Positions 1-64,000 of a DNA stretch of 64,000 nt are shown in pieces. The notes under the pieces were generated by a model that was given only the letters and a program-made list of their open reading frames with translations, had not been told where the DNA came from and made no database searches. Origin of the DNA: Apostichopus japonicus (Eukaryota > Echinodermata > Holothuroidea > Aspidochirotida > Stichopodidae); assembly GCF_037975245.1 (NCBI RefSeq), contig NC_092569.1, forward strand, positions 12,740,001 through 12,804,000, read 5' to 3'. Position 1 is the stretch's first letter. Each line of letters starts with the position of its first letter. The position numbers and the translations under genes were made by a program.

Positions 1-2006
<2,006 letters not shown>

Positions 2007-5000
2007 ATGAAGAGAAAGAAATGTTTTCAGCTTTTCCATTTGGCACTAATCCTCATCGATATGACGGATGCCGGAAGTAAGTATATATTTTTACATGATA
2101 GTAAGAGTTATGGATTCCATTTTCTTTCTATAATTATCAATAACAATATGTTGAGTCTTTTAATGTCCCCCCTGGGGTTGTCAGGCTGTCTTGGCTGAGG
2201 GGTTTGGGCATACATAAAGTACATCCTATTCTGTTTTAAAGTTTGTTTCTGTTCGGTTCACTATGTAGACTTCCACTTTTCTATATCACATCATTCTTAG
2301 ACATACTGCTGCAGGTTTGAAGTTTTTATAATGGCTTATTTTTGCAACCTTGTGAATTAAGAGCAACGTGAGCAAGGCAACTTTCAGCAAATTTAGTAAA
2401 TTTCGAGCTAGGGTTCTTCAAGATTAATTCACTTTTATGGGTACTCGAGCTGCTCGAATTTTAACATAATTAGCCCTCCATTATACCTACATATATCTCC
2501 GTCTAGATAACAGAAAATTGATTGGAAAATATCAACTGTTGGCGGGCTGACCTATTTTATTACTAACATCTGTATGTCTACTTGGAATTTTCGTGATATT
2601 ATAGTCACACCAGTTTGTATCTAGGAATTTGCTTTTCATTGTTCCTAGGGCTATTGATATATGACAATCTTATGTTACTTAATGGCCGAGTTCTGAGTGT
2701 TTCAACACCCTTTGATCTGTAAAAAAATATAATACCGTAGTTTACCGCAGGCCGCGTACGATATTCGGTGTGTTAAAGTTAAAAGTTGATTTATTTTAAT
2801 CGTAGACTTATTCGAAATTTTAGTTCAGAATCAAGGCTAATGCTAACGTTAGGCTAACTGTTATCGCGTAACAAGTTAGGCAGGCTATCTAACAAATCGA
2901 TTCATCTTTCTTTCAAAAAAAGACAACCTTTTGCTATTTTCAAATGTTTGAAGAATTCATATATTCCTAATTTTGTGTCTTGGTTTAATTTACGCAGTCG
3001 TTTCACAAACACATTATTAGTATTGGACTGACCGATTACGTAATACGTTTTGTGAGAACTTAAGCCTAGTTCTAGATATTTTTACCAGGAAATCAATGTC
3101 ACAAAACTGCCATATGGATTAGTTGTCTAAAGTTATACCACATAAGTGGCCATCATATATACTGTACCGAGACGATTTTCTTCACTCTCAGTAGGCTACA
3201 GTCAATTCAACATGTACAGAAGCATATATGGACTGCGATTTGCAGTACGAGAATTGCAACCAGTAACTTAATTGATGCTTTGATGATTTCAGTATTGCTT
3301 ATCTATACCATCCAGTTTATATAAGCTTTACTTATTTACTTCTTTTGTAATGAATTCCATATTTATAAACATTACTTCACACTTAACCATTTTAATAAAT
3401 CTTAAGCATTTGTTTTTTTCAGTTCTGTTTTTTTTTTTTGCGTTTCGTTTTGTCTTGTCTTGTCTTATCTTGTCTTGTTTTTAGCATAATTTATTTTTGT
3501 TGCTGAGTATTTTTGAACGCTTGTATACATGTAGTTGTTTCTGATGTTTGTTTCTTCTTTTTTCTTATTCATAGAATTGTGTGATTTTGCTGAGAAATTT
3601 CCATGTAAAGGAAGCCATTGTTTACCTTCACCTTGTACAAGTAAGTAACAAGTAAACAGAACACAGAATGTTGTAAAATTATTATTTTTATGTTGTAAGA
3701 AGATTTAAACATGCCACAAAATTGATGTTTTTCATGTGCCTGTGATGTATGTGTTTTCAAACTTGACGTCTTCCTAGCTCGTTTAATTTTTTCATTCAAA
3801 CCAAAAATAATGATACAAAATACCACTGTTGAGAGACAGCATTTAATATCGGTATGTTTTGGTTCGTTATAGAAATTGACAGTATTTTCTCTTGATGATC
3901 TGAGTGCATGATTTCACTAGTTAAACTTTATATCACAAATTTCTTTCACTAAATACATTTCATCCTTCTCACTTCAATTTGAAATATTCTTTCATTTATT
4001 ATTATTTTCTTCTTGGGGGGGGGGGGGTTTGCAAATATAAATTATAGGTCTATGAGATATCGCCCCCATTAAACTTGCTAGTATGATTATACAATTTTCG
4101 CATTATTAGCAACATTCTGTCTATAAGGACAGCCTTTTTAAGCATCCGCTCATCTTCATTTTGGTCTGTTAAGATAACATCATGACGAAACGAAGACCAC
4201 TAGATCTGTAAATTATGATACACGGACATATTATTATCTGGTTAGAGGGGAATACGTTATCTATTTAGCTGTTAATTTATTTGTGTTGTTAATGATATTC
4301 TTATTTTACACCATCTTATACCACTTTCTTACGAAACAAGATATGTCTATAGTCCAAACTGTAGTGCAAAATAAACAGAAAGAGGACTTCATTCAAGACA
4401 ATTCTATTTCCATTTAATTCATCCGTCTTTACAGTATTACTATTAATACAAAATTGTCCATAAACATCCTTCCTATACTGTTTTCTAGGTAAGACAACGC
4501 AAGAATCAAAGGAACCAACTACTGCAGTCACTACTGAACCACAAGGCACGACTCTAGGTAAGTCACGTAGCATATCAAGCGCTATACTCATATCATGTGA
4601 TAATAGAAGAAATCACATTAATTATGCATTATTACATTTTTCATAAACATCCTTCTTATACATTTTTAGGTAAGACAATTCAAGAAACAAAGGAACCAAC
4701 TACTGCAGTCACTACTGAACCACAAGGCACGACTCTAGGTAAGTCCCGTAGCATATCAAGCGCACTACCCATATCATGTGATAATAGAAGTAATCACATT
4801 AATTATGCATTATTAAATTGTTCATAAACATCCTTCCTATCCTTGTTTAGGTAAGACAGTGCAAGAATCAAAGGAACCAACTACTGCAGTCACTACTGAA
4901 CCACAAGGCACGACTCTAGGTAAGTCACGTAGCATATCAAGCGCACCACTGATATCATGTGATAATAGAAGAAATCACATTAATTATGCATTATTAAATT

Positions 5001-8000
5001 GTTCATAAACATCCTTCCTATCCTTGTTTAGGTAAGACAGTGCAAGAAACAAAGGAACCAACTACTGCAGTCACTATTGAATCACAAGGCACGACTCTAG
5101 GTAAGTCACGTAGCATATCAAGCGCACCACTGATATCATGTGATAATAGAAGAAATCACATTAATTATGCATTAATGTGCTAAATGATTTAATTTAAATA
5201 CTTTCTTGAAAGTCGCAATTAGCTTTCCGCCGTTAAGTTCATATTAGGATGTTACTACATGGAAATATGAAACAAAACATAATAGTCATGATATTTCAAA
5301 GCTAAACTGCTCTTATCTCCATGCAGGTTCTACGATATATCTGTGTCCTCCGAACATGATCTATGGAAACTGCACTTGTGAAGCAACATGTGAAGATCCC
5401 AAAGGAAAGTCTGCTTGTAACAGTACCTGTTTGGGTAGCACGGGCTGTATCTGCAAAGCTGGATTAATGCTGAATGGAAGTGACTGTATCAGTGCGAGTA
5501 GATGCAGCTGTTTCGTTGCAGAGGCCAACTTGGTTATATCGGTGAGTTTTTGTGACATCTATTTATATGTCAGATGACATTTCTAATGGATATTTGATCA
5601 CAGAATTGTATCTGACAACAATTTTTGTTCTTCCAACTTAAAAGTTTACATTTGATCTGTTTTAGAATGGAGAAACATACGTTAACGATAACTGCACCCA
5701 GAAGTGTTCCTGTAGCAATAACCGACTGACCTGTGAAGACTACAGCTGTAGTACTAATGCCGTGTGTGATGTCGAGAATGAAGTACGACAGTGTTATTGT
5801 AATGAGGGATACGAAGGTGACGGTGAAACTTGTGTATCCTTGTCGTTTAGAGACTGCCAGGATGTTTATGACGCTGGACATACACAAGATGGCGTTTATA
5901 CAATCATGCCTACTGGATGGCCTGGTTCACCATTCAACGTATCTTGCAAAATGGAAAACGGTGGAGGATGGACCGTAAGTCTTGGTTGAAACAATATGAA
6001 TATTTCAAGTATGTTTCTGTGACTTGTTTTGATTAAGTCTATTGTTGACGGCCATGCAAGTCCCAGTTTCTGTTTTCGGTTTGGTTGCACTTTTATAATT
6101 CCTTACCAGGTATTGAGTGTATCAAAAATACTTTAGTGGAAGAAAAGTGTGACAACACGAAAAATTCCCACCCCCTAAAGAAAACAAAAACAAAGAAACG
6201 TCCTACATTTATCTTACTGAAATAGTATTCTATTAATATATTCGTGCGGTGTTTCTAAAATTAAGTTTGTCTGTTAGCATGCTTCACGACTCTCATCATT
6301 ATCTTTCTTTCATTATATTTAATCGCTATCTTTTCAGGTGTTTCAACGTCGTACCGATGGCTCTACGAGTTTTTATCAAAACTGGACTGCGTACAAAGAC
6401 GGGTTTGGTGACAGCAGAAACTTATGGCTAGGAAATGAAAAGCTTCATTACTTGACGAACCAGAGAAACTACACGCTTCGCTTTGACATCACTACTTCTA
6501 GTGGATCGACTGAATATGCTGAGTATACAGAATTTCAAATCGAGTCTGAAAGCAGCAACTACACAATGAATAAACTGGGCACTCACAGTGGAAGTACAGG
6601 TTTGTTACATATTTGATGTTTGCGCCTTGCCTTGGGTAATAGGTCAAGGTGTAGTTACTACCAGTATGTTCACAATATACTTTATGAGTAAATGTTCGTC
6701 GTGGTTTCAACAAATCTTGATGTTAAAAATTACCTACAAAATCTGCTTTAAGTACACTGGATCAGGAACCCTTACAAAGAGGGTTTGGTGTAATGCCGCC
6801 CCCCCCCCTCCTTCACAATTCACGCACACAGTTTGTACGGTTGTATAGACGAGATAATTATCAAGTTTATAATCCATTTCTGGGTATGTATTTGATAAAT
6901 GGCACGCATTATTAGAAAAAAATACAGATTGAAACAGAAAAAAAGTAAAGAAATAATACCGCGAATATTCATCCATCTAAATTAGTTGCAATTGATGCGA
7001 AGAACCATCCTTACATTCGCCAGTTTTGGTGATGTAATATTGGAAGAGCAAAGAAGGTTTTGTCCCGAACGGGATTTGAGCCAGTGATCTGAACAGTTGC
7101 AAAAATTCTCGTCCCATCTGGACCCGATACTTTATAGAAACAGTACAGTGTTAGATATTTACCGTATCAGGCGTATCAGCTGGATACCGTTGGTATCATT
7201 TACAAAGCATTGAAGTAGTCTGACTAGCCGATGAATGAGAATATATGCTGAATGAGCAAGCACCAGTCTAAGAACAGAAAATATTATCGAAGAAAAATGC
7301 GACCATATATCTTCACAGAACCATTAACAGAGAATACATATTGAGGGTTCCAGTAAACACATACTACTAACAGAATAATGTTTCTTACAAGATCTGCGAA
7401 ACAATTATACCAAGAAGAGTCACACACCGTGTTTGAAGACAAAGACGACCCGAGACATAGATAAAATTGCAATGTGAAAATAATAACTAAAAACTAGTTA
7501 ATGGAACGCCCAGTTTTTAGTTCTCCTTTAAAACCAAGTACAATATTTACTAATTTAATCATAATATTTAATATCATTATACAATAATGTCTTGTAGAAA
7601 AGCATAATTTAATTATATTATATACATCAGTTAATTTTTAATCCAGATCACCTCCATTAGTGAGGAACCTAATTACAATAAGAAATAAATCAGCACATAA
7701 AATACATAATCATTACGGAATTATCACATTAACAATGAATGTTGAATCTCTCTCAATGTAAATCAACCCCCCCCCCCTTATCCTAATTCCAGTATACTGT
7801 AAAACTTATTTTATGTCCCAACAAAAGTGTCCAATATAACAGGATACTTATACGCTATTGTTTAATGACCAAGTATTAACCACTGATGGTTCTTGCTGTT
7901 TTCCTTCACAGGTCATTCTCTCTCTCATAACAAAGGAAAAAAATTCAGCACGCATGACCGAGACAATGACGCATGTGGTAGATTCAACTGTGTAGAGAAA

Positions 8001-8219
8001 CACAGAAGCGGCTGGTGGCACTCGAATGCTTGGTGCTCTACTTGTCATAGTTATAGCTCTTGCCATCGTTTCCAATACAGCAGAAGCTGCAAGTCATATT
8101 GTACTTATTACAACCTCAACGGTGTCTACAATGGAGGCAACGGGGAAATGATTTACTCTCAGTATAATACTTACTGCAACGTCCAATATGTTGAGATGAA
8201 AATTCGACCAACCTATTGA
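2007..8219 (+). CDS. Secreted fibrinogen-related (FReD) protein with Thr-rich stalk, TIL and EGF-like domains
   Basis: Ten-exon model: 2007-2076, 3575-3640, 4489-4557, 4670-4738, 4851-4919, 5032-5100, 5327-5541, 5666-5974, 6338-6599, 7912-8219. All junctions are GT-AG and all phases agree, giving about 501 aa. Residues 1-23 form a signal peptide (KRKK, then a Leu/Ile core). A short Cys-rich exon follows, then four Thr-rich 23-aa stalk exons. The next domain is TIL-like, with paired-Cys motifs (CTC, CIC, CSC) as in mucins and zonadhesin. An EGF-like segment (CYCNEGYEGDGETC) precedes the fibrinogen domain, which starts at DCQDVYDAG and ends EMKIRPTY. The calcium-site motif DRDND is present. The last exon carries an extra Cys-rich segment and lacks the usual GIxWxxW block. 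By family this is a secreted lectin-like recognition protein; the ligand is unknown. AATAAA signals lie near 8514-8530. The start was chosen because the ATG opens the signal peptide. Confidence 0.85.
4489..5185 (+). repeat. Four tandem 181-bp exon-plus-intron units in FReD gene 1
   Basis: Each unit is a 69-bp phase 1-1 exon plus about 112 bp of intron. Exons start at 4489, 4670, 4851 and 5032, a constant 181-bp period. The intron copies are near-identical, sharing the GTAAGTCACGTAGCATATCA start and CATCCTTC before the acceptor. After copy 4 the unit is truncated. The encoded 23-aa blocks are rich in Thr, Glu and Pro, with small changes (Ser/Thr, Thr/Ile, Pro/Ser). They look like an O-glycosylated spacer. 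The near-identity indicates recent unequal exchange. Confidence 0.95.
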
Positions 8220-10239
8220 TTTGATGAACAATATGACTGTGAAACTGAGCATTTTACGAAACATTTTACGTAATAATTCAGAAGTTATAATTAAGTCTGA
8301 CCAAACGGAGCCTGGTTGGAATATACTTTATGGATAAGAACATAAGAAAACATTAAACCTTCAAATTGAAACATTCACTAACAAATTTATTGTTCGAAAT
8401 GGAATGACAACTTGAAAAATCGGAGCAAAGACAAATATAACATGCATTGCTCTATACTGGTGAGTAGGCATCACTATAAAAATAATTACGAGACATCAAC
8501 AATACTTAAAAAAAAGAATAAATAAAGTAATAAAAAATATTTAAAAAACGTTTCGAGTTTATAATTAAATTGTAAAAGTTTGTAAAGACGGAACCAAAGA
8601 CACTAGTCGTACACACCATCCACACCGAAATTCATAAATAGTTATTAGCATAACATTGCGTGTAGACCTTATACTATTGACATAAGGTGTAGTCTTAAAT
8701 GTGTCACATAACTCACCTTTTTTTCGTTTATTTGATACACCAGAACCCCCCCCCCCTCCCACCCCTATACATGATTAAATGAAATAACAATTTATGTTAA
8801 AAATTGAAACATTACTTAACAACGTCAGAATAAAGGCGAAAGTGTATGAACTTACATAATTGGTACTGTTGTGTTTTCTATATCAAAATTCATTCGAAAT
8901 ACAGTTTATCAAGTACACATGTCTGTTGTAATACGAGATCCACGTAGTATGTACTAATATGTGAGTTAAACTGACCCTACTTAAGCTTGTTTGCACGCCT
9001 GGAAAACAATAGCAGAGAATGTTGGTATTCGACAATTGTGTTCTCTGCCATTAAAAGGAGACTGAAAGAGGGTCTATTGAGCAATCGTCGGCTGAAGCAC
9101 TCATTAAGAACTTTTCTCACCACCCTTATCAAAATACAACAAAATCGTTTCTGATTATGTTACTATTTCAACAATTAGCCTTTGGTTCTTCAGGCTCTAA
9201 TAAAATGCCTCAGTATTGTTTGAATATATAGATATAGTTTCAGTGGTAATTTTATTTGGTATTATATTGGTACAAGTATGGTCAATATTTTCTACGCTGG
9301 TATTAATATATAGTATGAAATATTTGTCTATACTGATCTGATATTTCAAATCAATTTAAAAGTAACATGATATTTTATTATTTTTTTTGTAACTTTAGGT
9401 ATGTTATCTTGTCTTGACTAATTCTTTTGTCTATATTTTTCAACACATATTTGGAGAAAAATGATTCATAAGTATTGCACTTCAGTTTTTTCTCCTTTTC
9501 CACACATTAGATCTTTGGTAGTGTTCATTGAATTATATATAATACCATGATGATTTGATTTCATGTATATGAATTCTTGTTTAAAATGTACTTATCTTTT
9601 GTGTTGGAAATAAACAGTTTCATTGTCATTGTCATATTCTCCATTTAAAATAATATTCAGTGCGTTCCACCTATGCATCAGTAATATCTATATACGTTGC
9701 GAAAAGTACCGTAGTAGCGGTGTAGTGAATTCCAGCAATATTATGCCTAATCCAAAAACTGAGATAATGTCAGTTCAAGGAAATATGATGAAAGTGAATA
9801 ACCTATTGCAATTTTTATATTAAAATTTACTTAAAGAAGGTCTCTCGTGATCGAAATCGGTGGCGCTATCATATTTATAAAAGTTTACCGATATAAGCAA
9901 ACAATGAAAGCTCCATCTATTCAGCTTTGTTTGCAAAAGTTTTGTCATAACCTTTGAACCTGTGGATATGGGAGGGGGGGGGGAGCCTTCTGACTCAATA
10001 CTTTTCAACACATCGTCGTGCGACCGCTACGGCGTGTACAAAGCTTCCTGTACATGTATATTCGTATGTGTGCTCAATGTAATAAGAAGCTATTGAAAAT
10101 TACGCCGGGCGATTTGCTGACCCTCAAGATTATTTTATTTGCGCAACCCAGCTGTCCTTACAATGTCAGCCACGCCATCATAAACTGAATTATCGAGTGA
10201 GAGATTTACAACTACAACTGACCCTGTAGTTTGTGGTTG
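8220..10239. other. 3' flank of FReD gene 1; intergenic
   Basis: Contains the probable polyadenylation region (AATAAATAAAG, about 8518) and a LINE-like tail (listed separately). A run of C residues ends at about 8758. No further gene was recognised. Confidence 0.5.
9392..9638 (+). mobile_element. 3' end of a non-LTR retrotransposon or SINE (copy 1)
   Basis: About 245 bp nearly identical to 25070-25318. Both copies end in GGAAATAAACAGTTTCATTG followed by short ATTGTC repeats, typical of 3' ends of CR1/L2-type LINEs or SINEs that borrow them. No reverse-transcriptase frame is attached, so this is a 5'-truncated copy. Confidence 0.6.
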
Positions 10240-10275
10240 CCGGTGTAGCAGTACAAACTGTCGCAAATATTCCAT

Positions 10276-10322
10276 ATTCAGTATAAACTGTCCCAGTCCC
10301 ACTGGGACAGTTTATACTGAAT
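10276..10322. repeat. Perfect 22-bp hairpin in the Ginger left terminus
   Basis: Two perfect 22-base arms (10276-10297 and 10301-10322) separated by CCC. The core reads ATAAACTGTCCCAGT and its complement. It lies in the left inverted repeat. A smaller hairpin (GTACAAAGTGTC and its complement around CGCGGA) lies near 16576-16605 in the right terminus. It may be a transposase-binding or replication feature. Confidence 0.9.
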
Positions 10323-10516
10323 TTACCAGTACATTTAGTCTCCCGGACCTTTTGTACAAGGCCAGTTGGTACAGACTGTCTCCCGGGGCAGTTTATGCTA
10401 TGATGAAACGAGGGGGGACATTATTTGTTGGTCGCATATTTTGTTGTAAATTGTGTCCCCCTGAACACTATGTCCGCATTAGCATGTACGTTCGAGTAGC
10501 AAAAATTTAATTAGTA

Positions 10517-13500
10517 ATGGACTCTGGCAGTATCCGTATTATTAGCAAACTGTCGCATTTCGGCCTCCGTATATTTAGCAGTAAAGTCGTGCGACAACTA
10601 AAAATGGAAAAGCTAACAGAAAACGCGAGACAAATTGCGGATATTCTAAGAGATGAGAGCTATCCAAGTGGGTTTACAAGAATAAAACAGAGAAGGATCT
10701 AACGGAGACAGAGTAAGTCTTTCAGACTGGCTGAAAATGGAACTCTTGCGTACCGAAATTGAAGGAAAGTTTTGCTATCTAGGGCTTCTCAACTCGCCCA
10801 AATCGAGGCAGCTCATACTGACTAGTGACATCTATAAGGTAATGTCTGTAACTTACAGTATAGGATTCACAATATGGTATTGGTTGTTAAATGGCGAACG
10901 GCCATTCCACAGTTAAACTATAACCAGGTCTCTAGGACTGATTGGTGCACAAATCATGATATTCTTTTACCACGTTTGGTTAGTTGTAAAAACTCATTCG
11001 CAAAAGTCAAGCAATTGCTTATGCAACATTATAATCAGTTGTATGCTTTAGCAAAGTTGTAAGTGCATGAACAAAGTTATTAGGGCCTATTTCTTTTCGT
11101 TTTGTTTACCCAATTGTCTTAACAAATTTGTGTGAAAATTATTATAAATTTCTACCTTTTATCGCCCTGCCTATCATAAAAGATAACAACAGATCACTAA
11201 AGCTTACAGAGCTAGTCTGGTTTGCATGCATGGGACACTATAAAATGCTATTATTGGACTATAGCATATAGCCTAGCCTACTTCTAGAGGAAAGTGGCAC
11301 TAATACTGTACAGGTACATAACAAATTCACGTTCATTAATTTTGGTTGGTAAGAACAGATATTGAAGGCCTGATAGTACCTTTTTAGGTGTGGCATATTC
11401 TCTACACGCCAAACCTCACTGCAGAAGAAAACTCCTTAAATATCTATAGACCCAAATAGTGGCCATGCAATATGTACAATAATGGGAATATTCCATTTCA
11501 AACACCGATATAGAGTTGTAATTCAATTTTAAGGCACTTCAGCTAGAACTACCAATCCTGCAGCCCATATATTTGTGTGTGTTTGTTTGTTTGTTTTTTT
11601 TTGGGGGGGGGGGGGTTGGCAAAAAAACATGATATCTCCTTGATCATGAATTTTCTTATCTCTTTGAAGGTGTTCATCTTTGCATAGATAAACCAGACAA
11701 CAGACTATGTCTAGATTCTATTGGAAAACTATCAACGTTGATGTAACAAGTTATGTTCAACAGGATGTCAAAGCGTCATTGTCCTGTAGACCTACGAACA
11801 AGTCTCCATAGCATTCCTGTAACTGGATTATGGAAACAGGTAAATTCTCAATCTGTTTTAATTGCACAGGATGTCCGCAGTATGCAGTGAAGGCTTAGTT
11901 TAGTTAATGTCACTCTTTCTGGACAAATTAAACATTTATATACAAGTTTAAAGGTAGTCTGTATTGGCCCTAAATTTTGGCCACTTTAATTGCTAGAAGT
12001 TTTCAAAAAGTACTTTCCTGGGGGTAATAACCCTTTAAATTGTGCTCAGACATTCTAAATGATGACACGAGATGATTGAATGTCCCAGTGAGGTAAATTT
12101 CCTCCAGGGAAATAAACATACTTACAGAATTTTGTCCATAGTGAAAATTTGGCATATTTAGGGCCTATACAGCAAACCTTTAAGCCACACTCTGGCCTAA
12201 CTGCAGAGCAACCATCAATATAGGCATATAATTGTAAGTTGCAAAAAGTGGCGTATCATTTTTCTGGTTTAGTGGTTGAAGCAATTGTAAATATATGGTA
12301 CAGTATGGTGTAAGTTACATTTTCATGTTTGCAAGGTAAAAATAATTGGCCTAAATCCACCAACACCCTGTTTCGATCAGATATCCCACTGTTTTAATCG
12401 AGATCTGTGTACAGAATGAAGCAATGGAATAGAACAACAGTCAAGGCAAAGCCTGCAACTTGTAAAAAAAAATTAAATTAGCACCTAAATGCTGTCTTCT
12501 TTCTTAACAGGTTGGTGTTGATCTTATTGGTCCTCTACCAGTGACAGCTGCCGAGCGACTGTACATGATAACACTGTCTGACTTCTATTCAAAGTGGCCT
12601 GAGACTAAGGCAGTGCCTGACAAGACTGCAGCATCAACTTCTTATTTCATTACTGATGTGATGATGAGGTAAGCATGTCTTAAAAAGTGAATAACTTTCT
12701 GTAGTTAGTTCCAATATGAATGGCATCATATCTGTTATTTGTACAATGCAAATAACTTGTAGTGCATGGCAGAATGCTGTGTTTGAGTATAACTTATTTC
12801 CAAATAGGTATTAAGCATACAGAAAGGTCACGAAGGTAGGTGAGAACCGAGAAAGTGTACTGTAAATCTTTGCAGGTTAAGTCCCCATTAACAAGTTTAT
12901 GTAAGTAGTTTTTGTTCCTATATTTACTTGCAAAGGTTCCACCTCTGGTTCTTAAGTAGCATATAGCCTGACAATTGTCGTCATTTGATTTACATCCCCA
13001 AGAAGTGATTTTGGCTGGACATGTTTGACTGCAGCAGACACAGTTTATTTGTTCAAACAAATGATGAGTAAATAATTAAGACCACATTCTACAGCTAGAC
13101 ACCACCTATTGTGTGTTGTGTTGGACAGTTTGATATTGTAACCACGGGGAACTTTTCTGTTTAGAAAGTGTGAACTTATTACTAATTGGCTGTTTTGACA
13201 GGAACTTCGACAAGATAAGAGAGATAATGTATCAACTGAGTTTTGGTACCATTTCTCTGTTAGGTCCATTGTGGAAAATTGCTAAATGTGTTTGTGTGTG
13301 TGGTGGGGGATATTTCCTGAAACCTGGGAGAGGGACCCCTTTTTCTTTGGCAAAATAAGGCAATGTTTAGGTCTCTTGATGCAAAATGATGTATAATAGT
13401 ACATTTTACCATAATAATGGTTAGCTAGCATTATTTGTTTTTGCATTTGGGTCATACAGAGGGTGTTTTGAACCCCCATGGATCCTGATTCAGGACAATT

Positions 13501-14088
13501 AATGTTTGATCGGCATTAAACAGTCATACCATGCACACATACATCAATAGAGCACCAAAAGTCATCAAACTTCTGTTGTATCCTAGCTTAATCTAATTTG
13601 ATAAATTTCTGATATTAAATTTAATTAATATGTCACAAATGTTGTATTGGCTCATGTGGTTCAAACTTTTCAGGTTTGGTTACCGTAGTGAACTGTACAA
13701 TAAAGCGCCAAAATTATGACATGCAATCTCCAATTAAAAAAATGGAGCCAGTAATCCCATAAACATGTAGGTGTCACAATAAAAGATCATCCAATTAACT
13801 CAATGCCTAAGCATAGTTCAGTTGTACACTATACAGTCTACACTTAATCAATATGGTGAATGTTAATTATCTTTGTAGTGGAGCTTACACATAACCTTTC
13901 AAGATGATAATTTATTTTATATATGACTTACAGTGTGGCATTCACTACTCATAATATTGCTTTCAACTTTTATTTTGCACAGATTTGGTTGTACTGATAT
14001 CTCATATCTGACCACCAATGGAGGGAGTATGCATGAAGTTAACAGAAGACCCCAGAAGACATGTCTAGACAATTTTCTTGGCAGTTAA
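10517..14088 (+). pseudogene. Decayed KRBA2-like integrase gene of the Ginger element
   Basis: Exon remnants are ordered as in KRBA2-like proteins. At about 10517-10837 an N-terminal region includes SYPSGFT, then RRQSKSFRLAENGTLAY beyond an in-frame stop, then RKVLLS beyond another. At about 11764-11840 the frame reads RMSKRH...LHSIPVTGLWKQ with a GT donor. At 12511-12670 the integrase core begins VGVDLIGPLP and contains FYSKWPETKAVPDKTAAST, with acceptor and donor. The frame resumes at about 13982 with FGCTDISYLTTNGG...EVNR. In intact relatives this region reads more like ISDQGREF, so the catalytic Asp block is damaged. Stops in exon 1 and the eroded active site argue for a pseudogene. Family assignment rests on motif recognition. 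Confidence 0.7.
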
Positions 14089-17056
14089 ATTGTTACCGAC
14101 AATAATCTTGTCTTTCACTCTAACATATCATGAGAGAAAAATTCGTCGGCTGCTATACGTTTAAGCAAAGTCAGGCCATTGACTTTTCACTGCCAGTCGT
14201 TCGGTGGAAATCCATATATTTGCAGTTCAAGTTGAAGGGTTGTGACGCTCGAAATTCTTTATCACCTCATTACTTCATTAAATAACAAATACGAAGGCGT
14301 GTTTCTTGGTTCTGGAAATTGTGTTCAAGATAAGTTCTCATAGTAAAACATATAACCGACCATATTCTGCTTCCTGTTGTAACTTTTGCTGTTATGGATT
14401 TCTGTGTAAGTCTTAACGAAAAACCCGTTGGATACATGAGAATCAGCTATTTTATTTGTAATTTACAATCAAGATTTAACTTTTGACGGTATCAAGTTGC
14501 ACATTAAAGCATTTTATAGGTAATCCTACTGTTTGTGGAAAGCAGTTCAAGGGGGGAATTCTAATAGGGAAACTTCTGCATGGTTTTATTGAGGTCTTTA
14601 CCAATCTCTAAAGAGGATGTTCTTCATGTGGATTATGAGAGTTTCAAGTACATATTGTTTGAAGAAGAGTGACAGTAGTATATCATTCTAATCAAGCAAT
14701 ACCTCCCTGCTTGAAGGATGCTCTAGAAAGCATGGATTATCTTTAGTTGCATCAGAGCTACAAAGGGAGAGTCATCATTCCAGTTAAATTTCCCCATGCA
14801 GGGGGTAGGAAGTGAGGGTGGGCACACAAAATCAGAGGGACATTTTCTCATTCCACAACCACCACTCGATATGCTATAAACCGATACACACCGGCCATAT
14901 CACTTAAATATGATGTATGATGTGTTAGTATGTTATCAATACTATTTATTGAGATTCTTTATTGTTAACCGTGCTATAAAAAGATATGGGATGCCATTTT
15001 AAAAATAGTATGTACAGACAGTGCCCCCCCCCCCCGGCTCCTGGCTCCCTGATCCCATGTATAATAATTTTTTCACTCTTTGCCCAGTCTGATATAGATT
15101 CAGAATATTGTGTTTGTGCATGACTATCATCCAATTTCATGTTTTGATTTTTACTATATTAACTTTCTTTAAACAAACTTTTCTCTACAAGAATGACATA
15201 TTTAAAGTGTGAGAAACATGATGAGACAAAAAATCTAGCATATTGCATCCTGCTCTGTCCTATTTGCTTTATTCTTTCCCTTGTTTGGCTTTGTTTTGTT
15301 TCCTGTATGTTTTGCAGCTCTTTTGAAGAGGATATCGTTCTAATATATCTTTTCTAATTTGAACCACTTTTGTCCAATAAGAAACCTTCATAATAAGAAA
15401 CAACGAACCTTTATCACTGGAATTGCCTGGAATGCCATTTGTCTATACAAATGAAGATTTGCTTCGCGCATGGCCATCACAACAGGCTTAGGGGGCAGGG
15501 GGTGGGGAAATGGCCTTCCACCCTGTTGAGAGGGAGAAAACCTTGACTCGACGATTGAGTGACAAAAATAAGGAAGGGTAAAAAAGTAAACAAAATAGTA
15601 ATGAAAGTCAATAAATAGGTGTCAAGCCCATACGGAGAGGGTTGGGGCAGTGTTGACATTTTCAAGGTCAGAGAAGTATCTTCCAGCTACTTCATGGTTG
15701 TTATTAGCAAACAAAAATATTTTGGAACTCATCACAGATAGGTCACAGACTTAAGAAGACCCCTCCCCAGGACACAAATTCGATAACTTACCATCCCAAC
15801 TCCCCCCCCCCCCTTATCCTTGCACTCAAAATTATGTGTATGGGCCTGAGTTTTGTATACAACGTTGCCGATTTCGTTTAGGATGTAACTTGAAAACACC
15901 CTCGGTTCCCGTCCTATAATGAGCTTTACGCACGGATGAAATTTCATATTGGCTATGCAACTCTCGTAGACCCATGAAGTACAGTTACCATACTTGCCAA
16001 AACTTACCCACTGCGTGTTAGGGAAATACGGCAACAAATGAAGTTTGGACTCCTAAAGTTCGTAATATTTTACCTCTGCAATTATCATTTTTTGTTGTAG
16101 CTGTTGCATTCCCTATCCCGTACCCGCCCTCCGTTGGGGAGGAAGTTAGGTTTATACTATCTCTCCCTCTGTAAAGATGACTATGAACGCAATGTAGTTG
16201 CCGAATACAACAAGCAACATATACGGAGGATAACATAGCAGCAATCACAACAAAAACATGATTAACATCTTCTACAGACGGAAGACTTGTTTCTTTTTCT
16301 TCTTTTTTTCCCCGTTCTATTTTTTGTTTTGCAGCAACGCACAACGCCTCATTTATTTCCTGTAATATTTAACTCTGATGTATCTGCTCTAATTATTGAT
16401 AATGAACTCAATTGCCTTTTGAATGTCGAAATGCTTAAATTTTATGCGGGACAAAATATGCTATGAAGTATTTGCGGACATTCTGTACCAGGACATTTCG
16501 TCCGGTGGGACTATATTTTCTGTGAGGTGGGACACAATTTTCAGCAGATAATGTCCGACCGGACTAAATATGCTGGTACAAAGTGTCCGCGGAGACACTT
16601 TGTACAGGGGACACTCTGTACTGTCACACCGGTCACCTTGCTCAAGGAAAGTGGACGAAGGGCTTGTCCAGCAAAGTAGATGAAAAGTCCTGTAGCGGTA
16701 GTTGTAGATGTGGACCCAATCGTAAGTCGTGCAGAAACCGTTATGAATCAATGAGTATATCGTGTATACCACTACTACTGTTTGCATGGTAGATAATCCC
16801 AACTTAGACCTGTTCTTGTTTGCCGAACAAAGAAATTAATAACATATTTTAAAATGAGGCTAGGTCAACCAGCTCTGGTCAAATGACGATCTAACTGCCT
16901 TCTTGCAATAGAAAATAATTCGGCGGACATTTTACAATCAGGAGTTACGGGCATCGAAGTTTACATACCTTTTACTGTTAGGCCTAAATCGGTAAGTCTT
17001 GCTCTCTGCACAATTAGGAAAACGGAAGTACTCCCAGATGGTACTAATTAGCATAC

Positions 17057-17845
17057 ACAGGGGCGGCGATTTGTTTCAAAATGGGGGGGGGGGGACATTC
17101 GCTTGGGTGCAGGATTATAGCAACTCATCCCCAAAATTGTTCGCGCACTTCGTGATATTTTGTACATATATATAATTTTTGGTGATATTGGGTAAAAAAT
17201 TAGAAAGGAGCGTAGCGAGGAATTTGTCAAGGGAAGGGCGAATCTTTTAGGCAAACTATCTAAGCGTAGCGCCACTATGTATTGGCGCGTAAAAGAAAAT
17301 TTTGACCGAAAATGCCTCCCAGATCGCTTGAAATGGCACTTCCCAGGCCTTGTAAGCTGCATCTATTTTCTATTTTGAAATTACCAGCGATATCATAAAA
17401 AATACAAACATTTTTCTCAAGGGGTCGCCCCCTTCACCCCACCCCTTGGTTATGCGCCTGCGGTTAGAAATCTTGTCGGAAACATGCCAAATGGTAACCC
17501 AGTGAACCCATATCGATGTGGATCATATACATGATTGTACGTACTTACACTCATACACAAGAGATGTACAGACATTATGATAATCATGAGTGACAACTTG
17601 CTATTCGGTCACATGTCACAGAAACGACCACGAAGTGTCATTTACCTCATGCAGCGTGTGTTGGATGAAGCTTTAGCCAGCGCCAAGTATGATTGGATAA
17701 ATAATCTCACGCATTATTTCTATTTATAGCCACAAAAAAAACTATGCCACCAAATATTGGGGGGGGGGGTATTATATACTATATCCCCCACCTAAAATAT
17801 TGGGGGGACATGTCCTCCCCGCCCCCCCAATGATCACCGCCCATG
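17057..17845. mobile_element. Non-autonomous TIR element, GGGCGGCGAT family (copy 1)
   Basis: Begins AGGGGCGGCGAT and ends ATCACCGCCCATG in inverted orientation, with G-runs just inside both ends. It contains the module CTAAGCGTAGCGCCACTATG followed by TTGGCGCG. No protein frame is recognisable, so it is a MITE-like derivative. Exact ends are uncertain. Confidence 0.55.
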
Positions 17846-18547
17846 AGCACACAAACAAAAAAATAAACACCTTGCTCAAAAGCATACACAACGTCTGTCG
17901 ACAAAATGTGCCTGTGTCAAGTTACATTAGTGTTTACAAATCAAATAACTGAAATGAAACAAAAAACTGTTAGCAATTAAACTGCGTTATCCACTAAAGA
18001 GGCTGAGATAGAGGCTGAGTAAGAGAATGTGTAAAAGTAAAGTGGACATGACATTTCGGTCCTAACAGAAACTTCTTCGGAGGCTGTATGACACTTGACA
18101 CGCTCATCGCAGCTTTGCATTTGAAATTATTATTTAGGATTGAAGCCTGGACCTCTATTGACCTTCATACAGAAACCAACAGGTGTATTGTGCGTGATAT
18201 TGAAGGCAGTGGATCTTCATACGAGGAAGAGCCGTATATAGAGAGAGTTGCGGCATGAGCGTTCTGAAATTTCAGGTCACATGATCAACTGCCATTTTGT
18301 TTCCAAATGTCTTGCCTCCATTCTACTACCACATCGTTTGCCAGTGTACTTTCAATAAATCTTTACGGATTAGAAATGACGGGATGTTGCGCCTTTGGTT
18401 ACTAAAATAGGTCGGAGAAGGGATTTAGACTGTGCAGATTCCCTGCCAATGTCCAACGAAAGACATAGGAGAAAATAAAGTCAATCGCGTCGGATGGAAA
18501 CCAACGTCCTCGTCGTATCTTTGTCACGTATGTATAGCCTACAGTAG

Positions 18548-18970
18548 GTACATGGGTTCCGCGTATGCATGAGTTCCGTGTAAGAATCGCCGTCTTTTGC
18601 TTGTAACTCCGAAGATCCAAAACAGAAACTCTTACCTTTTTTTGGTAAATCAATCACAAACAATAATGCTACTTTTCTAAAAGTTTGGTGGTAACGCACA
18701 ATTCCGGTGATGAGAAATATATCAAATCCAAAACGGTTTTTTGTGCGATCAACGATATTGAACAGTAACTTGCATCTTTGTAAACATGTCATATTTTCAC
18801 ACTATAGTAAAACATCTCATCAGCACCATCGTTGCAACTATTTGATACGATCATATGAAGGCTCGTTGTGTTTTCCCTCCATTCTAACGGGTGTTTAATC
18901 CATCGATATCACTAACTTAAAAATATTTTGTTTAAAAAACCCGTTGCTTCGACCCGAGTTCCGCGTAAAC
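18548..18970. repeat. Dispersed repeat with CGCGGAAC motifs (copy 1)
   Basis: GGTACATGGGTTCCGCGTA near 18548 and GACCCGAGTTCCGCGTAAA near 18953 reappear in reverse orientation and order at 26627-26862. Two distant stretches therefore share both boundary motifs. No coding frame is apparent. Confidence 0.45.
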
Positions 18971-18984
18971 TACCTCGTACTATG

Positions 18985-20315
18985 CAGGGGCGTATCCAGG
19001 ATTTTCCAATAGGGGGGGCGCCAGGCATGAATGATCGCCGTCCTGGGGGATGGGTCTAAGGGGAGGGGTGTACAATTTTTGCTTTCGAAGAAGGGCTGAA
19101 ATGCAAAATGGTGTCATATGCATGGGCGGCGATCCGTACTTCCGAGTGGGGGAGGGGGGGGATATGACCTTGTTGACTATCTAAGCGTAGCGCCACCATG
19201 GGTTGGCGCGAAGCGTACAAGAAAACCTCAAGAAACCCTCTAGATGGCCGGAAACGGCACTTCCCGAGGTTTCCAAGCGGCATATACCCAACTTTAAAAT
19301 AGGGATGTCATGTCCGAAATATCTCATAATCAGGATCCAAAATACTTTTTTCTTAATTTCGGGTGTTATTTTGGGAAAATTGCCCCTGTCAATCTTGTTT
19401 CAGGCGCAACGTTAGAATGTTCGAGAGCTCTTTTATATTATTCGATGAAGAAAATGGCCTCATGCAGGCTATTATAGGCCTATACACATGCAATACACAA
19501 TTACACATAGTTACATTCCTAGGTACCGATTGCTAGGGCATCCAGGTGAAACGTGTATTAAGCATTACCCTGGTTACATGAGATTCTCAGCTGTTCGAGG
19601 GAACATGTACGTGTGTAGGCCTACTATAGGGCCTATATGAATACTATGAGGGTGCATATATGTACTATATCAATACCGTGGGCGCAATAATACATTTTGT
19701 TGTTATAGGGCCAATGAAGCCTACAGTCAACTGTTTTTGCTTTATAAAGACGCTTTATTTGAAAAGATCGCACTGCGTTTATGGTAGGCGAGAAATGAAG
19801 CTAAAAAAGAGCTGTACATTAACGAAGATGCATAAATGTAGGCATGAAAATATTCTTATCCCTGGCATTTGGTGGGGGGGGGGGGATATGGTGCATTACA
19901 TCCCCTCCACCCATTTTCATGGGGGGATATATCCCCCCTCCACCCAGGATCGCCGCCCATGGCCATATGTGATCCATTTTTCGACCTTAATAATAAGCAA
20001 CATTTCCAGTAAATATGGACACAAAATGCACAATTTAGTATGGCTGGCATGTCACTTAGTGTTTATAGTGATAATACAAACACAATTACCATCTATGTTT
20101 CTAAAACTATTATGCCGCCGAACTTCGCCAGAACCTTTTTTTGGCAAACAAAAAATAAAGCATACGGGAGTGGGGGGGGGGGGGGGTTGAGCGATCACCG
20201 ACATCTCACATAAAGGTCGTCATCAATTTTTTTTTTTTTTTGCTAAACTTTTTTTTTTTTGGTGACGGCCAATAGGGGGGGCGCGCCTGTTGCGCCCCCC
20301 CTGGATACGCCCCTG
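18985..20315. mobile_element. 1331-bp TIR element with perfect CTATG target duplication
   Basis: The left end CAGGGGCGTATCCAGGATTT matches, in inverted form, the right end CTGGATACGCCCCTG. Both are followed inward by AATAGGGGGGGCGC-like sequence. CTATG flanks both sides exactly (18980-18984 and 20316-20320). The interior has no credible protein frame and contains a second TIR element (19121-19962). CAGGGG-type ends recall hAT or other cut-and-paste elements, but a 5-bp duplication does not settle the superfamily. Confidence 0.75.
19121..19962. mobile_element. Nested TIR element, GGGCGGCGAT family (copy 2)
   Basis: CATGGGCGGCGATCC at the left is matched by GGATCGCCGCCCATG at the right; the inverted match extends outward through CATATG. 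It shares the CTAAGCGTAGCGCCACCATG / TTGGCGCG module with copy 1 at 17057-17845. It sits inside the CTATG-flanked element. Confidence 0.65.
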
Positions 20316-20320
20316 CTATG

Positions 20321-22129
20321 AATAAGATGTGCATATATACAATTGAGCAGTGTAGAGTACTGCAACTGTGTGCGCGCGGTATGTACAGACGGTCAGGAAA
20401 CTTCATGCACTTGTTGTAACTGTCTGCCATGTACATATGCAAATGATTAGGATGATTCCATTTCTATAGGGTTGAATAACTTGAATCGCAGAGCTACTAA
20501 TAGAAATATTTAGGGTCAACCGCATATATATTAGCCTAATTTTGTAAAATATTCGAAGACATTTTTTATTTATCTGTATATTCTTGCTTGTACTGTTCAC
20601 TGTGTCACTTCCTGTACGAAACTCAATTCAACATTTGCACCTGTTCGTCGGCGCCGTCTATTCCGGCGAAATTGTTTTGTTCAACATATTCCCCTGGCAA
20701 CCACTATCAACAACAACAATTTGTTCTACGATCTGGAATTCGAAAGCGGTATTGCTCTGAATAACACAGGTATTGTCCCTTCAGAAATTTCAAATATTTG
20801 ATGTTTCAATTGAATTGTACTTTTTTAACCCTTTTGAATAATGTGTCACATTCTAGGAAGAGAACTATGCTGTATTGAAACAGAACCTAGGCTCAATGGA
20901 TAGGCCAATGTTTTGGCATAGCTGCAGACTAGTGGTGACAAACAGATTGCTACCACCCAGGAGTGGCGAAAGAAAGGGGGAGGGGTTAATCCCCTGTCGG
21001 GAAGGTCTACCCCCTCCCCCACCCCCATCGGGGAAAATTTTACTTTTGTCAGGGAGCAATTAGGCAAACAAATTATTATCGTGTATTTATCTTTATGATC
21101 ATTTTATGATATGGATAAATGTGACCTTGATTTCCTGGTCAAGTATCTAGTAGAAACATCAGTCCCGAGTCAAGGAGCTAAGGAAAACAACGTCAGAGAG
21201 CTCAAGTCACCGACAATAGAATCCTGGCGCCACCCCTTTCAGCATTTAGAAAAGAGGCTAAAGGTTTGAAGTTCTGTTCAAGTATGGAATCCCTATACTG
21301 TATCTCAAAATCTGAATAAAAATGATAGCGATGTGTTTAATTTCACTTTTCAGGTGTACATACAAAACATTTCCTGAAGGTTAAGAAGTGCATACATCTC
21401 CGTAAAGAAAAAAATGAGGTCAGCCTATTTTTAATTTACTACTTCATTTCACTAAGTTATTATTAAAAGAATGCTTCACCCCATTATGATTTTTTTGTAG
21501 AGCAATAAAATATATGCTGACTGGCAGAGGTGATATTTCTTAATTATTGGGAGAAGGGGGCATACCCTGAGCCCCTGACTACTACGGATCTAGGTAGGGT
21601 CAATGCAGGGCACCCCCCCCCCTACCAAAGAATTGAAGTGCAGCAACAAAAGCAATTAATCTATATGTACCTACATCTTTTTTCAAACAAATAGATAATT
21701 CCTTAACAAAATATTTAGGAAATATTTGCACCCTTAATTATATAAAATAAGGAGGAGAACCCTCCCCATGACACAGATCACTAACCTATTTGACCCCACA
21801 TGTACAACCAACCTACCTGTGCAGACTACATCACAGTTTAAGGCACTTTGGTGTAGCACATCATACTTCTAAGACGAGAGGCTATCATTCCAGGGATTCA
21901 GTTCCCCATGCCCAGTGGCCCTATACCCTCACCAAGAATGGAGTTTAAAATGATGAGATATTCTCTTGACTGAAGTTGGTACTTGCCTTTCTTGCTGCAC
22001 CTTCATGTGCCAAATGCACACTACTAGAAACATTATCCCAGTCTATTAAGCTACTCCTTTTTATTAAATTTACACTCTTCTTATTTTATACCACAGCCTA
22101 TTTATATTTGCAGACCACAGAAAAGAAAA
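20321..22129. other. Gene-free stretch upstream of the transposase
   Basis: Contains G/C-rich inverted segments (about 20945-21050) and a C-run near 21610, but no supported gene. The left terminus of the downstream pogo-like transposon may lie here; I could not identify it. Confidence 0.4.
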
Positions 22130-24037
22130 TTGAATGAAGACTCTGGTGGGCCATCCAACAAGAAAAGTAAGTGGAAAGAGATTGATTTGTCCATTCCTAC
22201 TAGAGAAAAAAGGAGGTATCATCACAAAAGGCATGTCTGTAACAAACCTCAAAGCCAGGAAAGCCAGCTTACTGACAGAAAGAAGAAATTAGCTTTGTTC
22301 ACCAGAAATTATCGGAGGGAGGGGATGATTGACCAAGATCCAAGTAAATTTCCTACACCTCGAATCGAACGTATCAGAACCGCACTGGAAGGTCTGTCTT
22401 CTGGAAAGTACTCCACAATCCATGAAGCAGCCAGTGCCAATGGAGTACACTACGATCAGATTCAAAGAAGAGCTATAGGAAATGTAAAATGGTACAGACG
22501 AAATGGACCTAAACCATATCTCACTCTTGGTGAGGAACGACATCTAGCACGCTGGGTTGTCACAATGGGAAACAGAGGTTTTCCTGTTTCTCCTAAGCAG
22601 CTTAAGGACACAGTCCAAGAGCTGATCACAAAAGATGGAAGAAGCACTCCTTTCCGAAGCGGTAGGCCATCTAATGGTTGGTATACAGGTTTCCTGAAGA
22701 GGAATCCTAGTATTCAACTAAAGCCTACAAAAACGCTAAACAAGGCACGAGCCAAGGTGACCAAACAGGCAGTTGATGACTGGTTTAGAAACTTCAACTG
22801 TTTCATTTCTGACCTGAACCTTACAGACAAGCCCGGGCTCATCTACAACTTTGATGAGACAGGGTTTGGACTGAGTGGCAAACCACCTAGGTATGCCCTT
22901 GGATCTCGACATATGAAAGGAGCACTGCCACAAATGACTTCCGGTGAGGGTAAGAAACAAATAACAGTGGGTGTTTGTGCCAATGCAGATGGTAAGCTTC
23001 TCCCTCCCTATTTCCTATTCAAAGGAACCAGACCCAATTCTTGGGATCCCCTGGCAGGTGCACCTCCGAAGAGTGTGGCATACTTTACAGAGTCAGGATG
23101 GATGACACAAACATCTTTCCAATACTGGTTCCAAAACCAGTTTGTCCAAAACATCGGAAATGAAAGACCACTAGTGTTACTGTTGGACTCACATGAAGGG
23201 CATATTGCCTATGATCTCTTCCAAACAGCAGAAGAAAGCAACATACATCTGTACCGGTTTCTACCTAATGCCACACACTTTTTGCAGCCGCTAGATGTTG
23301 GTGTCTTTGGACACATGAAAAGGTCCTACTGGGATTATCTTAGGAAATGGGTGGCCCGTAATCCTGGGGAGACGATTACACAGAGAAATGTTAGTAGAAT
23401 CATTGGCAACATCTGGGAAGATTTGGAAAGGCCTGGTCTAATCAGGAAGAGCTTCTTATCATCAGGTATTTTTCCAGTAAACAGAGCTGCTGTCACTGAT
23501 GAGATGACCATGCCCTCCCTGACTTTTAGAGAAGAAACCACTGACACAGAATGTGCAGACCAGGTGACAACCAACGAAGCATCACCTGAAACCACAGTAC
23601 ACATGCCAACAACTCCAGATGCACAAAGAGCAGTGTCACTACACTTAACAAAGGCAACAGAAATTCCTTCGGTTAAGCCACAGAAGAAGGCTAGGCGCAG
23701 GCTATGTAATGAGCTGCCATATGATGTTATAAGTCCAACAGCAATAGATACAATGAAGGAACATCTCCTCAGCAAATGCCGGTCAAAAGCAAGAAAGGAA
23801 CTCTTGGCTAAGAAAAAGCATTTCGAAAAGAAGGGAATTGAAAACCTTGTTCAAAAAAAAAAATCTCAAGAGTTTAGATGCCCTATCTGTGGAGGAAAAT
23901 ATGAAGAAAAGGTGAAGGTTGGGTGGGTTGGATGTGACACATGCAACCAATGGTATCATATGTCATGTATGCCAAAAGCACTTGTAACTGCTAAAATGCT
24001 CATAAAAAAGGAATGGTGTTGTCCAAATTGTAAATAG
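22130..24037 (+). CDS. Pogo/Tigger/Jerky-type DDE transposase with C-terminal PHD finger
   Basis: An uninterrupted single-exon frame of 635 aa. Residues about 75-120 form a Psq-type helix-turn-helix (TIHEAASANGVHYDQIQRRA). Residues about 125-200 are CENP-B-like (LTLGEERHLARWV ... GWYTGFLKRNPSI). The DDE_1 catalytic core follows: IYNFDETGFGLSG carries the first Asp, VLLLDSHEGHI the second, and THFLQPLDVGVFGHMKRSYW the third-acid region. The last 50 residues have a C4HC3 PHD pattern (CPIC ... CDTC ... WYHMSC ... WCCPNC). The enzyme family cuts and pastes DNA at TA targets. The intact frame suggests recent activity or domestication. The ATG at 22130 precedes a basic stretch; upstream exons are possible. 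TIRs were not found, so a host-retained gene is an alternative. Confidence 0.85.
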   Translation: MNEDSGGPSNKKSKWKEIDLSIPTREKRRYHHKRHVCNKPQSQESQLTDRKKKLALFTRNYRREGMIDQDPSKFPTPRIERIRTALEGLSSGKYSTIHEAASANGVHYDQIQRRAIGNVKWYRRNGPKPYLTLGEERHLARWVVTMGNRGFPVSPKQLKDTVQELITKDGRSTPFRSGRPSNGWYTGFLKRNPSIQLKPTKTLNKARAKVTKQAVDDWFRNFNCFISDLNLTDKPGLIYNFDETGFGLSGKPPRYALGSRHMKGALPQMTSGEGKKQITVGVCANADGKLLPPYFLFKGTRPNSWDPLAGAPPKSVAYFTESGWMTQTSFQYWFQNQFVQNIGNERPLVLLLDSHEGHIAYDLFQTAEESNIHLYRFLPNATHFLQPLDVGVFGHMKRSYWDYLRKWVARNPGETITQRNVSRIIGNIWEDLERPGLIRKSFLSSGIFPVNRAAVTDEMTMPSLTFREETTDTECADQVTTNEASPETTVHMPTTPDAQRAVSLHLTKATEIPSVKPQKKARRRLCNELPYDVISPTAIDTMKEHLLSKCRSKARKELLAKKKHFEKKGIENLVQKKKSQEFRCPICGGKYEEKVKVGWVGCDTCNQWYHMSCMPKALVTAKMLIKKEWCCPNCK

Positions 24038-24191
24038 AATCTTAGATTGTTGAAGAAGATAATTCAATTCTTGTTTCATTGTTTGTAACTTGGGTATATG
24101 CAAAATGTTGAATTATTTAAGCTGGTATTCTCATCAATAGAATTCTAGCTATCCCATATATTGTTGCTTATAGCAAGCCTGGTGAGGCAAT

Positions 24192-24758
24192 TTGTGTACT
24201 TTGGAAGATAGAAGCACAACAACATTCCAACTATCATCCATCATTTATTTTCTTACAGGTGGACAAAAAACTATCATTGTACAGATAGAAGACAGTGTAA
24301 TCAAAGGTTACCATGAATATAAAATTGCTCCACCTTTTGCCCTGGAGATGATTCTCCAACCAGAATATGCAAATATACATGACAAAGATGCCATATTAGT
24401 TTGGATGCCAAGCATCACAGAGGGAAATGTGTTGGAACAGAAGACCTCACAGGGACTATATGTGAAAGATTTAGTAACCCCTATCCCTCTCATCATTGGA
24501 CATGTCCCAAGAGGCTTAGCTGCAGTATTTCGGCAATTACTTGATGAAAATTACTCTATAAAATGTGTAGCAACGGGAAAGCCTGTTCCTAGCTTTCCAC
24601 CTTGGCCTCACCCATCAGAGAAAGGGGGTGGAGTGGTTATACCCTGTGTGTACAAAATATATGGCAAACCAGTTCAAATTGGGGAAGTGATTAACAAGGT
24701 AAGAAATATTTTCCCAAAAGTTAAGGGTGGTGATGCTATGAAATTATCAATTGTCTAA
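24192..24758 (+). CDS. HIRAN-like domain protein
   Basis: About 188 aa from the first ATG. A polypyrimidine acceptor (TTTTCTTACAG) ends at 24258, so the true exon may start at 24259 with GGQKTIIV. The sequence fits a HIRAN-like domain: SVIKGYHEYK, then NIHDKDAILVW, PLIIGHVPRGL, and VVIPCVYKIYG. In HLTF-type proteins HIRAN binds DNA 3' ends; stand-alone copies are less well understood. The frame begins only about 150-220 bp after the PHD transposase on the same strand. It could be a second transposon ORF, an alternative 3' exon, or an unrelated gene. The family call is from motif recall. Confidence 0.6.
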   Translation: MCTLEDRSTTTFQLSSIIYFLTGGQKTIIVQIEDSVIKGYHEYKIAPPFALEMILQPEYANIHDKDAILVWMPSITEGNVLEQKTSQGLYVKDLVTPIPLIIGHVPRGLAAVFRQLLDENYSIKCVATGKPVPSFPPWPHPSEKGGGVVIPCVYKIYGKPVQIGEVINKVRNIFPKVKGGDAMKLSIV

Positions 24759-25069
24759 AGTTGTAATCAGCCAGGGTAGTTAGTTTAATAAGTGTCATAA
24801 TAAACTGGCTTTGTCCATTGTTATAGATTGATGTGTAAAAGAAAAGCCCATGTTACGTTTGATTTCTAATAACTAATTTATTTAGTTATTGGTAATAATT
24901 GGTAATAACTAATAGATTTCTATACTGGTGTATTCAAATTGATTATCTCCATTAATGTAAAATAGTATAAAAAAAAAAGTAAAAATGCCCAATCTTTTCT
25001 TTCTTCATTTTCTTTTTTTCCTCAATATTTTCTCTTTTTTTCCTCAATTTTCTGTTTTCTTATTTTTAT

Positions 25070-25318
25070 TTTTGTAACTTTATGTATGTTAACTCGTCTT
25101 GACTAATTCTTTTGTCTATATTTTTCAACATATATTTGGAGGAAAACGTATTGCACTTCACTTTTTCTCCTTTTCCACACATTAGATCTTTGGTAGTTTT
25201 CATTGAAATAGATATAATACCATGATTATTTGATTACATGAATGTATTGAATTCTTGTTTAAAATGAACTTATCTTTTGTGTTGGAAATAAACAGTTTCA
25301 TTGTCATTGTCATTTAGT
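25070..25318 (+). mobile_element. 3' end of a non-LTR retrotransposon or SINE (copy 2)
   Basis: Matches 9392-9638 over its whole length with minor differences and the same GGAAATAAACAGTTTCATTG end. It lies about 300 bp downstream of the HIRAN-like ORF and could supply that transcript's AATAAA. Confidence 0.6.
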
Positions 25319-25360
25319 AAGGACAATGTATGGTTACATTTGTTTAGTTTTTTGATTTGT

Positions 25361-25507
25361 TTCAGTGGACAGGTTATGACGCCAAAGTCAAATGAGTTAT
25401 ATCAGCAGTCCAAGCGAGAGGGGAATGGAAGATAACCTTCATTCATAAATACTTATAATGGTTTCCTGCATTGTGATTGGTTTAGCAATCATAACCTGTC
25501 CACTGAA
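25361..25507. mobile_element. 147-bp MITE with 19-bp terminal inverted repeats
   Basis: Begins TTCAGTGGACAGGTTATGA and ends with its exact complement. The interior is short and non-coding. It is too small to encode a transposase. Confidence 0.75.
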
Positions 25508-28500
25508 TTATGTTTGGTTCCTAATTTCCTGATCCTGTCAAGTCTAATTATACAGCAAGCTTATACCTCATTTTGTTAGCAGTGAGCACTGTCAATGGTA
25601 TCATTTATTTTTGTTATGGAATTTTATCTGCAATCAAATGTTATGATATTGCAACAAACTGAAATTTGAAAAAAAAAGCAAATAAAAGTTCAAGCACAGA
25701 AGGAAGTTGTTGCACAGTTTTTTGGCCTAGACTGACACTCATCACTATTATTGTCCTGTTTGTGCTGCTTGCTGGTCAAAAAGCAATTGACTATTTCTAC
25801 AGCAAAGACATCGTGATGCTGAGTCTACAATTTTTTTTAAAAGACATAGAATTTTATCATTTAAAAACAAAGCAGGCGGCCTCTAAAAAAGGAGTGGGTG
25901 GTGACACTAAATATGAATTTTTTAATTTGGCCTAATAATTGATCTGAAACAAAGAAATAGTTTTTAAAATTGCATGAAATGAAACACAAAACCATGATAA
26001 TATGAAACATCAAACTCACACAACTATCTACCGGCCTAGGCCTATATACCATCTAAATAAACTTACGGCTTACTATGAACGTTACACTAGAGGCAGTGTC
26101 AAAAGGCATCATCAAAACTTATGCACATTGTCAGTTATATGAACAGACTTACATATGTTGGAAAGTGAAACACAATTTGCTAACTTTGAATATAAAACAT
26201 TGACACACAAATGACACACCCTTTTCCTGGTAATTTGTCTAGAGGTACCCTCAAACTCAAAGAAAACACTTGAGGCATGCAGAACCGTAGCAAACTAGGC
26301 TCAAACGTGAAATACATTATTATCTGATGTAACATTGTAGGAGACACTATTTTCAATGTTGGTATAGGTCCCGGGGGTGGGTCGTACAACTGACAAGTGC
26401 ATTCAATATGCCACATTAATATTTCGCTAAACTGGTATGCATAGCTATACACACTAAACGCTGTTAAACTTCTCTGACGATTTTAGTACTAAATTGCAAC
26501 TTATATAAGTTAGACATTAATTTTAAGTCCACCAATTTCCGTAAATTTGGTAAGCCATCATAATATAGGATGAACTTTACCATAATGGTGAATAACTCAT
26601 TGCAAAACTTAAAAAATATACCGCCATTTTTTTTACGCGGAACTCGGGTCATTACGCGCTATTCATGCACTTACTATTTAAAGTTCGTCCAAGTTTACTC
26701 TCTTACCAAAGCATAAAAAATTAATCCAAACCTCACATCTAACAGCACATTAGTTCGTAAGTTTACCACTTCGACTGGTTCCGGCAATCTTTTATTTTGA
26801 GTACGATCGGCGATCTTTTGTCGCGGCTTACGCGGAACCCATGTACCTACTGTAGTATTATATAGGATATACACTAGGCCATAGCGCACAGTTGATTCCA
26901 GCGTTAGACCTAGGAATATGCTTGTGTACTTAGCCTAGGTTAGGCCCAGTCCGGCAGACTGAAATGCAAGCCGCTAGGTAAACATTTCAGCATGGTGGTC
27001 TAATATTACTACAGGCTCGCCTATGCCTAGGCTAATCCATGAACTGGGCTTTGTGCTGTGGTATGCTTTACATACCCACAAACTACAACACATGCCAGCG
27101 TATAAATTATAATTGTGTAAATGGTGAAAGTAAACGGCAGTGCCTGTGTAGCCTAACATTTCATTGCATGCAGAATATTCTGCCCCATGAAAACAGCTTA
27201 AAGGTCATGCAAAATTACAATAGCAATACACAGGCCTGCCATTTCATTCGAAGTTGTTCTCAAAAAAGCAAAGATGGGGTTTTCTGCTTTTGCCATACAG
27301 AAGTCTGAAATTTCACATTACTGAGTTCTTACCATTTACGTTGAAATATTATACCGTAATTCTTTTCATCAAAATTCTTTCGTATCACATTTACAGCATG
27401 TCACGCCACATTTGAAAAATGAGGCTAACTTATCCCAGAGCCCTAGACACACATTAGCCATTGAAAAGAACACTTCCAGGCAGTGTTTCCTCTAAGAAAT
27501 TTCCCATTGAGTCAAAATGGCTAATATCTGAACATTTGACTCACCACCATCCTGGGGGAGGGGTCTAAGCGGGGGGAGGTAAAATTTCCTTTAGGAAGGG
27601 AGCTTAGATGCGAAATGGTGCTATCATTTTCCTCTTTTCAGGTATCCTTATCAAGGGATATTGTAATGAAATTTCCTCTGTTTGAAGAATAAAAAATTGT
27701 GCTTTCTGGTGCCATATGAGCTGTTGTTGGAACCACTCGATGAGAGCTTTAGAATAATTTTCACCGATTTTAAACCAGAAACCAGAAGTTAAATAACTTG
27801 CTTTGTTTTTTCTCTGGCCCCTTATCATTTGGGGGGTTTGCGATTGTTACTACCTTCAGCCATTTTAGACGAATGAGGCAGAATGATTTAGCCAGCGTTA
27901 AAATTCAATTTTTGGTGTGTTCAATCAATGTGTAATTCGCATTCCTTATTACAAACTGTGACCTGCTCCCGTTTACTGGCCTATTTATTGTTACTCCTGC
28001 CCTATTCCAACAACTTTAAACATACATCAAATACTAATAACTCTGCTGGGGGTCCTAAACACTGTCACTCTTTACTTTCTACAAAGTACTAATCCATCAC
28101 CTTTTCAAAGTTTATACACGGTCACCGTCTACGTGACTACTGATACTGTTTATGAACTCTATTCACGCAGATAGTAGATACTGTACAGTTAGCTATCCAG
28201 ATTTTCAACATGAATAGGCTATCTGTGTGGTAGGGTGCTTCCCTTCTGACCGTGGCGTAATGGCAATATAATGTTGTGTTTTGATTTTTTACTCCAGATA
28301 TGATCTATGGTTGTTTGCGTAAAATTAAATGCAAACGGCCTTCTCTTTTATATAACAGAATACCGAGCCTTTTGCGTAGTAAAGTGATAGTCATAGATTC
28401 ACAAATTAATACATCCATCAGATGCCGCGAGAAAGATTTATGTACATACAGTAGGCTACGATTGCTAAAAAGGTAGTGTAACAATGTACACAGTCGTCGA

Positions 28501-29572
28501 AAAAGTTTATAATGCTAATTCATACAATGATTTGTTGTTTGTAAAACGTGGAGGCATATCAGCCCGCACATCACCAAAATTAATAGTTTGTCTTGTCAAA
28601 CTTGATGAGGAATTTACAATCGTTTCTTTTCAGTGAAGAATAAGGTTCGTATGAAAACAAGACAGGCAAAAATTCCCACCAAATTATTTTATTGAACCAA
28701 AAACGCAATCGGTCAATGTTTTTGTGACTTTTCAAGATCTATGTTACATTTTGCCGACAGTATTAGTACTAAACATCGGCCAATCCAATGTCTGATTTTA
28801 AATTAAGGCATGGAACCCTGAGCTTTATTTAAACGATGATTGCTAAATAATAATAAATTAGTTCGTTGCATATTACGCTTTATTTTGACAAGCTAAATTT
28901 GGCTCAAATAGTGCACCACTTGCAATGTAATGTAGGCTATACGGATATATATTTAGTACACTGGTAGTGCGAGCCATCGTAGAGTAGGCAATGCATCAGT
29001 GCACGTTACGTTATATGATATAGCTTTACAGCAAGCGAGCTAAATCTGCATGACTGTATAAAAAAAACATAGCTACGGTACAGTTAACGATCGCTAATTT
29101 AACATTTCTGTCGATAAAATTGGAAACAATTTAAAGTAATAATTTCTCCACTTCAAGTTGAAGTTCTGAACACCATGCCTTTTGAAACGTTTTTTTTTCC
29201 ATTCACACTTTATAAAATGAAACTCTCTTTTTTTTCTCTCTCTCTGAACGCCAGTGAGTCAAATCGGCAAGCCTTTGAATCAAAATTGCGTCATAGCGGC
29301 TTAGCGGAAACACTGCTTCCAAGGTAGTCTGTGTCTTCTTGATGTGAAGCATCGTACAACTAAATTGGGGTTTTCTCATTAGTGGCAGCACTTTTTGAAG
29401 GGTCAAGATATTCTAAAACAGTGGAACCAAAATTTGCAGTTGCACAGTTCTTAATAGTTACAGTGCTTGAAGTAAATTATGGTCCATATTATATACATGT
29501 AAATAATGTGTAAATAAGCTTAACTCAGTTCATTAAATTATTTTAACTTGAATTCCTGTTTTGTATTTAACA
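25508..29572. other. Gene-poor intergenic region
   Basis: I see no supported exon. It contains the CGCGGAAC-type repeat (26627-26862) and a fragment at about 27540-27640 (CCTGGGGGAGGGGTCTAAGC) matching sequence near 19040 and, inverted, near 30870-30920. An 89-aa frame at 25666 with one hydrophobic stretch has no recognisable family. Confidence 0.4.
26627..26862. repeat. Dispersed repeat with CGCGGAAC motifs (copy 2)
   Basis: TTTACGCGGAACTCGGGTC at the left and TTACGCGGAACCCATGTACC at the right match, in reverse order and strand, the boundaries of 18548-18970. Confidence 0.45.
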
Positions 29573-32500
29573 GACACATTTTGATAATCATCAATTTGAA
29601 AGTGGACGTGCTGACGGGAAAAAGAAATTGAAATGATCTGCTATACCTACAATCTTCTGTCACCGCAAAGTAACAAAACCAAGGATGTCACCACTAAAGA
29701 GGTGTTCATCGTCTACGGACCCAAGCACACTCACACAGGTTGCAAAGTCAGACCACTCCTATAGCCGGGATTGAGCTGAAGGAAAAACTTCAAGTGCCGG
29801 TAAGTTTCATGTGCCTATTTGTACAGTATGAAAATCTTTGTAATGCATGTCTTCTGCAGGTAAGATGTAAGTTTTCAGAAACCCCTTACTGTATGATAAA
29901 CAAAATATATGAATGTGTACAAATTTATGATGGTTGAAAATATACCTAAAAGCACTGTCCAGGGTAAAACAATCTGATGGCTTCTAGGTGGTTTACAGCA
30001 TCCTCATAGATCTCACTTGCCATTATCCAACCCCCCCCCCTTTCCAAGAATTACTTTGAAAAAAAAAACTGATCCGTAAACAATTAATCCACATTTATGA
30101 AAATGTTAACTTTGTCAAAGATTTTGATTAATGATTTTGTCAACTTAGTACAACGATTTTCATACAATTTCAATTTGTGGTTGTGGATGAAACGTCTAGC
30201 TCACAGATGCTTACATTAAAGGTCAGAGTGATGTCACATATGGACATTGGCCTATCCTGAATTTCAATTTCCATCCTTTGATACAGTACTCTCTTTGGGG
30301 GTATAGTACTGAGCTTTAATTTTATTTTATTATCACAAACTAATGAAACCTTGATGACAATGAATTCAAATATGAATTATAACCTAAATAAACCTGTATA
30401 CTCAGGGTTGTTCACTTGACTTAAGATATATTGGATAATATACTGGATATATATACAGGGATGTGCCCACGCTGGGCGGCACTGGGTGGCCCCACCCAGA
30501 ACTAAAAATTACCTCCCAGCACTGTCTTAAAAATCGTGAATCCCGCCCAGCATTATTTTGATCTAAAATCCCGACATTCATAACAATATATTCAACATAA
30601 ATTGGGCCTAGCCTATGCCAAAATCATACAGACTAATAATGCATCAGTTACGCATGCGAGAAACATTACTTACGGCTCTCAATCGGTCCCTTGTAAAATC
30701 TCTTTTTAAACAAACTAATAACTTTGACCAGGTACGTAATATATTCCCGAATTTTTTTTTTTTAAATGGCAATTTTTAACAAAATTAGTACATTTGTATG
30801 TGCTTAAAAAGCTATACAAGTGCTAGCATTTGGCATCTGAGCACCTTCAAAAATCCAAAAATTTCTCAAAGGGGAGGGGGACACCCACTCCCCCTTAGAC
30901 CCTTCCCCAGGACGGCGATTAGTATACCCGGTACTCAGGAAATCCTGGGTTCATCGCTGAATATATATAAATGTGTTTCATATAAGGGAGTGATCGTTTT
31001 CATCATTATCACTGCCATCATTATCATCATATTAATATTTATCACAATTTAAACTTTCAATTTTAGTGGCCTGAATCATAGTAGTTCTGTAGTACCATAC
31101 TTTTCTCTCTACACAGCTGAAAAAAAGGTGCCACCGAAGGGGAAGCCATTGCTGTGACATCAGATGCAGGGAGCAGACCACATGTTCGTTTGCAAAGTAG
31201 AATAAAGCAACTGAGAGTCGACCTACGAAAGACCGAAAGAAACTATGGGGCACTTCTAAAGGCTAAAGTAAGGCAAAAGAAACTGATTTCAAGAATATTT
31301 GTGAAGGACCAGTTGAAATGACTATCAAGAGGAGGCATGAGAGGAAAGCAGTGGACATAAAAAAACTGCGAAGAAAGCATTGCGTTTACGATTTGCATGT
31401 GGTTCGTGTGGCTACAAGCTCCTTCGTCAGCAGCATTATCCACTACCATCCGAGCGGACTCTCCAAAGAAGGATGGAGAAAGGAAAGTTTCAACCAGGTG
31501 TCCTTTGCCAAGTCTTTTCCTAGAGTTGAAGGTCGATGCAATGCAAGAAGAAGAAAGAATGTGCTGTTTAACTTTAGATGAAATTTCTCTCTCTTCAAAG
31601 GTTGAGTTTGATCCTGGCAGTGGAACCTTGACAGGCAATGTGACTTTGCAGCAGCATACTGGTACCGCAGACCTTGCCTTAGTACGTGTTCATGCTGGGA
31701 GGGACCACGACACGCTGCAAGCAGACTGTGGCATACCACTTTACCAGTGGTTCAACAGATGGTTAAGTCTTCAAAGATATCATTCGAAATATTATGCAAT
31801 GTGTCACTGACATAGGTAGGACTGTTTGTTCTCTCGGTGACAAGTGACATGGGTAGTGCAAATCAAGCAATGTGGAAGAGCTTTGGAGTGGTATGTGGAA
31901 AGCACTGTAGTACCGAAAATAGAATCCCGCACCCTCAAGAGCCTGGAAAGTGTCTCTACCTCCTTGCAGATGTTCCCCATCTTTTTAGAAATGTGAAAGC
32001 TGCACTTGTAAATGGACAGAACTTCTCACTAGCTCTAAGAATACTGTCGATCAACAGCAGTTAAATTCATCCGTTGTAAACGTAGAACCTCTTCGAGATC
32101 TTACAGAATTTCAGGATGGGCTCCACTTGAATCTCGCTCCTAAACTGACGAAAGCTGCACTAACACAATCACACTTTGATAAGATGAAGGTGTCTAATGC
32201 AACTAGGGTGCTTGGGCATGATGTCAGCTCTGCTCTTACCTATCTTGTCAAAAAAAGGAGGAAAAAGTGAGGACTACTTGATTACAGCATGGTTTGTTGA
32301 ACTCATGAACCACTGGTTTGAATTGATGACAAGTCGACATCCTGTACTGGCAATCAGTAAACTTAAATGAGAGAAATACAATGAAACAGTCACATCATAC
32401 CTCAATGATGTTATTACAATCTTCAAAGGCCTATCAGTTGGAAATGGTGTTTGAAAGCCCATGCAGACTGGGGTCATCCTTTCAACTACGTCTATTGTCC

Positions 32501-33318
32501 AAATTGCAGATGAGTTGCTGAATGCTGGACACAAATTTCTTTTAGCATCACGGCTTACTCAAGACTGCCTAGAGAATTTATTTTCAGTAGTTCGTTTGAC
32601 GAAAGCCTATTCCATCACCCCTGGAATTGAAAATTTGCATTCAAATTAATAAGCAGTGCACAATTTCTAACTCCTAAAACGAACCGGTAGCTATGAGCAA
32701 GATGATACAAATTTTTCGGCAGGTTTTCTCATCCCCAACGAGAATGTACAGCTTCCACCAGAGCCAGAAATTACTGACATTGACTTTTCTGATGAACAGG
32801 TTGTCACAGAACTTCCCCAAGTAGAACTTGATAGCCTCTATAGCCTTGCAGGGTACTGTGTTAATAGCATAAAGAAAAACGAGAAAACTTGTAATGGGTG
32901 TCTGAAAGAGGTGACAGCTGGACATCAAGATGAACCGCATCAAGCTGCTGGACTCACCCTACTGAAAGAGTACCGACAAGGATGCCTGCAACAAGTCTCT
33001 GAATTGGCATTTGACATCCTAATACAAGTAGAAACTATGTTCAGAGGCAAATAGAACAATCTCATGAAGGAGTCTAATATCAAAATTGTTCTTGTGGCTC
33101 AAGCAGAACAATTAACAAGAGATATCCAGTTGCCATCTCATTGCCACAATCTTAAACATAAGCTCATAATTAAATTCATTAATGCTCACTTACACTTCTT
33201 CTGCAGAAAAAAAAAAATTATGAACGTAAAAAAGAAAGAGGCAGAAAAGTCAAAGAAATGGGGTGAGCTAGGTATCAAATGCATGACAATGTGCAAACTT
33301 GCAAAGAAAGTACAGTAA
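29573..33318 (+). pseudogene. Broken THAP9/P-element-type transposase
   Basis: After an acceptor near 29572 the frame reads like the end of a THAP zinc-binding domain: THFDNHQFESGRADGKKKLK, then a stop, then SAIPTIF. From 31104 fragments in several frames match P-element/THAP9 transposases in order: LRFACGS...YPLPSERTLQRRMEKGKF; the DEISLSSKVEFD region; VTSDMGSANQAMWKSFGVVCG (near 31830-31890); LYLLADVPHLFRNVKAALVNG; GVILSTTSIVQIADELL; SRLTQDCLENLFSVVRL. Stops and frame changes (for example near 31520, 31810 and 32270) separate them, so no functional protein is expected. The THAP domain in a separate exon resembles the THAP9/P-element layout. The 5' end of THAP and the element termini were not found. 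Confidence 0.75.
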
Positions 33319-33902
33319 CTTAACTTATTTTTGAGAAATTTTTGACTTCCAATATCCTTCAGTTTTAACCTTTCTGACTATTTAACTTTGATGAGATTGG
33401 AGCACATTTCTGTAAACAACAGATACTGTAATTCATAAAGGAAGGGTATACTATTTGCAATTGATTTTCTGAACTTCATTGGGCCATTTCATAGTGGGGG
33501 GGGGGAGGCTGAATGGGTAAGGGACATATTCATTATGCCATTAGAAAGCAATGCAATGCCAAATTATCCGGTGTATATTTTTCAGGGAAATTTTCTCTTT
33601 TCCCTAGCTCCTAGCCACAGGCCTGAAGTATTTGTAACCCATTGAAAAGTTCTTGTAGGTTATATAATTATTGATAAAAATAAATTTCTTTAAAGTAAAA
33701 GAAATGTTTTATTTTAACTTTTAGTTTTTTAATCTTGTCTCTATGCCAAGTATCTGTACAATTTCCACAATATTCACCGAATTAAAAAAAAAATCTATGC
33801 ATTCATGCTTTCCCTTGCGTTCATAGTCGGCAGAATGAGAAAAAAAACAACCTTTAAACATGTTTTGTATATTGTCAAAATTTAGTGGAGCAATGACTTT
33901 AA

Positions 33903-34060
33903 GCAGGCGCGTATCCAGGATTTTCTAACCCGGGGGGCGCGAATTACTATCTAAGCGGAGCGCCACCAACGGTTGGCGCGCAGCGTCCAAGAAAATTTCT
34001 GGTTTTGATACCCCCCAGATCACCGGAAATGGCACTTCTTGGGCCTGAAAACTGACCAAC
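33903..34060. repeat. Fragment of the CAGGCGCGTATCC G-rich element family
   Basis: AGCAGGCGCGTATCCAGGAT is followed by a G-run, CTATCTAAGCGGAGCGCCACC, GGTTGGCGCGCAGCGTCCAAG and CCCCCAGATCACCGGAAATG. This is the same module order as at 17250, 19180 and 35010. Only one terminus is evident, so the copy is probably truncated. Confidence 0.5.
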
Positions 34061-34970
34061 CAGATGTACACTTTTTGCCTGGGAACCAAGTATTTCCCAA
34101 TAGTTTTTTTCCATCCATAACCTTTTTGTAGATTGTCACCAGTCACACATCATGTTCGACCTCATCGCATGTCCTGTGGATCATTGCTTTGTAGGTGACT
34201 CTACGTCGCGGCCCACAATACCCGTCAGCCCCACTTTTCAAGGTTTTAAGCCCATTATTTGTTCAGAATTTGAAAATTCACATTTCTCGTGAATAAACTC
34301 ACTTCAAAACATGCCCATAATGTTGCACAAAATTTCATCTATGGACAACCAATATAGAAAAACCTCCTTCAACCCCTAACCAGGGAGTTGTTATAACAAC
34401 TCCCTGCCCTAACAGAGCGGTCAAAATTGCACGAGTAGAGGGAAGTGTGATGAAGAATGTTGGTCAGGAAATTTTCGAAAATTCAGATACAGTTAATTTA
34501 ATATTAAAATAATATTAAAACTTCTTATAACGGCTATTATAAAACTTGGTTGAAGGAAATGAAAAAATAGCAGATATTTCCGAAACCGAACACTACACAC
34601 TAGGCGTAGGAGGTGGGGGGGGGGGGCTGGGGCCCCTAATTCGCCATTACTAATGTTAAAGAGAGTTATGACATAATTGGACTTCCAAACTTTTTTCTCC
34701 ATCTGCATAAGACATTTCGTTGTTTACATTAGCATCCCGCGGTATACTGCGCAACTTTCACGGACTGTACGGTACACGATGGCATGCGATATAACAACCG
34801 ATGCTTGCTTGTATGATATTGACATTAACATGTTGAACGCGCGGAACGCGCGAAAACTTTTGGTTATTTCTTTCGGGCAAGTCTGGCAGTTTTGAGGCTG
34901 TTCATCATGGAACGCCATTTTTCATGCTCAATGATATGATGTGATATCTGCTGTTTGCTTTACAAATTCG

Positions 34971-35780
34971 AACAGGCGCGTAGTGAGGAATTTGCCAAGG
35001 GAGGCAAATTATCTAAGCGTAGCGCCACCATGAGTTGGCGCGAAGCGTACAAGAAAATTTTGGCCGAAAATGCCTCCCAGATCGCTGGAAATGGCACTAC
35101 CCAGGACCTTTTGTTGGCGCGAAGCGTACAAGCAAATTTTGGCCAAAGTGCCTCCCAGATCGCTGGAAATCACTCTTCCTAGGCCTTTTAAGTTGCATTT
35201 AAGCATTTTCTATTTTGAAACAACTAGCGATATTATAAAGAAAAATGCTGAAGGGAGGGGGGGGGGGCGGTCGCCCCTTCCCGAAATGCGTCATGTTCCC
35301 CGACGACACGGTCGAGTTCGAGACCAGCCACAGTTGGTTTCATAGCACAATTCTACAATTGTTTAAGGCGTATATACACACACACGCGTTATGATAGACC
35401 ATAGTATATATATATAAATATATATAGATCATTAGTCAGAGAGGATAAATGGAAACGTCAAAAATGGAGTTGTCGGTGTAAGGGGTTGGGTGAGGCACAC
35501 GCCCCTTCCGAGATCATTGATCCGTCCCTGGCTACCCTGTATATATAATAGGGATCAGCGCTGTAATGATGTCACTGTTCCTCTTTCTCTTCCCGGTGTC
35601 TTGGCGTTTTTCTCTTACTCCCTCCTTTCTCCTTTTTCTCTCTTTCTTCTTTTTCTTTTCCCTTCCTTCCTCTCCTCCTCCTCTTTTTTCCCCCTCTTTT
35701 TCTTCTCTTTTTTTCTCTCCTTTTTTTCTTACCCGGGGGGCGCGCGCCCCCAACGCCCCCCCTGGATGCGCGCCTGTTAA
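34971..35780. mobile_element. Non-autonomous G-rich element with internal duplication
   Basis: Starts AACAGGCGCGTAGTGAGGAA and ends GGATGCGCGCCTGTTAAG, an imperfect inverted pair. Inside is the CTAAGCGTAGCGCCACCATG module. An approximately 75-bp block (TTGGCGCGAAGCGTACAAG ... CAGATCGCTGGAAAT) is tandemly duplicated at about 35035 and 35112. A G-run, a polypyrimidine tract and GGGGGGCGCGCGCC near the right end complete it. It has no protein frame. Confidence 0.55.
35572..35735. repeat. Polypyrimidine tract
   Basis: About 160 bp almost wholly of C and T on the plus strand, with clustered TTCTTT and CTCCTC blocks. Such strand-asymmetric tracts can form triplex DNA. Charged or Phe/Ser-rich frames across it are compositional artefacts. 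Confidence 0.85.
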
Positions 35781-35789
35781 GTTTTGGTA

Positions 35790-37980
35790 ATTTTCAACTC
35801 ACCACACCCCGCCGTACCCTTCCCAATACATTTACTCCACTAAAAATTCGCCTTCCACTACCCTTTCCCCTGTAGTCCCAGTATGGAATGTTGCCAATGG
35901 TAAAGTGTACAATTATTTTAAGTTACTTTGGAGGGCCGAAGCTGTATAAATGCATAAATCAGCAATACTTTGATACGTTTAAACAGGAGGTTGGTACCCT
36001 ATGGCCCACTTCACTCTCCCTGACTCCCGCCCCTGTAATACGGAAAAGTTCAATGTTAACCAAATTTGTCATCAAACTTGATTTTCTTGCTGTAAAACAA
36101 AACATGTACTGCTCACTTAGCCTCTACACTTGTGTACACTGTAAGTGGGACATCCAACAAATGGAAACAAAATGGCGCCCAACTTTAAGTTGTCGCAACT
36201 CTCAGTATAAAGGAACTCTAATACAAGGTATTAGAGCGGGAGCCCAGAGGGTTTGGTTAAATGGGAAGGTAAACAATTGCCTTGTACATCACAATGTTCA
36301 CAATGCATTCCTGTATATGAAACCTGATGACTGGCAAACCGGCTGTGGTGGGTGTGGCTGGGAGAGCAATTTTAAAGTCACCTAAAAGCTAACCTAGATC
36401 ACCTTTCATGGTAACCACATCAAAGTTAGTACAATGTGTCAGGTATGGCCCCAGGAGCAACAAATGGCCATCGCCAGTAATTATTGGTGGTGGGGTACCC
36501 CTGCCAGTCATCAATAATTGACCGCTCACGGCTGACCTAGGTCAGCTCATGAGGTATCCACTTGAAACCTACTGGAAAATGATGGTTAGAACTTCAGATA
36601 AAAGGGATGGGCATTGCCAGTAATTTATATTGGTGGGGTAGGCTACCCCTGCCAGTAGACCCCCAAAATGCCCCTCCCCTCATTGACCAAGGTCAGCTCA
36701 TGAAGTAACCAGTTGAAAACTACTGGAAGATGATTGGCAGGACTCTATATGTAAGGGAGGGGCATTTCCAGTAATTTATATTGGTGGGGTACCCGGTCTA
36801 TATGAAGTTCACTCAGGTTTTGCTTTTTAAATTACCATGCTAGATTTTTCTGAATTTGACCTTTGTTGACCACAAATTACTTTTGATCTCCATATTATAT
36901 GCTAGATTTTTCTGAATTTGACCTTTGTTGACCACAACTTACTTTTGATTCCCATATTATACATACACAATACGTTAATTATGCTATGATTGTAAGCACT
37001 GTGCACACAAATAAACAAGTTTTTTTTTTTTTATCATGTTTAGGTATTCAGTCATGAACAGCTGTTGACCTCACATGACCCTGTGACCTGCACATAAAGC
37101 AACATACTTTTCTCTTTTAAGCTGTCCTTTTTTCAAGCAACTCATCTCACCGGCTGTAACATCATGTTAATCCTTTGCAACGTGTCAAAATGTGATTGGT
37201 TACATTCAAGACAGCACTTTCTGAATGATGAATTAGTAAAGCCTGTGTCTCACACATTTCTATTTCATTTTGCAATTAAAAATGCAATTTGAGTGTTGGT
37301 TAAGAGAACTAAGCATTATGTCATTAGATAAAATTAGTTGAAAGAGTTTAAGTAAAACTGGACTCTCGCAGGTTCCATTCAGAAAAGTGTTGGGCTGGAG
37401 CGCTTCCTCTTTGGGGGTCAGAGGGGCCCTAAATATCTGACCCCTATATCAAGATTGCAATTGGTCAGACTAAGCATCATTCTACATATTTCTTCCAAAC
37501 TGAAAGATTAATAACCAGATGAGTGAATAATGAATCAATTTGATCCTTAACATTTCTTTGCCGTGACATTTTTCATTTACTTATATTTCAGTTTTATATA
37601 AATCACATGTGAATAGCAAATTAGTAATAAAAAAATTGACTTTGGTCTTTATAATTTGAAAGGAAGTTGACAGTGAAGCCAATGACCTTCCTTGTCATGG
37701 CCTCTCTGCAGTATCAAATATTGTTAATATTTTTGTCCAAAAAGTGTGCTAAGAAAACCGCATTAAAATGATATCATTCCACTCTGTAATGGTGCTTCAG
37801 ACCCCTCTCTAAAATGATCCTAATTTATAAATTATGCCATTATGCCAAGTCATGCTCACAAGTCCAGATATGCTAGGGTGCATGGTCACTGATATATCGT
37901 AATGGAAGACACATAGATTAATCCAGGTGACATGTCAAGGTGATATGGAGTGCTAGTCATGTGGAAGAAACCCTGCTATG
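35790..37980. other. Gene-free stretch with short tandem duplications
   Basis: A unit of about 150 bp containing AGGTCAGCTCATGA and CCAGTAATTTATATTGGTGG recurs about 2.5 times at 36440-36800. A 62-bp unit (GCTAGATTTTTCTGAATTTG...) is duplicated at 36839 and 36901. A 165-codon frame at 35888-36385 matches no family I know and is not called as a gene. Confidence 0.6.
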
Positions 37981-38344
37981 TGAAAGGCATTGAAGACTCA
38001 CCCCAAACGGTGTGAGGCCATCTGAAAAAGTTAACTTTCTATTGCTTGCAATTGACGTTCTGTTTTGTGTTCCTACAAAATGCTGACAGTAAAGCAAAAG
38101 CTTTTTATCTTTAGCTGGACCTGAGATGTCCACCGCTGTATCGTTTATACACTGTGCTGTGGGTATTGACCGCAGCTGTATGTACTGACTGTACACTAGT
38201 GTCTAATTACCGAGGTTAGCAAGTTGTGTGTGTATTTTCTGGGATCGATGGTGGTGTCTAACACTTCTGTTACACCTCATTCGAAACTAGGTCAGATTAC
38301 CGGCATTAGACGTTTTTTTTTGCGCAAGTCTTCACACCCTTTAA
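37981..38344 (-). mobile_element. TTAA-flanked MITE (copy 1, reverse orientation)
   Basis: Begins TGAAAGGCATTGAAGACTC and ends GTCTTCACACCCTTTAA. Its interior (ACTAGTGTACAGTCAGTACA, AGGTGTAACAGAAGTGTTAG and GGACATCTCAGGTC, read on the minus strand) is shared with the copies at 45978, 47377 and 60171. The terminal inverted repeat is about 17-20 bp. It has no coding capacity. Confidence 0.85.
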
Positions 38345-39005
38345 TACTTATCAGCTTGATTTCAATACAGTCAATATGAAGCTAGAGAAATGCCGGTCAT
38401 TCAAACATGCGTCCTCTGAGAGGTCATGCCGGATGGAGGACAGTACAACTGAACCTGGTCGGCGTCTTTTGATTCTCTAGGACATATGCCTTTAGTAAAT
38501 ATACTTTCACATTTTGATTGATTCCTTTGTTTTAGACCATTAACCTACCTAGTATACTGACATACATTTGCTTAAATTTGCTATCTGGTACATCTTGACC
38601 ACTTACCCTAGAGATCCTGGGGATAGTTACGTGGTACTTGCAAGACAAAATGCTATATAAACTTAGCCAATTGCTACGGTAATTGCAAAGGTGTATAAAG
38701 CAGTTTTGTACACACTAATGGTTTTGGTATTTTATGATTTAACCCAAATTCATAAACTTCTAAATTGCTACATATTGTCAACAATTATGTATTTCCAGAG
38801 ACCAGTTTTTTCAATATATTTGTCCTTTGCACTCTCCATTCTGATATGAATCTATTTTTCTATGATAGATTAAACGTTCCAAGGAATTCCAACACATCTT
38901 AAATCGACAGCTTGCTGTTCAGTTTTCCATTGAAGTATTGATTTGCACAATTTTCAACATTTGACATGATAACGTCAATTGAAGCACGTTCCCACTTGCA
39001 GGAAA

Positions 39006-41886
39006 TTAGAGTTTAGACGGTAATATGGAACCAGAAGTTCCCTTCGTTGTCTGAGAGCTACTAGGTGGCAGAAGGTAGATCATCTGGTCACCCCGGGCCA
39101 ACAGAATACCATCCTCATCCTTAAACTCAGCACTACAGTCAAAAAATTTGGGACTAGCTCTTGTAGCCTGAGCTGTAATGTAGATTTTCTGTCCCACTGG
39201 TATGTCTTTGAGGCGCCTGAAAAAAAAACAAGAATTTGTACTTTTCAATTTGAAAAACTTTCAGTTATTGTAGTTTTTGGCGGGTAGCATGGTTGCTTGC
39301 CTCTTTTAATTGTGATCTTGAGGTTTGATAAAGAATACCAGTTTGACATGTTAATATGGCTGCATGGTTTGGCATTGGTAAAACGGTGTTCGGTTTTGAA
39401 TTCTGAACCCGGGTTTTTGACTAAAAATCCGGGTTTACATAATGTATCATGTACGCAAGTGAGCGAACTGTCATGTGACAAAACTTTCTTCCACCCAGCT
39501 CACAATTATTTTGGGATGAAAATAATTAGTTAAACCTCCTTGCCTTTGCAGCTGCATTGTGCACATTTGCGAGTAACTTTGTTTGCAATAGCCCAGCCGC
39601 CAAAGCCCAGCCACCATAGCCCAGCCACCACAGTCCAGCCACCATAGCCCAGCCAACACGGCCTAGCCACCACCGCCCAGCCACCATAGCCCAGCCGCAA
39701 CCTCAGAGTATATATATTATGTATTGGAAGTGACATAAACTAATCTGTTTATAGAATGTCAGGAACGCAGCACCTTAGGTTGCTGTGATATAAATAAATT
39801 GTGACACAAAGAATTCAAATGCTTCCTACAGCATTACACAATTAAACACTGAAATTGAACTAGAGCCTCACGTTGGGGTAAATAAAATGTTAGATGACCA
39901 GTTCCACTGTACATAATCAGTGCCTCACCTGACGCTCATCTCCAAAGACACTCCATGTACCTCTGCCCCGAACAGAGTGCTTGCGGCGCCAAATGTGACT
40001 GCATCTATAACGGTGATCAATACCCCACTCTGTACTTGACTGTAAGGGGTCAGAAATTCTTGACGTACCTCAAATTCAAAGCAAGCTTTACTGGGATGGA
40101 CGGAAATGAGTTTAAGCTGTGAAAGTAAATATGGTGAAAGTAACACTTCCATTACAGAGCTGTCAGAGTATCTCGCTAGTTTCAGTTGTGTGCACAAAAT
40201 GGGGGGTGGGGGAGGGGGAAGAAAGGGGTGGTGGAGGGGCGGGGGAGGGAACTTGGTTCGTGTCCCACAATCTCCATTGTCAGTCTGGTGAAGAATCTTC
40301 AGTAGTGAGATTCTTCAAAAATTCAAATTTTTTACCATAAACTTAAGATTTAGACCTAGTTAAAGACCTGATTTATACAGTAGTCTAAATATACCATTTA
40401 ATGTCTAAACTTTTTTCCGCTGCGGAGGACCCCCAAACCCTGCTACATATGACGTGCTTTCAATGACCTCAAAGCCACACCCGTCACTCCCAAATTTTCC
40501 CATCTACCTACGGCAGCTCCATAAAAGGTTCACATCTGTACTAAATCAGGAATGTAGAATCATGCAAAAGTGTATGTACCTTTTAATTCGCAAGTCGTAA
40601 TGACACTTTGTGTACTGTAGCTTATAAAATGGTAGGCTACTGCATCAAAGACACAACAATTTTGACAGCACTAGCAGACTCATAGATCAGAGGTACAAAA
40701 TCCAAAAATCACAAGACATTTCTATCCAATAATGTAGAAAATAAAGTTATAGCAGAACTTTGTGTTCAAATAGGAGACATATTGCTTGTATAGTCCCAAA
40801 CTTTGTTGCAGCAACAGAAAGAATTTACGAGGATGCATAGCCTGTTACTTGTACAAACTACATTATTGCATTTCTGTCGGCAGCTACTGTTGCTTCAACC
40901 AGATAAAATGGATGCTATTTGACCCAAACTGTAACAATGACTGTGCAGAATGTGTGCTTTCTTCTATGTGCCCTTTACTGACTAAACCATAATTCTTGCA
41001 ATTCTCTAAACTACTACTTGATGACTTGTAGCCAGAGTAAAAGAAAAATATTATAGAAAAGATTCGCTTTTGGCAGTTACAGTATTAATAGTACACTTAG
41101 ACTCACAGAAATTGGTGTCCCACAAATTAATGGTAATGATTTACTTTCTCATTTGACAGTCCTTGGGCAAGTTGGAATAATTTCATCAGTTAATTCTGAT
41201 GGGGTGTCAGTAAACTAGATTTACTGTACCATTATGGTATTAAATATAGCATTTTTTGAACACTATGTATTTATCAACAACTTTATAACAATACTGAGAA
41301 GCACTAAATGTTGAGAGAGCTTCAAATTTACCTTCCTCCTCTTTAGTACACGGATAGTATAGGCCTCAACTGTAGCCTAGGCTACTATTTTAGGTATTAC
41401 CAGGCCTGCCATAGGCTTACCCTTGATGTCAACATGTCATGAGTGAGCTAACATTAATGGCATATATAACCCCAGGTTTCCTGGAAATCATAGTGTCACA
41501 ACATAAACATCCTGCGATTACAGGCGTCATGTTCGTAGGCATTACAGTATATACTATATAGGCTATGACTACTGTCATGTTACTAGGAAAAAGTTACTGT
41601 ACATATCTCCACTCCATTAAACTTCAATGGCTGTGTGTGAGATGAATCATTTCGCGAAACCAGCCCTCAGCTTACAGTATATACTAATTAGTATAGTGCC
41701 TAAGCCAACTTTTCGACGTATTTCTTTATTATCTTTCCCTTTGATCGTCTAATGGTCAAAGTGATATTTGTAACAAACGCGAAATAACATATTTACATAA
41801 TTACAAATAAGCGACGGGCCATCTACTTGTGTTGCTCTACGACTAAATTGTCGTTCTGCGATGGCGAACATATCCTCATTACACAT
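39006..41886 (-). CDS. ACOT13/THEM2-like hotdog protein A (active site lost)
   Basis: Minus-strand exons: proposed exon 1 41886-41797 (30 codons, donor GTAAAT, weakest part), exon 2 40116-39929 (188 bp) and exon 3 39216-39006. Total about 162 aa. Phases (0, then 2) equal those of genes B and C. Exon 2 reads LKLISVHPSKACFEF and ends EMSVR; exon 3 continues RLKDIPVGQKIYITAQA and ends in a Ser-rich tail. The fold segments match acyl-CoA thioesterase 13. Where C and B have Asn six residues before His-Gly-Gly, A has Thr and Gln-Ser-Gly (SQVQSGVLITVID); the later Asp remains. Catalysis by the usual mechanism is therefore doubtful, and a binding or regulatory role is possible. Exon 1 is supported by ungapped similarity to gene B exon 1 (shared Met, Glu, Phe and Ala positions) but could be wrong. 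Confidence 0.7.
39590..39702. repeat. 14-bp minisatellite in intron 2 of gene A
   Basis: Eight imperfect copies of AGCCCAGCCACCAT. The minus strand reads as Gly-Trp-Leu repeats by chance. It lies inside the intron between exons 3 and 2 of gene A. Confidence 0.9.
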
Positions 41887-44245
41887 CTTGACTACGGGCG
41901 CTTCTTGCCAACCATCCGCAGGGGTTCACATACTGTAGTACTATATAGTAGTATCATAGAGTATAGTGTATATTTGTCAGCTTAGCTGGAAACAAAGTGT
42001 ACATGCTAAATCACATCAACGGGAATGCCTGTACTATACCGGTTCGAGCAACTTGTTCAGTTGATTGAACAAATCGCCCCGAAATTTGAGCTATTTAATG
42101 GCTAAATGACAGTGGATTACGCCGTTTTCCAGTAAAATATAAATAATGTACTGGCATTTTCTGCCAATAGACATGAAGAACAAATAGGCACATGACTGGA
42201 GTCGATTTTACAATCGCACTTGGTATACAATTATTGCAAGTTAAATATTATCAGCAAATATTATGGCATGGGCTCTTCCCATAAGCCTGGTGTGTTGTAA
42301 CTCGCGGAAATTCCAATGAGGACTTCATTATTGACTTGAAGTTTCAGAACGTTCATATTTTTTTTTAGCAAGTAGTTGAAATTGTGGACTTCTGAGCCTG
42401 AAATGTGTAAAATTGGTTGTTTTGTAATATTCCCGGAGTTGTCTAGAAAAATGTCATTCGCAAGCATTGACTGATGTACCTGAGGGTCACAGGAAGAAAT
42501 CCAGAAAATATTTGTCAATCTCACTCCCCACCTGTCTACTAGCCGACCGTAACTTCCTAATGACGTAGTAAATACGGTACTAAAATAAAGTCAGCACCGG
42601 TCGGCTTTTCAGTCTAGTGTCGAACACCTCCCCCTATCCTGACCTTCCCCCCTCCCCCCATCTCCAACCTGCGTAGCTGGCAATGTTGTTATATAATCGA
42701 GTCCAGAATCGTATTCGTGCCTGATCGAAACCAACGTGTCCAAGAACTTTAAGCCTATGGTTAATTTACTTGCCCTGAATTATAGGAAAATACATCAAAT
42801 CTTTTTACTGTTGATTTCCTTTTCAAATGAAAGTAAAGGAAAATATTTTTTTGTTGTTTTCCATAGAGTTAGTTACATGTATATATATTTGAAATTGTAA
42901 TGAGTTTGAAAGCCAGAACAGTGAAAAAACTTTCAGCCTCCAACGGGATTCGAACCCGGGCCTCCCGGTTTATACGCGGACATCCTATTCACCTCACTAC
43001 AGTAGCTGGTATCACAGGGGTGGTATCACAAATAGAGCAAATTTTAATGATGGCTGGTTTCCTACTTTCCTGATTTCTTGTGAACAATATCCATCAACAA
43101 ATCCACCAAAATAAAAAGAAAATCAATCAAGAAATGACTGAGTTAATCGATTAAAAAACTGCTATTTATTATTCACAATTTCACATATAAATTTTAATAT
43201 CTGATTGAATTTAATACATTCTAATTGTAAGTATAAATATAAATTTGGATATATTAAATCTACGTTATATGAAATGAAATGTTATTTTGCAAATTTATAC
43301 AGAAAGTACAATAATTAAAAAAAAAAAATGTTGGAAATGAGGTAGCCAAAATAATCGTTTAGATGTGACATTCCCTCCATGAAGAATACAGAACATGAAG
43401 CAAGCTGAAGGATACATTTTAGACAGCCAAATTTGGAAAGAACATCGACTTTTCTAGGTACTGTCTATTGCAGAAAATGTTATTCCACATCTTAGGGGGG
43501 TCTAACTTGTGGTACTATTTTGTTGGACGTTTCCTCTGTATAACTGAAGTCATTATGGCTCTTATTATAAAGTAGCAAGTCAAAGGTAACCGATCCTTCA
43601 TTATCGAGTGGCCAACCAAATATAGTTTTCTAAACAGTTTTCTGACTGTTCTCTGGTGGCATATAACTTTGAGCCAAACCACTGCAGACAGAATATAACC
43701 CTACCATACTGCACTTACTGAGTGTTACAAGTATTACTGATGCTTAAAGTTACCCTGTGTTTTGTACATAAATGAAATCACAAGTTTACTATGTGCTTTA
43801 CCATGGCATCAAATAGATCTAAATGTACAGGTTGAAATAACTTCCTATCCAATTTTTGTAATTACAGTACATGTCACAATATCCCACTGATTGTATATTT
43901 ATATATTTATGTTCTTTATTGTGGTTTATAACCCTGTCTTATATCATTTTTTACGCTTATTGCTCTTGTTCTTACTTTTTAGGTTTTCTTAAGTTTGGTA
44001 ATTTTATATATGGTATTGGTTCTTTTGTACAGTGCTCTTAAGCATGTTTTATTTCATGATAACAGCACTTTAATATATGGTATTTATTATTTATTATTAA
44101 TACTGATTTGCTAATCACAACTGTTGGTATCCTCACACTCACCCTCCTTCATTCATTGGTGCTTAAATTTAAGATTATTCAGGCAAGTTAACCCATACCC
44201 CAATGAAGATAAGGAATCGAATAGCACATTAACGTTCTAAATAAT
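41887..44245. other. Region upstream of gene A, no further gene recognised
   Basis: Presumably includes the gene A promoter. An 87-codon minus-strand frame at 42261-42524 has no recognised family. A tRNA-like sequence (42935-43016) is listed separately. Confidence 0.4.
42935..43016 (-). repeat. tRNA-like sequence, probably a tRNA-derived SINE head
   Basis: Read on the minus strand it has TAGTGAGGTGAATAGG (box A-like), GATGTCCGCGTATAAACCGG and GGGTTCGAATCCC, a perfect box B, then TTGGAGGCT. The T-arm pairs well, but the acceptor and D-arms do not. It closely resembles 56745-56816, so a tRNA-derived repeat is more likely than a working tRNA. Confidence 0.5.
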
Positions 44246-45195
44246 CATAGTAAGTTACTACTCATTAACAAGAGCTATCAGGATCAAATAGCCAATTACT
44301 GTTCATTAGCAGCGATGTACAAAGAACAACTACTTATCATTTAGTATGAAATACAAAGGAGAATTCCTACTCATTACCATGACATATCAAGATCAATTAA
44401 TACTTATCATTAGAATGAAATTCAAAGGTCAAATATGGCTCATTACCATGATGTATCAAGATTAATTACTTATCATTAGAATGAAGTACAGAGGTCAAAT
44501 ATGGCTCATCACCATGTATAATCAAAATATATTACTTATAATTAGCATGAAGTACAAAGGAGAATTCCTGCTCATTACCACGACATATCAAGATCAATTA
44601 CTACTTATCATTAGAATGAAATTCAAAGGTCAAATATGGCTCATTACCATGAGGTATCCAGTTCAATTACTTACATTAGAATGAAGAACAGAGGTCAAAT
44701 ATTACTTATAATTAGCATGAAGTACAAAGGTCAATTCCTGCTTATTACTATGATGTATCAAGATGAATTACTTATTATTAGAATGAAGTACAGAGGTCAA
44801 ATATGGCTCATCACCATGTATAATCAAAATATATTACTTATAATTAGCATGAAGTACAAAGGAGAATTCCTGCTCATTACCATGACGTATCAAGATCAAT
44901 TACTTATAATTAGCATGAAATTCAAAGGTCAAATATGGCTCATTACCATGAGGTATCCAGTTCAATTACTTACATTAGAATGAAGAACAGAGGTCAAATA
45001 TTACTTATAATTAGCATGAAGTACAAAGGTCAATTCCTGCTTATTACCATGATGTATCAAGATCAATTACTTATCGTTAGAATGAAGTACAGAGGTCAAA
45101 TAAGGCTCATCACCATGTATAATCAAAATATATTACTTATCATTAGCATGAAGAACAAAGGTCAAATACAGCTCATTAACATAAGGATCACGTAC
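44246..45195. repeat. Higher-order minisatellite, about 60-bp units in a 299-bp superunit
   Basis: Units built on ATGAAGTACAAAGGTCAA, CTCATTACCATGATGTATCA and AGATCAATTACTTATCATTA repeat for almost 1 kb. Variant units recur in the same order with a 299-bp period (for example the block ending at 44684 recurs ending at 44983). Long frames (67-115 codons) exist only because the unit lacks stops; successive superunits shift frame. Confidence 0.9.
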
Positions 45196-45220
45196 AGTAT
45201 ATACACCACACAATCCCATG

Positions 45221-48200
45221 TCATAACTTAGCTGCCAAGTTTTTATGCTTTGTGGAAGTGCTTGATGGTGTTGTGTGGTATATCGTTTGACTGCCTCTCG
45301 CTGCAAGCTTTCCGTCCTCATCAATAAAGTCAGCGTTGCAGATGAAAAACTTTTTTCCCGCTCTTACTGCTTCTGCTTTCACATGTATAGTTTCCCCCTT
45401 TCTAATTCCTTTGAGATATCTGAAAATCAAATAGAGAACAAAGGTGGATTTGTCATGTGGAGCTTCCGGAAATGTGTGTCTGTGTGGATCGAGGGTGGGG
45501 GAGGGAGGGGAAGAAAGTGACAAGGTTTGAGGTCAATCCTAGGAGGGCTATTCTATTTTTGTAGGTGTGCAAAAGATAATTTCAGCTGGCAATTTTAGCA
45601 GTCGTTGAACAGTTTAAGTAAGGCTATTTCATGTAGATTATCCGATAGTAATTGAACATTCTACAAGATTATGGACTATGAGCTACTGTAGGCATCTAAG
45701 ACTAAAGATGGATCATCTGATACTGCTCGGCCCTTTATTTGATGATACAAAGGAACCAGCTGAATGATATAGCAATGCTGTAGAGTGCTTCCCCCAGTTA
45801 TGAATAGCAGAGTGTATGGTCTAGAGAGGGGGGGGGCAGGGGAGGCTGGTTGTCATCTGCTACATCTTTTGATCTTGTCAAACGCTTTGATTCCACTATA
45901 CCTCTATTTGTCAAAAAGACACTTTGCTAAGTACCTATTTGTAAAAAACACTTTGAGAAATTTATGTAGTAAATGTACTAAAAGGCATTGAAGACTCGCC
46001 CCAAACCGCGAGCGGCCATCTGAAAAAGTTAACTTTCAGTTGCTTGCAATTGAAGTGACGTTTTGTTTGTGTTGCTACAAAATGCAGACAATAATGAAAC
46101 GTGATACCATAATTGTTATCTTTAGCTGGACCTGAGATGTCCATCGCTCTATCCTTTGTATACTGTGCTTTGGGTATTGACTGCAGCTGTATGTACTGAC
46201 TGTACACTAGTGTCTAATTACCGACGGTAGCAAGCTGTGTGGGTATTTTCTGGGATCGATGGTTTTGTTTAACACTTCTGTTACACCTCGTTCGAAACTA
46301 GGTCAAATTACCGGCATTAGATGTTTCTTTTTGCGCGAATCTTCACACCCTTTAATGACCTCTATTGGAATCTACAGATCCAACCAAATTTAGCTTACCC
46401 ACCTTACACTCATTTCTACAGAATCACCATGGAAAGTATCTGTCAATGTGCCTGCTGCAATGAAGGTAAGTACATCTACGACAACAGCAAGAATCCCACC
46501 ATGAAAGTAGCCACTGACATTCATGTAGATATCTTCAACTTCAAAGCTAAAGACAACTTCTCCAGGTTGAACAGAAACCAGTTTTATCTACAACGAAAAA
46601 AAAAAAAAAATATTGATATATATACAGAATATATTAATAGTAAATTAGTTATTAAAGCAACTGGACATTCGGGGCATACAATTTAACTGGTTCAAAAACG
46701 GTTTGAACAATCACAGAAGAGAATCATCTATGCCAAGACTCATCATTTTGCCTAAAAGGAGACACAAACACAACTATCATTATTGGTATATTAGATAAAT
46801 GTTATTATTTACATAATAATAATGATTATGAACATGAATAATGAATATGTCACATATCCCAAACAGCTAAGACAAATCTTGCTCCATTTTGGGATATCAG
46901 AGAATAAATACGTTCCTTCACACACAAAGACTAGCTGACAACTTGATCAACTCTAAATATGACATCATCCAGCCATATAATGGGCTGCAAATATATTTTA
47001 AGTTCATCTTTATCTATTAAAATGCATAAACTGTAGATAGGTTTTGCAAATTCTGCATCACATAAAATGACAGCTCCCAGATGTTACCTTTAAACTAGGT
47101 ACAATTCCCAAACTGAGCAAGATTTTTCTTCTAAGCTATTTTGGGAAGTAATTCTTCTCAAAGATCTCTGTCGCATACAATGGTGGGATATGTGTCCTCA
47201 TTCAAACTGCAGACAATATTGCTGTATTGAATCTGCCCCAAGCTTACGATTCTTTTATCAACTGTTAAAAGAAAGCAACCAAACTCTGTAAGTTTCATAC
47301 AAGTAATTATGGTGCTTATTTGTCTCTTCTTTGTATTTGAATATGTGACAACTTTGTTAATATTAGCCAAATAACTATGAAAGGAAGTGAAGACTCGCGC
47401 ACAAAGAAACGTTTGATGATGGTAATTTGACCTAGTTTCGAATGAGGTGTAACAGAAGTGTTAGACACCACCATTGATCCCAGAAAATACACACACAGCT
47501 TGCTACCGTCGGTAATTAGACAATAGTGTACAGTCAATACATACAGCTACGGTCCATACCCACAACACAGTGAACACATAGCAGCGATGGACATCTCAGG
47601 TCTAGATAAAAGATAACAAGGTATCACGTTCCATTACTGTCTGCATATTGTAGCGACAAGAAGAAAACTTCACTTGCAAGCAACGGAAAGTTTACTTTTT
47701 CAGTGGGCTGCACTCGGTTTGGGGCGAGACTTCAATGCCTTTAAGAGTATAAATCATTATTGTTATTTATCCTCTGAGGTAACATGTCTTTTAGTTTTCT
47801 TAAACATTTACTCTACGTAGGGGCCTATGGAATACTTTTATACTGTTCATATTTTGTGTAGCATCTTGAACATTCTGAATTTTGCTTGTATAAAGTCTGA
47901 TGGTTCTTTATGGTTTATTATTATGTTGAAATATCTATAAAGAATATGAAAGGACCATTCTCAAGGCCAAAGATAGGATTTTATCCTCCCATTCTCAACC
48001 ACACATGTGTAAAACAAATTTCTCAGTTTGATACTATGCTATTAGTAAGCACCTTGGTGTGTAGGGTCTAATCATTGCCAATTTCCTTTGGCCTATGTAA
48101 CTTGTAGGATTATGATGATGTCATATAGCATATCACATCTATTCTTACGAATCTTAGTGGAGGTGAACTTCCCCAAAATTCAGCTCCAACCCTCCCAACA

Positions 48201-48552
48201 CGTTCTGTTGTGTTAAGGCTTAAGCTAGGTGTCAAAGTACCATAGGAGAGCACTTCCTCATCTTACATCTGCTCTCCTGTAATGAAATAAGCTTTCTCCT
48301 TCAAAGATACTGTAGGTCTAGCCTAGTCTCACTGAATTTAACTTTGCCCTAATGTTCGTGTAGATCAGCTTTGTACAGAAAGGACAACTGGCCTAGGCCT
48401 AACTCAACTTAGGAGGTCCGAGTTGTTGTTTTTAGATCGATTGTGATCTATAGGTATGATTAACTTACTGGTTTAAAAAATGGACTAATACCATGACGAC
48501 TATGCATTTCCAGTAACGTTTGGGCATCCTTAAATAATTTTTCAGAAGCCAT
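45221..48552 (-). CDS. ACOT13/THEM2-like hotdog thioesterase B
   Basis: Minus-strand exons 48552-48469 (28 codons), 46587-46403 (185 bp) and 45419-45221, about 155 aa. Junctions are GT-AG (donors GTAAGT and GTGGGT; acceptors TTGTAG and TTTCAG). Exon 1 begins MASEKLFKDAQTLLE. Exon 2 begins IKLVSVQPGEVVFSF and carries NVSGYFHGGILAVVVD, so the Asn, His-Gly-Gly and Asp of the ACOT13 active site are conserved. Exon 3 begins YLKGIRKGETIHVKAEA and ends with a Thr/Ser/Lys tail longer than in ACOT13. By family it would hydrolyse fatty acyl-CoA in cytosol or at mitochondria as a hotdog oligomer. It is head-to-head with gene C and closest to gene A. Two MITEs lie in its introns and a minisatellite lies just past its stop. 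Confidence 0.82.
45978..46355 (-). mobile_element. TTAA-flanked MITE (copy 2, reverse orientation), intron 2 of gene B
   Basis: Starts AAAAGGCATTGAAGACTCGC and ends GAATCTTCACACCCTTTAA (TTAA at 46352-46355). It shares its interior with the other three copies. It lies about 46 bp downstream of the exon 2 splice donor of gene B. Confidence 0.85.
47377..47744 (+). mobile_element. TTAA-flanked MITE (copy 3), intron 1 of gene B
   Basis: Begins ATGAAAGGAAGTGAAGACTC and ends GACTTCAATGCCTTTAA (TTAA at 47741-47744). Its orientation is opposite to copies 1 and 2. Confidence 0.85.
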
Positions 48553-48735
48553 ATTTAACGTTCCCAGGGGCGTAACAAGCGTCTATGCAACTGAGGGTGC
48601 AAAGCAGTACTAGGTCTACTGTACTCGTAAGCTCCTCGGTGTAGGATGCACTCTCGACCAGCTGAGGCCACAATTGCATATGTTGGACACTGATCTACAC
48701 TAACGCTGGAACTTACCTTCAGCCGGTTATCAAAA
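48553..48735. promoter_or_regulatory. Shared divergent promoter of thioesterase genes B and C
   Basis: The start codons of gene B (minus, 48552-48550) and gene C (plus, 48736-48738) are 183 bp apart. Any core promoters and 5' UTRs must lie here unless upstream non-coding exons exist. There is no clear TATA box. GC content is higher than the surroundings, as expected of a bidirectional promoter. Confidence 0.6.
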
Positions 48736-51700
48736 ATGTCATCAGCGTCGAAAGCGTTACTCGAGACATTATCATCCGTCTTGAAACACGGTCATATAAG
48801 GAACGGGTTTGATCACGTTTTGAAAGATGTACGTTACAATAACTTAGTAAACGGGTCATTTACAAACGTACAGTAGACCTAGGCTACACTACATTAAGTA
48901 ACAGTAGGCCTAGAATAAGAGTTCCAGGCCCTCAGGTCTACACACAGTAGGATGGTGACTTCGAAGTTCGGCCACTTAAGACTTAAAACACCCCAAAACT
49001 AAATCTTCTGGTATAAATCATTTGAAAATATACTTCATATGGTGGGAGAATTTTGTTATAGTACGATACACGGCCAAACTTTCTTTCCTGCAAACTGTTT
49101 TCACGTTGTTTTCCAAGAAGATTCTTCGTGATTGTGGAACTGGTATTTCTTGCTAGAGTATTGCGAAGTTCGGACACGCAACCCACAGTGTGGCGCTGGT
49201 AAAAATTGGTGGCGCTGTTGCTCTTTCAGTAATTATAACAGACTTCATAGATCTTCGTCATTTTATTGACAAATATGTAAGTAATTTCTTGCACACGGGT
49301 CATTTTGGAGAGAAAATAACTGTAGCTTCGTACTTTTGGGGGAATTTTGGCTCTTCCTGTAGGTTTTCATGGTGAAAATCGTGTATTTCTTAGGGTGCCC
49401 GAACTTCGCAGTATGGCGAACTTCGCAATACTGACTATACATACATTAGCGGTACCTGTTTAACGAAGCGAAAATAAACATTGCAAAATATTACCGCAAC
49501 TCAACGGTATCAGCAGAAATAAGGCGTCCTGCCCTCATTATTGGTCGGACAACGGGGTGAATAACACAACACGCTCTCCTTGTTGCCCAGCAGCTAGACT
49601 AAGATCATGGAATCGCATGTTAATGCTGCATGTTCTGTGCCAAGTTAAATTCAAATATGTACAGATAAAATTGTTTCTAGGCATAACCTGTTATTTTTTT
49701 ATGTGGATTAAGGGTAACATCAGTCCCCGATTTCCGGCGACAGTCCCTGTAGAATTCGTATGCCATCCCTGGATTAAGCAATTAGGCAGTGAAGCATTGT
49801 ACAGTATAAGTAATGTACTCTACAGTTCCAAAGAAGTATGGCATACAGTAGGCCTTTGCTAAAAAGCATTTGTTCCCAGAAGTGAGGGTTTTGCTATTAA
49901 TTTATGAAAGGAAATCACAGTTAGATCCTCCTGCAAGCAGGAACTCGCGAAGAAGCCATCATTGGCTTATCAAAGCCGCAAGCTGACCGAAGTCAGTCTC
50001 TTTGATTCATATTAAAGTCCATGATTATGAATTGTCAATTGTCAACAACTCTGTAACTGGACGACATACATTAATCTTGGAGTAACTCGAACTCAGGACC
50101 CTTTGATTGAAAGGCACTGATAGGATATGCATGAACCATCTGAACAAACCATTTGAACCAGGTCAATAGGAATTCCCAATCCTTGCAGCTATTCACCCTG
50201 CAGGAAAATGAGTAAATTTAAGAATAACCCCCAAGAAATCAGTTCTTACTTCTATTAAAGACATTCAGCAATTCAAGAGGGCGTTAACCTAAAGTTAGAA
50301 ACATTTGAGTGTCATGGGTTCTCAATAACATTGTAAATTACCCAAACGTATCAGGAGCTGTATGTACATGCTTTGTTGTCTGCTTTGAGGGAGAAATTGC
50401 TGGTTTACTAAATAGTTAAACTACTTGAGTTCTACGATACATGTTTGCAAGAAGATTCAGCAAGGCTTTCCATGCCAGGTTAGGCCTGTAGTATCAAGTG
50501 AGTGGTACTTTCTAACCCCTACTGAAGTATTTTGTAGCCTGAACTGTGGGAAAAATAATTCCAACGTGATCATCCAAACCCATGCAGTTTTACTGGTGAA
50601 GCAAAGTTTTTCAACCCAGGTTGACCTAGGCTATAGGTAAGACCTATAGTATATACAGTATAGTGCAAATGTGGTTGGGGTATTTTCTCCCTCCCCTTGC
50701 TCAGGACTTTGATCTTTTATACAGTGCTGTATTACTAGGTTTCAAGTTGTATAGCACTCTCCTCACTGTTGTTGGTCTACCTTTTAAAGTATATAATCTT
50801 TGTAGCCTAAAATCTGTGGGTCCAGATCTAAACCCATATATTGCTGTATAGCTACTTTACTGTACCTTTAGAGACACTATGGTACATGGTCTCACACTGT
50901 CAATAGATACAAAATATTCAGGAATGGCCTACAGTAGCTTAGAACACTCCTTACATATACTGAGCTGTTGTACCAGTTGCTGTAGTTATGAAATCATTTC
51001 ATGGTGTAGCGGATTTTCACAGATCACTAGCTTCAGATAAACTTGTGACTAGATCAGGAAAGTCATATATTTAAGAGCTCCTGATGGGGTAAAGTCTGCA
51101 GTACTGTACCTGGTTGATGATAACTGCTTTTTCCTATCTGTGTTATTATTTTGTGTGATGGGTGAGTGTGATATGCTACACTGATGAATGAAAATTTAAT
51201 GGACAATTTTGTATTTCATACATTTTTACAAAATATCAAAAGATATCAAAATTAGCTGTTACATATGGGAACAGACAGCTGTACACATGATCCAATGTCA
51301 TTTTACTGCTGTACAAAAGTTGATGTTTCTTCAGAGAAATAGCAACATTGGTGAAATAGCTCTCAATTTATTACATTATATCTGAGTCTAATTATTTATA
51401 AAAGAAACAGCTGGATGTATTTGCATCGAGCAAGCAGTTATGCTCTAAAACCAGTTTCTAAATATATGTTAGCTTACTTCACAAAGTGTCAAATGTCTCA
51501 ACATGAAATTATGCAATAGCTAGGTAAATTTTGATGCCATTGTGTAAAGTATAAATGTGACATTGAAAAAAAGTCAATCATGCTGTTGACTTGATATACA
51601 TGTATATCTTTCTTCATTTAAAAGTGCTATGTTAAGCAGCTGGAATTTAGCTCACTCATTTGATGTTATTTCACAAGAATTTATATATTTACAGGTCAAG

Positions 51701-54305
51701 ATTCTCAGTGCTGTCCCAGGAAAAGTTGACTTTGAAATGGAAGTGAAGCATGAGCACACTAATCAGGGCAATATATTGCACGGTGGCCTGACCTCTACCT
51801 TAATAGACACTTTGACAACCCTGGCTCTGATGTCTACAGAAAGACAAACTCCGGGTGTCAGCGTAGACTTGGGAATCAAGTAAGTCACTAAATAGCCAAA
51901 AAAATGGGAAGGAGTGGGGTGTGAGGGAGACTTGTTATATAAAAAGAAGGGTAGGGTTTGACCCAATATAAGTGGAGGGTACCTTTGGCTTGGAAGTAAT
52001 CATTAAATGAGCCTGATCAACATCCTCCATCTTTGATTTTATATGTGCCCTTTAAAGCCACAAGACAGTTAAGGATACAATTGTTTTTAGAGGTAAGGTT
52101 AGTTCTTCAAGAAAAATGTTAACAGAACTTTCAAAGTAAAGGTTATTATGTACATTCAATAAATAAGGAGTTGCAACACACTGCAGTGGGGTATGATCCT
52201 TCTTAATCTGCACATCAGTAAAATACGTTTAGGGTGTAGATGCAATCATTAATTTGTGATCAAAATGTTATAGATGTACAGCAAAGAGAGAATGAAATTT
52301 TGACCTTGGACCTGAGTTCTTGATTCAATTAAGGATGATTTATGAAAGAGATATTTTTGGTCTTTGTTTCTGCTGAGGATTATTCTGGGCTTCCTGTGAT
52401 ACTGTACTATTCTAGTATTATAAGACACAGCCAGTGCTGCATATAACATGATGCAGTAGCAAAACTTAATGCTAGCCTATTAAACTGTCTCTCATGACCA
52501 AAATTGTAAGCATGAAACAGTTGCCAAAATGTCTGTGTTCAACATGAATTTTGTACAGTACTTAGCTTTGTAAAGCCAGAGACAAAACCAGAGCAGAGTG
52601 TCTCATCGCAAAATGCAATCACAAAATGGTCAAATTGATATAATTACAAACTTGTGCAAAGATGTACCATAGACTTTGTAGTTTTTCGTACACAAGAATC
52701 ATCGTTTTTTATAAGAGCTAAAATTCAGAACATTTAAAACTGCTGCACCAAATTTGAACACTAAATTTATACCTGCAAAGTTCTTTTTGATGGTTTAATC
52801 AAACAAAATAAAAAAATATCTATACCTTTGGGTCATATACAGTATTGACCTCTAGTGCCTTTCTGGATTTAATACCCTCTAGGGCCCTAACTCTAATACT
52901 CTCTAGGGCGGGTGGTTGGTGAGGTACATGAGGAGGTGGACTGTGTTTACCACTGCCTTGTACATTACAAGCTGGAATCCCTTTGGACTAACAGTGACCA
53001 CCCCCTCGATATCCACCTGTGAGACAAGTAATCCTGCGCAGTGGTGGGCTCAGACAGCCTCCTTCTGTTACCAAAACCCGCTCCTTTATCTTTCATATCT
53101 CAGGCTATTAAAATTCATAATATTAATTTTAAACGTTAGGTTGTCTTTCTAGCCATTTCTATACAGCCTGCTGCTTTTTCATGTTTTCTTTCTTTTTAGT
53201 TTAACTTCTTATTCTTTTATGTTTTATTGACTTGCAAACACTGTAGTTTCCTTTTAAGGATCAATAAAGTTATTCTTACTCTTACTCACTCTTACTCTTG
53301 ATATATGCAAACCCCATCCACAAACAAGCCAAGTTTTGCAGGTATACTCAAGAATAAGGAAAGCAATATAGTACGTCTTGCTTGAATGTGCTAAGAGATA
53401 GCTTTGGGGTTATTTGGATTTCTCTTCATCTGTGTGTTGTGCAAGGGGAGGTGTTGTGCATGGGGGCCGTTGTACATGGAGGGTGTTGTGCATGGAGGGT
53501 GTTGTGCATGGAGGGTGCTGTGCATTGGGAGGTGTTGTGTATGGGGATGTTGTGCATGGGAATGTTTGATGTTGTGCATGGGGGTGTTGTGCATGGGAAG
53601 TGTTGTGCAAAGGGGTTTGTGCATGGGGAGGTGTGCATTGAGACTGAGAGGTGTGCATTGGGAGGTGTTGTGCATGGGGGTGTTTTGCATGGGGGTGTTG
53701 TGCATTGGGAGGTGTTGTGCATTGGGAGGTGTTGTGCATGGTGGTGCTTTGCATGGGGGTGTAGTTCCTGGGGAGGTGTTGTGCATAGGGGTTTTGTGCA
53801 AGGGGAGGTGCGCATTGGGAGGTGTAATTCATTGGGAGGTGTTGTGCATGGGGGTGTTGTGCATGGGGGTGTTGTGTCTTGGGAGGTGTTGTGCATAGGG
53901 GTTTTGTGCATGGCCTTGGGGTGTTGTGTCTGGGGAGGTGTTGTGCATGGGGGTTTGGTGCATGGGGAGGTGTGCATTGGGAGGTGTTGTGCATGGGAGT
54001 GTTGTGCATTGGGAAGTTTGGATTACAAAATTTCTTGCTTGAATGAATGTGCATCAGTTTCCTTCCTGCTAGATAAGTGAAAGATGTTAGGCAATTCAAG
54101 TCTCTCCTTTGAATGCAAGTTAACATCTGTAAAACTTAATTTGGTTTTCAGCTTTCTAAAGGCAGCCAAGCTGGGAGACAAAATCAAGATTGAAACAGAA
54201 GTGATCAAACAAGGAAAGACTTTAGCTTTCACTATGGCCAAGATTCTCAACCAGAAAGGAGAAATTGTTGCATTGGGGAATCATGTGAAGCACATCGGAG
54301 GTTGA
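48736..54305 (+). CDS. Acyl-CoA thioesterase 13 (THEM2) orthologue, gene C
   Basis: Exons 48736-48828 (31 codons), 51695-51879 (185 bp) and 54152-54305; about 143 aa, close to the 140 aa of vertebrate ACOT13. Exon 1 begins MSSASKALLETLSSVLK and ends NGFDHVLKD, the counterpart of the vertebrate RNFERVLGK. Exon 2 has HTNQGNILHGGLTSTLID, with the catalytic Asn, the His-Gly-Gly loop and Asp in place, and ends PGVSVDLGI. Exon 3 has LGDKIKIETEVIKQGKTLAFT and ends HVKHIGG. Family role: hydrolysis of medium- and long-chain acyl-CoA, in mammals with phosphatidylcholine transfer protein. Acceptors are TTTACAG and TTTTCAG. A frame opening at 51629 also runs into exon 2, but the acceptor and exon 1 homology favour the spliced form. 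A possible poly(A) signal AATAAA is near 55083. Confidence 0.88.
50085..50165 (-). repeat. Degenerate tRNA-like (SINE-like) sequence in intron 1 of gene C
   Basis: Minus strand reads GTTCAGATGGTTCATGCATA, then CCTTTCAATCAAAGG (hairpin) and GAGTTCGAGTTACTCC (box B-like). Overall order and spacing resemble a tRNA, but pairing is poor. A relic of a tRNA-derived SINE is likely. Confidence 0.35.
52900..53297 (+). mobile_element. 3' end of a LINE with a short repeat tail, intron 2 of gene C
   Basis: Ends AAGGATCAATAAAGTTATTC followed by TTACTCTTACTCACTCTTACTC repeats, typical of CR1/L2-like 3' ends. The upstream part is without a clear reverse-transcriptase frame. The copy is 5' truncated. Confidence 0.5.
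53445..54018. repeat. GT-rich 15-17-bp minisatellite in intron 2 of gene C
   Basis: About 570 bp of units such as GGGGTGTTGTGCATG and GGGAGGTGTTGTGCATT in mixed order. The array ends about 130 bp before exon 3. Long frames on both strands (up to about 238 codons, Cys/Gly- or His/Pro/Thr-rich) are products of the repeat. Confidence 0.93.
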
Positions 54306-56061
54306 CACTCTACCATGATCTAACAGTCTCTACCTCAAGTCTTCACCTTGGTAAATTGACTCCCATTTTATGTATCATAATAGCATTCAAGTTTGTGAAC
54401 GCTATATGACACTAAAACTGGAGTCAATTAGCAAGTTTAATAACAAATGATGAACCAGAATTTCTGTTTTCTAAAGTCCAACGAAATCGTAAATTTTATC
54501 GCCATTTATTTATAATATCAAATTGGTGAAACTGCATGCCCAGCTTGCCTGCATGTGCCTGTCAGTAAATATTTACAGAGCATCTGAATGGTCTGTGATC
54601 AGTTGTAATTCAAGTAAAGAAATAGGATAATTGATAAAAAGATCGAGTATGAAAATGAAATGAATATTTTAAAATGTAATTTTCAGAACAGTATTTTAAC
54701 GATGATGACAAATTCCATGTACTGTACATGCATGTCTATCCAGCCGTAGGTTGAATCAGTAATATCCTGCTATGCCATTCAAGCAGTATATATATATATA
54801 ATTATATGTACTTCCGGTTCCCCGTTCCAGCCAAAATGTCATCGTGCTTTAGTTTAAAATTTTGTTTCAAATTTCAAATGCAATTTGATCTTAGTTTGAT
54901 ATGGTTTAAATATGCAGATTGTCTGATGTGATATTTAATGCAGTTCGTTCAATCATCTACTTGTCAGCACATGAAATGTACATCATTTGACATTTGAACC
55001 AAAATATTGAGAACATTGATCTATATATATTATATTGAATGATAGTTGTCAAGATGTGTCTTATACATGCAGGTCATGATTAAATAAAAACATGAATCAA
55101 CATATTTTATACAGGTGATATTTTGTTTTAAAGCATAAGTGCAGCTGGAGAACCATGATTTAATGGTGGATGTGTTGCAAGGGAGAGGACCTGAGATAAA
55201 GATGATAAAAAATGGCCTTCACTATGGACAAAACTACAGTATGAAATGTTTCCCCCGAAAGGTGACGAGGGCAGTACTGAAGAACTTAGCAAGCATCAAA
55301 TCCGGATGTGTGACCCGATCAATTCACTTTGGCTTCAGCTTTGAGTACAACGTTTCAGTATGCTGCCGTGTTGGACAAATCTAACCGTAATAGTAATTAA
55401 AGACTTTGCGATCCGCGTTAAAATCATTTTCACTTTCTATACCACTCCCCCACTTCCAGTCATCCTCAGTCATGCTACCATGGATGACCTACGCACTCGC
55501 TACACAAGGACATTAACTATTACCATGTCAACCGTTGCTACAGTATGGAAACAGAGATCTGCAATAGGCTTAACTGACCGAAGAACTACAAAATTTCATT
55601 CTTTGCATGGGAGTGATGAAAATAAAATCTGCTCATGTGAGCCCAAACCATGGATGGTCTTGTCGAATACAAAAAAAATTGGGGGGGGGGTGGTGGGGTG
55701 GGGGACTTTACTTTGCTGCACCGCTGCTTAATATGGCTACGCCACCACCCCAGCTCCATGAGACCCAACAAAACCGGCTCATTTCACCAGTTATTTCTTT
55801 AATTGTAAACCAATTAATTCTTCGAACAGTTAGCCAGTTATAGAATAATTGAGTGATCTTGGCCCCCTCTGGCTATTTTCTTTTCTGCGGATGCCCACGC
55901 GAATTTGATTTAATTCACTTAGCAGATGGACTGATTGGGCATGTACTAATCATTAACTTCAGTATATAACAGTATTTGACATCACAACGCACGACAGTAA
56001 ATTTCAAATTTAACACACCAATGAGACTTTCTTACACCATGTATTGAAACACACATACACA

Positions 56062-56064
<3 letters not shown>
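54306..56064. other. 3' flank of gene C and gene-free sequence
   Basis: Contains the likely gene C 3' UTR (AATAAA at about 55083) and a G-run near 55680. Frames at 55139 and 55360 are unassigned and lack homology that I recognise. Confidence 0.45.

Positions 56065-56157
<93 letters not shown>
56065..56157. repeat. (TA)n microsatellite
   Basis: About 90 bp of alternating TA with one interruption (TAAATA). Confidence 0.95.
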
Positions 56158-56566
56158 GGGTGTTTTCCCCATTTTTTTTTAAAGATGTTTAAACCTACAC
56201 TAACACCATGCATACGGTAATTGTTTCATATAGGCTAAATATAGATGTAGGATGATCAGTTCCTTTATTTGTTTCCCTTTCTTCCGCCATTCCCTAGCAA
56301 GTTCCCTCTCCTTTTCCAAGCCACTGTTGTTTCCCTTAGGCGCCATATTGTTATGCGTCGAGGTTTGTGTACCTATTCAATTCGACACGTGTGTGTTTTG
56401 TGTCCGTACAAGTAAAGTTAATTACTCACTGAGTACGTTACAGTTTGTGTTCCGTAGGCCATTCGTACCGAGTATTACAGACGCTTTGAATTTGAGGGGG
56501 CTATTGTAGTATGGCTTTGATGCTGAAGGGAAGATGTGCTCTAGGGCGGAACGAACTTTCGGAACA

Positions 56567-56721
<155 letters not shown>

Positions 56722-56744
56722 GCGAACCTCTGGACATACAATCA

Positions 56745-56816
56745 GCGTCCATAGCCAAGTGGTTAGGGTGTCCGCGTACAGAGCGGGAGGCACGGATTCG
56801 AATCCCGGTGGAGGCT
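56745..56816 (+). repeat. tRNA-like sequence (probable SINE head or tRNA pseudogene)
   Basis: Starts GCGTCCATAGCCAAGTGG (box A-like) and has a good anticodon stem, TCCGC / GCGGG, around loop GTACAGA. GGATTCGAATCC (box B-like) follows, then TGGAGGC, pairing 6 of 7 with the 5' end. The T-arm has mismatches and the formal anticodon ACA would be unusual. A functional tRNA is unlikely. Confidence 0.5.
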
Positions 56817-56857
56817 CGAAGTTGTTCACTGTTCTTGATGTTCCAACTCATTACGAT

Positions 56858-57082
56858 TTTCATATAAATAAATATATATTTATATATATATATATACTTA
56901 AATATATATTTATATATATATATATATATTTATATGAATAAGTATATATTTATATGTATAAGTATATATTTATATGTATAAGTATATATACATATATTTA
57001 TATGTATAAGTATATATTTATACGTATAAGTATATATATATATATATATTTATATGTATAAGTATATATTTATATGTATTAG

Positions 57083-57115
<33 letters not shown>

Positions 57116-57137
57116 ATGTATAAGTATATATTTATAT
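56858..57137. repeat. Compound AT microsatellite (TATATTTATATGTATAAG units)
   Basis: Imperfect 18-20-bp AT-only units mixed with pure TA runs, forming the loop of the inverted repeat. Confidence 0.85.
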
Positions 57138-57199
57138 GCTCTGTACGCGGACACCCTAACCACTTGGCTATGGACGCTGATTGTATGTCTTTGGTACCA

Positions 57200-58696
57200 A
57201 CATTTAAATGAACAATTGTTCTAACGGTTTTGCACACTAAATGACGAAGAAAAGGTTATCTGAGTATAAGTTAACATTTATTTAGCAAAGTTGATTTCCA
57301 CAAATTGTGTTAAACATGAGGGCAATCCACAGAGTTCCTTATCTAATCGCCAGCAAACACTGATTTCAAATTAACAAATTTATTATTAACTACACTATCT
57401 GGCAATCCTTGGGGTACCTTTCCACCAAGTTTGAAGAAAATCTGTCCAGCCGTTTGAGAGGAAAAGATAAACATTTGATGATTAACCCCGTGACCTTTGC
57501 TCTCAGTTCCAGCGGTAACTACATATTTTGATAGTACTTGTTAATTCCATTATACCTGTGAAGGTTCCATATCTCTTCAATGATTCCCCTTGGATCACTA
57601 GCAAGAAATCGACTTTCAATCAGTTGAACTTTAACCTCTGACCTCTGGTTTCGAGACCCCCAATACACAATGGTTCACCCTGGGGTACCTTCCCACCAAG
57701 TTTGACGAAACTTGGCCCAGCCGTTTGGGAGGAGCTCAGTTTTGACACAAACTTGGACACACGAACAATGACACACGTAAAATCACATAAAATTACAGTT
57801 TAAATTGGCATGATTAAAAAGACCTGCTGTCAAAATTGAAACGGTAAACAAGACATGCTATATATAGGAATACAACAAACACTTTTGTTCATTTAAAATT
57901 AACTATAATTCTTTCAAGTTTAAACAAATGAAAAGTACACCAAAATTGAAGTTAATCCAAACTTCTTTCAAATGTCGACGTGATGCTTGTTATATAAAGT
58001 CTAATTTTCATCTCAAACATATTTGGGTGAGTCTATATCAATTCAACAATAGTTTTAACAACTTCCCTGCAGAAGGCCGATCTTACAATTGCAGGCTGAT
58101 GTTGATATGATGTCTTCCCAAATGTCGAACATGGAACAAAACTCTCGGAAAACTGTTGATTGCAACAGGAATACGGCAATACTTTGCAACCAAATCCTCT
58201 AAACAGATTCTTGTAGTTTCCTGTCATTTGGAGGATACTTTTGCATCTACGATGTGTATAGGCCTATATTTTGCTTATAGTTTAAAATTAACATTTCTCA
58301 GTTATCTAAGTTATACCAATGAGAAACGAGAAATAATGACGTTTTGTTCTAATGTATAAATATATAATGGACTATAAAATCGATGCAATGATACGTTACG
58401 CCACTGTATTAAAAGCTGAAAATGACCAAATCTGAGCGCCACATGAAATCATATACGAAGAATTTTTTTTACTTCTTTCAAAGAGCCAACATGAATCTGC
58501 TGAAATTGCACTCAATATTTACCTTCTATATAACAAAGTATTCACGGAAACGAGGAATATTATTTCCGGCTTGGTTTCCGGATCGTAAATATCTCTGAGA
58601 ATATATTATTATGATAAGTCTTATTCATTTTATCTGTTGTGCAACGTCTGCTTTTCTCCGTCTAAGGATACAGAAAATTGAAGATAGTTGACAGTT
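57200..58696. other. Gene-free stretch with a duplicated repeat motif
   Basis: GGGGTACCTT.CCACCAAGTTTGA.GAAA followed by CCAGCCGTTTG.GAGGA occurs at 57419-57480 and 57684-57745. This looks like a degenerate internally repeated transposon relic. No exon was recognised. Confidence 0.5.
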
Positions 58697-59507
58697 TTAA
58701 ACTTGAACAGGTCGAATCTTCATCTCGGTGTATTTGATGTTATGGTCAGGTCCTGGTAGGTTGTTCCAACAGATAGAGACTACATCGCCCCCACAACATC
58801 TCCTAGTGGACTCAACGACACCAGCGGAGTAGATACTATTAAGATTGGATACACAACAGTCGTTGAACCACCAGGCGCCTTGCTTGATTATTGCACAGTG
58901 TCCAGTAATCATGTCATTATCTTGATCGTAAGTACTAAAGGAACTTCTGAAATGATGTCCCAAGCCATTTTTTTCTTCTGTTAAGACAAAACGTAAAAGA
59001 TCCACAAAGCACCCACGTTTAAGCTCCATGATACTTTTTCTTGCATCTTAGTGCGTATGAAATAAATATCATATACGGTAGGCTATATCATTAAGAAACT
59101 TTTTATATCACAATCTTTGTTCATATTAGAAATAAAGGTTTAAAATAAATCTCATGATTAGAGTGTAATACTGACGGGGGTCACTCATTATATAATGTAT
59201 GCAAGGATCTATGCATAACTATAGAACCCATCCTCGTTCCACGTCTTCAACAACTGGAAAAGAAAGTCAGCACCGAGGATTTGGAGATATCCTTTTACAA
59301 GAATGATCAAAATATCGCAGAAGAGGCTTTTGTTAAATTCTGAACGATATATTCATATTATTCTACACTAGCAATTTTCCCTTCTTTATTGCTGATACGA
59401 TATATAAAGTGATATCTATGATATGTCATGATAAAAACAAGATCACGAAATTACTATACGTACGTTCAATATTTTCTAATACTTATTCATTCGTGAGCAT
59501 TTTATAC

Positions 59508-59584
<77 letters not shown>

Positions 59585-62500
59585 TATATACGTATAACGC
59601 ACATATTTCGTGTTTTCTCTACAAACGTTTTACAGAAAGCTAGTCTTCATTTTGTGGTATTGGTGCTACAGAAGTATTGCATAATTTAGTATTTGCCTCC
59701 GTGGTATTCTGTGTAATAGTTTGTTAACACACCCGTGCTATTTCTTTCCTCGGTTTTAGATAAGATGATTTTTATTTGTTTTATTCCAGTTTTTGGGGGG
59801 TATAGATTTAAAAAAAAAACTGATATCCCAAATGTGGAATATAAACTTAGAACAAGTAAATGGCTCAACTATATATAGAGGGACAATAAATAGTTCCAAA
59901 TATATGAAGAAGAAGTTGAAGAAAATGACATGATTACATTTTGTTATAATTAATTTAACATATACCGAGAATATCGGCACACTTTATGATTGTCCTAAAT
60001 AATTTTCGTAACCCCCCCCCCCAAAAAAAAAAAACTATTATAGTTATTAACTTATTCTTGAGATAGAAATTGGTAATTCAAGATGGCAAAGTTGAAAACA
60101 ATTTTCATAGGCTCACTGTCGTTATTTGGGATTGGTAATTCCGCTGTTCCACCTTTACCCGATTTATCTATTAAGGGTGTGAAGACTCGCGCAAAAAGAA
60201 ACGTCTAATGCCGGTAATCTGACAGTTGAGAATGAGGTGTAACAGAAGTGTTAGACACCACCATCGATCCCAGAAAATACGCACGCAGCTTGCTACCTTC
60301 GGTAATAAGACACTAGTGTACAGTCAGTACATGCATCTGCGGTCAATACCCACAACACAGTGAACATAGCAGCGATGGACATCTCAGGTCTAGATAAAAG
60401 ATAACAAGGTATCACGTTTCATTACTGTCTGCATTTTGTAGCGACAAGCAGAAAACGTCTTCAAACTTCTTCTTTTAACCTTTTTCAGAGCGCGGCACGC
60501 GGTTTGGAGCGAGTCTTCAATGCCTTTAACCTCACCTGTACTGGTCCCAGCTGTCCCGCTGTAAGTTCCCACCGCGGACAGACGGTACTTGTCATTTTCA
60601 TCGTTGATACGGAACAAGTCATATTCAGCGAAGTATGGAGTCCCTTCCCTGTCGACCAGATCAATCCGGATTTGATAGTTATCTTGATTGGTGATGTAAT
60701 ACAGCTTGTCATTACCCATCCAAAATTCATGAACGATCTGACCAAAGCCTTCTTTGTAGCTGGTCCAGTTACGGTAAAAATCAACAGAACCATTAACTCG
60801 ACGTTGGAACACCTGAAATCAAAAATAAATAAAAGACATCCTTATAAGATTTACATAGTTATACAAAACTCAGAAGTCATGGGAATATTTATGTAGACTT
60901 ACGTGACATAACCAAAGAATGAACCTGAATTAGTCAGTTACCGAGTACGGTACTTTAAGAACATAATCGAATATAAGACAATCCATAATAAACAGAAAAA
61001 GAAGATTGGCATTTTACGAGCATATGCTAGTTTACTTAATTACTAAATTACAAGAGAGTACCGTTATTGTCACTATTCTGTTACACTCAGGAGGTACGAG
61101 CCAGGAGGGGGGGGGGGGCGGGGGGGGGGGGCACTGGGCATTTTTATTTTTATTATTCACGTGCATGCACCATAATAGTGTTGATGTGTAAAAGGGGAAA
61201 ATAATTGTGTCATGTATGCAAACATATAAGTCAACATATTAAGTGCAGCTTATAATGTTTTATGTTTGTTGTTTTATAATATTCATTTTCATACGGTTTT
61301 ATATGTTTTCTAATTACATACGTTTTGAGCAATGCAATACTAGTATACTTCTTCTTGAATTCGATCTTCTTTGGTTTGTGATATTTCTACTCCCTTGAAA
61401 GCAATATAGCACACTCGACATGTACTTTCTTGTTATTCAACGTTATTGCCTGCAGTTCATTTAAATACGTTTTTAACACCTTCCCTTATTGCCATATACA
61501 ATCCATGCTAAACAAAAGCAATAAAGTTAAGAAAAAGCAATAGGGCAACAATTGATCCGTTTGAGTATTACAATACATTTTAAGACATGAACTAAACTCC
61601 TTCCTTTTTATTTATAATATAACAGCGGTATAGCATTACCTGGAGGTATAATCAATGTAACAAGGTACCTTTTATAACTGAAGTGTGTTTTCGCTCTGAT
61701 TACATATGTATAGGTCCATAATGGCATCGTACACCTGACTATAGAAAATATCAACTAATTTTTCAAAAAACAAATTTTATGAATGTTGATTATGTGACAC
61801 GGCAAAATGGATTGTGTGTACGGCGAGTCGGTTGAACATTCAACACAGCTTATTTTTGAGGAAGAAATCACGTTTTTTTCTTCTCCCTGTTGTGGGCAAC
61901 ATATTTCTTAAGTAATGTAACATTTCACTTCGGTGTAAGGTAGCGTGTACTCACTGAGGGGAAAGTAGAATCCTAAAATAAACGCTTAAAGGTTTGTCGT
62001 TTTGCACAATTTATCATTAAAGGGTACGGTAAGCCAGATCAGTGAGTTGATTTAATTAATGGTGTAGATACAACTGTTGTTATAACCAGCATTGTATTTG
62101 TATTTGTAATAAGTAATGCTTTAAGTTTAGAAATTCGAACGTAGCAATCACAGACAAACAAATAGAATTCAACGGAGGACAATCCGGATTTGTCACAATC
62201 TTTCAGTCTGTATCTGTGTAATGCTAATTAAAATAAACTAATGACGTAAGTAATTACTTAATATTAAACATCCAATAAATAGTTTATGTCATCTGTGATT
62301 CATTATTTGTGAAATTATATACCAAAGGCCTACAGAAATCTAGATTCTATTATGACTTACCGTCCATCCACCTCCGTCAGCCATGTTACAATAAACTGGA
62401 AATGGTGATCCAGGCCAGTTAGTTGGTTTAATGATGTAGATACCACTTTCGTTAATACCAGCAGTATATACATCTTGGCAGTTAGTGAGCTGCAAACATG

Positions 62501-63335
62501 TTTTTCCATCACCATGGTAACCAGCCTTGCAGTAACATTGACGAACATTGTTTTGTTCCTCACACAGTGCATTGAGACTGCAGCTGTATACGTCATCCCA
62601 GGTGACATTGCCATTGATACAGTGAGCCATTCTTGTACAATCAGGGTTGACATAAAATCCACCAGCCTGTGCAAGAGCAACGTGATTGTAAACAGTGATA
62701 GTAAATTGTAACAATAATACGAAAAACTATAACGATAATAATGATAATGTTAACTGTAGTGACGAGGATGACGACGATGACGATTAAAATGACGATCACG
62801 ATGACGACGATGATGATATATTTTTTTTTGCTGTCGGCATAAAGAATGGATAGCAGTATATCAAAATTAACGTAGAGTCAAGGGGGGGGGGGGGGAACTG
62901 GCAGAATACCGTCAATTTTGCTTGAAGTTAAACATCTGAAAGTCATTTATTTTATATTAAAGTGACTTCTCGATATCTGGCTGCAGAAGTAAAGAATTGG
63001 GAAACTCACCGAAATGCTTGCATTCACACTTGTCATTTGACATGTGCAATTCTCAGGTGCCGCACAGACCATTTCATTGTCATCATTGTAGCATCGCAGC
63101 TGACCACGTAGGCAGACAGTCGGGGTTGATAAACGAGTTGTGTCGATTGAGTGAGAGGAGCTTTCAACTGGCGGAGAGGTGGTGCTCTGCGTGGTTGTTT
63201 CAACCGAGGACACCGTAGTGTCCGGCAAAGAGGAGAGTGTGCTAATCGGCGGTGAGGTTGTGCTCTGCGTGGTTGTTTCAACTGGGGAGACCGTAGTCCC
63301 GGACAAGGAGTTGGTGCTCTGCTTGGTAGTATCAT
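58697..63335 (-). CDS. Second fibrinogen-related (FReD) gene, 5' end outside the window
   Basis: Minus-strand exons visible: 63335-63010, 62666-62361, 60812-60536, 58977-58697 (stop at 58697); junction phases (1, 0, 0, 1) match FReD gene 1. Exon 1 of the visible part encodes a Ser/Thr-rich stalk with two imperfect copies of VETTTQSTTSPP, then a Cys-rich segment (CLRGQLRCYNDDNEMVC). The next exon has a Cys-rich part, an EGF-like CYCKAGYHGDGKTC, then the fibrinogen domain start NCQDVYTAGINESGIYIIKP. The domain continues VFQRRVNGSVDFYRNWTSYK and closes TEMKIRPVQV. The DQDND calcium motif and GAWWFNDC are present. Near the end an atypical stretch (STRRCCGGDVVSIC) replaces the usual Trp block. The signal-peptide exon must lie beyond 63335, probably outside the window. 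It is a paralogue of gene 1 and likely a secreted recognition protein. Confidence 0.83.
59502..59581. repeat. (TA)n microsatellite in intron of FReD gene 2
   Basis: About 80 bp of alternating TA between the last two exons. Confidence 0.95.
60171..60529 (+). mobile_element. TTAA-flanked MITE (copy 4), next to a splice donor
   Basis: TTAAGGGTGTGAAGACTCGC at the left and GCGAGTCTTCAATGCCTTTAA at the right give a clear inverted pair, with TTAA at both ends (60171-60174 and 60526-60529). It begins directly after the six bases GTGAGG of the FReD gene 2 donor at 60535-60530, which it leaves intact. Confidence 0.9.
61107..61131. repeat. Double G-run (G12-C-G12) in an intron of FReD gene 2
   Basis: Two 12-base G tracts separated by a single C, the longest of many G/C homopolymers in the window and a strong G-quadruplex candidate. 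Confidence 0.9.
62735..62820. repeat. Imperfect GAY-type trinucleotide repeat
   Basis: GATAATAATGATAAT then GACGAGGATGACGACGATGACG-like triplets over about 85 bp in an intron of FReD gene 2. Confidence 0.7.
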
Positions 63336-64000
63336 CTTAAATAGAGAACACAATTAAAAGGTGAATTTGTTATAGGTAAATAAAGAGGTTCCTTCTTTCT
63401 CTGTGTTTGCAACCTGCGAAAATCTTGAGAAAACAGGTGTAAATTCTGTTGGTATTTCACACCTTTCAATTAATCAGTTCCTCTTAAGTTTGTCTCTATT
63501 AATGAAAAAAATAATATGTCTGGAGTATGAAACGAACATGGAACAGTAGAAATATCCATAAATTCCTGTTCCGCTCGATTACAAGTAAAGTAATAACTTA
63601 AATACCTGACAGCTATTTAACAATTATTATTTACAAAAATATCTTCTTAACTGACTTCGCTTTTGGTCATTCCACATATTCAAACTGTTTAGCTTCGTCT
63701 TTATAGGACAAGCAGTGTTTTTCTATTCTTGTCAGCCTCTTAGCAAAGTCACGTGACTCTGTAGAGAAACAGTAAAAGCTGACAGACAGTGAGGGTGTGA
63801 AGAAGGTGGTGCTCTTTCTGATGGTGTAAAGATGTATCACCTAAAGGCATCAGTAGTTTTCTCCTTGATGGACAGAGGATGGTTACAGCGCTAGCTCCAT
63901 CCTCATCGCACTAAATATTCATATATGATAGGGGGTTAAGCAGGAGAAACAGTCAAATACAACGAAGAAATGTGCAAATAACCATCTAATTATTGCAGAT
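63336..64000. other. Intron or upstream sequence of FReD gene 2
   Basis: No counterpart of the signal-peptide exon or short Cys exon of FReD gene 1 was found here on the minus strand. It is probably intron sequence leading to exons beyond the window. Confidence 0.4.

Follow-up and report, generated by a model that had tools for sequence, protein, structure and literature searches.

Does an exon that begins like a splice donor take part in more than one kind of splicing, or does its first hexamer only reflect the way in which the exon was copied? This question is raised by a gene within a 64,000-nt stretch of Apostichopus japonicus DNA (NC_092569.1, positions 12,740,001 to 12,804,000; the whole stretch is hereafter called the window). 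A sequence-only reading had described four 69-bp exons starting with GTAAGA behind a pyrimidine-AG acceptor, ending in CTAG, and followed by GTAAGT. Direct reading and a script found this arrangement in all four, with GTAAGA preceded each time by TAG and a T-rich tract, and all are phase 1-1, as had been stated, so that any number of them can be retained or dropped in frame. The same reading had proposed that recursive or dual-use splicing generates stalk-length variants. This proposal is unsupported: stalk length already differs in the DNA, the exon-start GTAAG evolves like the remainder of the exon, and further evidence, on lost GT, a poor acceptor at the exon end and a weak first reconstituted site, is given below. 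Very probably, the locus reflects tandem exon duplication in a fibrinogen-related gene, with ordinary inclusion of the exons and reconstituted donors that are mostly silent.

The gene encodes a protein of 501 aa, open in frame throughout, in the order signal-peptide-like exon, Cys exon, Thr-rich stalk, TIL/TILa and fibrinogen C domain (Table 1). The latter was recognized at 8e-45 (153.8 bits against a cut-off of 22, residues 270-499), which places the protein in the FReD/FREP (fibrinogen-related protein) group, and structures of ficolin, FIBCD1, angiopoietin and tenascin were among its top sequence matches. In the Pfam search of this protein, TILa was above its cut-off, whereas EGF_3 reached 24.6 bits, under its cut-off of 28.5. 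The product is probably secreted. Exon 1 could be aligned in paralogs L009, L011, L015, L018, L019 and L028. The introns adjoining the stalk exons measure 112, 112, 112, 226 and 848 nt. Another paralog, on the minus strand of the window (63336-58700), carries Thr-rich repeats in a single intronless open stretch.

Table 1. Features of the fibrinogen-related gene and its stalk-exon array, in window coordinates.
Feature	Positions	Strand	Remarks
Exon 1, signal-peptide-like N terminus (by eye)	2007..2076	+	starts ATG, donor GTAAGT, ends phase 1
Exon 2, Cys-rich, phase 1-1	3575..3640	+	
Tandem array, 4.0 copies of 181-bp exon-plus-intron unit	4451..5174	+	Tandem Repeats Finder, 94% matches; nhmmer units
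Stalk exon 1, 69 bp, phase 1-1, TAG/GTAAGA...CTAG/GTAAGT	4489..4557	+	reconstituted donor CAA/GTAAGA weak
Stalk exon 2, 69 bp, phase 1-1, TAG/GTAAGA...CTAG/GTAAGT	4670..4738	+	
Stalk exon 3, 69 bp, phase 1-1, TAG/GTAAGA...CTAG/GTAAGT	4851..4919	+	
Stalk exon 4, 69 bp, phase 1-1, TAG/GTAAGA...CTAG/GTAAGT	5032..5100	+	
TIL-domain exon	5327..5541	+	Pfam PF01826, protein residues 144-197
Exon: TILa region, EGF-like region, start of fibrinogen C domain	5666..5974	+	PF12714, EGF_3, PF00147
Fibrinogen C domain, middle exon	6338..6599	+	PF00147
Fibrinogen C domain, last exon and stop codon	7912..8219	+	PF00147

The stalk exons sit within an exon-plus-intron tandem repeat (38 nt intron, 69 nt exon, 74 nt intron), which indicates that the motif arose once and was then copied. 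Both borders of the array fall within the outer introns, 38 nt upstream of its first exon and 74 nt downstream of its last. Neighbouring units share a mean identity of 94.2%, and their exons 95.7%. YAGGTRAG occurs 14 times in the window, versus a mean of 7.29 (sd 2.48) in shuffled sequence, and none of 100 shuffles reached 14. Since eight of the 14 belong to the array and the remaining six are at chance level, the excess corresponds to one founder junction pair copied four times, not to eight independent events. Dual-specific splice sites are characterized by an AGGT core and by more than 10 reads in each role, 5' and 3'; of these marks, the core is present at both ends of all four window exons. 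The splice-like motif at the exon start is real, and looks inherited from one ancestral exon.

Relatives of the array were sought by one DNA search of this genome, which gave at least 52 matches; among those listed, most fall on C9, much as a large fibrinogen-related family in the literature is concentrated mainly on one linkage group. The window and 37 stretches chosen among 52 matches were examined, and 36 of these 38 contained 85 full units, 1 to 13 each. This count derives from 99 nhmmer hits, after five were merged (same place, in the overlapping L013 and L014) and one L013 fragment and eight partial units omitted; stretches L029-L045 span only 2.2-2.7 kb, and exons absent there may lie outside. 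With exon edges projected by alignment from the window gene, six paralogs were in frame from first to last exon, holding 4, 13, 3, 1, 1 and 1 stalk exons, next to four in the window gene; L009 has 4 of them, L011 has 13, and L018 and L019 have one each. On either flank of the array, L018 can be aligned to the window gene. Exon length was divisible by three in 80 of the 85 units, which preserves the frame, and four contained a stop. As in other tandem exon duplication arrays, exon and flanking intron stand head to tail, in numbers that differ between relatives; judged from these genomic copies, stalk length is variable in DNA through tandem exon duplication. The stalk, which is flexible, is lengthened by exon copies placed side by side. 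In L010, a unit resembles the next but one (95.5%) more closely than its direct neighbour (92.8%), and in L011 six exons alternate between 69 and 51 bp, the pattern expected of two-unit block exchanges.

The duplication would have proceeded as follows. One phase 1-1 stalk exon with parts of its flanking introns, 181 bp in all, was presumably multiplied by unequal exchange. By chance this founder would have begun with GTAAGA after its acceptor (a phase-1 AG/GT junction) and would also have had an AG/GTAAGT donor, and the copies, inheriting both junctions, would have come to start and end alike. The likeness gains in interest through duplication: once stalk exons are joined, the final TAG of each would meet the next GTAAGA and form a strong reconstituted donor. 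Most likely, each exon is included in the mRNA via its own acceptor and GTAAGT donor, and the reconstituted donors are mostly silent, as published for many exons of this type in human cells.

The rival explanations considered below are not all mutually exclusive, nor are they all exclusive of duplication. The one that survives best, to which we give a sizeable minority chance, is conventional alternative skipping of stalk exons, with no role for the exon-start GTAAG. The phase 1-1 window stalk exons keep the frame when skipped. Moreover, among the seven in-frame genes (the window gene and six paralogs), the own donor GT was lost in 2 of 27 units (1.00 changes per site). These two, the third unit of L009 and the second of L011, have a dead donor, ATAAGT, and would have to be skipped or joined otherwise. 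Skipping or re-splicing of the stalk is possible on the sequence evidence.

The sequence-only reading is supported in so far as a strong donor-like site arises where two stalk exons are joined. For window exons 2-4, TAG/GTAAGA forms a duplex with U1 of -9.4 kcal/mol, versus -10.5 for the native donor. By this U1-pairing proxy, which is not MaxEntScan, they resemble published putative recursive-splicing exons (RS-exons). Stalk exon 1 of the window gene makes CAA/GTAAGA, to which the same proxy gives only -4.5 kcal/mol. In 27 of the 85 units, U1 pairing of the exon-start site with a preceding TAG equals or exceeds that of the native donor.

Conservation of the exon-start site was measured as changes per site on a tree of units, exon positions 1-5 being compared with positions 7-66; P is the chance that five random exon sites show as few changes or fewer. 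Identical sequences entered the tree once; the underlying alignment has 181 columns, and its units have probably undergone gene conversion with one another. For the 79 distinct units, 2.40 changes were found at positions 1-5, versus 2.42 at 7-66 (P 0.57). Similar values were obtained for a 64-unit set (2.00 versus 2.02, P 0.58), for 41 units from ten loci (1.40 versus 1.08, P 0.78) and for 25 units from seven genes (0.60 versus 0.60, P 0.64). In these four sets there was no signal of selection on the exon-start donor, GTAAG being conserved no better than other exon sites. The GT was absent from the exon start in 17 of 85 units, where TTAAGA, CTAAGA, ATAAGA or GCAAGA are found among the variants; in L012, open over the part retrieved, it was gone in two of five units. 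For the stalk residues as well, purifying selection left no trace in a parsimony count on 63 distinct units, where 101 changes were nonsynonymous and 26 synonymous (ratio 1.46, P 0.09).

The seven in-frame genes kept the exon-start GT in 27/27 units (0.00 changes per site, versus 1.00 at the own donor GT), a pattern that a useful exon-start donor would also yield. Compared with 36/41 in other loci keeping a TIL or EGF exon, the difference was not significant (Fisher P 0.15), array units are not independent and two sites are too few for a test. In all, 21 loci with 68 units matched a TIL or EGF exon, a loose set that includes loci with stops or frameshifts (L016, L020, L024, L025, L033, L041) and L013/L014, whose downstream exons have diverged. 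By a criterion of our own, which is not a published one, a functional RS-exon has an exon-start donor maintained by selection; such maintenance was not found here, in spite of the retention in in-frame genes.

These data bear on regulated or stochastic recursive splicing, in which exon n, once joined to n+1, would use TAG/GTAAGA to remove n+1 in frame and so create stalk-length isoforms. We regard it as improbable. The U1 pairing of exons 2-4 and the 27/27 retention speak for it, as does the report that several human exons owe their normal alternative splicing to recursive splicing that is incompletely repressed (PMC6224609). Against it stand the ordinary conservation of GTAAG in four sets, the 17 lost GTs, the weak first site, and the short adjoining introns, whose removal does not need recursion. 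Putative RS-exons share with the window exons a donor-like start, a 5' splice site reconstituted at the upstream junction, and a coding exon with a good donor of its own (Blazquez et al. 2018, PMC6224609). Here, instead, there are several tandem copies, a good TAG is supplied by the end of the upstream exon, and the case is known from DNA. According to the same source, putative RS-exons make up 3.6% of human exons, in similar share from sea urchin to human, and 93.8% of them are constitutive, which also argues against recursion. In Drosophila long-intron ratchet points an acceptor is likewise fused to a donor (PMC8605326); those lie within long introns and have no expressed exon, whereas the fused site of the window gene stands at the start of a coding exon, open in frame, between short introns.

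Less likely again is a self-trimming array, in which each added copy would supply a good TAG and the next GTAAGA, the spliced stalk mRNA would be a row of reconstituted donors set head to tail, and units would be shed from it in 69-nt steps. If true, these probably secreted immune or matrix proteins would vary in stalk length at the DNA level (1-13 exons) and, stochastically, at the RNA level as well, and the cost of expanding the array would be buffered by shedding.

We doubt still more strongly that the sites are dual-specific, as in the human polyubiquitin gene UBC, so that the 69-nt exon is itself excised as a GT...AG intron, either from pre-mRNA or when spliced mRNA is spliced again. AG/GT does bound both exon ends in 60 of the 85 units of the window and its relatives, and in the spliced stalk AG/GTAAGA would recur every 69 nt in head-to-tail order, near the UBC layout (Duan et al. 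2024, PMC10809524); Drosophila cDNA constructs are reported to be re-spliced at poor sites (PMC8184009). However, the exon-end AG is preceded by hardly any polypyrimidine tract (pyrimidine 43% and T 8%, versus 81% and 51% at true acceptors), it is missing in 17/85 units, and a scan of a single exon, stalk exon 2, gave no branch-point-like YTNAY match. In both systems AG/GT bounds in-frame repeat units removable without change of frame. In UBC the repeat is coding, with sites every 228 nt and introns that are multiples of the unit (PMC10809524), whereas here the 181-bp unit comprises both exon and intron, with an intron length of 112 nt, and the dual function is putative. The same source describes UBC sites in use despite poor conservation, which means that a site may be used even where conservation is lacking.

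Exon ends would also become similar if a coding tandem repeat had gained introns, by target-site duplication or AGGT repeat expansion. Stalk exon 1, bounded on each side by TCTAGGTAAG, and the intronless repeats of the minus-strand paralog are consistent with such a gain, but it was rejected as very improbable: the array stops inside the outer introns, the intron length of 112 cannot be divided evenly by the coding repeat of 69, and single-exon paralogs in this genome already carry the same exon with its flanking introns.

To our knowledge, no protein relationship is to be expected between the window gene and the SmPoMuc mucins of Schistosoma mansoni. The two share a multigene family, a small exon with flanking introns in tandem, in copy numbers that vary between genes (up to about 20 in SmPoMuc), and a repetitive N-terminal region with predicted glycosylation (PMC2576457). 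SmPoMuc differs by a 27-bp exon, repeats of about 1 kb, microsatellites between them, and sequenced transcripts where DNA is used here (PMC2576457). A literature search on this stalk array found no title or abstract start describing such an array. Spliced retrocopies were sought as transcript fossils, by a genome search for an exon end joined to an exon start with at most three mismatches. It gave 60 matches, versus three for a reversed control pattern, none with fewer than two mismatches; 57 lay in retrieved loci or the window and three elsewhere (C12, C15, C17:20505908), and no clear spliced copy was seen.

With tandem duplication as the favoured explanation, the family offers a natural experiment: similar genes hold 1 to 13 copies of one exon, with or without the exon-start GT, and a few with a dead donor of their own. 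RNA from one animal could reveal whether reconstituted junction donors alter splicing in this group of animals, and whether duplication of such an exon raises skipping. Otherwise, the locus is a clear case, within a large fibrinogen-related family, of a protein linker whose length is altered through tandem exon duplication.

The window spans C9:12740001-12804000 in a 671.6-Mb genome assembled in 35 contigs, and the ten exons of the window gene give an open protein of 501 aa. Its Pfam domains are TIL, TILa and fibrinogen C (8e-45), with an additional EGF_3 match below the curated cut-off. Ficolins, FIBCD1, angiopoietins and tenascins are among its top sequence relatives having solved structures, and its N terminus, judged by eye, resembles a signal peptide. 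A Cys-rich exon is separated from the TIL exon by four stalk exons of 69 bp, which encode KTTQESKEPTTAVTTEPQGTTLG-like repeats and form an array of 4.0 copies of a 181-bp unit (94% matches).

Features of the window and of one paralogous stretch
Feature	Stretch	Position	Strand	Description
Fibrinogen-related gene	window	2007-8219	plus	ten exons
Open frame	window	22028-24034	plus	669 codons; presumably pogo/Tigger-type transposase, by resemblance
Complex tandem repeat	window	44293-45190		period about 33 bp, plus larger units such as 299 bp
Complex tandem repeat	window	53434-54014		period about 15 bp
Diverged paralog of the gene	window	58700-63336	minus	domain exons 27-56% identical in protein; Thr/Ser-rich stalk holds internal repeats in a single open stretch (lengthening without introns)
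Partial extra unit	L009 (paralog)	4264-4341		within intron after fourth stalk exon; start AAG/GTAAGTCATG, a possible second donor

The sequence-only reading held that the stalk exons start with TAG/GTAAGA and end with CTAG/GTAAGT (slash, exon boundary), and that all are in phase 1-1. Both observations are borne out for all four exons. A stalk intron of 112 nt (1 modulo 3), if kept in the mRNA, would shift the frame and run into a stop, as read in 3 of 3 window introns. The motif YAGGTRAG occurs 14 times in the window versus 7.29 expected. As eight occurrences are stalk-exon junctions and the other six are at expectation, the excess has the statistical weight of one founder exon.

The proposal that each exon start could act as a donor stood only in part. 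Pairing with the U1 5' end reached -9.4 kcal/mol for TAG/GTAAGA (native stalk donors, -10.5), but only -4.5 for the CAA/GTAAGA of the first stalk exon. A strong reconstituted donor in the window gene is thus a by-product of duplication. In the single-exon paralogs L018 and L019, the exon preceding the stalk exon ends with AAG. Across the family, an exon-start site preceded by TAG equals or exceeds the native donor in U1 pairing in 27 of 85 units.

These 85 full units come from searching this genome at the DNA level, which returned at least 52 matches, mostly on C9 but also on C1, C16, C17 and C22. Units were counted in 37 fetched stretches and the window, and were present in 36 of these 38: 13 in L011, 12 in L010, five in L012 and in L014, four in the window, L009 and L013, three in L015, two in each of seven stretches and one in each of twenty-one. 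With paralog exon edges projected from the window gene, seven genes can be read through in frame, from their first exon to the stop codon: the window gene (4 stalk exons), L009 (4), L011 (13), L015 (3), L018, L019 and L028 (1 each). These numbers count as exons one unit each of L009 (the third) and L011 (the second) whose own donor is ATAAGT, in genes otherwise in frame; such an exon would need skipping or other splicing. In L010 (12 stalk exons) and L012 (5) the frame stays open from stalk exon 1 through to the stop codon, their first two exons not being found within the fetched stretch, and several further loci are broken. In L035, L037, L038, L039 and L041, two units are spaced 479–497 bp apart; in the last four of these, the paired units are different exon types, starting with GTGAGG and GTAAGA.

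Conservation of the exon-start donor was examined over these units. The start is GTAAGA in 54 of 85. Its GT is kept in 68, whereas the GT of the own donor is kept in 82. The 17 losses read TTAAGA (11), ATAAGA (2), CTAAGA (2), TTAATT (1, in L045) and GCAAGA (1). The TTAAGA and TTAATT units define a subfamily of 12 loci (L022, L023, L026, L027, L030-L032, L034, L036, L042, L043 and L045). A fibrinogen exon match is present in 11 of these 12 stretches, and a stop in a fibrinogen exon in nine; no TIL or EGF match was found within the fetched stretches, eight of which span only 2.2–2.4 kb. In a tree built from 79 distinct units, changes per site numbered 2.40 at exon positions 1–5 and 2.42 at positions 7–66, against 2.71 and 2.74 for the intron parts, 1.00 for the acceptor AG and 1.50 for the true donor GT. 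The exon start and the rest of the exon gave 2.00 and 2.02 in a looser set (21 loci, 64 distinct units), 1.40 and 1.08 in ten loci whose frames are open as far as they were read (41 units), and 0.60 and 0.60 in the seven in-frame genes (25 units). Five random exon sites had as few or fewer changes with P of 0.57, 0.58, 0.78 and 0.64 in the 79-, 64-, 41- and 25-unit sets, respectively. In contrast, all 27 units of the seven in-frame genes retain the exon-start GT, with zero changes, whereas two of the 27 have lost the GT of their own donor; this retention rests on two sites, too few for testing, and the difference from other loci keeping a TIL or EGF exon (36/41) is not significant (P 0.15).

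Removal of a stalk exon as an intron would require its terminal AG to serve as acceptor. Pyrimidines make up 43%, and T 8%, of the 19 nt upstream of this AG, versus 81% and 51% for true acceptors; no match to YTNAY occurs in stalk exon 2. Recursive or dual-use splicing of these exons may occur, but is not visibly selected. Neither poor conservation nor a poor tract is decisive against use, since the tandem dual-specific sites of the human polyubiquitin gene UBC, described as poorly conserved between species and of a weakly scoring kind, can be used stochastically (PMC10809524). According to PMC6224609, putative recursive-splicing (RS) exons, defined by score, make up 3.6% of human exons, with at least one in 21.7% of genes, and have a similar share in species from sea urchin to human; 93.8% of the human ones are constitutive. 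Hundreds of human RS-exons are repressed by the exon junction complex, an effect that the same study did not see in fly cells. In fly reporters, earlier splicing of the upstream intron also favours expressed RS-exons, a clear effect on these being absent from the depletion data sets described in the same source (PMC8605326).

The array is best accounted for by ordinary tandem duplication of an exon. L018, with its single stalk exon, can be aligned to the window gene on either side of the array. Neighbouring units in the window are 94.2% identical over their whole length and 95.7% in the exons; in L010, units two apart (95.5%) are more alike than neighbours (92.8%), and in L011 lengths of 69 and 51 bp alternate over six exons. 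We infer that these patterns would stem from unequal exchange in blocks of one or two units. Exon length is divisible by three in 80 of 85 exons, a stop lies inside four, and there is no restraint on amino-acid changes (ratio 1.46, P 0.09). The preserved lengths and unrestrained changes fit a stalk that would be a loose linker, in which frame matters more than residues.

The closest genomic layout is that of the SmPoMuc mucins of Schistosoma, where a small exon and its introns are repeated in tandem in variable number (PMC2576457). An expanded and clustered FREP family has been described in the sea cucumber A. japonicus (PMC5638244). What the present analysis adds of use is the family itself: its range of 1 to 13 copies, together with naturally occurring variants of the exon start, makes the question of recursive or dual-use splicing testable by RNA.
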